NCBI GenBank assembly: GCA_019347915.1 | Contig: JAHWKL010000004.1 | Coordinates: 1 to 48,186 of the forward strand | Direction of reading: 5' to 3' | Origin: Actinomycetota bacterium | GTDB lineage: Bacteria; Actinomycetota; Acidimicrobiia; Acidimicrobiales; CADCSY01 | DNA length: 48,186 nt | Part shown: positions 1 through 48,186 of the stretch, in pieces | Position numbering within the stretch: the stretch's first letter is position 1 | How the letters are laid out: each line of letters starts with the position of its first letter | The notes under the pieces: generated by a model | The model's database searches: none | Told to the model about the DNA's origin: nothing | What the model saw: only the letters and a program-made list of their open reading frames with translations | Translations under genes and position numbers: made by a program

Positions 1-784
1 GGCTTGCGTCGTCGAGGAGAAGGGCCTCGTAGAAGCGGCCGAGGTCGGCGGCGGGCCCCCTGCCGGCGCCGCCGGGCTCGACCTTGGCCCGGTGCCAGGG
101 CCGGTTGTGCACGTCCTCGACGTGGTACGGGCGCATCGACAGCTCGCCGTCCTCGACCACGGGGACCACGTGGCCCGTCCAGTGGACCGGGGCCAGGCGC
201 TCGGCCAGGCGCTCCTGGTCGGCCAGAGGGATGCCCAGCCAGGAGTCGACCATGCCCGCCGGGGCCATCACCTCGTTGTCCAGGTACGCCTGGACGGGCC
301 GGCCGTCGACCACCCGGACGATCTCGCCCAGCACCTTCCATCCCGACGTGGGGTGGTAGCCGGCACGGGTCCCGGGCTCGTACTCGGCCGGGTGGGCGGC
401 GATGCGGGCGATGGCCGCCTCCCAGGTGACGTCCTCGTCGAAGGTCTCGGCCCGGGCGAAGCCGCCCATGTGGGTGAGGACGTGGCGCAGCGTGCAGGCC
501 TGCTTGCCCGAACCCCATCCGGCCACGTAGCGGCCCACGGGGTCGTCCAGCCGCAGCTCGCCCCGCTCTACCAGTTGGAGGACCGCCACCGCGGTGAGTG
601 GCTTGGTGGACGAGTACCACATCGTGATGTGGTCGGGTCGCAGCGGCACCCCGGCCCTCGCCTCGCCCACGGCCACGTCGCACACCACCTCGCCGCCGAG
701 GCTCACGTACAGCTGGGCGCCAGGGTGCAGGCCCTCCGTTCGCTGCCGGTCGAGCAGGGCGACGACGGCGTCGATGTCCGCCAC
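1..784 (-). CDS. Serine hydrolase, beta-lactamase class C / esterase family (3' end truncated by window edge)
   Basis: Reverse-strand reading gives ADIDAVVALLDRQRTEGLHPGAQLYVSLGGEVVCDVAVGEA...ITMWYSSTKPLTAVAVLQLVERGELRLDDPVGRYV with SxxK (SSTK). GTG start directly abuts the upstream TGA. Not listed as an ORF in the track. Confidence 0.8.
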   Translation of the reverse strand, partial: MADIDAVVALLDRQRTEGLHPGAQLYVSLGGEVVCDVAVGEARAGVPLRPDHITMWYSSTKPLTAVAVLQLVERGELRLDDPVGRYVAGWGSGKQACTLRHVLTHMGGFARAETFDEDVTWEAAIARIAAHPAEYEPGTRAGYHPTSGWKVLGEIVRVVDGRPVQAYLDNEVMAPAGMVDSWLGIPLADQERLAERLAPVHWTGHVVPVVEDGELSMRPYHVEDVHNRPWHRAKVEPGGAGRGPAADLGRFYEALLLDDAS

Positions 785-1531
785 TCAGGCGCCCGGGCGG
801 CGTGGCCGCACGGCCGGGTGAGGGAGGACGGTGGTGATCACCTGGCGCTCGGCCACCGCCGCCAGCAGCCGCTGGTGGACGGGGGAGCCCACCAGGTGCT
901 CGAGCTCGGCGGCCATGCTCGACAGGACGGTCTCGCCTCCCACGAAGGCCTCGGCCTCCTCGATGCACCACCAGTGGAACTCCTGACCACCCTCGCCCCA
1001 GTCGCGCCGCTTCCACTCCCGCACGGTGGAGGTCACGTGACCGACCTCGTCGGTGCTGTCCACCCGCCGGAGCGGCACCTGCCAGCACACCTCCGGCTTC
1101 AGCTCCATGATCGTCCGGCCCCGTCGGTGGGCGGCCTGGTGCAGGGCGCAGCCGGCGCCTCCCGGGAACCCCGCCCGGTTGAGCATGATGCAGGCTCCGT
1201 CCTGGAGCCGGGTGCGCCGGCTCCCGCCAGCGGCCCGGGCGACGATGCCCTTGCGCCGGCCCACGGGAGCGAACTGCCACTCGTCGTCGCCCAGGGTGGC
1301 GGCGATCTCCTCGATCCTCGCCCGGTCGGCGTCGTCGGAGAAGTAGGCCCCGTGCGAGCAGCACCCGATCTCCAGCTCCGGGGCGGGCCCGTCGGGGGCG
1401 ATCCCCGGGCAACCCCGGCCGTAGATGCACGTCCAGCGGCTGAGCAGGAACGTCAGGTCGAACACCCAGGTCCGGTTCTCGTCGGGGTCCTCGAACGAGA
1501 CCCACTCGTGCAGGTCGTCGGGCTCGGTCAT
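785..1531 (-). CDS. Conserved hypothetical Cys-rich protein (possible metal-binding)
   Basis: 248-aa ORF with clustered Cys (CIYGRGC...GCCSHG...GAC...GAGC); overlaps the upstream HAD gene by 4 nt. Confidence 0.65.
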   Translation of the reverse strand: MTEPDDLHEWVSFEDPDENRTWVFDLTFLLSRWTCIYGRGCPGIAPDGPAPELEIGCCSHGAYFSDDADRARIEEIAATLGDDEWQFAPVGRRKGIVARAAGGSRRTRLQDGACIMLNRAGFPGGAGCALHQAAHRRGRTIMELKPEVCWQVPLRRVDSTDEVGHVTSTVREWKRRDWGEGGQEFHWWCIEEAEAFVGGETVLSSMAAELEHLVGSPVHQRLLAAVAERQVITTVLPHPAVRPRRPGA

Positions 1532-2259
1532 GCCGGTGGCCGGTGCCCGCCCCCGTCGTCGTCGTCGCCGCCGTCGCCGCTGTCGCAGAGCCGGCGCAGG
1601 GTGGCCACGTCGAGCGCACCGAAGTCGTCGACGACCAGGGCGGCGCCCTCGAGATCGTGATCCCGGGTGTAGTCGTTGACCACCACGACGCAGGCCAGGT
1701 CGGCGGCGTGGGCGGCCAGCAGCCCGTTGCGCGAGTCCTCCACCGCCAGGGCCGCCGACGGGGGGAGCCGGAGTGCCTCGAGGGCCATCACGTAGGCGGC
1801 GGGGTCAGGCTTTCGGGCCGGCGCCTCGTCTCCGGCCACGATCGTCTCGAAGCGGTCAAGACCGAAGAACCGGTCGAGCAGCGGGGCCACCCATCCGCGG
1901 GAGCCCGTGGTCGCCACCGCCAACCGCACCCCTTCGCCCTCGAGCCGGTCGAGCAGCTCGGCGGTGCCGGGACGGGGCTGCACCTTCCCCTCGGCCACCA
2001 GCTCCTGGAACAGCTCGGTCTTGCGGGCGTGGAGGCGGGGCACCAGCTCGTCGCGCTCGGCGGCGTCCATGCCCTCGTCCTCCAGGTAGGCGTGGAGCCG
2101 GCGCTGGCCTCCGGTGACCTCCAGCAGGCGGCCGTACTGCTCGACGTCCCACCGGTGGTCGAGACCGAACTCCTCGAAGGCCAGGTTGAACGCCACCCGA
2201 TGCCCGTCCCGCTCGCTGTCGGCCAGGGTGCCGTCGACGTCGAGGATCACCGCCTCCAT
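1528..2259 (-). CDS. HAD-superfamily hydrolase (CbbY/beta-phosphoglucomutase-like)
   Basis: N-terminal ILDVDGTLADSE motif, later KPDP and VEDSRNG motifs. Confidence 0.9.
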   Translation of the reverse strand: MEAVILDVDGTLADSERDGHRVAFNLAFEEFGLDHRWDVEQYGRLLEVTGGQRRLHAYLEDEGMDAAERDELVPRLHARKTELFQELVAEGKVQPRPGTAELLDRLEGEGVRLAVATTGSRGWVAPLLDRFFGLDRFETIVAGDEAPARKPDPAAYVMALEALRLPPSAALAVEDSRNGLLAAHAADLACVVVVNDYTRDHDLEGAALVVDDFGALDVATLRRLCDSGDGGDDDDGGGHRPPA

Positions 2260-2301
2260 CCCGGCGACGATAGTGCGCTTCCCACGGCCTCCGAGGTGCC
2301 C

Positions 2302-3425
<1,124 letters not shown>

Positions 3426-3429
<4 letters not shown>

Positions 3430-5744
3430 GCTCCGGTCGCCGCCGGCAGCCGCTCGTACAGGGTGGTGCGCTGCTCCAGTCGGCGGCCCAGCGGCTCGAC
3501 CCAGTGGCGGAACTCCCCCTCGGTCATGCGCTGGCCGTGGGAGGCGCCGGCGGCCCGGGAGATGTTCTCGTCCAGCAGGGTGCCGCCCAGGTCGTTGGCG
3601 CCGGCCCGCAGGGCTTGGCGGGCGCCCTCCCGCCCCATCTTCACCCACGACACCTGCACGTTGTCGATCAACCCGTGGTAGGCGATGCGGCCCACGGCGT
3701 GCATGAGCAACGCTTCCCGGAAGGTCGGCCCCCGGCGGCTCCGGCCCTGGAGGTGGATGGGCGCGGCCATGTGCACGAAGGGCAGGGGCACGAACTCGGT
3801 GAACCCGCCGGTCTCCTCCTGCAGGGCGCGGGTCCGCAACAAGTGGCGGGCCCAGTGTCGGGGCCGCTCGACGGAGCCGAACATGATGGTGATGTTCGAG
3901 CGCAGCCCGATGCCGTGGGCGGTGCGGTGGGCCTCGAGCCACTGCTCGGTGTTCACCTTGTCGGGGCACAGGACGGCGCGCACGTCGTCGTCGAGGATCT
4001 CGGCGGCGGTGCCGGGCAGGCTTCGCAGCCCGGCGGCGGCCAGGCGTCGCAGGTAGTCGGCCAGCGGCTCACCCAGGCGCCGGGCGCCCTCGGTCACCTC
4101 CAGGGCGGTGAAGCCGTGGAGGTGCACGCCCGGGGTGACCTCGGAGACGGCCTGGATCACCCGCAGGTAGTACTCACCGTCGAAGTCGGGGTGGATGCCG
4201 CCCTGGAGGCAGACCTCAGTGGCGCCCTGGGCCACCGCCTCCACCGCCCGGGCCTGGATCTCGTCGATCGACAGCAGGTACGGCGCACCCCGCAGGTTCA
4301 GGGACAGGGGCCCCTTGGAGAAGGCGCAGAACCGGCACTTGAAGGTGCACACGTTGGTGTAGTTGATGTTGCGGTTGGCCACCCACGTGACCGTGTCGCC
4401 CACCGCTCGGGCCCGCAGGTCGTCGGCCACCTCGGCCACCGCCTCCACCTCCGGGCCACGGGCGGAGAAGAGGGTGACCAGCTCGTCCTCGGCCGGCTCC
4501 TGGCCGGCGGCCACACCATCGAGCACCTCGCTGACCGCCGTCCCTCCCTTCGACGTTCTTTGTCGACTGGACCCCCGCTGCGGAGGGTCATCCGACAAAG
4601 AACGAGGGGGGCGGGGCAACAGGAGGGGCGGTGGGTGCTCGGCGCCGGCGTGCCAGCGGTCGTCCCGGGCCAGGCCCTCGGCGTCACTGTGGTCGAGCAC
4701 CGCCGCTCGTAGTGACGGGTCGAGCCAGCGCTCCGGCTCGGTCACGTACTCGGGATAGGCGGTCAGCCGGGGGGCGAGGGTCAGCCCCCGCGCCTCGGTG
4801 GCCACTCGCAGTCGCTCCACGTCCGGCCAGGGCCGCTCGGGGTTGACGTGGTCGGGCGTGACCGGCGACACGCCGCCCCAGTCGTCGATACCGGCGTCGA
4901 GGAGGCGGCCGAAGTCGTCGCTCAGGTTGGGCGGCGCTTGGAGGTGGACGTCGGCCGGCAGGACCAGACGGGCGGTGGCCACGGTCCACAGCAGGTCGTC
5001 GGCCGGGCACGGTGGCGTCCCGTGCATGGCCGTGCCCGCCTTGGGCAGGAAGTTCTGGACGATCACCTCCTGCACGTGCCCGTGGCGGCGGTGGGCGGCG
5101 GCGATGGCCTCGATGGCCCGGAGACGATCGCCCCGCGACTCCCCGATGCCCACCAGCACGCCGGTGGTGAAGGGAATGGCCAGCCGTCCGGCTGCCTCCA
5201 GCGTGGCCAACCGCCGCTCCGGCGCCTTGTCCGGAGCCCCCCGGTGGGCGGGGAGATCCGGGGCCAGCGACTCCAGCATCATCCCCTGGGACGCCGAGAC
5301 GCGGCGCAGGCAGGCGAGCTCGTCGGGGAGGAGGGCGCCGGCGTTGGCATGGGGCAGCAGGCCGGTCTCCTCGACCACCAGCCGGCACATGGCGGCCAGG
5401 TAGCCCACCGTGGTCTCGTGGCCGTGCTCGGCCAGCCAGCGGCGGGCGACCGGGTAGCGCAGCTCCGGGCGTTCGCCCAGGGTGAACAGTGCCTCGTGGC
5501 ACCCCGCCGCCGCCCCGGTGCGAGCGATGGCCAGCACCTCGTCGGGGGACAGGTAGGGGGAGGCGACGTGCGCCGGGGGTTCGGCGAAGGTGCAGTAGCC
5601 GCAGCGGTCCCGGCACAGCCGCGTCAGGGGGATGAACACCTTGGGCGACCAGGTCACCCGGTGGCCGTGGGCCGCCGCTCGCACGCCGACGGCGGCGGGC
5701 AACAGCTCGTCGGAGGCCAGGGCGAGGAGCTCGGCGCCGTCCAT
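3426..5744 (-). CDS. fbiC: 7,8-didemethyl-8-hydroxy-5-deazariboflavin synthase, CofG-CofH fusion (F420 biosynthesis)
   Basis: Two radical-SAM modules: CRDRCGYC (CofG half) and CTFKCRFC (CofH half); 772 aa. Confidence 0.93.
4554..4604. repeat. Perfect 12-bp inverted repeat inside the fbiC interdomain linker
   Basis: CGTTCTTTGTCG ... CGACAAAGAACG, 27-nt loop with inner GACCC/GGGTC. Confidence 0.92.
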
Positions 5745-5813
5745 GGCGGTGACCCTACCTAGGAGGCGGGCTGATCCCGTGGCCCCGTGCCGCAGTGCGC
5801 CTCGGGTCGTCGC

Positions 5814-6782
5814 CTATCCCGGGTGGGACCTTCGGACGGCCATGGCCAGTGCCCCGTCGAACACCGGGTCCGGGCGCAGCTGGAGCAGGGCGGACGCCAG
5901 CAAACCGGCGGTCGTGGCCGGCGGGGCCCCGATCGACGATTCCCACGCCGGTCCCTCACCCTCCACCACCGAGGTGGTGACCGAGGCGGCCGCCTGCTCC
6001 ACGGTGACCTCGACGTCACCGCCGGCCAGCACGACTGAGGGGCCGGCGGTTCGGTCGCCTTCGTCGTCGATGGGGACGCCGGGGAGCCGGTCGGCGATCC
6101 AGCCGGCGAGCAGGGCGCGGTCGAGGTCCCCTCCCGTCACCGTGACCGCCGACACCTGGTCGAGCACGGGGCGCAGCTCCGGCCGGCGCAGCACCATGGC
6201 CAGGTGCCGCCGCAGTGGCAGCAGCCGGAGCCAGGCGAAGTCGGTGACCTGCACCCGCCGGCGCAGGCGGTCGAGCTGCACGATCCCGGCACGGCCGCCG
6301 GCGACGGCGCTGTCGACGATCAGGTGGTCGGTCGTCAGGAGCAGAGCATCCTCGGGGTCGGGGTGGTCCTTGCGGCACCACACCACGACGGGAAGGTCGG
6401 GCAGGGTCAGGGGCTCGACCACCGAGTCGAGGTGGGAGGTGACGTCGCCCGACAGCTCCAGGGCGACGTCGTCGATGCCCAGGCACTGGTCGCCCCGGGG
6501 CAGGAGGTGGACGCCCACCCGGGCGGCCAGGCGGTGCCCGGTGCCCGGGAGCAGGCGCAGGGCCACGACCCTGCTGGGCTGGTTCTGGCCCAGGCCGTGG
6601 ACGGTGTCGAACACCTCGTCCACCTCGGTGGCGGCGTCCCCCACCACCAGCAGGGTCAGGAACGAGGTGCGCACCGCACCCCGGTGGTCGCGACACCGCA
6701 GGTCGTCGAGGGCCTTCAGCACCGACCCCATGGAGGCGGTGTCGTCGCGCCATGTCCCCACGGTGACCATGCCGGCGCTCAC
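5814..6782 (-). CDS. opcA: Glucose-6-phosphate dehydrogenase assembly protein OpcA
   Basis: MVTVGTWRDDTASMGSVLKALDDL...VRTSFLTLLVV...; directly downstream of zwf as in actinobacteria; start inside the ORF 5814..7397 (GTG 6782 or ATG 6770). Confidence 0.85.
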   Translation of the reverse strand: MSAGMVTVGTWRDDTASMGSVLKALDDLRCRDHRGAVRTSFLTLLVVGDAATEVDEVFDTVHGLGQNQPSRVVALRLLPGTGHRLAARVGVHLLPRGDQCLGIDDVALELSGDVTSHLDSVVEPLTLPDLPVVVWCRKDHPDPEDALLLTTDHLIVDSAVAGGRAGIVQLDRLRRRVQVTDFAWLRLLPLRRHLAMVLRRPELRPVLDQVSAVTVTGGDLDRALLAGWIADRLPGVPIDDEGDRTAGPSVVLAGGDVEVTVEQAAASVTTSVVEGEGPAWESSIGAPPATTAGLLASALLQLRPDPVFDGALAMAVRRSHPG

Positions 6783-6813
6783 GGGAGGCCCCCCCACCGA
6801 TCGCCTCTCAGGG

Positions 6814-8394
6814 TCACGGTCGCCGCCAGCGCCGGCCGTCGGCCTCCAGCAGGCGATCGCCCTCCACCGGTCCCCAGGTGCCGGCTTCGTAGGGCACCGG
6901 GCGCACGGGTTCCTCGGCCCACGTCTCCAGCAGGGGTTGGACGATGCGCCACGCCTGGTGCACCTCGTCGGTCCGGATGAACAGCGTGGGGTCGCCGAGC
7001 AGAGCGTCGAGCAGGAGGCGTTCGTAGGCCTCGGCCGCCTCCTCCAGGAAGGCGGCGCCGTAGGAGAAGTCCATGGAGACGGTGCGCACGTCGAAGGCCT
7101 GGCCGGGGATCTTGGCGCCGAAGCGCAGGGTGATCCCCTCGTCGGGCTGGATGCGCAGCACCAGGGCATTGGGCCCGAGTTGTGCCGCCTGGGTGGGGGC
7201 AAAGGGAAGGTGGGGCACGCGGGAGAACTCCAGGGCCACCTCGGTGACCCGCTTGGGCAGCCGCTTGCCGGTGCGCAGGTAGAACGGGACCCCGGCCCAG
7301 CGCCAGTTGTCGACCCGCAGGCGCATGGCCACGTAGGTCTCCGTCCGGCTGTCGGGGGCGACGTCATTCTCCTCCAGGTAGCCCGGCACCTCCTCACCCC
7401 CGAGCCAGCCCCGCGCGTACTGGCCCCGCACGGTGTCGGCCAGGACCTCCTCGGGCTCGAGCACGTCGACGGCGTCGAGGGCCTTCACCTTCTCGTTGCG
7501 GATCCCCGTCGGGGACATCGACGCCGGCGGCTCCATGACGGTGAGGGCGAGCACCTGGAGGAGGTGGTTCTGCACGATGTCACGGAGGGCGCCCGCGGTC
7601 TCGTAGAAGCCGGCCCGGTCGCCGACGCCCTCGGACTCGGCCACGGTGATCTGCACCGAATCGACGTACTGGCGGCTCCACACCGGCTCGAAGATGGTGT
7701 TGGCGAAGCGCAGGGCCAGCACGTTCTGCACCGTCTCCTTCCCGAGGTAGTGGTCGATCCGGTAGATCTGGTCCTCCTCGAGCACCTCGTGCAGCTCCTG
7801 GTCGAGCCGGTGGGCGCTGGCCAGGTCCCGCCCGAAAGGCTTCTCGATGACGACGCGGCAGAACTGGCCACCCGGAGCTGGGCGGTGCAGCCCGGCGGCG
7901 CCCAGCTGGTGGACCACGGCGGAGAACACGCCCGGGGGCGTGGACAGGTAGTGGAGACGGTTGCCGGCCGTCCCGTGCTCGCGGTCGAGGTCGTCGAGCG
8001 TCTCGCCCAGGTCCTTGTAGGTGGCCAGGTCGTCGTAGCCGCCGGACACGTAGCGGAAGCCGCCCTCCAGCTGCGACCACGCCTGCTCGTCGACCCCGCC
8101 TCCCGGGCGGCGGCGAGCGGCGGCCTCCACCGCCTGGCGCATCCGGCGGCGGAAGCCCTCGTCACCCAGGTCGGTGCGGCCCACGCCGACCACCGCCGTC
8201 CCCGGCGAGAGCTGGTCCCGGGAGGCGAGTGCCTGGAGAGCGGGCATGAGCTTGCGGCTGGTGAGGTCACCGCTGGCCCCGAAGATGACCACGGCCGCCG
8301 GCGGGGCGGCCCTGTCCACACCGAGACCCTCGAACAGCGGATGGGCCAGGGCGTCGTCGACCGCACGGCCGAGCGTCCCGGTCGAGTCGCCCAT
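6814..8394 (-). CDS. zwf: Glucose-6-phosphate 1-dehydrogenase
   Basis: FGASGDLTSRKLMPAL, RIDHYLGKETVQN motifs; start overlaps the tal stop. Confidence 0.96.
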   Translation of the reverse strand: MGDSTGTLGRAVDDALAHPLFEGLGVDRAAPPAAVVIFGASGDLTSRKLMPALQALASRDQLSPGTAVVGVGRTDLGDEGFRRRMRQAVEAAARRRPGGGVDEQAWSQLEGGFRYVSGGYDDLATYKDLGETLDDLDREHGTAGNRLHYLSTPPGVFSAVVHQLGAAGLHRPAPGGQFCRVVIEKPFGRDLASAHRLDQELHEVLEEDQIYRIDHYLGKETVQNVLALRFANTIFEPVWSRQYVDSVQITVAESEGVGDRAGFYETAGALRDIVQNHLLQVLALTVMEPPASMSPTGIRNEKVKALDAVDVLEPEEVLADTVRGQYARGWLGGEEVPGYLEENDVAPDSRTETYVAMRLRVDNWRWAGVPFYLRTGKRLPKRVTEVALEFSRVPHLPFAPTQAAQLGPNALVLRIQPDEGITLRFGAKIPGQAFDVRTVSMDFSYGAAFLEEAAEAYERLLLDALLGDPTLFIRTDEVHQAWRIVQPLLETWAEEPVRPVPYEAGTWGPVEGDRLLEADGRRWRRP

Positions 8395-9509
8395 CAGTGG
8401 GCGTCCAACTCGGCGGCTTTCTCCTCCAGGGTGGCGACGGCCTCGTCGTAGGCCTTGGAGAAGGCGCTCACACCCTCTTCCTCGAGCACGCGCCCCACGT
8501 CGTCGATGTCGATGCCGACCCTCTGCAGGTCGTCGAACACCGCCTCGGCCTCGTCGAGGCCCTGTTCCAGGGTGGCGGCGACCGTGCCCTGCTCCTCGAA
8601 GGCCTCCAGCGTGGCCGACGGCATGGTGTCGACCGTGTCAGGACCGATCAGGTTGTCGACGTAGAGGGTCGGAGGGAAGTCGGGGTTCTTGGTCGACGTC
8701 GACGCCCACAGGGGCCGCTGGAGCCGTGCCCCCTTGGCCGCCAGCGCCTCCCAACGGGGCCCCGAGAAGGTCTCCCGGAAGAGGCGATAGGCCAATTTCG
8801 CCTGGGCCAGCGCAGCCCGGCCTCGGAGGGCCAGCGCCTCGGGGGAGCCGATGGCCTCCAAGCGCCGGTCGACCTCGGTGTCCACCCGGCTGATGAAGAA
8901 GGAGGCGACGCTGTGCACCCGGCACAACGACGCCGCCCCGGTGTCGGAGTCGGCCAGCTCCTCCAGGCCCGAGAGGTAGGCCTCCATGACCTCGGCGTAC
9001 CGCGGGATCCCGAAGATCAGGGTGACGTTGATCGACGCGCCTTCGGCGATCATCGTGTGCACCGCGGGGACGCCCTCGGCGGTGCCGGGGATCTTCACCA
9101 GCAGGTTGGGGCGGGACAGGTCGGTGTGGAAGCGGCGGGCAGCCTCGATGCTGGCCGAGGTGTGGCGGGCCAGATCGGGCGCCAGCTCCAGGGACACGAA
9201 CCCGTCGTTGCCGTCGCTCTCGTCGTACAGGGGGCGCAGGGCGTCGAGCGCATCGGCGATGTCGGTCTTGACCATGGCCCAGTAGGCGCGGGGAGCCGAG
9301 CAGCCGTCGGCCACCAGCCGGGCGAACTGGTCGTCGTAGTGCGAGCCCCCGGCCATGGCCTTCTGAAAGATGGACGGGTTCGACGTCACCCCCCGGACGC
9401 CCCGGTCGAGCAGACGGTCGAGGGTGCCGTCCACCAGCCAGTCTCGCCGCAGGTCGTCGACCCACGGGCTCTGGCCCTGCTGGGCGTACAGGTCGTGGAG
9501 CTTGGTCAT
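8394..9509 (-). CDS. tal: Transaldolase
   Basis: GVTSNPSIFQKA, LLVKIPGTAEG motifs. Confidence 0.96.
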   Translation of the reverse strand: MTKLHDLYAQQGQSPWVDDLRRDWLVDGTLDRLLDRGVRGVTSNPSIFQKAMAGGSHYDDQFARLVADGCSAPRAYWAMVKTDIADALDALRPLYDESDGNDGFVSLELAPDLARHTSASIEAARRFHTDLSRPNLLVKIPGTAEGVPAVHTMIAEGASINVTLIFGIPRYAEVMEAYLSGLEELADSDTGAASLCRVHSVASFFISRVDTEVDRRLEAIGSPEALALRGRAALAQAKLAYRLFRETFSGPRWEALAAKGARLQRPLWASTSTKNPDFPPTLYVDNLIGPDTVDTMPSATLEAFEEQGTVAATLEQGLDEAEAVFDDLQRVGIDIDDVGRVLEEEGVSAFSKAYDEAVATLEEKAAELDAH

Positions 9510-9588
9510 GGGGAGGACTCCTCGCGCCGGGAATGCTCCTTGCTACCTATCCGAGATGAGGAGGTCGTAGACGCGCGTGGGCGGGCGC

Positions 9589-9628
9589 GAGAAGGGCCGG
9601 GGTGGTTGCCCCGGCCCCGGCCCTTCTC
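9589..9628 (-). terminator. Strong hairpin between tkt and tal (terminator-like, no U tract)
   Basis: Perfect 14-bp inverted repeat GAGAAGGGCCGGGG ... CCCCGGCCCTTCTC, just 3' of the tkt stop. Confidence 0.6.
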
Positions 9629-9645
9629 CTGTCAGATCTCCTGGG

Positions 9646-11481
9646 TCAACCGGCGACGAGCTTGCGGGCGGCGTCGGCGATGTGGCCGGCGTCGATGCCG
9701 GCGGCGGCCAGCAGCTCGGCGGGCTTGCCCGACGTGGGCATGTCGCGGACGGCCAGCTTGACGATCCGGGGGTGATCGTCGACGTCGGCGAACACCTCCA
9801 GCACGGCGTCACCCAGGCCGCCCTCGGGCCAGTGGTCCTCCACCGTGATCACCCGCCCGCCGGCGGCCTTGGCCGCTGCCCGCAGGCCGGCGGCGTCGAT
9901 GGGCTTGACCGAGTAGCAGTCGACCACCCGGGCCTCGATGCCCTCTCCAGCCAGCGTCTCGGCGGCCTCGAGCGCCTCGTGCAGCGTGATGCCGGCGCCC
10001 ACGATGGCCACCTGGTCGTCGTCCGACTGGCGGACGACACGGCTGCCGCCGATCTCGAACTCCTCGTCGGGGCCGTAGAGGACCGGCGTGGCCGCCCGGG
10101 TCGTGCGCATGTAGGAGATGCCGGAGACATCGGCCATGTGGCGGACGAGCTGGGCGGTCTGGTTGGCGTCGGACGGGTAGAGGACCGTGCTCCCGAACAC
10201 GGCCCGCAAGGACGCCAGGTCCTCGAGCCCCATCTGTGAGGGCCCGTCCTCACCGATGGACACGCCGGCGTGGGAGCCGACGAGTGAGAAGCTGGCCTGG
10301 CTGACGGCCGCCATGCGCACGAAGTCGTAGGCCCGGGTGAGGAAGGCGGCGAAGGTGGAGGCGAAGGGCACCCAGCCCCGCACCTGCATGCCGATGGCCG
10401 CCGCCACCATCTGCTGCTCGGCGATGTACATCTCGAAGAAGCGCTCGGGATGAGCCTTCTTGAAGATCTCGGCGTGGGTCGAGTTCGACACCTCACCGTC
10501 GAGTGCCACCACGTCACCGCGCGCCGAGCCCAACGCCGCCAGGGCCTCGCCGTAGGCCTTGCGGGTGGCCATCTCGCTGCCGACCTCGTAGCGGGGCAGC
10601 TCGAGTGCTCCGCTCTCGAAGGTGTGCGGCGAGCCGGAGGGGGGCCCGGGGACCGAGACCCGGATGTCGCGCAGGCCGCCCAGCTCCTCGATGGCGTCCT
10701 CGGTGTCGGCCAGTGCCTTGCCGTGGGCGTCGTCCTCGTCCTCGACCGCGTCCACGCCCTTGCCCTTGAGCGTGCGGGCCACGATCACCGTGGGCCGGTC
10801 AGTCGTCGCCACCGCCTCGGCGTAGGCGGCGTCGATGGCCGCCACGTCGTGACCGTCGATCGGGATGGCGTGCCAGCCGGAGGCCCGGGCCCGGTTCACG
10901 TAACTGTCGAGGTCCCAGCCGTGCATGGTCTCGCCCCGCTGGCCGAGGCGGTTGACGTCGATGATGGCGGTGAGGTTGTCGAGGCCGGCGTGGGCGCCAT
11001 GCTCGAACGCCTCCCACATGGACCCCTCGGCCATCTCGCTGTCGCCGCACAGGACCCACACCCGGTAGGGGAGACGGTCGAGGCTCTTGGCCGCCAGGGC
11101 GATCCCCACGCCGATGGGCAGACCCTGGCCGAGGGAGCCGGTGGCCACGTCGACCCAGGGCAGGATCGGTGTCGGGTGGCCCTCGTAGCGGCTGCCGAAG
11201 CTCCGGAAGCTGAGCAGCTCCTCGTCGCTGGTCACGCCCACCGCCTTGTACACGGAGTACAGCAGCGGGGAGGCGTGGCCCTTGGAGAACACGAGGTGGT
11301 CGTTGTTGGGGTTCGTCGGCTCGTCGAAGTCGTAGTGGAGGTACTTGCTGATCAGTACGGCCAGCAGGTCGGCAGCCGACATCGACGATGTCGGGTGGCC
11401 GGAGCTCGGTCCGGCTGCTGCCCGCACCGAGTCCACCCGGAGCTGCTGAGCGAGCTCTTCCCACTGCTGCTGGTCGGTCAT
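9646..11481 (-). CDS. tkt: Transketolase (short, animal-type)
   Basis: [44 protein letters not shown]-like, [10 protein letters not shown]; 611 aa. Confidence 0.94.
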
Positions 11482-11556
11482 CTGGCATCCCCCGTTGCGC
11501 CGGTCGCGTCGATGGTGCTCACCCTACCCGCCGTCCGGGGAGGGACGCCTACCTGC

Positions 11557-12702
11557 TCAGACGTCTCGGAACAGGACCACCGACGCCGTGAAGCCGTGGA
11601 GGAAGCTACGCCCTCCGACGGGGCCGATCTCGCCGGCGCACGACATCCCCGCCACCGGCCCGTCGGCGATGGCCGACGAGACGATGGCGGCGTCGTGATC
11701 GGCGACGGCGAACAGGTGCGAGCCCCGGCCGTTGCACGTGAACAGGAGGGCGGCGTCAGCGTCGCAGGTGGCCATGAGGTGCCGGAGGTCCTCGTCGGCG
11801 GTGTGGGCGTCACGGACCTGGAACTGGACGGTGTCGCCCACGTCGATCTCGTCGCCCACGGCCACCGCCTTGACCTCCCGGTCGGCCCCGAGCACGTTGC
11901 GGATGAGGAAGTCGCCCCGGCCGTAGTCCACCTTTCGCTCGTCGATCACCCGCCCCACGTGGAGGCCCTGCTGGGCCAGCTGGAGATCGTCGGGGCCGAG
12001 GGACTGAACCAGCTCCTGCACCCGGTCGAGGGCGGGGCGCCCGGCCAGCTCGTAGATCACCTGCCGCTCGCCGCGGGTGACGATCATGGGGTCCCCCACG
12101 GGACGGCAGCCCTGGGACACCACGGTGGAGACCTCGACGCCACCGAGGATCACGCCCACCGCCCCGTCGCTGAGCACCTCGTCGCCCAGCACGAGGCGGT
12201 TGCCCCCGGGCCCCCGGGCGGCAGAGGCCAGCCCGCCGACCACGGGCAGGTCGACGCCGACCTGGTCGCGCAGCCCGGACAGGAAGGAGTCGACCGGGAA
12301 GGTGAAGGGGTCGGCGAGCACGAGCAGAGCCCGGCCGTCGGCCGGGAGCCCGTCGGCGGTGGGGAACCCCCTCACCGCCACCTGGTCGCCCACCTGCTCG
12401 GCGGTCAGGCGGAGCGGCGCCACGCTGCTCATGGTGCCTGCCCACAGCGAGATGGCCGGCTGGTCCTCGACCTCACGGGCGCCGCCGACCACCGACGCCG
12501 CGGTACAGCCGACGAGCACCTCGGGGAGCAGGATCGACCGGACGGCGGCGGCGATGTCCTCCATGGCCCCGGTGTGGGCGGCGCTGACGAAGAGCACGGC
12601 CAGCTCGGGCGCCTTCCCCACCTTGTCGAGCACCTGGCCCGTGACCTCGCCCACGGCGTGGGTGGCGAGGGGGTGTTGCGACAGCGCGGCGGCGAAGGGC
12701 AC
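11557..12702 (-). CDS. FIST N/C domain sensory protein
   Basis: [43 protein letters not shown]...; C-terminal [31 protein letters not shown] start with TAGCGT 6 nt upstream. Confidence 0.85.
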
Positions 12703-12711
12703 GCTTCGACG

Positions 12712-13122
12712 CTATCGCCGCGGCGTGAGCGCGTCTCCGCGTTCGAAGCGCACGGCGGCGGCCTCGGCCTGCTCTGCCGGCTCGAGCGGCTGCATGACCA
12801 GGTGCAGGGCCAGCCACAGCGTCCTCGACATCGGGTAGCAGGCGAGGGGGGTGGCGACGGCGACGGCCAGGGCGCCGGCGAGGATGACTCCGACGGGGGC
12901 GTCGGGCAGCGTGAGGGCGAAGGCGACGGAGATGAAGGTCACCAGAGCGGACTGGGTGAGGGTGACGTTGACGAAGTAGACGCCGAGGAAGAAACCCTCC
13001 TCCCGCTCGAAGCGCATCCCGCACCCGGGGCAGTGGTCGACCATGCGCCACCACCTCGTGAACAGCCCGCCGGCCCCGCAATGTGGGCAACGTCTCCGCA
13101 CGCCACGCCAGAGCGCCGTCAC
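12712..13122 (-). CDS. DUF983-family membrane protein
   Basis: [39 protein letters not shown] followed by two TM segments; start codon (GTG 13122) inferred. Confidence 0.8.
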
Positions 13123-13167
13123 CCATCCCGCCGGCTCGATGTGGTCCCTGGCATAGCCTGCACGGCG

Positions 13168-13779
13168 ATGGCCACGGCTGAGACGGCTCCGACCACCCGT
13201 GACGCCATCCTCACGGCGGCCACTCGGGCCTTCGCCGACCACGGGTACGACGGTACCGCTCTCACCGAGATCGCGGTTGCCGTGGGCATCCGCCGGCCCA
13301 GCTTGCTGCACCACTTCGCTTCCAAGGAGGTGCTGTACCGGGAGGTCTTCACCCGGCTGCTGACCGACTGGGCGGTACGGGTGGAGGAGGCGGTGGACAG
13401 CCCCCGCGAGGGGTGGAAGCTCGTCGACCACGTCATCGAGGCAGGTTTCACGTTCTTTCGGGAGAACCCCGACTTCGTCCGGCTCGTGCGCCGGGAGGCG
13501 ATCGAGGGGGGCAGGCACCTCGGCATCGACCTCGGTGCCGCCCTGCGCCCTCACCTCCAGCGGGCGGTGCGGTTCTTCGAGCAGGAGATGGACGCTGGGC
13601 GGTTCCGGCGCCACGACCCCGAGCAGCTGCTGCTCACCGGCTATGGCGCGCTGCTCAGCTACTTCTCGGACGTGCCCTTCCTCGAAGGCCTGCTGGACGA
13701 GGACCCGCTGGGGGAGGCGGCCCTGGCCCGCCGCCTCCAGCACGTACGCAGCTTCTTCAGGGCCGCGCTGGAGCCCTGA
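13168..13779 (+). CDS. TetR/AcrR-family transcriptional regulator
   Basis: [51 protein letters not shown]; 3' end of the 1109-aa ORF 10450..13779, real ATG at 13168. Confidence 0.9.
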
Positions 13780-14317
13780 CGGCGCCGCCGTCCAGCTCGA
13801 CGCCCTCTCGCTGGAGGAGGGCCCGCTTGCACTCGGCGCCGAGGGCGTAGTCGCCCACCCGTCCGTCGCTGCGGACCACCCGGTGGCACGGGATCACCAC
13901 GGGAAGGGGGTTGCGGGCGAGGGCCGAGCCCGCCGCCCGCACGGCGCCGGGCCGCCCCACCTGCTCGGCCACCCAGGCGTAGGGCCTCACCTGCCCGAAG
14001 GGGATCTCGGCGGTCACCATCAGCACCGCTCGCCCGAACGCCGACAGCCCGCCGAGATCGACGGCGAGCCCGCGTGGCGATCCGTTGTGGAGCGCGGCCA
14101 TCAGCCCTGGCGGGGGACCCGCAGCCGGCCGTGCCCGGCGCCCGAGCCGGAGCTCGTACTGCCGTTCGAAGTCCGCCCGGGCAAGATCGGTGGTGCCGGC
14201 GGGCGCCACGCGGGTCAACCCCCGGTCGCCGAAGGCCACGAAGAGCGGCCCGACAGGGCCCTCCACCACGACGTACTCGTCGGTCTCGACTCCCAGTGCC
14301 TCGATCGCCACCACCAC
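13757..14317 (-). CDS. ogt: Methylated-DNA--protein-cysteine methyltransferase
   Basis: [21 protein letters not shown] active-site motif; converges with and overlaps tetR by about 23 nt. Confidence 0.9.
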
Positions 14318-14441
14318 GGGTTCCTCCCTGCTCCGAGCGGGCCGGTGCGCCGCCTCCCACCCCGTTGTAGCCCACGGCGCCGATTCGTGCCGGAGCGGCC
14401 TGCCAACGGCACGTCGATGCCGGCCCGTATCCTCGCCGGCC

Positions 14442-15851
14442 GTGCGCCGTCTCCTGGTTCCGGCGATCCTGGCCGTCGTCGCCGTGTCCTCCACCCTGGC
14501 GGGGCTGCGCGCCGGCCCGCCGGCGACCAGTGACGGCGACGACGAGATCGAACTGGCCACCGCCGTCGAGGCGCCCCTGTTGAGCCCCCGCCGGGCACCG
14601 GCCTTGCTCGTGGAGCCCATCGGCAGGGCCCGCCTGGTCCAGGCGCTGCACGGGATCTCGGTGGCCGGCCCCGACGCCGCCTGCCTGCTGGTCACGCAGG
14701 CCGACCAGCCGCTCTACGAGCACCAGCCCGACCTCGCGCTGGCGCCGGCATCCGGCCTCAAGCTGCTCACCGGCGCGGCCGTGCTCGCCCACCTCGACCC
14801 CGGCGAACGGCTGCGGACGACCGTCCGGGCGGCGGCACCGCCGGCTGGAGGAGTGGTGGAGGGCGACCTGTGGTTGGTCGGGGGAGGGGACCCGGTGCTC
14901 GGCACGGCGGCGTGGGCGGCCCACTTCACCCGCCAGCCGGCGCTGGTCACCTCCCTGGAGGCGCTGGCCGACCGGGTGGTCGAGGCCGGGGTGGCCGAGG
15001 TGCGGGGCCGGGTGGTGGGCGACGAGAGCCGGTACGACTCGGTGCGGGCCGTGCCGTCGTGGCCGGCCCGCTACCTCGAGGCCAAGGAGGTGGGGCCGCT
15101 CTCGGCACTCTCGGTCAACGACGGCTTCGCGGTGTGGGAAGGCCGGAAGGAGACCTTCGCCGACCCCCCTGCCGGCGCCGCCGGCGTGCTCACCGACCTG
15201 CTCCGCCAGCGGGGTGTGACCGTGGCCGGCGAGGCGGCGTCGGGGACAGCTCCCGCTGGCGCTGCCGCCGTCGCCGGCGTCGACTCGCCCCCCATGGCCG
15301 AGCTGGTGGGCCAGTTGCTGCGGGAGAGCGACAACGGCACCGCTGAGCTGCTGGTCAAGGAGTTGGGACTGCGGGTGGCGGGGGAGGGCTCCACTGCCGC
15401 CGGTACCCGCGTCATGGCCGAGACCCTGGCGGCGATCGGGTTCCCCACGGCGGGCCTGGTGGTGATCGACGGCTCAGGCCTCGACCCCGGCAACCGGGTC
15501 ACGTGTCGCCTGCTGCACGCCGTCCTCCACGCCAGTAAGGAAGGCGAGCCCCTCCGCCAGGGACTGCCGGTGGCCGGGACCAGCGGCACCCTGTCCCGGC
15601 GACTCGTCGACGACGCCCTGAGCGGGCAGGTGCGAGCCAAGACCGGTTCCATCCGGGGGGTGGCGTCGCTGTCGGGCTTCGCCGTCACCCGGGGCGGTTT
15701 CGACTTGACCTTCTCGTTCATCCTCAACGGGATCAACCGCTTCGACGACGCCGTCCCGCTGCAGGAGCAGCTCGGACGCGCCCTGGTGCGCCATCCGGAC
15801 CTTCCTCAGCTGGAGGAGATCGGGCCCAGCCGCTACCCCGAGGCCGCCTGA
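14442..15851 (+). CDS. dacB: D-alanyl-D-alanine carboxypeptidase/endopeptidase (PBP4, DacB family)
   Basis: ASGLKLLT (SxxK), ESDNGTAELL (SxN), KTGS; N-terminal signal peptide; GTG start inferred. Confidence 0.88.
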   Translation: MRRLLVPAILAVVAVSSTLAGLRAGPPATSDGDDEIELATAVEAPLLSPRRAPALLVEPIGRARLVQALHGISVAGPDAACLLVTQADQPLYEHQPDLALAPASGLKLLTGAAVLAHLDPGERLRTTVRAAAPPAGGVVEGDLWLVGGGDPVLGTAAWAAHFTRQPALVTSLEALADRVVEAGVAEVRGRVVGDESRYDSVRAVPSWPARYLEAKEVGPLSALSVNDGFAVWEGRKETFADPPAGAAGVLTDLLRQRGVTVAGEAASGTAPAGAAAVAGVDSPPMAELVGQLLRESDNGTAELLVKELGLRVAGEGSTAAGTRVMAETLAAIGFPTAGLVVIDGSGLDPGNRVTCRLLHAVLHASKEGEPLRQGLPVAGTSGTLSRRLVDDALSGQVRAKTGSIRGVASLSGFAVTRGGFDLTFSFILNGINRFDDAVPLQEQLGRALVRHPDLPQLEEIGPSRYPEAA

Positions 15852-15904
15852 GGGCGGGTTCCCATGGGGAGGATGGTCGCGGCGCCGGACGTAACGTCAC
15901 CGGC

Positions 15905-16525
15905 GTGGCCGATGACCTCCCCATGTTCCCGCTGGGGACGGTGCTCCTGCCCGGGGCCCACCTGCCCCTGCAGGTCTTCGAGCCCCGGTACCGGCGCCTG
16001 GTCGAGGCCTGCCTGGACGGCACGCCCGAGTTCGGTGTCGTGCTCATCGAGCGGGGGAGCGAGGTGGGCGGGGGCGATCGCCGTTTCGACGTGGGCTGCG
16101 TGGCCCGCATCCTCTCCGCCGTCCGCCTGGATGAGGAGCGCTGGTTGCTGAACACGGTGGGCACCCGGCGCGTCCGGGTGGTCCGGTGGCTCCCGGAGGC
16201 TCCCTACCCCCGCGCCGAGGTGGAGCCTTGGGACGACCCCAGGCCCGGTCCGGGTGCTGACGAGCGGCGGGCTGCGACGCTCACCGCGCTGCGGCGGGTA
16301 CTGGCCCTGGCCGCGGAGATGGGCGACCCCGTGGCCGACGCCACCACGCCGGTCGGAGAAGAACCCGTGCGTGCGAGCTACCAGATGGCCGCCCTGGCGC
16401 CCCTCGGCGAGCTGGACCGGCTGCGCCTGCTGGCCGCCCCGAGCCCCGATGACCGCCTCGACCGGTTGGCCTGCCTGCTGGAGGAGGAGGCGTCGGTGCT
16501 TGCCAGCCGGCTGGAGGGGGGATAG
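15905..16525 (+). CDS. LON N-terminal (substrate-binding) domain protein
   Basis: LPMFPLGTVLLPGAHLPLQVFEPRYRRLVEACLDGTPEFGVVLIERG. Confidence 0.88.
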   Translation: MADDLPMFPLGTVLLPGAHLPLQVFEPRYRRLVEACLDGTPEFGVVLIERGSEVGGGDRRFDVGCVARILSAVRLDEERWLLNTVGTRRVRVVRWLPEAPYPRAEVEPWDDPRPGPGADERRAATLTALRRVLALAAEMGDPVADATTPVGEEPVRASYQMAALAPLGELDRLRLLAAPSPDDRLDRLACLLEEEASVLASRLEGG

Positions 16526-16557
16526 GAAGGACCCCTCCGAGCATGCGAGGACCGTGA

Positions 16558-16884
16558 GTGGCCGAACGACGCCCGAAGGACAAATCGATTCCCAACCTGG
16601 CCACCGACCTGTGGGACCTCGTACGGGCCTACGCCAAGCAGCAGACCATCGAGCCGGCCAAGGGCCTCGGCCGGTTCGTCGGCTGGGGAGTGGCGGGGTC
16701 GCTCCTGCTGGGCGTGGGCACGGTCCTGCTCGTGCTGGCCGTGCTGCGCGCCCTCCAGGACCAGACCGGGACCACCTTCGACGGCAACTGGTCGTGGGCC
16801 CCGTACCTTCTCACCCTGGTGATCTGTGTCGGCGTCATCGGGGCCGCCCTGTCCGCCGTACGAAAGAAGGGGTCCCGCCCGTGA
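16558..16884 (+). CDS. Small two-TM protein (phage-holin-family-like, actinobacterial)
   Basis: 108 aa with two hydrophobic helices, basic ends. Confidence 0.6.
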   Translation: MAERRPKDKSIPNLATDLWDLVRAYAKQQTIEPAKGLGRFVGWGVAGSLLLGVGTVLLVLAVLRALQDQTGTTFDGNWSWAPYLLTLVICVGVIGAALSAVRKKGSRP

Positions 16885-17108
16885 CCACGAGCTCCCGCGC
16901 CGGCCAGGGTGCCACCGTGTCCCGTGACGACATCGAGCAGAAGCTCCGTGAGATCCGGGGCGAGGCCGGCGAGGTGGTGGAGTCCAACCGCGACTACGCC
17001 GTGCTGGCCGCCGTGGCCACGGCCGTGGTGCTCGTGGCGGCGGCGTACTTCTTCGGCCGGCGCAAGGGCAGGAAGCGCACCACGGTGGTCGAGGTCCGCA
17101 GGGTCTGA
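16881..17108 (+). CDS. Small single-TM protein, hypothetical
   Basis: GTG start overlapping the previous stop; VTTSSRAGQGATVSRDDIEQKLREIRGEAGEVVESNRDYAVLAAVATAVVLVAAAYFFGRRKGRKR. Confidence 0.6.
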   Translation: MTTSSRAGQGATVSRDDIEQKLREIRGEAGEVVESNRDYAVLAAVATAVVLVAAAYFFGRRKGRKRTTVVEVRRV

Positions 17109-17320
17109 TGCTGCGGTACCTGTACCGAGCGGGGCAGATGAAGGGCCTCCTCGGTGGCTCCAGGCCCTGGACCCTCATCTGGGCGCTCCTCTTCGGGGCC
17201 CGCATGCTCAAGAAGGCGACCGGACGTGAGTCCGAGGTCGTTCACTCCACGGTGCTCGAACCTGGCGACGGGCTCGTCATCCGCCACGAGCGCCGACCCG
17301 AGCGGCAGCGAAGGCGGTGA
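17108..17320 (+). CDS. Small hypothetical protein
   Basis: 70 aa, start and stop overlapping both neighbours. Confidence 0.55.
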   Translation: MLRYLYRAGQMKGLLGGSRPWTLIWALLFGARMLKKATGRESEVVHSTVLEPGDGLVIRHERRPERQRRR

Positions 17321-18129
17321 CTCGCCCCTTCCGGCCGGGCGAGCGGGTGATCCTGGCCGACAGCAAGGGGCGGCGGTACCTCCTGGCGTTGTCCGAGGCT
17401 GGGAGCTTCCACAGCCACACCGGCATCGTCCAGCACGAGGCGGTGCTGGGCTGCGAGGAGGGGGTCACGGTGCGGTCGACCACCGGCGCCCGCTACACCG
17501 CCATGCGCCCCACCCTGGCCGACTTCGTGGTGCAGATGCCCCGCGGCGCCCAGGTCATCTATCCCAAGGACCTGGGTGCCATCCTCATGCTTGCCGACAT
17601 CCACCCCGGCGTGCGGGTCCTGGAGGCGGGAGTGGGCTCGGGCGCCCTGTCCTTGGCCCTGGTGCGGGGCGGCGCCGAGGTCGTCGGCTACGAGGTCCGG
17701 ACCGACTTCGCCGAGCGGGCCCGGGCCAACGTGGCCGCCTTCCTCGGTGAGGAGGTGGTCGCCTCCCGGTACCGGGTGGAGGCCGCCGACGTCTACGCCG
17801 GTATCGCCGAACGGGGACTCGACAGCATCGTGCTCGACCTGCCCGAGCCGTGGCAGGTGGTCAAGCACGCCGAGTCGGCCCTGCGCCCGGGCGGCATCTT
17901 CGTGGCCTACACCCCATCGGTCCTCCAGGTGGCGCAGCTGCGGGAGGTCCTGGCCACCAGCAACTTCGAGCTGGCCGAGACGGTGGAGGTCCTGGCCCGG
18001 ACGTGGCACGTCGAGGGTCAGGCGGTGCGGCCGGACCACCGCATGGTGGCCCACACCGGCTTCCTCACCTCCGCCCGCCTGCTCGGCCCGGTGCCCGGTG
18101 GCCTCAAGCCGGCCAGGAGCCCTCGGTGA
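17317..18129 (+). CDS. trmI: tRNA (adenine-N1)-methyltransferase
   Basis: VVQMPRGAQVIYPKDLGAILMLADIHPGVRVLEAGVGSGALSLALVRG; located upstream of the proteasome locus as in other actinobacteria. Confidence 0.92.
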   Translation: MTRPFRPGERVILADSKGRRYLLALSEAGSFHSHTGIVQHEAVLGCEEGVTVRSTTGARYTAMRPTLADFVVQMPRGAQVIYPKDLGAILMLADIHPGVRVLEAGVGSGALSLALVRGGAEVVGYEVRTDFAERARANVAAFLGEEVVASRYRVEAADVYAGIAERGLDSIVLDLPEPWQVVKHAESALRPGGIFVAYTPSVLQVAQLREVLATSNFELAETVEVLARTWHVEGQAVRPDHRMVAHTGFLTSARLLGPVPGGLKPARSPR

Positions 18130-19292
18130 ACCTCTTCGACATCTTTGTCGCCACCCTGGTGATCGTCGGGGTCGTGGGTGGCTACCGGCTGGGGTTCCTC
18201 ACCCGGGCCCTGTCGTGGGCGGGGCTGGCCGTTGGCCTGGTGGTGACCATCCGCTTCCTGCCCGACCTGGTCGAGCTGGTGCCCCTGCCCGCCGAAGGAT
18301 CCGATGCCAACGCCCGCCTGCTGGTGGCCATCGGCGTGCTCCTGATCGGTGCTTTCCTCGGCCAGGGCCTGGGGATGCTGATCGGCACCCAGGCCCACCT
18401 GGCCATCCCCAACGCCGGCCGGCCACTCGACCGCCTCGGCGGGGCGCTGGCCGGGGGACTGGGCGTCCTGGTCGCCGTCTGGCTGCTGTTGCCAACCTTC
18501 GCCCAGGTGCCCGGGACCGTCTCCCGCCAGGCCCGCAGCTCGTCGGTCGCCCAGACGCTCGATGCCGTCACGCCCCAGCCGCCGGACACGCTCAGGGCCC
18601 TCCGGCGTCTCGTGGGCGACACGCAGTTCCCCGACGTCTTCGCCACCCTTCGCCCGGCTCCCGACCTGGGGCCGCCCCCCGCCGAGTCCGGGCTCAGTGC
18701 CGACCTGGCCCGGTCGCTGGCCGCCTCCACCTACCGGGTCGAGGGTGAGGCGTGCGGCCGGCTCCAGGAGGGGAGTGGCTTCGTCGCCGAGCCCGGGGTC
18801 GTGGTGACCAACGCCCACGTCGTCGCCGGCCAGGACACCACCGAGCTCATCGCGGTGGACGGCAGCCGGGCTCAGGCGCAAGTGGTGATGTTCGACCCCG
18901 ACACCGACCTCGCCGTCCTGACGAGCGGCGTGGGGGCGGCGGCGCTGCCCATCGGGCAGAGCGGGGTGGGTGTGCAGGGAGGGGTGTTCGGTTATCCCGG
19001 CGGCGGAGCGCTCGAGGTCTCCCCGTTCGATGTGCGTGAAGCGGTCCAGGCCGTGGGTCGCGACCTCTACGGCGACGGACCCACCCGCCGCCAGGTCCTC
19101 ATCCTCTCCTCGCGGCTGGCGCCCGGCGACTCCGGTGCCGCCCTGGTCGACGGGACGGGGTCGGTGGTGGGCGTGGCCTTCGCCATCGCACCCGACCGGG
19201 CGGGTACCGCCTACGCCCTGCACGTCGACGAGTTGCGCGAGGCGCTGTCAGCTCCCCGCACCCCCACCGACACCGGGCCCTGCCTGCGCTGA
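18126..19292 (+). CDS. marP: MarP-like CvpA-domain membrane serine protease
   Basis: N-terminal CvpA-like TM region, then trypsin-like domain with TNAHVVAG, DTDLAVL, GDSGAALV. Confidence 0.87.
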   Translation: MNLFDIFVATLVIVGVVGGYRLGFLTRALSWAGLAVGLVVTIRFLPDLVELVPLPAEGSDANARLLVAIGVLLIGAFLGQGLGMLIGTQAHLAIPNAGRPLDRLGGALAGGLGVLVAVWLLLPTFAQVPGTVSRQARSSSVAQTLDAVTPQPPDTLRALRRLVGDTQFPDVFATLRPAPDLGPPPAESGLSADLARSLAASTYRVEGEACGRLQEGSGFVAEPGVVVTNAHVVAGQDTTELIAVDGSRAQAQVVMFDPDTDLAVLTSGVGAAALPIGQSGVGVQGGVFGYPGGGALEVSPFDVREAVQAVGRDLYGDGPTRRQVLILSSRLAPGDSGAALVDGTGSVVGVAFAIAPDRAGTAYALHVDELREALSAPRTPTDTGPCLR

Positions 19293-19300
19293 GCCAGGAG

Positions 19301-19367
19301 CCGACGGCCCGGCGGCTGGCGGCATGGCGGCATGGCGGTGGGACCCCCGCCGCGATGGGGCCGTCGG
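19301..19367. terminator. Putative bidirectional terminator between convergent marP and antiporter genes
   Basis: Perfect 10-bp inverted repeat CCGACGGCCC / GGGCCGTCGG in the convergent intergenic gap. Confidence 0.5.
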
Positions 19368-19383
19368 GAGAAGGCCCGAACCG

Positions 19384-20583
19384 CTACTGCCCGGCAGGGA
19401 CGGGCTGCCTGCGTTCGGGACGCTCGGTCACCAGCGCGGGCACGTAGCGGGCGGCGACGGGACCGGCGATGGCGAGCAGCAGGACGTACGCCGCCGCCAC
19501 CGGGCCGAGCGCGGGTTCGATGCCGGCGGAGACGCCGAGGCCGGCGATGACGATGGAGAACTCGCCCCGGGCGATGAGGGCCGTGCCCGCCCGCAGGCGG
19601 CCCGGTCGGGCGATACCCATGCGCTTGGCGGCCCACCAGCCGGTGACGACCTTGGTGCCGGCGGTGACCGCGGCCAGGGCGAGGGCGACGCCGGCGACCG
19701 GCACCAGCTCAGAGGGATCGATCTGGAGCCCGAAGAATAAGAAGAAGGCAGCGGCGAACAGGTCCCGGAGCGGTCCCACCAGCAGGCTGGCTCGCTCCTG
19801 CACGGCTCCACCGATGGCGATGCCGACGAGGAAGGCGCCGACGGCGGCGGAGACCTGCAGCTGGGCGGCGACGCCGGCGACGACGAGGGTGGTGCCGAGC
19901 ACGCCGAGCAGAAGGGCTTCGTCGGAGTGGCTGAACAGCGCCTGGCTGAGCACGCCCCCGTGGCGCAGAGCCACGAACAGCACCAGCGCCACCGTGGCCA
20001 GGGCGATCGCGACCGAAGGCAGGCCGGCCATCAGGGAGCCACCGGTGAGCAGTGCCGCCACCACGGGCAGGTACACGGCCATGGCCAGGTCCTCCATGAC
20101 CAGGATCGACAGCACCGACGGCGTCTCCCGGTTCCCCAGGCGGTCGAGATCGGCCAGCAGCTTGGAGATGACGCCCGAGGAGGAGATGTAGGTCACGCCG
20201 CCCAGGAGGATCACCGCCCGTGCATCCCAGCCCAGGGCCAGGCCGGCGAGCACGCCGGGGGTGGCGTTGGCGACGATGTCGAGCAGACCTGCGGGAAGAC
20301 CCACCTTGAGGTTGCCGCCCAGCTCCTCGGAGGAGTACTCCAGGCCCAGGGTGAGCAGGAGCAGCACCACGCCGATCTCCGACCCGACGGCGATCAGCGT
20401 CTCGCTCACGTCGAGGTCGACGACGCCGCCTCTGCCCACGATGAGGCCCCCCACCAGGTAGAAGGGGATGGGGCTGAGACTCAAGCGGTCCGCCAGCCGG
20501 GCGAGGAGCGCCAGGCCCAGCACCACCAGCCCCAGCTCGGTGAGCACGAGGGCCACCTCGGCGGGTGCGGCGGCGAAGATCAC
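19384..20583 (-). CDS. Monovalent cation:H+ antiporter (CPA2/KhtU-like)
   Basis: Multi-TM protein, VGGLIVGRGGVVDL..., LLLLTLGLEYSSEELGG. Confidence 0.87.
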   Translation of the reverse strand: MIFAAAPAEVALVLTELGLVVLGLALLARLADRLSLSPIPFYLVGGLIVGRGGVVDLDVSETLIAVGSEIGVVLLLLTLGLEYSSEELGGNLKVGLPAGLLDIVANATPGVLAGLALGWDARAVILLGGVTYISSSGVISKLLADLDRLGNRETPSVLSILVMEDLAMAVYLPVVAALLTGGSLMAGLPSVAIALATVALVLFVALRHGGVLSQALFSHSDEALLLGVLGTTLVVAGVAAQLQVSAAVGAFLVGIAIGGAVQERASLLVGPLRDLFAAAFFLFFGLQIDPSELVPVAGVALALAAVTAGTKVVTGWWAAKRMGIARPGRLRAGTALIARGEFSIVIAGLGVSAGIEPALGPVAAAYVLLLAIAGPVAARYVPALVTERPERRQPVPAGQ

Positions 20584-20613
20584 CTCCAGCGATGCAGGGA
20601 GACGGTCACGGCG

Positions 20614-21117
20614 TTAACCCTGCTGGAGGAGGCGGAACAGCTCCTTGATGCCCTCCGGGGTCCCTACCGCGACCGCAGTGTCTCCCTCCTCCAGCGTGAA
20701 GTCGCCCCCCGGGGCGGGGATGGTCTCGTCGCCCCGCACCACGGCGACGATGGAGACCCCCGTCTCGGTGCGCAGTGCCGACTCCCGTAGCGTCCGCCCC
20801 GCGCACGCCGCGTTCCCACCCACCGGCAGCCAATCGATGGTCAGGCCCTCGATGTGCTGCTGGAGGTCGGCCAGCCGCTCGCTGACATGAGACGTCCCGA
20901 GCAGCTCGGCCAACGTCTGGGTGTCATCGGCATCGAGCCGTACGACGTCACGGCAGGCGTCGGGATCGACGCTGTCGTACACGAGCAGCTCCCGCCGACC
21001 GGTCCGGTGGGCGAGGACACCCACTCGGTCGCCCTCCTTGGTGACGAAGTCGTAGCGGATGCCCACGCCGGGCAGTTGCGTCTCCTCGACCTCAGCCATC
21101 GACAGCCAGTCTGTCAA
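20614..21117 (-). CDS. TrkA-C domain regulatory subunit (KhtT-like)
   Basis: [50 protein letters not shown]; directly upstream of the antiporter; alternative start at 21099. Confidence 0.82.
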
Positions 21118-21138
21118 CCATGCGAGCTGGGCCGGCGG

Positions 21139-21381
21139 TCAGGCGGGCTCGATGAAGATGCACTCGCCGGGGCACTCCTCGGCGGACTCGACCACGTCGT
21201 CGAGCCGTTCATCGGGGAAGCTGGCCAGGCCTTCGGCGCCACCGGGGTCGCTGAGGACCTTGTCCCCCTCCTTGACGTATGCCAGGCCGTCGTCCAGCAG
21301 CGTGAACACGTCGGGGGCGATCTCCTCGCACAGGCCGTCGCCCGTACACAGATCCTGGTCGATCCAGACCTTCATCGGCAT
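21139..21381 (-). CDS. Small actinobacterial ferredoxin
   Basis: [28 protein letters not shown]...[16 protein letters not shown], 80 aa; 3' end of the long ORF 21139..23151. Confidence 0.88.
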
Positions 21382-21530
21382 CAGCGCACGCTCCTGTACT
21401 TCGCTGGTCGGCGGTCCTCCCCAATTTACCCGGTGCGGGGGAGGAAAACTCAGGAGGGTGGCATTCCCGGGTTCCCGTGCCCGCCGGTGTCGTCCGTTTC
21501 CGGCGGTCCCCCGTGTATCGTCGCCCGCGG

Positions 21531-21559
21531 ATCGACAGGAGCCCGAGCATCGACAGGAG
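21531..21559 (+). repeat. Direct repeat ATCGACAGGAG x2 in the arc leader
   Basis: 21531..21541 and 21549..21559, each containing an SD-like AGGAG. Confidence 0.8.
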
Positions 21560-21567
21560 GGAGTCCT

Positions 21568-23310
21568 GTGGCCGACCACGACGAGGCCGAGCTCGAGGAG
21601 CTGCGCGAGCAGGCGATGACGCTGGAGGAGGAGGTCGCCCTGCTCCGGCGGCGGCTGCAGGATGCCCCCAAGCGGGTCCGCACCCTCGAGGAGCGTCTGC
21701 TGGAGACCAAGGGCCAGCTGGCGCAGGCGGTGTCCCAGAACGAGAAGCTCACCTACACGCTGCGCGAGGCCCGTGAGCACATCGCCGCGCTGCGTGAGGA
21801 GGTGGAGAAGCTCACCCAGCCCCCGTCCGCCTACGGCACCCTGCTCGGCCACAACGACGATGGCACGGTCGACGTCTTCTCCGCCGGCCGGAAGATGCGG
21901 GTGGCGGTGCATCCCGACCTGACCGAAGCCGACCTGCCCCGCGGCGCCGAAGTGGCGCTGAACGAGTCCCTCAACGTGGTGCTGGCCCGGGCGGCGGAGA
22001 TCTCGGGTGAGGTGGTCACGGTCAAGGAGCTTCTCGACGACCGGCGGCGGGCCCTCATTCTCGGCCGGGCCGACGAGGAGCGGGTGGTGGAGCTCTCCGA
22101 CTCCATGGTGGACACCGTGCTGCGGGCCGGCGACACCGTGCTGATGGATCCCCGGTCGGGCTTGATCCTCGAGAAGCTGCCCCGCCCCGAGGTCGAGGAG
22201 CTGGTGCTCGAGGAGGTGCCCGACATCTCCTATGCCGATGTGGGTGGCCTCGACGCCCAGATCGAGCAGATCACCGATGCGGTCGAGCTGCCGTTCATCC
22301 ATCGCCGCCTGTTCGAGGAGTACCGCCTGCCCGCCCCCAAGGGCATCCTGCTGTACGGACCTCCGGGCTGCGGCAAGACCCTCATCGCCAAGGCGGTGGC
22401 CAACTCGCTGTCCAAGAAGGTCAGCCAGGTGACGGGGCAGCCCGCGGCTCGCAGTTACTTCCTGAACATCAAGGGCCCCGAGCTGCTCAACAAGTACGTG
22501 GGCGAGACCGAGCGCCAGATCCGGCTGGTGTTCCAGCGGGCTCGGGAGAAGTCGGAGGAGGGCGTGCCCGTCATCGTGTTCTTCGACGAGATGGACAGCC
22601 TCTTCCGCACCCGCGGCAGCGGCATCAGCTCCGACATGGAATCGACCATCGTCCCTCAGCTCCTGGCCGAGATCGACGGGGTGGAGACGCTGCGCAACGT
22701 CATCGTCATCGGCGCCTCCAACCGCGAGGATCTCATCGACCCGGCGATCCTGCGGCCGGGCCGCCTGGACGTGAAGATCAAGATCGAGCGCCCCAACGAG
22801 GAGGCGGCCGTCTCGATCTTCAACCGCTACCTCGACACCTCCCTGCCGCTGGCCGCCGACGAGGTCGCGGACCTGGGCGGCGGCGACCCGGAGAAGGCGG
22901 TGCGGGTCATGATCGAGCGCACGGTCGAGGTCATGTTCCGGGCCGACGAGGCCAACCGGTTCCTGGAGATCACCTACCAGAACGGCGACAAGGAGGTCAT
23001 GTACTTCAAGGACTTCGCCTCGGGGGCCATGATCGAGAACATCGTGCGCCGAGCCAAGAAGCTGGCCATCAAGCGGCTCATCTCCGGCGGTGCGCCGGGG
23101 ATCCGGACCGCCGATCTCCAGGCTTCGATCGCCCAGGAGTACAAGGAGCACGAGGACCTGCCCAACACCACCAACCCCGACGACTGGGCCAAGATCTCGG
23201 GCAAGAAGGGTGAGCGCATCGTCTACGTCCGCACGCTGGTGTCCCAGGGCACCGACGAGGTCGGGGGCGGCCGTTCGATCGAGCGGGTGGCCACCGGCCA
23301 GTACCTGTGA
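21568..23310 (+). CDS. arc: Proteasome-activating AAA ATPase ARC/Mpa
   Basis: Coiled-coil N-terminus, [13 protein letters not shown] Walker [11 protein letters not shown] Walker B, C-terminal GQYL; GTG start within the longer ORF. Confidence 0.96.
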
Positions 23311-23366
23311 GGTGACGGCGCCGGACTGTCGCCGATTCCGGCGTCACCGGAGGTAGGGTCAACCTC

Positions 23367-24854
23367 GTGGCCATCCCCAAGGTCTGCGGGATCGAGACCG
23401 AGTACGGCATCGTGGTCCGGGGCGCCGCTGAGCCCAACCCGATGGCGGCCTCCTCGCTGCTGATCAACGCCTACGTGTCGTCGCTGCAGCCCCGCGTCGG
23501 TTGGGATTTCGAGGACGAGTCCCCCGGCAACGACGCCCGGGGCTACCGGGTCGAGGGCCCTGCCGCGCCGGAGGTCGAGACCCATCTGGTCAACGCCGTG
23601 CTGACCAACGGCGCCCGTTACTACGTCGACCATGCCCACCCGGAGCTGTCCATCCCCGAGTGCCGTGACGCCCGTGAGGTCGTCGTCTGGGACAAGGCCG
23701 GCGAGCAGATCCTCCTGCGTTCCATGCGTGCGGCCCAGGCCACGCTGCCGCCCGGGCAGGAGCTGGTCGTCTACAAGAACAACAGCGATCGCAAGGGCAA
23801 CAGCTACGGCTGCCACGAGAACTACCTCGTCGACCGGGCCGTGCCCTTCCACCGCATCGTGGCGGGGATCTTGCCCTTCTTCGTCACCCGCCAGCTGTTC
23901 GCCGGGGCGGGCAAGGTGGGCTCCGAGGCCCCGGGCCTCTCCTCGGCCGAGGTCCCCTTCCAGCTGTCCCAGCGGGCTGACTTCTTCGAGGAGGAGGTGG
24001 GGCTCGAGACCACGCTGAAGCGCCCCATCGTCAACACCCGTGACGAGCCACACTGCGACGCCCAGAAGTACCGTCGCCTCCATGTGATCCTGGGTGACGC
24101 CAACTGCTCCGAGCTCGCCACCTTCCTCAAGGTGGGCACGACCGCCCTGGTGCTGGCCATGATCGAGGACGACGAGCTGCCCCGGAACCTGGCGCTGGCT
24201 TCGCCGGTCCGGGCGCTGCGCCAGGTGTCCTACGACCTCGACCTGGGGCTGTCGCTCGAGCTGGCCGACGGCGGGCGGATCAGCGCCCTCGACATCCAGT
24301 GGGAGTACCTCACCTGGGCCCGGAAGTACGCCGACACCCACGGGCTCGAAGCCGTCGGTGAGGAAGTGGGCGGCGAGATCCTTCAACGCTGGGAATCCGT
24401 GCTCACCGCCCTCGAGACCGATCCCATGTCGCTGGCCGGCTCCCTCGACTGGGTGGCGAAGTACACGCTGCTGTCCGCCTACCGTGACCGCCACGGGTTG
24501 GCGTGGGACGCCGCCCGGCTGGCAGCGATGGACCTGCAGTACCACGACCTGCGCCCGGAGCGCTCCCTCTCCGCCCGTCTCGGTCTCGAACGACTCACCG
24601 AGGACGCCGAGGTCGAGGCGGCGGTCACCGAACCCCCGGCCACGACCAGGGCCTGGTTCCGCGGCAAGTGCCTGCAGCGGTGGGCGTCCCAGATCGTTGC
24701 CGCCAACTGGGACTCGCTGGTCTTCGACGTGGGTGCCGACCCGTTGCGCCGGGTGCCGATGATCGAGCCACTCAAGGGGACAGCGGCCATGGTCGACGAC
24801 TTGTTGGAGGCATGTGCCACGCCCAGCGAGCTGCTCCAGCGGTTGGGCACGTGA
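23367..24854 (+). CDS. dop: Pup deamidase/depupylase Dop
   Basis: [45 protein letters not shown]; precedes pup. Confidence 0.95.
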   Translation: MAIPKVCGIETEYGIVVRGAAEPNPMAASSLLINAYVSSLQPRVGWDFEDESPGNDARGYRVEGPAAPEVETHLVNAVLTNGARYYVDHAHPELSIPECRDAREVVVWDKAGEQILLRSMRAAQATLPPGQELVVYKNNSDRKGNSYGCHENYLVDRAVPFHRIVAGILPFFVTRQLFAGAGKVGSEAPGLSSAEVPFQLSQRADFFEEEVGLETTLKRPIVNTRDEPHCDAQKYRRLHVILGDANCSELATFLKVGTTALVLAMIEDDELPRNLALASPVRALRQVSYDLDLGLSLELADGGRISALDIQWEYLTWARKYADTHGLEAVGEEVGGEILQRWESVLTALETDPMSLAGSLDWVAKYTLLSAYRDRHGLAWDAARLAAMDLQYHDLRPERSLSARLGLERLTEDAEVEAAVTEPPATTRAWFRGKCLQRWASQIVAANWDSLVFDVGADPLRRVPMIEPLKGTAAMVDDLLEACATPSELLQRLGT

Positions 24855-24881
24855 ACAGTGCGAACAGTGAGGTGATGAGCG

Positions 24882-25079
24882 ATGGTTGAACGGGAACATC
24901 GGAGGAAGCCGGCGCCGAGCCGCCACGAGGAAGAGGCGGTCGACGAGCAGCCGACGAAGTCCGAGAAGGGGGAGAAGATCAAGGCCGAGCTCGACGACCT
25001 GCTGGACGAGATCGACGAGGTCCTGGAGGTGAACTCCGAGGAGTTCGTCCGGTCCTACGTCCAGAAGGGTGGACAGTAG
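24882..25079 (+). CDS. pup: Prokaryotic ubiquitin-like protein Pup
   Basis: 65 aa, DLLDEIDEVLEVNSEEFVRSYVQKGGQ, C-terminal GGQ. Confidence 0.97.
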   Translation: MVEREHRRKPAPSRHEEEAVDEQPTKSEKGEKIKAELDDLLDEIDEVLEVNSEEFVRSYVQKGGQ

Positions 25080-25136
25080 GCTCCGGCTCGGTTCTCCACT
25101 CAGGGCGAGAACATCGAGCGGGTAGCCTCCCCGAGC

Positions 25137-25970
25137 GTGGCCTTCCCCTTCTACCTGCCCGGTGACGATCCGGGCCCCAGCTTCGCCGAGCTCCTGCGCC
25201 GCACCGGCGGGTGCCCTCCCACCCCGGCGGGCCCGATCGACGACGTGACGCACGGCACCACGGTCGTGGCCCTGCGCTACGCCGACGGCGTGGTCATGGC
25301 TGGCGACCGCCGGGCGACGTCGGGGAACCTCATCAGCCATCGCACCATGGAGAAGGTCTTTCCTGCCGACCGGCACTCCGGGGTGGCCATCGCCGGAGCG
25401 GCAGGGCCGGCAGTCGAGATGGTGCGCCTCTTCCAGCTCCAGCTCGAGCACTACGAGAAGGTGGAGGGCGTCGAGCTGAGCCTGGAAGGCAAGGCCAACC
25501 AGCTGAGCGTCATGGTCCGCAACCACCTCCCGGCGGCCATGCAGGGCCTCATGGTGGTGCCTCTGTTCGCCGGCTACGACCTTGGCCGCGGCGCCGGCCG
25601 CCTCTTCCAGTACGACGTGACCGGGGGACGCTACGAGGAGAGCGACTTCGCCACCAACGGGTCCGGCCGGCTGCACGCCGGAACGGTGGTCAAGCTCGGG
25701 TACCGAGAGGGCGTCGAGCGGACCGGTGCGCTCGACCTGGCCATCTCGGCGTTGTTCCAGGCCGCCGACGAGGACTCGGCCACCGGCGGTCCCGACCTGG
25801 TCCGGGGCATCTACCCGACCATGGCCACCATCACGAGCGCCGGCTTCGAGCGGGTGGACGCCGACGAGGTGGCCGACCGCTTCCGCCGGCTGGTCGAGCG
25901 CTTGTCGACGCCCGAGGGCACGGCCAGCACGGGGGCCACACCCACCATCGGCGGTGGAGGTGCGTCATGA
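25137..25970 (+). CDS. prcB: Proteasome beta subunit
   Basis: HG|TTVVALRYADGVVMAGDRRAT; implied 40-residue propeptide before Thr1. Confidence 0.96.
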   Translation: MAFPFYLPGDDPGPSFAELLRRTGGCPPTPAGPIDDVTHGTTVVALRYADGVVMAGDRRATSGNLISHRTMEKVFPADRHSGVAIAGAAGPAVEMVRLFQLQLEHYEKVEGVELSLEGKANQLSVMVRNHLPAAMQGLMVVPLFAGYDLGRGAGRLFQYDVTGGRYEESDFATNGSGRLHAGTVVKLGYREGVERTGALDLAISALFQAADEDSATGGPDLVRGIYPTMATITSAGFERVDADEVADRFRRLVERLSTPEGTASTGATPTIGGGGAS

Positions 25971-26644
25971 CCATGCCCTTCTACGTCTCCCCCGAGCAGG
26001 TCATGAAGGACCGGGCCGACTACGCCCGCAAGGGGATCGCCCGGGGCCGCAGCCTGGTCGCTGCCACCTACGACGACGGCATCCTGATCTGCGCCGAGAA
26101 CCCGTCCCGCCGGTTGCGCAAGATCAGCGAGATCTACGACCGGATCGCCTTCGCCGCGGTGGGGAAGTACAACGAGTTCGACCAGCTCCGGATCGCCGGG
26201 ATCCGTGCCGCTGACCTCAAGGGCTACGCCTACAGCCGCCAGGACGTCGACGCCCGCAGCCTGGCCAACAACTACGCCCAGATCCTGGGGCAGATCTTCA
26301 CCCACGAGATGAAGCCCATGGAGGTCGAGATCCTCGTGGCCGAGGTCGGCACCATCCCGGAGCAGGATCGCCTCTTCCACCTGCTCTACGACGGCACGGT
26401 CGTCGACGAGAGCCGGTTCACCGTGCTGGGGGGCGAGGCGGAGACCATCGCCGAGCGGCTCCGGGAGCACTACGCCGACGGGCTCGACCAGCCGTCGGTC
26501 ATCCGGCTGTCGACGGTGGCGCTGGGCGGGCCGGACCGGACCCTCAGCGCCGGCGAGCTCGAGGTGGCGGTGTTGAGCCGCAGCGAGGAGGGCCGGGCGT
26601 TCCGGCGGCTGGACGAGGAGACCCTTGCCCGCCTGCTGGGATGA
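25967..26644 (+). CDS. prcA: Proteasome alpha subunit
   Basis: MTMPFYVSPEQVMKDRADYARKGIARGRSLVA; ATGA overlap with prcB. Confidence 0.96.
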   Translation: MTMPFYVSPEQVMKDRADYARKGIARGRSLVAATYDDGILICAENPSRRLRKISEIYDRIAFAAVGKYNEFDQLRIAGIRAADLKGYAYSRQDVDARSLANNYAQILGQIFTHEMKPMEVEILVAEVGTIPEQDRLFHLLYDGTVVDESRFTVLGGEAETIAERLREHYADGLDQPSVIRLSTVALGGPDRTLSAGELEVAVLSRSEEGRAFRRLDEETLARLLG

Positions 26645-26654
26645 CGCGGGAGGC

Positions 26655-26981
26655 TCAGGCGACGGCGCTGGCGTAGGCCTGGACCACCAGGGCCAGTACC
26701 AGCAGCAGGGCGAACCACAGCGACACCGGCACGACCCGGCCGGGGCCTTCGCCGTCATCGTCGAAGGCCGACTCCACCTCGTCGACCAGCAGAAGCTCGC
26801 GGGCCAGCGCCAGGTCGGGCTCGTCCACCAGCACCTCGACGGCGCCCATGGGGTACGGGCCGTCGACGCCGCCGCCACGGAGCTGGGTGACCACACCCTC
26901 TGATCCGAGCCGAGCGGCCAGGACCCGGGCGTGGAAGCCGGAGGGCACCCTGGCCAGCGGCACCATCCTCACCTCGGCCAC
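26655..26981 (-). CDS. DUF2007-like small membrane protein
   Basis: MAEVRMVPLARVPSGFHARVLAARLGSEGVVTQLRGG... plus C-terminal TM; GTG start with TAGGCT 6 nt upstream. Confidence 0.65.
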   Translation of the reverse strand: MAEVRMVPLARVPSGFHARVLAARLGSEGVVTQLRGGGVDGPYPMGAVEVLVDEPDLALARELLLVDEVESAFDDDGEGPGRVVPVSLWFALLLVLALVVQAYASAVA

Positions 26982-27000
26982 CTCATGAGCCTACTGAGGG

Positions 27001-27221
27001 CCGCCTCCGGCGGCGAGCGTGGCAGGCTCGCTTCGCTCGCGGAAGGACTCGGTGCCGCCTGCGGCGGCGCTCAGTCCCGCTCCGTCCGGCCAAGCCGGCT
27101 GCGCCGGCGGCCGGACGGCGGATTATCGCCTGGCGAGGCTGCGGAGGCCGCCAGGCGGAGCAGCGACGAGGACTGGTCCAGCTCCGTGCGAACGGGCGCC
27201 GGCGGATTATCGCCGGCGCAA
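27001..27221 (+). repeat. Palindrome-rich mosaic intergenic repeat, copy A
   Basis: 105-bp core 27026..27130 matches the reverse complement of 39833..39937 with 6 mismatches; second copy of GGCGGATTATCGCC at 27201..27214. Confidence 0.9.
27082..27118. repeat. Perfect hairpin within repeat copy A
   Basis: CCGTCCGGCC-AA-GCCGGC-TGC-GCCGGC-GGCCGGACGG (10+6 bp arms, AA bulge, 3-nt loop). Confidence 0.9.
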
Positions 27222-27240
27222 GACAGATAGCGTGACGCCG

Positions 27241-28608
27241 ATGGACCGGAGGATCTTCGGGCTGGAGAACGAGTACGGCGTCACGTGCACCCTGCGTGGT
27301 CAACGTCGCCTCAGCCCGGACGAGGTGGCCCGCTACCTCTTCCGCCGCGTCGTCTCGTGGGGCCGGAGCAGCAACGTGTTCCTGGAGAACGGCGCCCGTC
27401 TGTACCTGGACGTGGGCAGCCATCCCGAGTACGCCACCCCCGAGTGCGACTCCATCCACGACCTGGTGGTGCACGACAAGGCCGGGGAACGGATCCTCGA
27501 ACAACTGCTGACCTTCGCCGAGCAGCGCCTCCGAGAGGAGGGCATCCGCGGGGTCATTTACCTGTTCAAGAACAACACCGACTCCGCCGGCAACTCGTAC
27601 GGGTGCCACGAGAACTACCTGACCAGCCGGCGTGACGACTTCGGTCATTACGCCGAGGTGCTCATCCCCTTCCTGGTGTCCCGCCAGGTCTACGCCGGCG
27701 CCGGCAAGGTGCTCCAGACGGCCCGCGGGGCGATGTACTGCATCTCCCAGCGGGCGGAGCACATCTGGGAGGGGGTCTCCAGCGCCACCACCCGGAGTCG
27801 CCCCATCATCAACACGCGAGACGAGCCCCATGCCGACGCCGAGCGCTACCGGCGCCTGCACGTCATCGTGGGCGATTCCAACATGAGCGAGTACGCCACC
27901 TTCCTCAAGGTGGGCGCCACGTCGATCCTGCTGCGGATGCTCGAGGACCCGGGGGTGGTGCTCCGTGACATGACACTGGAGAACCCCATTCGTGCCATCC
28001 GCGAGATCAGCCACGACACGACGTGCCGGAAGCGGGTGCGCCTGGCCCATGGCCGAGAGGTGAGCGCCCTCGACATCCAGAGTGAGTACCTGAACCGGGC
28101 ATTGCGCTACGCCGAGGCGAAGGGTGTGAGCGCACTCGAAGAGCAGGCGCTGCGCATGTGGGAGCACTGCCTGACCGGCCTGGCCAAGGACCCCCTCTCG
28201 CTCGACCGGGAATGCGACTGGGTCATCAAGCACAACCTCATCGAGGCCTACCGCGACCGCCACGACCTGCCGCTGATGCATCCCCGAGTGGCCTTGATGG
28301 ACCTGCAGTACCACGACGTGAACCGGGAGCGGGGGCTGTTCTACCGGCTGCAGGCTCGTGACCTGGTCGACCGCATGTGCACCGAGGAGGAGGTCGATCG
28401 AGCCGGGCCCGGCTCCCTCGAGCCTCCGCAGACCACCCGTGCCCGCCTGCGTGGCGAGTTCATCCGCCGGGCCAAGGAACGCAAGCGGGACTACACCGTC
28501 GACTGGGTGCACCTGAAGCTCAATGACCAGGCCCAGCGGACCGTGCTGTGCAAGGACCCGTTCAAGTCCAGGGACGAGCGAGTCGAACGGTTGATCGCCT
28601 CGTTGTGA
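27241..28608 (+). CDS. pafA: Pup--protein ligase PafA
   Basis: [16 protein letters not shown]..., [50 protein letters not shown]. Confidence 0.96.
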
Positions 28609-28641
28609 CCCTCCGGCCGTCGAAGAACGGCTGACACGGCC

Positions 28642-29721
28642 GTGCCTTCGTTCCGTACCGCCACCGTCGTCGCCATCACCGAGGACCGGCCCGGCCTGCA
28701 GCGCATCCAGACCACCTTCGGTGATCCGGGAGGCACCGGAGGCCAGGCAGAGGGGCGCGCCTACGTGCTCACCGAGCTCCTCGGTCCGGTCGCGGTGGGT
28801 GATCGCGTCGTGTTGAACACCACTGCCGTCGAGTTGGGGCTGGGCACCGGCGGGTGGGACGTGGTGCACTGGAACCTGTCACGGGACGAGTGGCGCTCGC
28901 CTGGGCCGGGCCACAGCATGAAGTTGCGCTACACGAGCCTCCAGGCCGACATGGGTTCGGCCGAGGAGTTCCACGCCGGCGCCCTCGCTGAGGCGGACGA
29001 CCTCGACGGCGTCCCCGTCGTGGTCTGCAGTCTCCACAGCCAGGTTCCCTGCGTGGCCGTGGCCGCCAAGCACCTGCGCCCGGAGCTGAGGTTGGCCTAC
29101 GTCATGACCGACGGCGGCGCCCTGCCGCTCGCCACCTCCGACCTGGTGGCGCACATGAGGGCCCGGGGGCTGGTCGATGCCACCGTGACCGCCGGGCACG
29201 CCTTCGGTGGCGACCACGAGGCCATCAACGTGCCGTCGGCCCTGGCCGTGGCCCGGCGGGTGGCCGAGGCCGACGTCGTGGTGGTGGGCATGGGCCCGGG
29301 ATCGGCGGGGACCGCCACCCGTCTCGGCTACAGCGCGCTGGAGGTGGCTCCCGCCCTCGACGCCGCCGAGTCACTGGGAGGCCGGCCGATCGCCGCCGTG
29401 CGCTTCTCGCTTGCCGACCCCCGCCTCCGTCACCAGGGGGTCAGCCACCACACCCTCACCGTGCTGTCCCTGCTCGCCCGGGCCCGGGCCACCATCGGCG
29501 TGCCCCGGGGAGCGTTCGAGGCCCGGCTCCGAGGAGATCTGGAGGGCAGCGGCGTGGCCGACCGTCACCGCCTGCTCTCGGTGGCCGACCCAGGCGTTCC
29601 GGATCTCTTGGCCGAACACGGGCTTCACGTCCCTTCGATGGGTCGGCTGCCGGCAGCCGACCCGGGTTTCTACGCGGTGGCCGGCGCCGCCGGGACCGCC
29701 GCTGCCCACGTCGCCCGCTGA
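28642..29721 (+). CDS. DUF3866-family protein
   Basis: VVAITEDRPGLQRIQTTF...DRVVLNTTAVELGLGTGGWDVVHWNL; recognised by similarity of recalled family motifs. Confidence 0.75.
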   Translation: MPSFRTATVVAITEDRPGLQRIQTTFGDPGGTGGQAEGRAYVLTELLGPVAVGDRVVLNTTAVELGLGTGGWDVVHWNLSRDEWRSPGPGHSMKLRYTSLQADMGSAEEFHAGALAEADDLDGVPVVVCSLHSQVPCVAVAAKHLRPELRLAYVMTDGGALPLATSDLVAHMRARGLVDATVTAGHAFGGDHEAINVPSALAVARRVAEADVVVVGMGPGSAGTATRLGYSALEVAPALDAAESLGGRPIAAVRFSLADPRLRHQGVSHHTLTVLSLLARARATIGVPRGAFEARLRGDLEGSGVADRHRLLSVADPGVPDLLAEHGLHVPSMGRLPAADPGFYAVAGAAGTAAAHVAR

Positions 29722-29761
29722 TGGCCGCGGCGGGCGGCCGCCCGCCGGGAGCACCAGCGGC

Positions 29762-29971
29762 TCACTCCCGGGGAGGTTCCTGAGACGGCGGGGGGTGCTC
29801 GGCAGCGCCGGCGGCGTCCTGCTGGGCGCGCAAGGACTCGAGCTGCGCCTCCATCCCTTGCAGTGCCTCCAGCGCCTGGCGAGCGGCGCGCTGCAGCCGC
29901 ACGAGGACGGGCAGCAGCACGGCGGCGGCGCCTACGACCACGACGAGGATGATCAGCGGTACGGGGTCCAC
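29762..29971 (-). CDS. Small single-TM hypothetical protein
   Basis: VDPVPLIILVVVVGAAAVLLPVLVRLQRAARQALEALQGMEAQLESLRAQQ...; GTG with TACGGT 7 nt upstream. Confidence 0.55.
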   Translation of the reverse strand: MDPVPLIILVVVVGAAAVLLPVLVRLQRAARQALEALQGMEAQLESLRAQQDAAGAAEHPPPSQEPPRE

Positions 29972-30067
29972 GGCCAGGACCGTAGCCCTCGGCGGTCCGG
30001 CGAGCCGCACCACGGTGACCCCGGGCCCTGGCCGTCGTCTGTCCCGCCGCCGGTACCATCGCCGGCG

Positions 30068-30997
30068 GTGTCGCGCGTGGAGCGTCTGCTCAACCTCACG
30101 GCCGCCCTGCTCACCGCCACCCGTCCACTCACCCGGGCGGAGATCCGCGAGCGGGTCCCTGGCTATCCCCCCGGTGACGACGACCGGGGCTCGTTCCGCC
30201 GGGCGTTCGAGCGCGACAAGGACGCCCTGCGAGAGATGGGGATCCCTCTCGTGCTCCGGGAGGTCCCCGGCACCGATCCCGTGGTCGAGGGCTACCTGAT
30301 CCCCCGCGACCAGTACGCCCTGCGCGACCCTGGCCTGGAGCCCGACGAGCTGGCCGCCATCCACCTGGCCGCCGCCGCCGTGCAGCTGGACGGGATGCGG
30401 GGCACCGAAGCCATCTGGAAGCTGGGCGGAGTACCGGCTGGAGGAGACGGAGCCGACACCCTCGCCGCGCTGCCGACCATCCCGCAGCTCGTTCCGCTGT
30501 TCACGGCGGTGTCGGAGCGCCGGCCCGTGACCTTCGGCTACCGCGGCGAGCAGCGGACCGTTGATCCTCACCGTCTCTCGTTCACCCGAGGCCGCTGGTA
30601 CCTCGACGGCGAGGACCACACGAGAGGCGCCTCTCGCCAGTTCCGTCTCGACCGCGTGGAGGGCGACGTGACGCTGGGCGAGCCGGGCAGCTTCGAACGG
30701 CCCCGCTCGCTCGACGCCGGTGGTAGCCGGCCCTGGGAGATGGGCGGCGAAGAGCCGCTCGACGCCAGGGTCCGGGTCGATGCCGACCTGGCGGGGTGGG
30801 CGGTCGACCACCTGGGTGGCGATGCCGTGGTGGCCGAGGACGCCGACGGGGTCGAGGTCGCCCTCAGGGTCACCAATCGCGACGCCTTCCGATCGTTCGT
30901 CCTGGGCTTCCTCGACCACGCCGAGGTGCTGGGGCCACCGGAGCTGCGGGCCGACATGGTGGCCTGGCTGCAGGAGCTGGCAGGGGAGGGCGCCTGA
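30068..30997 (+). CDS. pafB: WYL-domain transcriptional regulator PafB
   Basis: VSRVERLLNLTAALLTATRPLTRAEIRERVPGYP...; WYL-type region VDPHRLSFTRGRWYLDGEDH; adjacent to pafC. Confidence 0.9.
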   Translation: MSRVERLLNLTAALLTATRPLTRAEIRERVPGYPPGDDDRGSFRRAFERDKDALREMGIPLVLREVPGTDPVVEGYLIPRDQYALRDPGLEPDELAAIHLAAAAVQLDGMRGTEAIWKLGGVPAGGDGADTLAALPTIPQLVPLFTAVSERRPVTFGYRGEQRTVDPHRLSFTRGRWYLDGEDHTRGASRQFRLDRVEGDVTLGEPGSFERPRSLDAGGSRPWEMGGEEPLDARVRVDADLAGWAVDHLGGDAVVAEDADGVEVALRVTNRDAFRSFVLGFLDHAEVLGPPELRADMVAWLQELAGEGA

Positions 30998-31959
30998 TGG
31001 CACGCCGCAGCGCCGACGCACGGCTCCGCCGGCTGCTCGCCCTGGTGCCGTGGGTGGTGGCTCAGGACGGGCCGACCCTCGACGAGGTGTGCGCCCGGTT
31101 CGGGCTGACCCAGGACGAGCTGGTGGCCGAGCTCGACCTGCTCTTCCTCTGCGGCGTGCACCCCTTCACGCCGGATTCGCTCATCGACGTGCTGGTGGCC
31201 GACGGGCGGGTGTGGATCCGCTACGCGGACTACCTCGAGCGCCCGCTGCGTCTCACGCCCGAGGAGGGGCTGGCACTGGTGGCCGCCGGGACGGCGTTGC
31301 TCGCCGTCCCCGGGTCCGACGCCGAGGGGCCACTGGCCCGGGGGTTGGCCAAGCTGGCGAGCGTGCTCGGCGTCGACCCCCGGGAGGCGCTGGACATCGA
31401 CCTGGGGTCCGCTCCCGAGGCGGTGCTGGAAGCGCTCAGGGCGGCGATCTCGGCCCGGCGCCAGGTCGAGATCGACTACTACGCGTACGGCCGAGACGAG
31501 CGCACCCGGCGGGTGGTCGACCCGCATGCCGTGTTCGCCGCCGAGGGAGAGTGGTACCTCAGCGCCTACTGCCACCTGGTCCGGGCGCCGCGGCGCTTCC
31601 GGGTCGACCGTGTCCGCTCGATCATCCTGCTCGACCGTCAGTTCGACCGCCGCCAGGAGGTCCAGGCCCGCACCGTGTTCGAACCGGCGCCCAGCGACCC
31701 CCGCGTCGTCCTCGAGCTCGAGCCACGGGCCCGCTGGGTCTGCGAGCGGTACCCGGTGGAGGAGTGCGTCGAGCTCGGCGGTGGGCGTGTCCGGGTGACG
31801 CTGGCGGTGAGCGAACGGGCGTGGCTGGAGCGGCTGCTGCTGAGACTGGGCGGGGCGGCCACGATCGTGCAGGGAGACGACGGAGTCGGGCCTGCCGCCG
31901 CCGCTCGTGTCCTCGATCGTTACCGGCGAGGACCAGCCGTTAGCCTCGGTCCGGAGTGA
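30997..31959 (+). CDS. pafC: WYL-domain transcriptional regulator PafC
   Basis: RLRRLLALVPWVVAQDGPTLDEVCARFGLTQDELVAELDLLFLCGV; RRVVDPHAVFAAEGEWYLSAYCH. Confidence 0.9.
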   Translation: MARRSADARLRRLLALVPWVVAQDGPTLDEVCARFGLTQDELVAELDLLFLCGVHPFTPDSLIDVLVADGRVWIRYADYLERPLRLTPEEGLALVAAGTALLAVPGSDAEGPLARGLAKLASVLGVDPREALDIDLGSAPEAVLEALRAAISARRQVEIDYYAYGRDERTRRVVDPHAVFAAEGEWYLSAYCHLVRAPRRFRVDRVRSIILLDRQFDRRQEVQARTVFEPAPSDPRVVLELEPRARWVCERYPVEECVELGGGRVRVTLAVSERAWLERLLLRLGGAATIVQGDDGVGPAAAARVLDRYRRGPAVSLGPE

Positions 31960-32810
31960 GCGAGCCCCCCGCCCCCCCCGAGATCACCCCCGGTACCCCG
32001 GAGGTCGACAACGCCGCCACGGTGGTGACCCCCGAGCAGGGGGCTCGTGATGGTGACGAGTCCAAAGCCCACGCGTCCGCTCCTGACGTCGACTCGCGTG
32101 AGGAGGACGTGGCCGAAGGCGACCCAGCCGAACACGACCCGGCCGAAGACGAGCCTCCCGAGGACGACCGAGCCGAACACCCGCCCGAAGACGAGGCTCC
32201 CGAAGACGAAGCTCTCGAGCACGACCCGGGGGCACCGGACGTCGCCACCACGGGTTCCACGGCGAGTGGCGGGCGCAGCGCGGGGATCAGCGCGGCCCGC
32301 AACGTCGTCGAGTGGCTGACCATCCTGGGAGGGGCCCTGGTGGTGGCCCTGGTGGTCACCCGGTTCCTGGTGCAGGCCTTTTTCATCCCTTCCCTGTCGA
32401 TGTTCCCGGCGCTGAACAACGGGGACCGGGTGCTCGTGAACAAGCTGAGCTACCGCCTCCACGAGATCCATCGGGGGGACCTGATCGTGTTCGAACGGCC
32501 CTCCGACGACGGGTCCAGCCAGGTGAAGGACCTCATCAAGCGGGTGGTGGCGCTGGAGGGAGAGCGGATCGAGGCCCGGGACGGACGGGTGCTGATCGAC
32601 GGCAAGGCCCTGCCCGAGCCCTACCTGGCACCCAGCGTGCAGACGACCAACCTCGAACCGCTGGTCGTGCCCGAGGGCCACGTCTTCGTCATGGGCGACA
32701 ACCGGGACGACTCCCGCGACAGCCGGTTCTTCGGCCCCCTACCGGAGGAGCTGGTGATCGGCCGGGCCTTCGTCAAGGTCTGGCCGCTCGACGATCTCGA
32801 GCTCCTCTAG
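31956..32810 (+). CDS. lepB: Signal peptidase I with long acidic N-terminal extension
   Basis: FFIPSLSMFPALNNGDRVLVNK, DLIKRVVALEGERIE, FVMGDNRDDSRDSRFFG. Confidence 0.92.
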   Translation: MSEPPAPPEITPGTPEVDNAATVVTPEQGARDGDESKAHASAPDVDSREEDVAEGDPAEHDPAEDEPPEDDRAEHPPEDEAPEDEALEHDPGAPDVATTGSTASGGRSAGISAARNVVEWLTILGGALVVALVVTRFLVQAFFIPSLSMFPALNNGDRVLVNKLSYRLHEIHRGDLIVFERPSDDGSSQVKDLIKRVVALEGERIEARDGRVLIDGKALPEPYLAPSVQTTNLEPLVVPEGHVFVMGDNRDDSRDSRFFGPLPEELVIGRAFVKVWPLDDLELL

Positions 32811-32830
32811 GAAGTCCGGGAGGCCGGTGG

Positions 32831-33565
32831 TCATTCCCGGGGCGTCGAGTCGGGGTGGTTCCCGAGCGCTTCCACCAGGCGGTCGACGTGATCGCTGTAG
32901 ACGCCGTCGACGCCCATGGTCAGGAGGGCGTCGAGCTGCCGCCGGTGCTGGGCCCCCCAGGCGAAGGCCAGACGGCCGAAGCGGTGGAACAGGGTCGTCA
33001 GACCCGGCGTCCAGTCCCCCTCGGGGAGGTTGACGGCGTCGACGCCGGCGGCGGCCAACGCCGACGCCCGTCGCTCGGGGCCCTCGGCGATGCGGCGCAT
33101 CCGCGTCGAGTCGACGACATGAGCTTCTGACGAGAGCTTCCGCCAGGACGCTGCCCGCTGCCAGTCGGAGGAGCACAGCCACAGCCGCCCCGGCGCCTCG
33201 CCCCCGGCCTCCCGGGCCACAGCGACGACCAGGGGCGCGGCTGCATCGTCGCCCACGTCGAGCGAGAGCTCGAAGGCGGTGCCGCAGGCGGCGTAGACCT
33301 CGGCGAGCGAGGGGATCGAGGGCGGCAGCCGGGATCGGGGCATCTCGCTCAGCGGCCGTCGGCGGATGCCCGAGCGCACCATGGGCTCGTGGTGCAGCAC
33401 CGGCTCGCCGTCGGCGCACAGCCACACGTGGCTCTCCAGGCCGGGTGCGCCCAGGTCGAGGGCCCGGCGGAACGCCTCCAGGGTGTTCTCCGGTGCCTCC
33501 CCCCGGGCGCCTCGACGGGCGAAGCCCAGGGGCGGGTCGAGCAGCGAGGGATAGCGGGGGGGCAC
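32831..33565 (-). CDS. Glycerophosphodiester phosphodiesterase-family protein (degenerate active site)
   Basis: GARGEAPENTLEAFRRALDLGAPGLESHVWLCADGEPVLHHEP ... MGVDGVYSDHVDRL. Confidence 0.8.
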   Translation of the reverse strand: MPPRYPSLLDPPLGFARRGARGEAPENTLEAFRRALDLGAPGLESHVWLCADGEPVLHHEPMVRSGIRRRPLSEMPRSRLPPSIPSLAEVYAACGTAFELSLDVGDDAAAPLVVAVAREAGGEAPGRLWLCSSDWQRAASWRKLSSEAHVVDSTRMRRIAEGPERRASALAAAGVDAVNLPEGDWTPGLTTLFHRFGRLAFAWGAQHRRQLDALLTMGVDGVYSDHVDRLVEALGNHPDSTPRE

Positions 33566-33676
33566 CCCGCCATCCTGCCCGACGCGCGCTCAAGGTCGGT
33601 CCCCTGGCCGTCGATGTTCAAGGGGAGGTCGTCCGGTCTTCCCGCCGGGTGCCCATCGACTCGGAGGAGGACGGCC

Positions 33677-34003
33677 ATGGCGAAGGTGCGGGCAAGCTGT
33701 CCCGACTGCGGCAACGTCGAGCTGAGCACCGACGACGTCCAGGTCCGGGTCTGCGTGGACGACGGCGCCGGTACGTACGCCTTCCGATGCCCCGCGTGCC
33801 GGGTGGCGGCGGCCAAGCCGGCCGACGCCCGTGTCGTGCACCTGTTGGTGTCCTGGGGCGCGCCCCTCACGATGTGGCGGATGCCGGCGGAGCTCACCGA
33901 GCCGCACCACGGGCCGCCGCTGACCCACGACGACCTCCTGAGTTTCCACGGCGAGCTGGCCGACGACCGGTCGATTCCCCGTTCGTCCCGTATCGACGAC
34001 TGA
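33677..34003 (+). CDS. Small zinc-ribbon-like protein
   Basis: CPDCGN ... FRCPACR paired CxxC motifs. Confidence 0.65.
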   Translation: MAKVRASCPDCGNVELSTDDVQVRVCVDDGAGTYAFRCPACRVAAAKPADARVVHLLVSWGAPLTMWRMPAELTEPHHGPPLTHDDLLSFHGELADDRSIPRSSRIDD

Positions 34004-34055
34004 CGCGAACTGCAGGAGATCGGCGGCTCGTCGGGCCGCCGGTAGCATTTGGCTC

Positions 34056-34529
34056 GTGTTCAACGTCGGGACGGCCGAGCTGCTGGTCATCCTGCTCGTG
34101 GCGCTACTGGTCCTGGGCCCGAACAAGTTGCCCGACGCCGCCCGCCAGGTCGGCAGGGCGCTCGGCCAGCTCCGGCGCCTGAGCTCCGGCTTCCAGGCCG
34201 AGATGCGCGACGCCCTGCGGGAACCGGTCGAGGGCAAGCCCACCTCCGGTGCCGCCACCACGCCGGTGAAGAACGACGGCGATGGGGCACTGTCGTCGCC
34301 CAAGGCTGGCCATGCGGGCGCCGACGCCACCGCCACGCCGCCCCCGGTGACCGACGGCGCCGGCACCACCGGTGCCGACGTGGAGCACGCTCCGCCGCCG
34401 CCGACCGGCCGCGGCGACGACCCCGTCGGCGGTGACGGTGGGACCACGACCGCCCCGACCGGCCGTGGCGGCACGGCCACCTCCCCGCCCGCCCCCGACG
34501 CGGGCGCAAACGGCAGCACTCCGACCTGA
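34056..34529 (+). CDS. tatA: Twin-arginine translocase subunit TatA/TatB
   Basis: MFNVGTAELLVILLVALLVLGPNKLPDAARQVGRALGQLRR; followed by tatC. Confidence 0.9.
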   Translation: MFNVGTAELLVILLVALLVLGPNKLPDAARQVGRALGQLRRLSSGFQAEMRDALREPVEGKPTSGAATTPVKNDGDGALSSPKAGHAGADATATPPPVTDGAGTTGADVEHAPPPPTGRGDDPVGGDGGTTTAPTGRGGTATSPPAPDAGANGSTPT

Positions 34530-35302
34530 TGGCGCTGCGCTCACGGCGCACCGAGGAGCCGCTCGGCTCCTCGCCGCAGCCGGCCGCCGACGAGAGCATG
34601 ACGCTCGTCGAGCACCTGAACGAGCTTCGCAGCCGGTTGGTCAAGGCGATCATCGCCCTGGTGATCGGCGGCGTGGTGGGTTTCCTGCTCTACCAGCCGG
34701 TGCTCGAGATCCTCCAGGCGCCGTACTGCGAGATCTCCGAGGAGTGCACCTTCATCGTCACCGATCCGCTGGAGAGCTTCTCCATCCGTTTGAAGGTGTC
34801 CGCCTACGTCGGCCTGCTGCTCGCCTCACCGGTGGTGCTGTGGCAACTGTGGCGGTTCATCACCCCGGGGCTGTACGAGAACGAGAAGCGCTACGCCATC
34901 CCCTTCGTGCTCAGCTCGGTGGTGCTCTTCCTTCTCGGCGCCGGTCTGGCCCTGTGGACCTTCCCGAACGCGTTGGAGTTCCTGGTCAAGATCGGCGGCG
35001 AGAGCCTGGAGCCCCTGTACACGCCGAACAAGTACCTGAGCCTGGTGATCTTCATGATGCTGGCGTTCGGGGTCGGCTTCGAGTTCCCCATCGTGCTGGT
35101 CTTCCTGCAGGTGGCCGGCATGCTGACGTGGCAACGCCTGGCGTCGTGGCGCCGGTGGGCCGTGGTGGGCATCTTCGTCATGGTGGCGGTGGTCACCCCG
35201 TCCGGCGACCCCTTCACCCTGTTTGCCCTGGCGCTGCCCATGTACCTGTTCTACGAGTCCTCCATCCTCGTGGGCCGTTTCGTGCTCAAGCGCGGGGCGT
35301 GA
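34529..35302 (+). CDS. tatC: Sec-independent protein translocase TatC
   Basis: MTLVEHLNELRSRLVKAIIALVIGG; multi-TM. Confidence 0.95.
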   Translation: MALRSRRTEEPLGSSPQPAADESMTLVEHLNELRSRLVKAIIALVIGGVVGFLLYQPVLEILQAPYCEISEECTFIVTDPLESFSIRLKVSAYVGLLLASPVVLWQLWRFITPGLYENEKRYAIPFVLSSVVLFLLGAGLALWTFPNALEFLVKIGGESLEPLYTPNKYLSLVIFMMLAFGVGFEFPIVLVFLQVAGMLTWQRLASWRRWAVVGIFVMVAVVTPSGDPFTLFALALPMYLFYESSILVGRFVLKRGA

Positions 35303-38010
35303 CGCCCACCGGTCGCACCGGTTCTTCGCCGGCCGCCGGCGCCATGGAGACGACCGCCGCCGCCCGCCCGTCCGGCTACGACTTCGAGCTCGACGACTTC
35401 CAGCGGCGGGCCATCGCTGCCATCGACGACGGCCAGTCGGTACTGGTCGCCGCACCGACCGGCTCGGGCAAGACGGTGGTGGCCGAGCACGCGGTCGCCG
35501 ACGCCCTCGCCCGAGGTGGCAAGGCCTTCTACACCACGCCCATCAAGGCGCTCTCCAACCAGAAGTACGCCGACTTCTGCCGTCGCTACGGCCCCGAGCG
35601 GGTCGGCCTGCTCACCGGCGACACCAACCGCAACGGTGAGGCCCCCGTGGTGGTCATGACCACCGAGGTCCTGCGCAACATGATCTACGCCGCCTCGCCC
35701 ACGCTCGACGGGCTCCGGTATGTGGTGTTGGACGAGGTGCACTACCTCCAGAACGCCTACCGGGGCCCGGTGTGGGAGGAGGTCATCATCCACCTGGCGC
35801 CCGAGGTGCGCCTGGTGTGCCTGTCGGCGACCGTCTCGAACGCCGAGGAGCTGAGCCACTGGATCACCACCGTGCGGGGGGCGACCGCCGCCGTCATCGA
35901 GGAGCGCCGCCCGGTGGTGCTCCACAACCTCTACCTCGTGGGGGACCGGACCGCCCAGCGCCTCCACCTGCTGCCCACGCTGGTGGACGGGCGGCCCAAC
36001 CCCGAGGCCGCCCGCCTCGATACCGGCGCCGCCCGGGCCCCGGGCGCACGCCACGAGGGCCGCCGGCCGGGCCGTCGCCTCTTCACCCCCAAGCGCTACG
36101 AGGTGGTCGAGCGGCTCGAGGACGAGGGGATGCTGCCGGCCATCTCGTTCATCTTCAGCCGGGCTGGCTGTGACCAGGCCGTGCGCCAGTGCCTCGATGC
36201 CGGCCTGCGCCTGACCACCCCCGAGGAGCGGAACCGCATCCGTTCCATCTGCGACGAGCGCACCGCCGGGCTGTCCGACGACGATCTCGGCGTGCTGGGG
36301 TGGCCGGCGTGGATGGCGGGCATGGAGGCGGGGCTGGCCTCCCACCACGCCGGCATGGTGCCGCCGTTCAAGGAAGCGGTCGAGGCCTGCTTCGCCGCCG
36401 GCCTGGTCAAGATGGTGTTCGCCACCGAGACGCTGGCCCTGGGCATCAACATGCCGGCACGGGCGGTGGTGATCGAGAAGCTGAGCAAGTTCGGCGGCGA
36501 GCGCCACCAGATGCTCACCCCCGGCGAGTACACCCAGCTCACCGGGCGGGCGGGGCGGCGGGGGATCGACGACGTGGGCTACGCGGTCGTCCTGTGGTCG
36601 CCGTTCGTCTCCTTCGACCAGGTGGCGGCCCTGGTCTCGACCCGCACCTTCCCCATCTCGTCGTCGTTCCGGCCGACCTACAACATGGCCGCCAACCTGG
36701 TGCATCGGTACTCGGCTGGTGAAGCGCACCACCTCCTGAACCTCTCCTTCGCCCAGTACCAGGCCGACCAGGAGGTGGTCGCCATGGAGGCGCGCCTCGA
36801 GCGGGCCGAGCGGCGGCTGGCGGCCTCCCGGGCCGAGCTGGTCTGCGACCAGGGCGATGTCGCCGAGCTGCTCGAGCTCCAGCGGCGCCTGGACCAGCGC
36901 CGGACCGAGCCCCGGGCGCGCCGGCACGACCTGGAAGAGGCCCTCGCCCACCTGCGGCCCGGTGACGTGGTGCGCGTCCCCGGCGGCAAGTCGGCCGGGC
37001 CGGCGGTGGTGCTGTCGGCCACGACCCGCCGCGGCGGCATCCAGTTGCGGGTTCTGACACCCAAGCGCCGGCGGCTCACCCTTGACAGCAGCGACTTCGA
37101 CGAGCCCCCCGACCGCCTCGGCCGGGTGGAGCTCCCGCGGCCTTACCAGCCCAACAGCAACGGCTTCCAGCGCCAGGTGGCCACCAGCCTCTCCCGGGCC
37201 CGCCTGGCCAACCCTCGCCGCCGGCAGCGGCACCGTGACCCGGAGGTCGACGAGATGGCCCTCGCCGTCGACCGCCATCCCGCCGCCGCCTGCACCGACC
37301 TTTCCCGCCACCGGCGGGCGTGGGGCCAGGTCGAGCGACTGGAGCGGGAGGTCGCCCGCATCAAGCGCCAGGTCAAGGGCCGCACCGCCACGCTCGCCCG
37401 GCAGTTCGACCGGGTGCTGTCGGTCCTGGAGGAGGCCGAGTACGTCGACGGGTGGTCGTTGACCGAGCGGGGGGCGCGCCTCGGGCGGATCTACCACGAG
37501 TGCGATCTCCTCATCGCCGAGTCCCTCCACGAAGGCGTCTTCGACGACGTGTCGCCTGCGGCCCTGGCCGGGCTGGCCTCGGTCTTCACCTTCGAGGCGC
37601 GGGGTCGGGCGGAGCCACCCGCTCCTGACATCCCCTCCGCCGACCTGCGACGCCGGTGGGGGACGATCCAGCGCCTCTCCGCCCGCCTGGCCGCGGCCGA
37701 GGACCGTGCCGGCCTTCCCCCCACCCGCGAGCCCGACCCCGGTTTCATGGGCCTGGCCGCGGCGTGGGCCGCTGGTGATCCCCTCGACGACGTCCTGGAG
37801 GAGGAAGACCTCTCGGGCGGCGACTTCGTCCGCAACGTCAAGCAGCTCATCGACCTGCTCCGCCAGCTCGGTGACGTCGCCCCGCTGCCGGCGACCGCCA
37901 CCGCCGCCCGATCGGCGGCCGACGCCTTGTTCCGAGGGGTGGTCGAGGCATCGTCGAGGGTCACCGCCGCCGACGTACCGGAGGAGCAGGTCCTGCCGCC
38001 GGCGAGGTGA
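35299..38010 (+). CDS. helY: SKI2-like DEAD/DEAH-box RNA helicase, HelY-like
   Basis: APTGSGKTVVAEHAV, VVLDEVHYLQ, LSATVSNAEEL, QLTGRAGRRGID; same order as the mycobacterial pafBC-tatAC-helY locus. Confidence 0.9.
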   Translation: MTPTGRTGSSPAAGAMETTAAARPSGYDFELDDFQRRAIAAIDDGQSVLVAAPTGSGKTVVAEHAVADALARGGKAFYTTPIKALSNQKYADFCRRYGPERVGLLTGDTNRNGEAPVVVMTTEVLRNMIYAASPTLDGLRYVVLDEVHYLQNAYRGPVWEEVIIHLAPEVRLVCLSATVSNAEELSHWITTVRGATAAVIEERRPVVLHNLYLVGDRTAQRLHLLPTLVDGRPNPEAARLDTGAARAPGARHEGRRPGRRLFTPKRYEVVERLEDEGMLPAISFIFSRAGCDQAVRQCLDAGLRLTTPEERNRIRSICDERTAGLSDDDLGVLGWPAWMAGMEAGLASHHAGMVPPFKEAVEACFAAGLVKMVFATETLALGINMPARAVVIEKLSKFGGERHQMLTPGEYTQLTGRAGRRGIDDVGYAVVLWSPFVSFDQVAALVSTRTFPISSSFRPTYNMAANLVHRYSAGEAHHLLNLSFAQYQADQEVVAMEARLERAERRLAASRAELVCDQGDVAELLELQRRLDQRRTEPRARRHDLEEALAHLRPGDVVRVPGGKSAGPAVVLSATTRRGGIQLRVLTPKRRRLTLDSSDFDEPPDRLGRVELPRPYQPNSNGFQRQVATSLSRARLANPRRRQRHRDPEVDEMALAVDRHPAAACTDLSRHRRAWGQVERLEREVARIKRQVKGRTATLARQFDRVLSVLEEAEYVDGWSLTERGARLGRIYHECDLLIAESLHEGVFDDVSPAALAGLASVFTFEARGRAEPPAPDIPSADLRRRWGTIQRLSARLAAAEDRAGLPPTREPDPGFMGLAAAWAAGDPLDDVLEEEDLSGGDFVRNVKQLIDLLRQLGDVAPLPATATAARSAADALFRGVVEASSRVTAADVPEEQVLPPAR

Positions 38011-38618
38011 CGGTGCGCAAGGGCCAGGCCTGGGGGACCCCGGGTGCCTTGCCCGACCACGGGGTGGTGGTGCGTTCCGACGCCGAGGCACGGGCCGTCG
38101 TGAGCGCCGCCCGGCGGGCGGACGAGCCGGTGCCGCCGTTGGGTCTTCTGGGGGGCGACCTGTGCCGGACCCTGGGCGGGCGAGGGGACGAGGGCCGCCT
38201 GCGGTCGGGAGCGGCAGTCGTCGTGCAGTGCGACCTGGGCTCAGTGCTCGTCGACGGGCGGTTGCACTGGTTCGTGGCCCATCTCGTCGCCCGGCCCCGA
38301 TGGTGGTGGGGACGGACCTTCGTGGCCATGAACGCGGCGTGGTTGGGGGAGTGGAACCTCGGCCCCCGGGCCCACCCTGGTGACGGCGTGCTCGACACCT
38401 ACGACGGGCGCCTGCCGGTGCGACAGCTCCTCGCCGCCCGCGCCCGTCTGCCCCGGGGCGCCCACCTTCCCCATCCCGCCATCTCCGAGCGGCGAGCTCG
38501 CGCCCTCCAGGTGGACCTGGGCCGCGACCTTCCCGTCCGCCTGGACGGCGAGGTGATCACCGCCGGCCGCCGGCTCTCGTTGCGGGCCGAGCCCGACGCC
38601 CTCACCGTGGTGGTGTAG
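38007..38618 (+). CDS. Hypothetical protein resembling the C-terminal domain of YegS/diacylglycerol-kinase-type lipid kinases
   Basis: C-terminal RARALQVDLGRDLPVRLDGEVITAGRRLSLRAEPDALTVVV; no N-terminal kinase motif seen. Confidence 0.5.
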   Translation: MTVRKGQAWGTPGALPDHGVVVRSDAEARAVVSAARRADEPVPPLGLLGGDLCRTLGGRGDEGRLRSGAAVVVQCDLGSVLVDGRLHWFVAHLVARPRWWWGRTFVAMNAAWLGEWNLGPRAHPGDGVLDTYDGRLPVRQLLAARARLPRGAHLPHPAISERRARALQVDLGRDLPVRLDGEVITAGRRLSLRAEPDALTVVV

Positions 38619-38643
38619 GCGCGAGCCCTCCTAGGGTGATTGG

Positions 38644-39822
38644 GTGGACCTGCGCCGGCTGAAGGAGCGCGCGTGCGCCCGCGTCGACGAGCTGGCGCCG
38701 GCGCTCATCACCACGTCCCACCAGATCCACGCCCACCCGGAGCTGTGTTTCGAGGAGCACTTCGCCCACGACCTGCTCACCTCGTTGCTCGAGCGGGAGG
38801 GCGCCGAGGTGACCCGTGGCGCCTACGGCCTCGACACCGCCTTCGACGCCCGGTCCGGCGGCGAGGGGCCCACCGTGGTCGTGTGCTGCGAGTACGACGC
38901 CCTGCCGGGCATCGGCCACGCCTGCGGGCACAACGTCATCGCCGCCGCCACCGCCGGCGCCGGCCTGGCCGCCGCCGCCGTCGCCGAGGAGGCAGGCGGC
39001 CGGGTCCGGGTGCTCGGCACCCCCGCCGAGGAGGGCGGGGCCGGCAAGGTCGAGCTCGCCCGTCGCGGGGCACTCGACGGTGTGGACGCCGCCATGATGG
39101 TTCACCCCGCCGGCGCCGATCTGGCCACCATGGACTCCCTGGCCGCGGCCATGCTCGAGGTCGAGTACTTCGGCGAGGCGGCCCACGCCGCCGCCGCCCC
39201 GCAGCAGGGCCGCAACGCCCTCGACGCCGCCGTCCTCGGGTACCTCAACGTCGCTGCGCTGCGCCAGCACATCGCCGACACCGACCGGGTGCACGGCGTG
39301 TTCACCAAGGGTGGTGACAAGGCCAACATCGTGCCCGACCACACGGCCATGGGGTGGATGGTCCGCTCGGCCCGGGCGCCGTCGCTCGACCCGCTCAAGG
39401 CCCGGGTCCTCGCCTGCTTCGAGGCCGGGGCGCTGGCCACGGGCTGCTCGGTGGAGCACCGCTTCGTCAGCCACGACTACGCCGAGATGGTGGACAACCC
39501 CGTGCTGATCGACCTCTACGCCGCCAACTCCGCCGCCCTGGGCCGGCCGTTGTCCCGGGTGGCCGGTCCTGGGGAGCGGGTCGTGGGCAGCACGGACATG
39601 GGCAACGTGAGCTACCTGGTGCCCTCCATCCACCCCATGATCAAGGTCAGCCCTTCGGGAGTCTCCATCCACTGCGCCGAGTTCGCCCGCCACGCCCGCG
39701 CCCCGGCCGGCGACCGGGCGGTCGTCGACGGGGCCAAGGCACTAGCCATGACCATCGTCGACCTGTGGGTGGCCGAGGGAGCGCTCGACCGGGTCAAGGC
39801 GGCGTTCGCCCCGCCGGCTTAA
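38644..39822 (+). CDS. M20-family amidohydrolase/peptidase (AbgA-like)
   Basis: HAHPELCFEEHFAHDLL, CCEYDALPGIGHACGHNVIAA, GTPAEEGGAGKVEL. Confidence 0.92.
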   Translation: MDLRRLKERACARVDELAPALITTSHQIHAHPELCFEEHFAHDLLTSLLEREGAEVTRGAYGLDTAFDARSGGEGPTVVVCCEYDALPGIGHACGHNVIAAATAGAGLAAAAVAEEAGGRVRVLGTPAEEGGAGKVELARRGALDGVDAAMMVHPAGADLATMDSLAAAMLEVEYFGEAAHAAAAPQQGRNALDAAVLGYLNVAALRQHIADTDRVHGVFTKGGDKANIVPDHTAMGWMVRSARAPSLDPLKARVLACFEAGALATGCSVEHRFVSHDYAEMVDNPVLIDLYAANSAALGRPLSRVAGPGERVVGSTDMGNVSYLVPSIHPMIKVSPSGVSIHCAEFARHARAPAGDRAVVDGAKALAMTIVDLWVAEGALDRVKAAFAPPA

Positions 39823-39825
39823 TCA

Positions 39826-39974
39826 TTGCGCCGGCGATAATCCGCCGTCCGGCCGCCGGCGCAGCCGGCTTGGCCGGACGGAGCAGGATCGAGCGCCGCC
39901 GGAGGCGGCACCGAGCCGTTCCGCGAGCGAAGCGAGCTGTGCTGCTCCGCCTGGCGGCTGCGCAGCCGGCCGCC
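39826..39974 (-). repeat. Palindrome-rich mosaic intergenic repeat, copy B (inverted relative to copy A)
   Basis: Core 39833..39937; hairpin 39845..39881; 21-nt TTGCGCCGGCGATAATCCGCC 39826..39846 is the exact reverse complement of 27201..27221. Confidence 0.9.
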
Positions 39975-39977
39975 CTG

Positions 39978-40409
39978 TCACCGCCGGCGCCGGCGCCGGC
40001 GGACGACCACCCCCACGACGGCGCCGAAGGCCAGGTGGTCGGCGACCTGCACCGCGGTGGGAAGGGCGGCGATGGCGGGGTAGCGGCGCCCCACCACGCC
40101 CAGGTCCAGGCCGGCGATGAGCAGCCCGGCAGCGGCGCCGGCCAGGACCGTGCCGCGCTCGGGGAGGACCAGGGCCAGCAGCGTGGCCCAGCCCAGGGAC
40201 AGGCCGGTGTGGGCGATCACCCCACCTGCCAGCAGCGCCGGGACCGGGCTTTCGGGGGCCACCAGGAGCGTCCCCGCCGCCTGCACCGGTGCGAGGGGGT
40301 CGCCGCCGGTGGCCACGGCATGGAGGGTCGAAGGCAGGCCGCTCGACGCCCACGCCACGGCGCCGGCCACCACCCCGTCGCCCATCGCCGCCGCGGTGCA
40401 GGGGCTCAT
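39978..40409 (-). CDS. Small integral membrane protein, hypothetical
   Basis: 143 aa, several hydrophobic segments, C-terminal poly-Arg. Confidence 0.55.
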   Translation of the reverse strand: MSPCTAAAMGDGVVAGAVAWASSGLPSTLHAVATGGDPLAPVQAAGTLLVAPESPVPALLAGGVIAHTGLSLGWATLLALVLPERGTVLAGAAAGLLIAGLDLGVVGRRYPAIAALPTAVQVADHLAFGAVVGVVVRRRRRRR

Positions 40410-40756
40410 GGCGGGCCCGAGAGGTCGACGGCGACGGCGAGGGCGGTACGCCCCCAGCCCTCCAGGTCGTCGCTGCCGGGGGCCTGGTAACGGGCCAACA
40501 GCAATTGCCGGGCGCGGGCGTCCTCGTCGGAGCCGGCGGGCACGAGGCGGGCCCGGCCCGAGAAATCCGACTCGCCCACCCGTACCTCCACCGCCGGGGT
40601 GGCGACGAGGTTGCGCACCCAGTCGGCTCGGTGGCGACCTCCTGCCAGGAGGTAAAGCGTCGGGCCGGAGCGGGCGAACCAGATCTCGATGGTGTGGGGC
40701 GCCCCGCTGCGACGGCCGACCGTGGTCAGGTAGCAGAACGGCGGGTCACCACTCAC
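40406..40756 (-). CDS. Nitroreductase/deazaflavin-dependent oxidoreductase (Ddn-like fold)
   Basis: FCYLTTVGRRSGAPHTIEIWFARSGPTLYLLAGGRHRADWVRNLVATPAVEVRVG. Confidence 0.88.
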   Translation of the reverse strand: MSGDPPFCYLTTVGRRSGAPHTIEIWFARSGPTLYLLAGGRHRADWVRNLVATPAVEVRVGESDFSGRARLVPAGSDEDARARQLLLARYQAPGSDDLEGWGRTALAVAVDLSGPP

Positions 40757-41624
40757 GTTCCCCGGCCTGCTCCCCGTACCGGGCCTCGAGCTCGTAATGA
40801 GCCTCGAGCTCGACGATGCGGCCGAACTCGTCGAACCCCGTCACCAGTTCGAGGTGGTCCCGCAGCGACCCTTCCTGGCGCAGCACCCGATAGGCGTCGA
40901 CCAGTGCCCGGGTGGCGGCGAACAGCCCGGTCAAGGGGGACACCACCAGGTCGTAGCCGAGGTCGTGGAGCTCGCCGGGGGTGAGCAGTGGGGTCCGGCC
41001 CGCCTCGATCATGTTGGCCACCCGCACCACGTCGGGTACGGCGGCGGCCACCGCCTCCAGCTCGGCCACTGACTCCGGCGCCTCCACGAACACGGCATCT
41101 GCGCCGAGGTCGGCGGCCATCCGGGCCCGTTGGCAGGCCTCGTCGAGGCTCACCGCCGCCCGGGCGTCGGTGCGGGCCACCACGAACAGCTGGTCCCGTT
41201 GATCCAGGGCGGCACGGAGCTTGGCCAACCAGTCCTCGACCGGGACCACCCGCTTGCCCCGGAGGTGGCCGCAGCGCTTGGGCCAGATTTGGTCCTCCAG
41301 GAAGATGCCGGCCGCCCCCGCCGACTCGAACTGGTCGACCGTCCGGCGGGTGTTGAGGGCGTTGCCGTGGCCGGTGTCACCGTCCACGACGACGGCCACG
41401 TCGGGCGTCGCCCGGCACACCCGGCGAGCGACCTCGGCCATCTCGCTGGCGGTGAGGTACCCGAAGTCGGGGAGCCCCAGCAAGGTGCCGGCGGTGGCGT
41501 AGCCGGACACGAACACGGTCGTGAACCCGGCCTGGGCGGCCACCCGGGCCGAGAGGGCGTCCCACACGCCCGGCATGAGCACCGTGCCCTCGGCCAGCTG
41601 CCGGCGCAGGTCGTCCCCGTGCAT
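40746..41624 (-). CDS. Isocitrate lyase/PEP mutase-family protein
   Basis: VWDALSARVAAQAGFTTVFVSGYATAGTLLGLPDFG, VVDGDTGHGNALNTRRTVDQFESAGAAGIFLEDQIWPKRCGHLRGKRVVP; start at ATG 41624 supported by TACGCT 8 nt upstream. Confidence 0.88.
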   Translation of the reverse strand: MHGDDLRRQLAEGTVLMPGVWDALSARVAAQAGFTTVFVSGYATAGTLLGLPDFGYLTASEMAEVARRVCRATPDVAVVVDGDTGHGNALNTRRTVDQFESAGAAGIFLEDQIWPKRCGHLRGKRVVPVEDWLAKLRAALDQRDQLFVVARTDARAAVSLDEACQRARMAADLGADAVFVEAPESVAELEAVAAAVPDVVRVANMIEAGRTPLLTPGELHDLGYDLVVSPLTGLFAATRALVDAYRVLRQEGSLRDHLELVTGFDEFGRIVELEAHYELEARYGEQAGEREW

Positions 41625-41694
41625 GAGCGGGCAGCGTAGGCTCGGGCGCACTCGGGCGCCGGGCCGGAGACCGGCGATGGCTCCGGGCACGTGG

Positions 41695-41723
41695 TTGCAT
41701 AGTCATGCGTGCACACGTATGCT
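41695..41723 (+). promoter_or_regulatory. argC promoter with overlapping ARG-box-like half sites
   Basis: TTGCAT (41695-41700), 17-bp spacer, TATGCT (41718-41723), 6 nt to GTG 41730; TTGCATagtcATGCGTgcacacgTATGC imperfect palindromes. Confidence 0.55.
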
Positions 41724-41729
41724 CGCCCG

Positions 41730-42746
41730 GTGCGGCACATCGCCATTCTGGGGGCGTCCGGCTACGCCGGCGCCGAGCTGTTCCGCTTGTGCCTGTCCCA
41801 TCCCGAGCTCGACGTCGCATGGGTCGCGGCCGACACCTCGGCCGGCACCCTGGTGCGGGAGCTGTACCCGAACTTGGCGGCCGTTGCCGGCGACCTGAGG
41901 TTCACCCGCTACGACCCCGACCTGGCCGAGGGCCTCGACGCCGTGTTCCTGGCCCTGCCCCACGGCGCCAGCGCCTCCGTGGTGCCCGACCTGGTGAAGC
42001 GGGCGGGTGTCGTGGTGGATCTCTCCGCCGATTTCCGGCTGAAGGACCCTGCTCTGTACGACCAGTGGTACGGCGGCGCCCACCCCGCCCCCGAGCTGCT
42101 GGCCGACTTCGCCTACGGGCTCCCGGAGCTGTTCCGGCCGGCGCTGGCCGGCGCCACCGCCATCGCCGTTCCGGGGTGCTACCCGACGGCGGCGGCGCTG
42201 GCCCTGACCCCGCTGCTGCGGGCCGGCCTGGTGGAGCCCACCGGGGTGATCGTCGACGCCGCCACCGGCGTGTCCGGCGCCGGGCGGCCGGCCAAGGCCA
42301 CGACGACGTTCTGCACCGTCGACGAGGACTTCCGGGCCTACGGCCTGATCAGTCACCGCCACACCCCTGAGATCGAGCAGGCCACCGGCGCCTCGGTCCT
42401 GTTCACCCCGCACCTGGCGCCCATGAACCGCGGCATCCTCGCCACGTGCTACGCCCGGCCGGCGGCGGGGGCGTCGGGTGAAGCCGTCCAAGAGGCGCTG
42501 GCCGACGCCTACCGGGACGAGCCCTTCGTGGTCGTGGGTCCCGAGTCGCCGTCGACCAAGGCCACCGCCGGGTCCAACTGCGCCCACCTCACCGCCCGCC
42601 ACGACCCCCGCACCGGCTGGGTGATGGTGCTGTGCGCCCTCGACAACCTGGTCAAGGGGGCGGCCGGCCAAGCCGTCCAGTGCGCCAACCTGGCGTTCGG
42701 CCTGGACGAGACCACGGGGCTGCCGCTGGCCGGGATGGCGCCGTGA
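41730..42746 (+). CDS. argC: N-acetyl-gamma-glutamyl-phosphate reductase
   Basis: VRHIAILGASGYAGAELFRL, AVPGCYPTAAALAL; GTG 41730 preferred over the ORF start at 41709. Confidence 0.94.
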   Translation: MRHIAILGASGYAGAELFRLCLSHPELDVAWVAADTSAGTLVRELYPNLAAVAGDLRFTRYDPDLAEGLDAVFLALPHGASASVVPDLVKRAGVVVDLSADFRLKDPALYDQWYGGAHPAPELLADFAYGLPELFRPALAGATAIAVPGCYPTAAALALTPLLRAGLVEPTGVIVDAATGVSGAGRPAKATTTFCTVDEDFRAYGLISHRHTPEIEQATGASVLFTPHLAPMNRGILATCYARPAAGASGEAVQEALADAYRDEPFVVVGPESPSTKATAGSNCAHLTARHDPRTGWVMVLCALDNLVKGAAGQAVQCANLAFGLDETTGLPLAGMAP

Positions 42747-43909
42747 GCGTCACCGCCGCCCGGGGGTTCGATGCCGCCGGCGTCGCCTGCGGGATCAAGC
42801 ACGACGGGCGGGCCGACCTCGCCCTGGTCGCCACCACCGACCGCCGGCCGGTCCCCGCAGCCGGCGTCTTCACCGTCAACCTGGCGACCGCACCTCCGGT
42901 CGTGGTGTCCCGGTCCCACCTGCACGCCACCGGGGGACAGGCGGCAGCGGTGGTGCTCAACAGCGCCAACGCCAACGCTGCCACCGGCGACGCCGGCCGG
43001 GCGGATGCCGAGGAGACCTGCGCCCTCGTCGCCGACCGGCTGGGGTGCCGGAGCGAGGAGGTGCTGGTGTGCTCCACCGGCCTCATCGGCATTCCCCTGC
43101 CGATGGCGGCGATCCGCGCCGGCGTGCCCACGGTGACGGGCGCGCTGTCCGCTTCCGGAGCGGCCGACGCCGCCGGGGCCATCCTGACCACCGACACCAC
43201 GGCCAAGGAGGTCGCCGTCCGGGGCACCGGCTTCGCGGTGGGGGGCATGGCCAAGGGCGCGGCCATGCTCGCCCCGGCGCTCGCGACCATGCTGGCCGTG
43301 GTCACCACCGATGCCGTCGCTGACACCGGGACGCTCGACGCGGCGCTGCGGGCGGCGACGAGCGGCAGCTTCGACCGGGTCGACACCGACGGCTGCATGT
43401 CGACCAACGACACCGTCCTGCTGCTGGCCAGCGGCACCAGCGGCGTGACGCCGTCGCCGGAGGAGCTCACGGCCGCCGTGGTCGAGGCCTGTGCCGATCT
43501 CGCCGGCCAGATGGCCGCCGACGCCGAAGGGGCGACGAAGGTCGTCCGCGTGTTCGTCACCGGCGCCGCCTCGCCCGACGACGCCCACCGGGTGGCGCGA
43601 CGGATCGCCGACAGCCAGCTCTGCAAGTGCTCGTGGTACGGCGCCGACCCGTACTGGGGGCGGGTGGTCAGCGAGGCGGGCAGCGCCGGGGCGGCGTTCG
43701 ACCCCGAACAGGTCTCGGTCGCCTACGGCGGCGTCACCGTCTGCGCCGGCGGCGTGGCCGCGCCCCACGACGCCGCCGCCTTGACCGAGGTCATGGCCCG
43801 GCGCCACCTCCAGCTCACCGTCGACCTGGGCCTGGGCCGAGGCGTGGGATCCATCCTCACCAACGACCTCACCCATGCCTACGTCGACGAGAACATGCGG
43901 ACCTCGTGA
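42743..43909 (+). CDS. argJ: Glutamate N-acetyltransferase / amino-acid acetyltransferase
   Basis: VVLNSANANAATGDAGRADAEETC, CSTGLIGIPLPM, ILTTDTTAKEVAV cleavage region. Confidence 0.95.
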   Translation: MSVTAARGFDAAGVACGIKHDGRADLALVATTDRRPVPAAGVFTVNLATAPPVVVSRSHLHATGGQAAAVVLNSANANAATGDAGRADAEETCALVADRLGCRSEEVLVCSTGLIGIPLPMAAIRAGVPTVTGALSASGAADAAGAILTTDTTAKEVAVRGTGFAVGGMAKGAAMLAPALATMLAVVTTDAVADTGTLDAALRAATSGSFDRVDTDGCMSTNDTVLLLASGTSGVTPSPEELTAAVVEACADLAGQMAADAEGATKVVRVFVTGAASPDDAHRVARRIADSQLCKCSWYGADPYWGRVVSEAGSAGAAFDPEQVSVAYGGVTVCAGGVAAPHDAAALTEVMARRHLQLTVDLGLGRGVGSILTNDLTHAYVDENMRTS

Positions 43910-44808
43910 TGGACGCCGTCGACGGGCTGGCGGGGCTGAGCGCCGCCGACAAGACCGAGATCCTGGTCGAGGCGTTGCCCTACATCCGCCGCTTCCGCAA
44001 CACCGTCGCCGTGGTCAAGTACGGCGGGAACGCCATGACCGCGTCAGTGGGGGCGGGGCGGGCCGACGACGACGCCTTGGCCCTGTTCGCCGAGGACATC
44101 GCCCTGCTGCGGTCCGTCGGCATGGGAATGGTCGTCGTCCACGGCGGCGGCCCCCAGATCGGCGACCTCATGGCCCGCCTGGGCAAGGTGCCCGAGTTCG
44201 TCGACGGCCTGCGGGTGACCGACGCCGAGACCCTCGACATCGCCCGCATGGTGCTGGTGGGCAAGGTCAACCGCGACATCGTCTCCGCCCTCAACCTGCA
44301 CGGGACGCCCGCGGTCGGGGTCTCGGGCGAGGACGCCGGTCTGCTCCGGGCCCGAGCCCGCTCCCCCGAGCTGGGCTACGTGGGCGACATCGAGGAGGTG
44401 CGGCCCGCCATCCTCGAGCGCCTGCTGAACGAGGAGATCGTTCCCGTGGTGGCCACCATCGGCGCCGACGACCACGGGCAGCCCTTCAACATCAACGCCG
44501 ACACCGCGGCCGGCGCCATCGCCATCGCCCTCGGGGCCGAGAAGCTCGTCTACCTGACCGACGTCGAGGGGCTGTGGGGCCGGGCCGGCGACCCCGCCAG
44601 CGTGCTGTCGACGGCGTCGGTCGAGCAGGCCGAAGCCATGATCGAGGCGGGGACCATCACCGCCGGCATGGTGCCCAAGATCGACTCGTGCGTGCGGGCC
44701 GTGCGGGCCGGCGTCGGCCACGCCCACATCCTCGACGGCCGCGTGCCCCACGTGCTGCTGCTGGAGATCTTCACCAACTCCGGCATCGGCACCATGATCT
44801 CGGCATGA
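43909..44808 (+). CDS. argB: Acetylglutamate kinase
   Basis: VVKYGGNAMT, VVVHGGGPQIGDLMARLG, FNINADTAAGAIAIALGAEKLVYLTDVEG. Confidence 0.96.
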   Translation: MDAVDGLAGLSAADKTEILVEALPYIRRFRNTVAVVKYGGNAMTASVGAGRADDDALALFAEDIALLRSVGMGMVVVHGGGPQIGDLMARLGKVPEFVDGLRVTDAETLDIARMVLVGKVNRDIVSALNLHGTPAVGVSGEDAGLLRARARSPELGYVGDIEEVRPAILERLLNEEIVPVVATIGADDHGQPFNINADTAAGAIAIALGAEKLVYLTDVEGLWGRAGDPASVLSTASVEQAEAMIEAGTITAGMVPKIDSCVRAVRAGVGHAHILDGRVPHVLLLEIFTNSGIGTMISA

Positions 44809-45956
44809 GCGACGGGACCGGTTCGCCGCTCATGCCGACGTACCCGCCGCCGCTGGTGACCTTCGTGCGGGGCCGGGGGACCGAGTTGTGGGACGACCAG
44901 GGTCGCCGGTACCTCGACTTCCTCTCCGGTCTCGGCGTCACCGCTCTCGGCCATGCCCATCCGGCGGTGGCCGAGGCCGTGGCCGCCCAGGCCCGGACCC
45001 TCGTCCACGTGTCCAACCTCTTCGGCACCGAGGTCGGTCCCGAGGTGGCCCGCACCCTCGACCGGCTGCTCGGCGGCGGCGGTCAGGTGTTCTTCGCCAA
45101 CTCCGGGGCCGAGGCCAACGAGTGCGCCCTCAAGCTCGCCCGCAAGTGGGGCGGGCGTGGCCGCCACACGGTCGTGAGCGCCTACGGGTCCTTCCACGGC
45201 CGCACCCTCGCCACCCTGCACGCCACCGGCCAGCCGGCCAAGCACGAGGCCTTCCAGCCGCTTCCCGAGGGCTTCCGTCACGTCGCCTGGTGCGACGTCG
45301 ACGCCCTCGAGGCGGCCATCGACCCCGGTGTGGCCGCCGTGCTGCTCGAGCCGGTGCAGGGTGAGGGGGGCGTGCAGCCGGCCACCGCCGAGTACTTCCA
45401 GGGCGTGCGCCGGCTCTGTGACGAGCGCGGGCTGCTGATGATGGTCGACGAGGTCCAGACCGGGCTGGGGCGCACGGGCCGGTGGTTCGCCTTCCAGCAC
45501 TTCGACGTCCGTCCCGACGTGGTGACGCTGGCCAAGGCCCTCGGCAACGGCGTGCCCATCGGTGCCTGCTGGGCCCGCGCCGAGGTCGCCGCCACCTTCC
45601 GCCCGGGCGACCACGGCAGCACCTACGGCGGCCAGCCCCTGGCTGCCTCGGCGGCGCGCGCCGTGCTGGCCACCATGGAGGCCGAGGACGTCCCCCGCCG
45701 AGCGGCGGCCGCCGGTGCCCGTCTGGCCGAGGCGCTCGGCCGGGTACCCGGGGTGCGCCTCGTGCGGGGCCTCGGCCTGCTGCTGGCGGCGGAGCTGGTC
45801 GAGCGTCCGGCGGCGGAGGTGACCGCCGAGGCCCTGAAGCTGGGGCTGGTCGTCAACGCGGTGACGCCCACCGCCGTGCGTCTGGCGCCGCCGCTGCTGG
45901 TCTCCCAGGCCGAGGTCGACGAGGCCCTCGACATCCTCGCCAAGGTCCTGCGGTGA
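44805..45956 (+). CDS. argD: Acetylornithine aminotransferase
   Basis: FFANSGAEANECALKLARKWG, MVDEVQTGLGRTG, TLAKALGNGVPIGA. Confidence 0.95.
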   Translation: MSDGTGSPLMPTYPPPLVTFVRGRGTELWDDQGRRYLDFLSGLGVTALGHAHPAVAEAVAAQARTLVHVSNLFGTEVGPEVARTLDRLLGGGGQVFFANSGAEANECALKLARKWGGRGRHTVVSAYGSFHGRTLATLHATGQPAKHEAFQPLPEGFRHVAWCDVDALEAAIDPGVAAVLLEPVQGEGGVQPATAEYFQGVRRLCDERGLLMMVDEVQTGLGRTGRWFAFQHFDVRPDVVTLAKALGNGVPIGACWARAEVAATFRPGDHGSTYGGQPLAASAARAVLATMEAEDVPRRAAAAGARLAEALGRVPGVRLVRGLGLLLAAELVERPAAEVTAEALKLGLVVNAVTPTAVRLAPPLLVSQAEVDEALDILAKVLR

Positions 45957-46882
45957 CGCTGCGACACCTGCTCGAGGTCGATGACCTGTCCCCGCTCGAG
46001 CTGGCGGCGGTGCTCGACCTGGCCGCCGCGCCCGGAGCCGACCCGGTCCTGAGAGGGAAGGGCGCGGCGCTGCTGTTCGAGAAGCCGTCGGCCCGCACCC
46101 GCAACGCCACCGAGATGGCGGTGGTGCAGCTCGGGGGCCATCCCGTGGCCCTGCGCGGCGACGAGGTCGGGATCGACGTCAGGGAGACGGCCGAGGACCT
46201 GGCCCGGGTCCTGTCGTGCTACCACGCGGTGATCGGGGCCCGGGTCGCCGCCCACAGCGTGCTCGAGCGGATGGCCGCCGTCGCATCGGTGCCGGTGCTC
46301 AACCTGCTCAGCGACCTCGCCCATCCCACCCAGGCGCTGGCCGACGTGCTGACCGTGCGCCAGCACTTCGGTGACCTGGCCGGTCGCCAGCTGGCCTGGG
46401 TGGGCGACGCCAACAACGTCTTCCGGTCCCTCTCCCTGGCCGCGACCATGGCGGGGATGAGCGTGCGGGGGGCGTGGCCGTCCGGGTTCGGGCCCGAACC
46501 CGACCACCTCGACCGGGTTCGCTCGCTGGGTGGGGAGGTGCTGGCCACGACCGACCCCCGGGAGGCGGTGCGTGGTGCCGACGTGGTCGTCACCGACGTG
46601 TGGGCCTCGATGGGCCAGGAGGACGAAGCCGACGACCGCCGGCGGGCGTTCACCGGCTTCACCGTCGACGAGCGCCTGATGGGCCTGGCCGCGCCGGAGG
46701 CGGTGTTCCTCCACTGCCTGCCCGCCCACCGGGGTGAGGAGGTCTCCGCCGGGGTTGTCGACGGCCCCCGCAGCCTGGTCTGGCAGGAGGCGGCCAACCG
46801 CATGCACGCCGCCCGGGGCCTCCTCGGCTTCCTGCTGGGGGGTTCCGGGCCCGGCACCTCCGTGGCGGAGGGCCCGGTTTGA
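45953..46882 (+). CDS. argF: Ornithine carbamoyltransferase
   Basis: FEKPSARTRNATEMAVVQLGG, WASMGQE, FLHCLPAHRGEEV. Confidence 0.94.
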   Translation: MTLRHLLEVDDLSPLELAAVLDLAAAPGADPVLRGKGAALLFEKPSARTRNATEMAVVQLGGHPVALRGDEVGIDVRETAEDLARVLSCYHAVIGARVAAHSVLERMAAVASVPVLNLLSDLAHPTQALADVLTVRQHFGDLAGRQLAWVGDANNVFRSLSLAATMAGMSVRGAWPSGFGPEPDHLDRVRSLGGEVLATTDPREAVRGADVVVTDVWASMGQEDEADDRRRAFTGFTVDERLMGLAAPEAVFLHCLPAHRGEEVSAGVVDGPRSLVWQEAANRMHAARGLLGFLLGGSGPGTSVAEGPV

Positions 46883-47424
46883 CCCCGGCAGGCGAGGGCC
46901 AGCTGGGTAAGCCCCAGCGCCAGCACCGGATCGCCGGGCTGCTCGGGGCCCATCCGGTGACCAGCCAGGCCCGCCTGGTCGAGCTGCTGGCCGCCGAAGG
47001 CGTGAGCGCGACCCAGGCGACGGTGTCGCGCGACCTCGACGAGCTGGGCGCGGTGAAGGTGCGGGTCCCGGGAGGCGAGACCGTGTACGCCATCCCCGAG
47101 CTCGCCTTCGAGCAGGTGGCGCCGGGCGACCACCTCCGGCGGGTGTTCTCCGACTGGGTGGTGCAGGTGGCGTGGTCGGCCAACCTGGTGGTGCTGCGGA
47201 CGCCGCCGGGCTCGGCCCACGTGGTGGGTTCCGCCCTCGACCGGGCCGGCTTGCGCGAGATCGTGGGCACGGTGGCCGGCGACGACACTGTCCTGGTGGT
47301 CGTGGACGAGCGGGTCGGCGGTGCCACGGTGGCCGATCGCCTCCGGGCCCTGGCCGGGCTCGACCACAAGACAGAAGACGGCCCGGCCGGAGATGCCGGC
47401 GGGCCGCGCAACGAGGAGGGCTGA
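46879..47424 (+). CDS. argR: Arginine repressor ArgR (TTG start)
   Basis: [47 protein letters not shown]; overlaps the argF stop. Confidence 0.94.
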
Positions 47425-47426
47425 TC

Positions 47427-48186
47427 ATGGCGACACGAGCGGTGCTGGCCTACAGCGGGGGCCTCGACACCTCCGTGGCGGTGCGGTGGATGATCGAGGA
47501 GATGGGCACCGAGGTGATCGCTGTCGCCGTCGACGTGGGCCAGGGCGGCGACTTCGAGACCATCCGGGAGCGGGCGCTGGCGGCGGGGGCAGTGGAAGCC
47601 GTGGTGGTCGACGCCCGCCGGGAGTTCGCCGAGGACTACGTCGTCCCTGCGCTGCGGGCCAACGCCCGCTACGAGGGCAAGTACCCCCTCGTGTCGTCGC
47701 TGTCCCGCCCGGTCATCGTCAAGCACCTGGTGGCTGCCGCCCGTGAGCACCGGGCCGACGCGGTGGCCCACGGCTGCACCGGGAAGGGCAACGATCAGGT
47801 CCGCTTCGAGGTCTCCACCGCCGCCCTGGCGCCCGACCTGGACATCCTGGCGCCGGTCCGCGGTTGGGGCCTGACCCGGGAGGAGTCCATCGAGTACGCC
47901 GAGCGGCACGCCATCCCTGTCACCGTGACCAAGGCCAGCCCGTACTCAATCGACCAGAACCTGTGGGGCCGCACCATCGAGTGCGGCGTGCTCGAGGACC
48001 CCTGGGAGTCGCCACCGGAAGAGGTGTACGAGACGACCACCCCCACGGCCACCGGCCCCTGCGACCTGGTGATCGACTTCGAGCAGGGCGTTCCCGTGGC
48101 CCTGGACGGGCGCAGCCTGCCCTTCCACGAGCTGGTCGACGAGGTCACCCGGGTGGTGGGCTCGTACGGGTGGGGGCGCATCGACA
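47427..48186 (+). CDS. argG: Argininosuccinate synthase (3' truncated by window edge)
   Basis: [50 protein letters not shown]. Confidence 0.96.

Follow-up and report, generated by a model that had tools for sequence, protein, structure and literature searches.

The window, a stretch of 48,186 nucleotides, is one contig (C189) of a 2.7-Mb MAG comprising 244 contigs, and it contains palindromic repeats at two sites. The first, array 1 (27001-27222, + strand), lies in the gap between two divergent genes (26981|27241). On its left is a gene for a DUF2007-like small protein (26655..26981, - strand; Pfam score 23.4, below the cut-off of 25.7), and on its right, with the array upstream of it, is pafA, encoding the Pup ligase (27241..28608, + strand; PF03136, E 2e-161). 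The second, site 2, lies in the gap between two convergent genes (39822|39978) and consists of a single unit on the - strand (~39826..39970). The 3' ends of both neighbours adjoin this element, namely an M20-type peptidase/amidohydrolase gene (38644..39822, + strand) and a gene for a small protein without Pfam match (39978..40409, - strand). Around pafA, direct-repeat families D1, D3, D5 and D6 are also observed at 23774-28331 with a spacing of ~3.8 kb, which suggests a second Pup-ligase-like (Dop-like) paralogue upstream of pafA; of the two, pafA is the one assigned with Pfam.

The original prediction described two inverted 105-bp blocks with six mismatches and an identical end of 50 bp, both intergenic and each holding a 16-bp hairpin and GCCGCC-type palindromes. 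These features are all present. A repeat search of the window gave two arms of 105 nt, 27026-27130 and 39833-39937, which are 94% complementary, in line with six mismatches, and the final 50 nt of 27026-27130 are identical to those of the reverse complement of 39833-39937. Both copies share the 16-bp hairpin (10 + 6 bp, with an AA bulge and a TGC loop) and a GCCGCC-N3-GGCGGC palindrome, and both fall within the gaps given above. The bounds of the blocks are real but incomplete, as the first copy belongs to the array 27001-27222 and the second to the unit ~39826-39970.

The basic unit of the family, Y, has a length of ~87 bp and exhibits three hairpins. H1 (GCTGC-GGAG-TCCGC CAG GCGGA-GCAGC) is followed by a spacer of ~16 nt, then by H2 (CCGT-GCA-ACGG) and H3 (GCGCCGGCG GATTAT CGCCGGCGC), in which the GATTAT loop is near-invariant. 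The foot of H1 is GGAG or GCAG, with an A that is invariant in 46 units, and GTAG itself was not seen among them. A second unit, X, is an elaborated form of Y: H1 and H3 are the same, H2 is extended, and the spacer is replaced by a longer block. The third module, Z, can reach ~150 bp and is a frequent neighbour of the Y unit (L086, L094, L096, L123 and L062). Array 1 comprises three parts, Z' + X + Y, all on the + strand. Z' (27001..27027; CCGCCTCCGGCGGCGAGCGTGGC) is a truncated Z, corresponding to the 3' portion of the longer modules at these five loci. It is followed by an X unit without H1 (27023..27130), identified by blastn matches to the family, which consists of the GCTCGCTTCGCTCGC block, the GCCGCC-N3-GGCGGC hairpin, the large H2 hairpin CCGTCCGGCC...GGCCGGACGG and the H3 core GGCGGATTATCGCC at 27117-27130. 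The complete Y unit (27134..27222) matches the covariance model R1 with 94 bits, and its assignment also rests on alignment and covariation; its parts are H1 (~27138-27164), a variable spacer (~27165-27181), H2 (27184-27195) and H3 (27197-27218, loop GATTAT). At site 2, the single X unit has its H1 at ~39941-39966, the X middle block, the extended H2 hairpin, and the H3 core at 39833-39846 with the tail GGCGCAA.

With regard to the whole genome (G000), a blastn search with 27001-27230 gave ~75 matches, grouped into ~45 intergenic loci, and R1 gave 63 matches. The window repeat is not due to chance, since the genome contains 48 occurrences of GGCGGATTATCGCC and none of the reversed control pattern. 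Units within arrays are arranged head-to-tail, and the gaps between genes in which they lie are short. According to our own codon-score gene caller, 38 of 41 array clusters lie clear of called genes, except for overlap with a gene end, in a genome whose window is 95% coding (binomial P ~1e-46). The right ends of arrays are often ~15 bp or less from a gene end, and terminal copies exhibit an A+T-rich stretch after H3, at about positions 8-17. By hand count, ~12 of 48 arrays lie within 300 bp of a contig end (P 7e-6). The predicted dispersed, non-autonomous-looking, palindrome-rich mosaic family is thus borne out by these matches, by the intergenic bias and by the variable occupancy described below.

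A pattern scan of GTDB genomes found the family in sister MAGs and in an Actinomycetota groundwater MAG, JACPNV01 (G060). R1 gave 10 matches in the sister species G001, 41 in G060, six in G459 and one in G450. The Y-type units of G060, G459 and G450 have changed stems that still pair, so that the assignment of the repeat to the host lineage in the original prediction was too narrow. In other genera of the host's family, R1 matched only G003 and G011, twice each, and of these at least the matches on G003 C10 and G011 C186 are on contigs 86-91% identical to this genome, which look misbinned. A search of 398 genomes drawn from the phylum, in which the filters were stricter and few candidates of each genome were scored, matched G000 and one copy in G345 and no others. 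Taken together, these results indicate that the family is patchy. A blastn search in distant mode of plasmid and phage records gave no match to the family. All genomes compared are MAGs, and some of their contigs look misbinned.

The sister species G001, of the same genus and ~91% identical in DNA over the window region, allowed occupancy to be compared. For 24 arrays, the two flanks were joined and searched for in G001; counting the two sites of the window, both flanks fall on one contig at 14 sites. The element is absent at 11 of the 14, a figure biased towards empty sites as occupied sites tend to break assemblies; the other three comprise L098, where half of H1 is left, and two sites at which the element is present. 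A g1-type relative shares about eight more occupied sites with this genome, and the units at these sites often differ. Array 1 itself is Z' + X + Y here, X in G001, and Z + Y on a close relative's contig found in the G011 bin. The site 2 element is absent from G001 and also from four outgroup MAGs (G003, G009, G010 and G011). As the site is empty in these outgroups too, the element is probably an insertion, which is the simplest reading; site 2 is the one site at which this polarisation was made. The ancestral sequence there was not simply interrupted, as ~26 bp of it were replaced. The family is therefore not a pair of copies at fixed positions.

Within arrays, the spacers of array mates are identical in 71% of pairs (mean identity 0.91), against 0.6% of pairs (mean identity 0.56) between arrays. 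Short pieces of the flanking sequence are found again between the units of G060. Both observations point to local tandem duplication. It is also conceivable, though quite unlikely, that these are old repeats with no present transposition, for which homologous recombination and gene conversion between arrays are now the main means of spread, and deletion the means of loss. The swapping of X, Y and Z content at shared sites, the half of H1 left at L098 in G001 and the replaced ancestral sequence at site 2 would all fit such a history. It accounts less well for sites such as site 2 and L097, whose flanks are found in the sister species without any repeat.

The predicted structured module is supported by a conserved fold with compensatory changes. 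For 46 Y units, RNAalifold predicted the hairpins with double changes in 8 of 18 pairs. In a hand-written hairpin structure, 95.6% of cells are paired against a shuffled mean of 91.1%, a percentage biased in favour of this structure as it follows the consensus. Compensatory changes occur in 9 of its 22 pairs (shuffled mean 3.6) and doubly changed cells number 32 (shuffled mean 4.5). None of 500 shuffles reached the observed values of pairing and covariation, and slid control structures scored far lower. Single copies have fold energies moderately below those of shuffles (z -1.8 to -3.1; z = -3.1 for 27026-27136) and can also adopt alternative folds. Stem mismatches of the G.T and A.C types (9 and 5 events) are without clear difference, and no acting strand is singled out.

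Such conservation could mean that the hairpins are kept for a function in RNA, as terminators, as mRNA-stabilising hairpins or as a regulatory motif of the flanking genes. The compensatory changes extend across distant lineages, G060 has copies inside apparent operons (for example between EF-Ts and an amino-acid kinase, and between a PAPS-reductase-domain protein and an EF-Tu-like GTPase), and X-core elements of the genus g3 often begin 2 nt past the stop codon of the upstream gene. Nevertheless, sister species differ in which sites are occupied and by which units, the genes flanking the arrays are diverse, and some arrays lie between divergent genes, where a terminator has no role. No U-tract was seen, and the repeat has no Rfam match at gathering score; with E up to 10, the matches do not exceed chance level. 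We therefore consider retention for RNA function unlikely as the main explanation. The idea that the elements supply the stop codons of their neighbours was rejected, the stop being native at several empty sites.

Reading the family as mobile elements raises the matter of the mobilizer. The Y1 (RAYT/TnpA-REP) partner that had been proposed did not turn up: PF01797 has no match in the seven carrying MAGs (G000, G001, G003, G009, G010, G011 and G060), incomplete assemblies leaving a small doubt, while the same search is positive in G006, a genome of the host's family without elements. Three pairs of nearby arrays enclose ordinary genes, none of them a transposase, and neither this inspection nor the PF01797 search found a mobilizing enzyme or an autonomous copy. 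The elements could still be true REP/BIMEs mobilised by a RAYT that the assemblies have missed, since the H1 palindrome has at its 5' foot a GGAG or GCAG, which recalls the GTAG tag of REPs, and a repeat-flanked RAYT gene would fall on a short contig and be lost in binning, in an assembly where the repeats mark contig ends. We regard this as rather unlikely, as the search that detects PF01797 in G006 finds nothing in the seven carriers, G060 with its 41 copies has contigs of more than 100 kb, and BIMEs alternate in orientation (PMC2817692) whereas the units here are head-to-tail.

The alternative half of the proposal, a MITE-like family, was not upheld. MITEs would be internally deleted derivatives of a DDE-type insertion sequence, and the copies here are indeed short, repeated, intergenic and variable in position. 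However, terminal inverted repeats were not found in 30 arrays, with matches at 8 of 20 positions, and neither was a target-site duplication, the mean shared word being 4.10 vs 4.01 permuted (P 0.29). This makes such an origin highly improbable. The empty sites in G001 exhibit no clear target-site duplication either, and no clear target motif is apparent at array ends. A role of the variable spacer as a guide for the insertion site was rejected, as spacers do not match their own flanks in excess.

The likeness to REP/BIMEs, the GTAG repeats associated with RAYTs, proved the sounder part of the comparison. Both families consist of short intergenic palindromes in many copies, with mosaic arrays and variable occupancy, and the G(G/C)AG at the hairpin foot here is reminiscent of the REP tag. 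In contrast to REP/BIMEs, the family exhibits three different hairpins per 87-bp unit, in head-to-tail rather than alternating order, and no Y1/RAYT was found. CGTC-tagged REPs are likewise palindromic families, for which the absence of a dedicated transposase is reported (PMC3733652); they differ in being short single hairpins, reported from five other phyla, with another tag and consensus. Actinobacteria are not mentioned in that GTAG/CGTC survey (PMC3733652), and the REP table of a 2025 survey includes three Actinomycetota genomes (PMC12306157). Pneumococcal BOX elements resemble the family in that they are modular, intergenic and stably folded, vary in how many tandem modules they contain, and are of uncertain mobilization. 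They differ in belonging to an unrelated phylum and in having terminal inverted repeats, similar to those of ISSpn2 (PMC3049150), and it is whole units that are in tandem here. The likeness to BOX suggested by this comparison is one of way of working, with no claim of descent. Among actinobacteria, the family may also be likened to the mycobacterial MIRUs, short dispersed units that occur in tandem, between genes or inside operons. MIRUs are not known as three-hairpin palindromic units.

Based on these observations, the family appears to be a new, RAYT-less, REP/BIME/BOX-like mobile hairpin family; a prior description is possible, subscription journals having been mostly outside our literature search. 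The explanation that we favour, with some confidence, is that its members are non-autonomous dispersing hairpin repeats which work like REP/BIMEs or pneumococcal BOX elements. Colonisation of a new site would require a trans-acting enzyme that recognises the hairpins, perhaps while they are single-stranded in replication, and inserts a copy between genes, in a short stretch that is often A+T-rich. Expansion inside a site may then occur by slippage or unequal exchange. As copies sit in untranslated stretches, including gaps in apparent operons, they would form stable mRNA hairpins if transcribed; effects on the ends or the stability of the mRNA, if any, are probably local and secondary. More tentatively, Actinomycetota could have an undescribed mobilization or single-strand-DNA-processing system, not of the Y1 type, whose substrate is the three-hairpin unit. 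REP-like families without RAYT are an open puzzle (PMC3733652), and this family places such repeats in Actinomycetota. Its three-hairpin unit is defined and can be found with the covariance model R1, empty sites are available to compare, and some MAGs carry dozens of copies, so that their gene content can be compared in search of a mobilizer.

A few further elements were observed outside the host genome. One Y unit resembling those of this genome (L231, G345 C43:216-302) occurs in a distant family of the phylum, on a stretch of only 1.8 kb, and may reflect either transfer or misbinning. Elements of this genome's own type are present on short contigs of G003 (L063, L137 and L138, on C53, C10 and C42); on C53 and C10 the flanks share 91-93% identity with this genome, which sets them apart from the remainder of G003, and these short contigs are likely misbinned. 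At L080/L154, the orthologous gap of G003 (flanks ~74-78% identical) holds an X-core of the g3 type where this genome holds X. In G003, G009 and G010, of the genus g3, the X-core elements (L139-L157) have neither H1 nor H3, and their outer stems vary between copies and stay paired.
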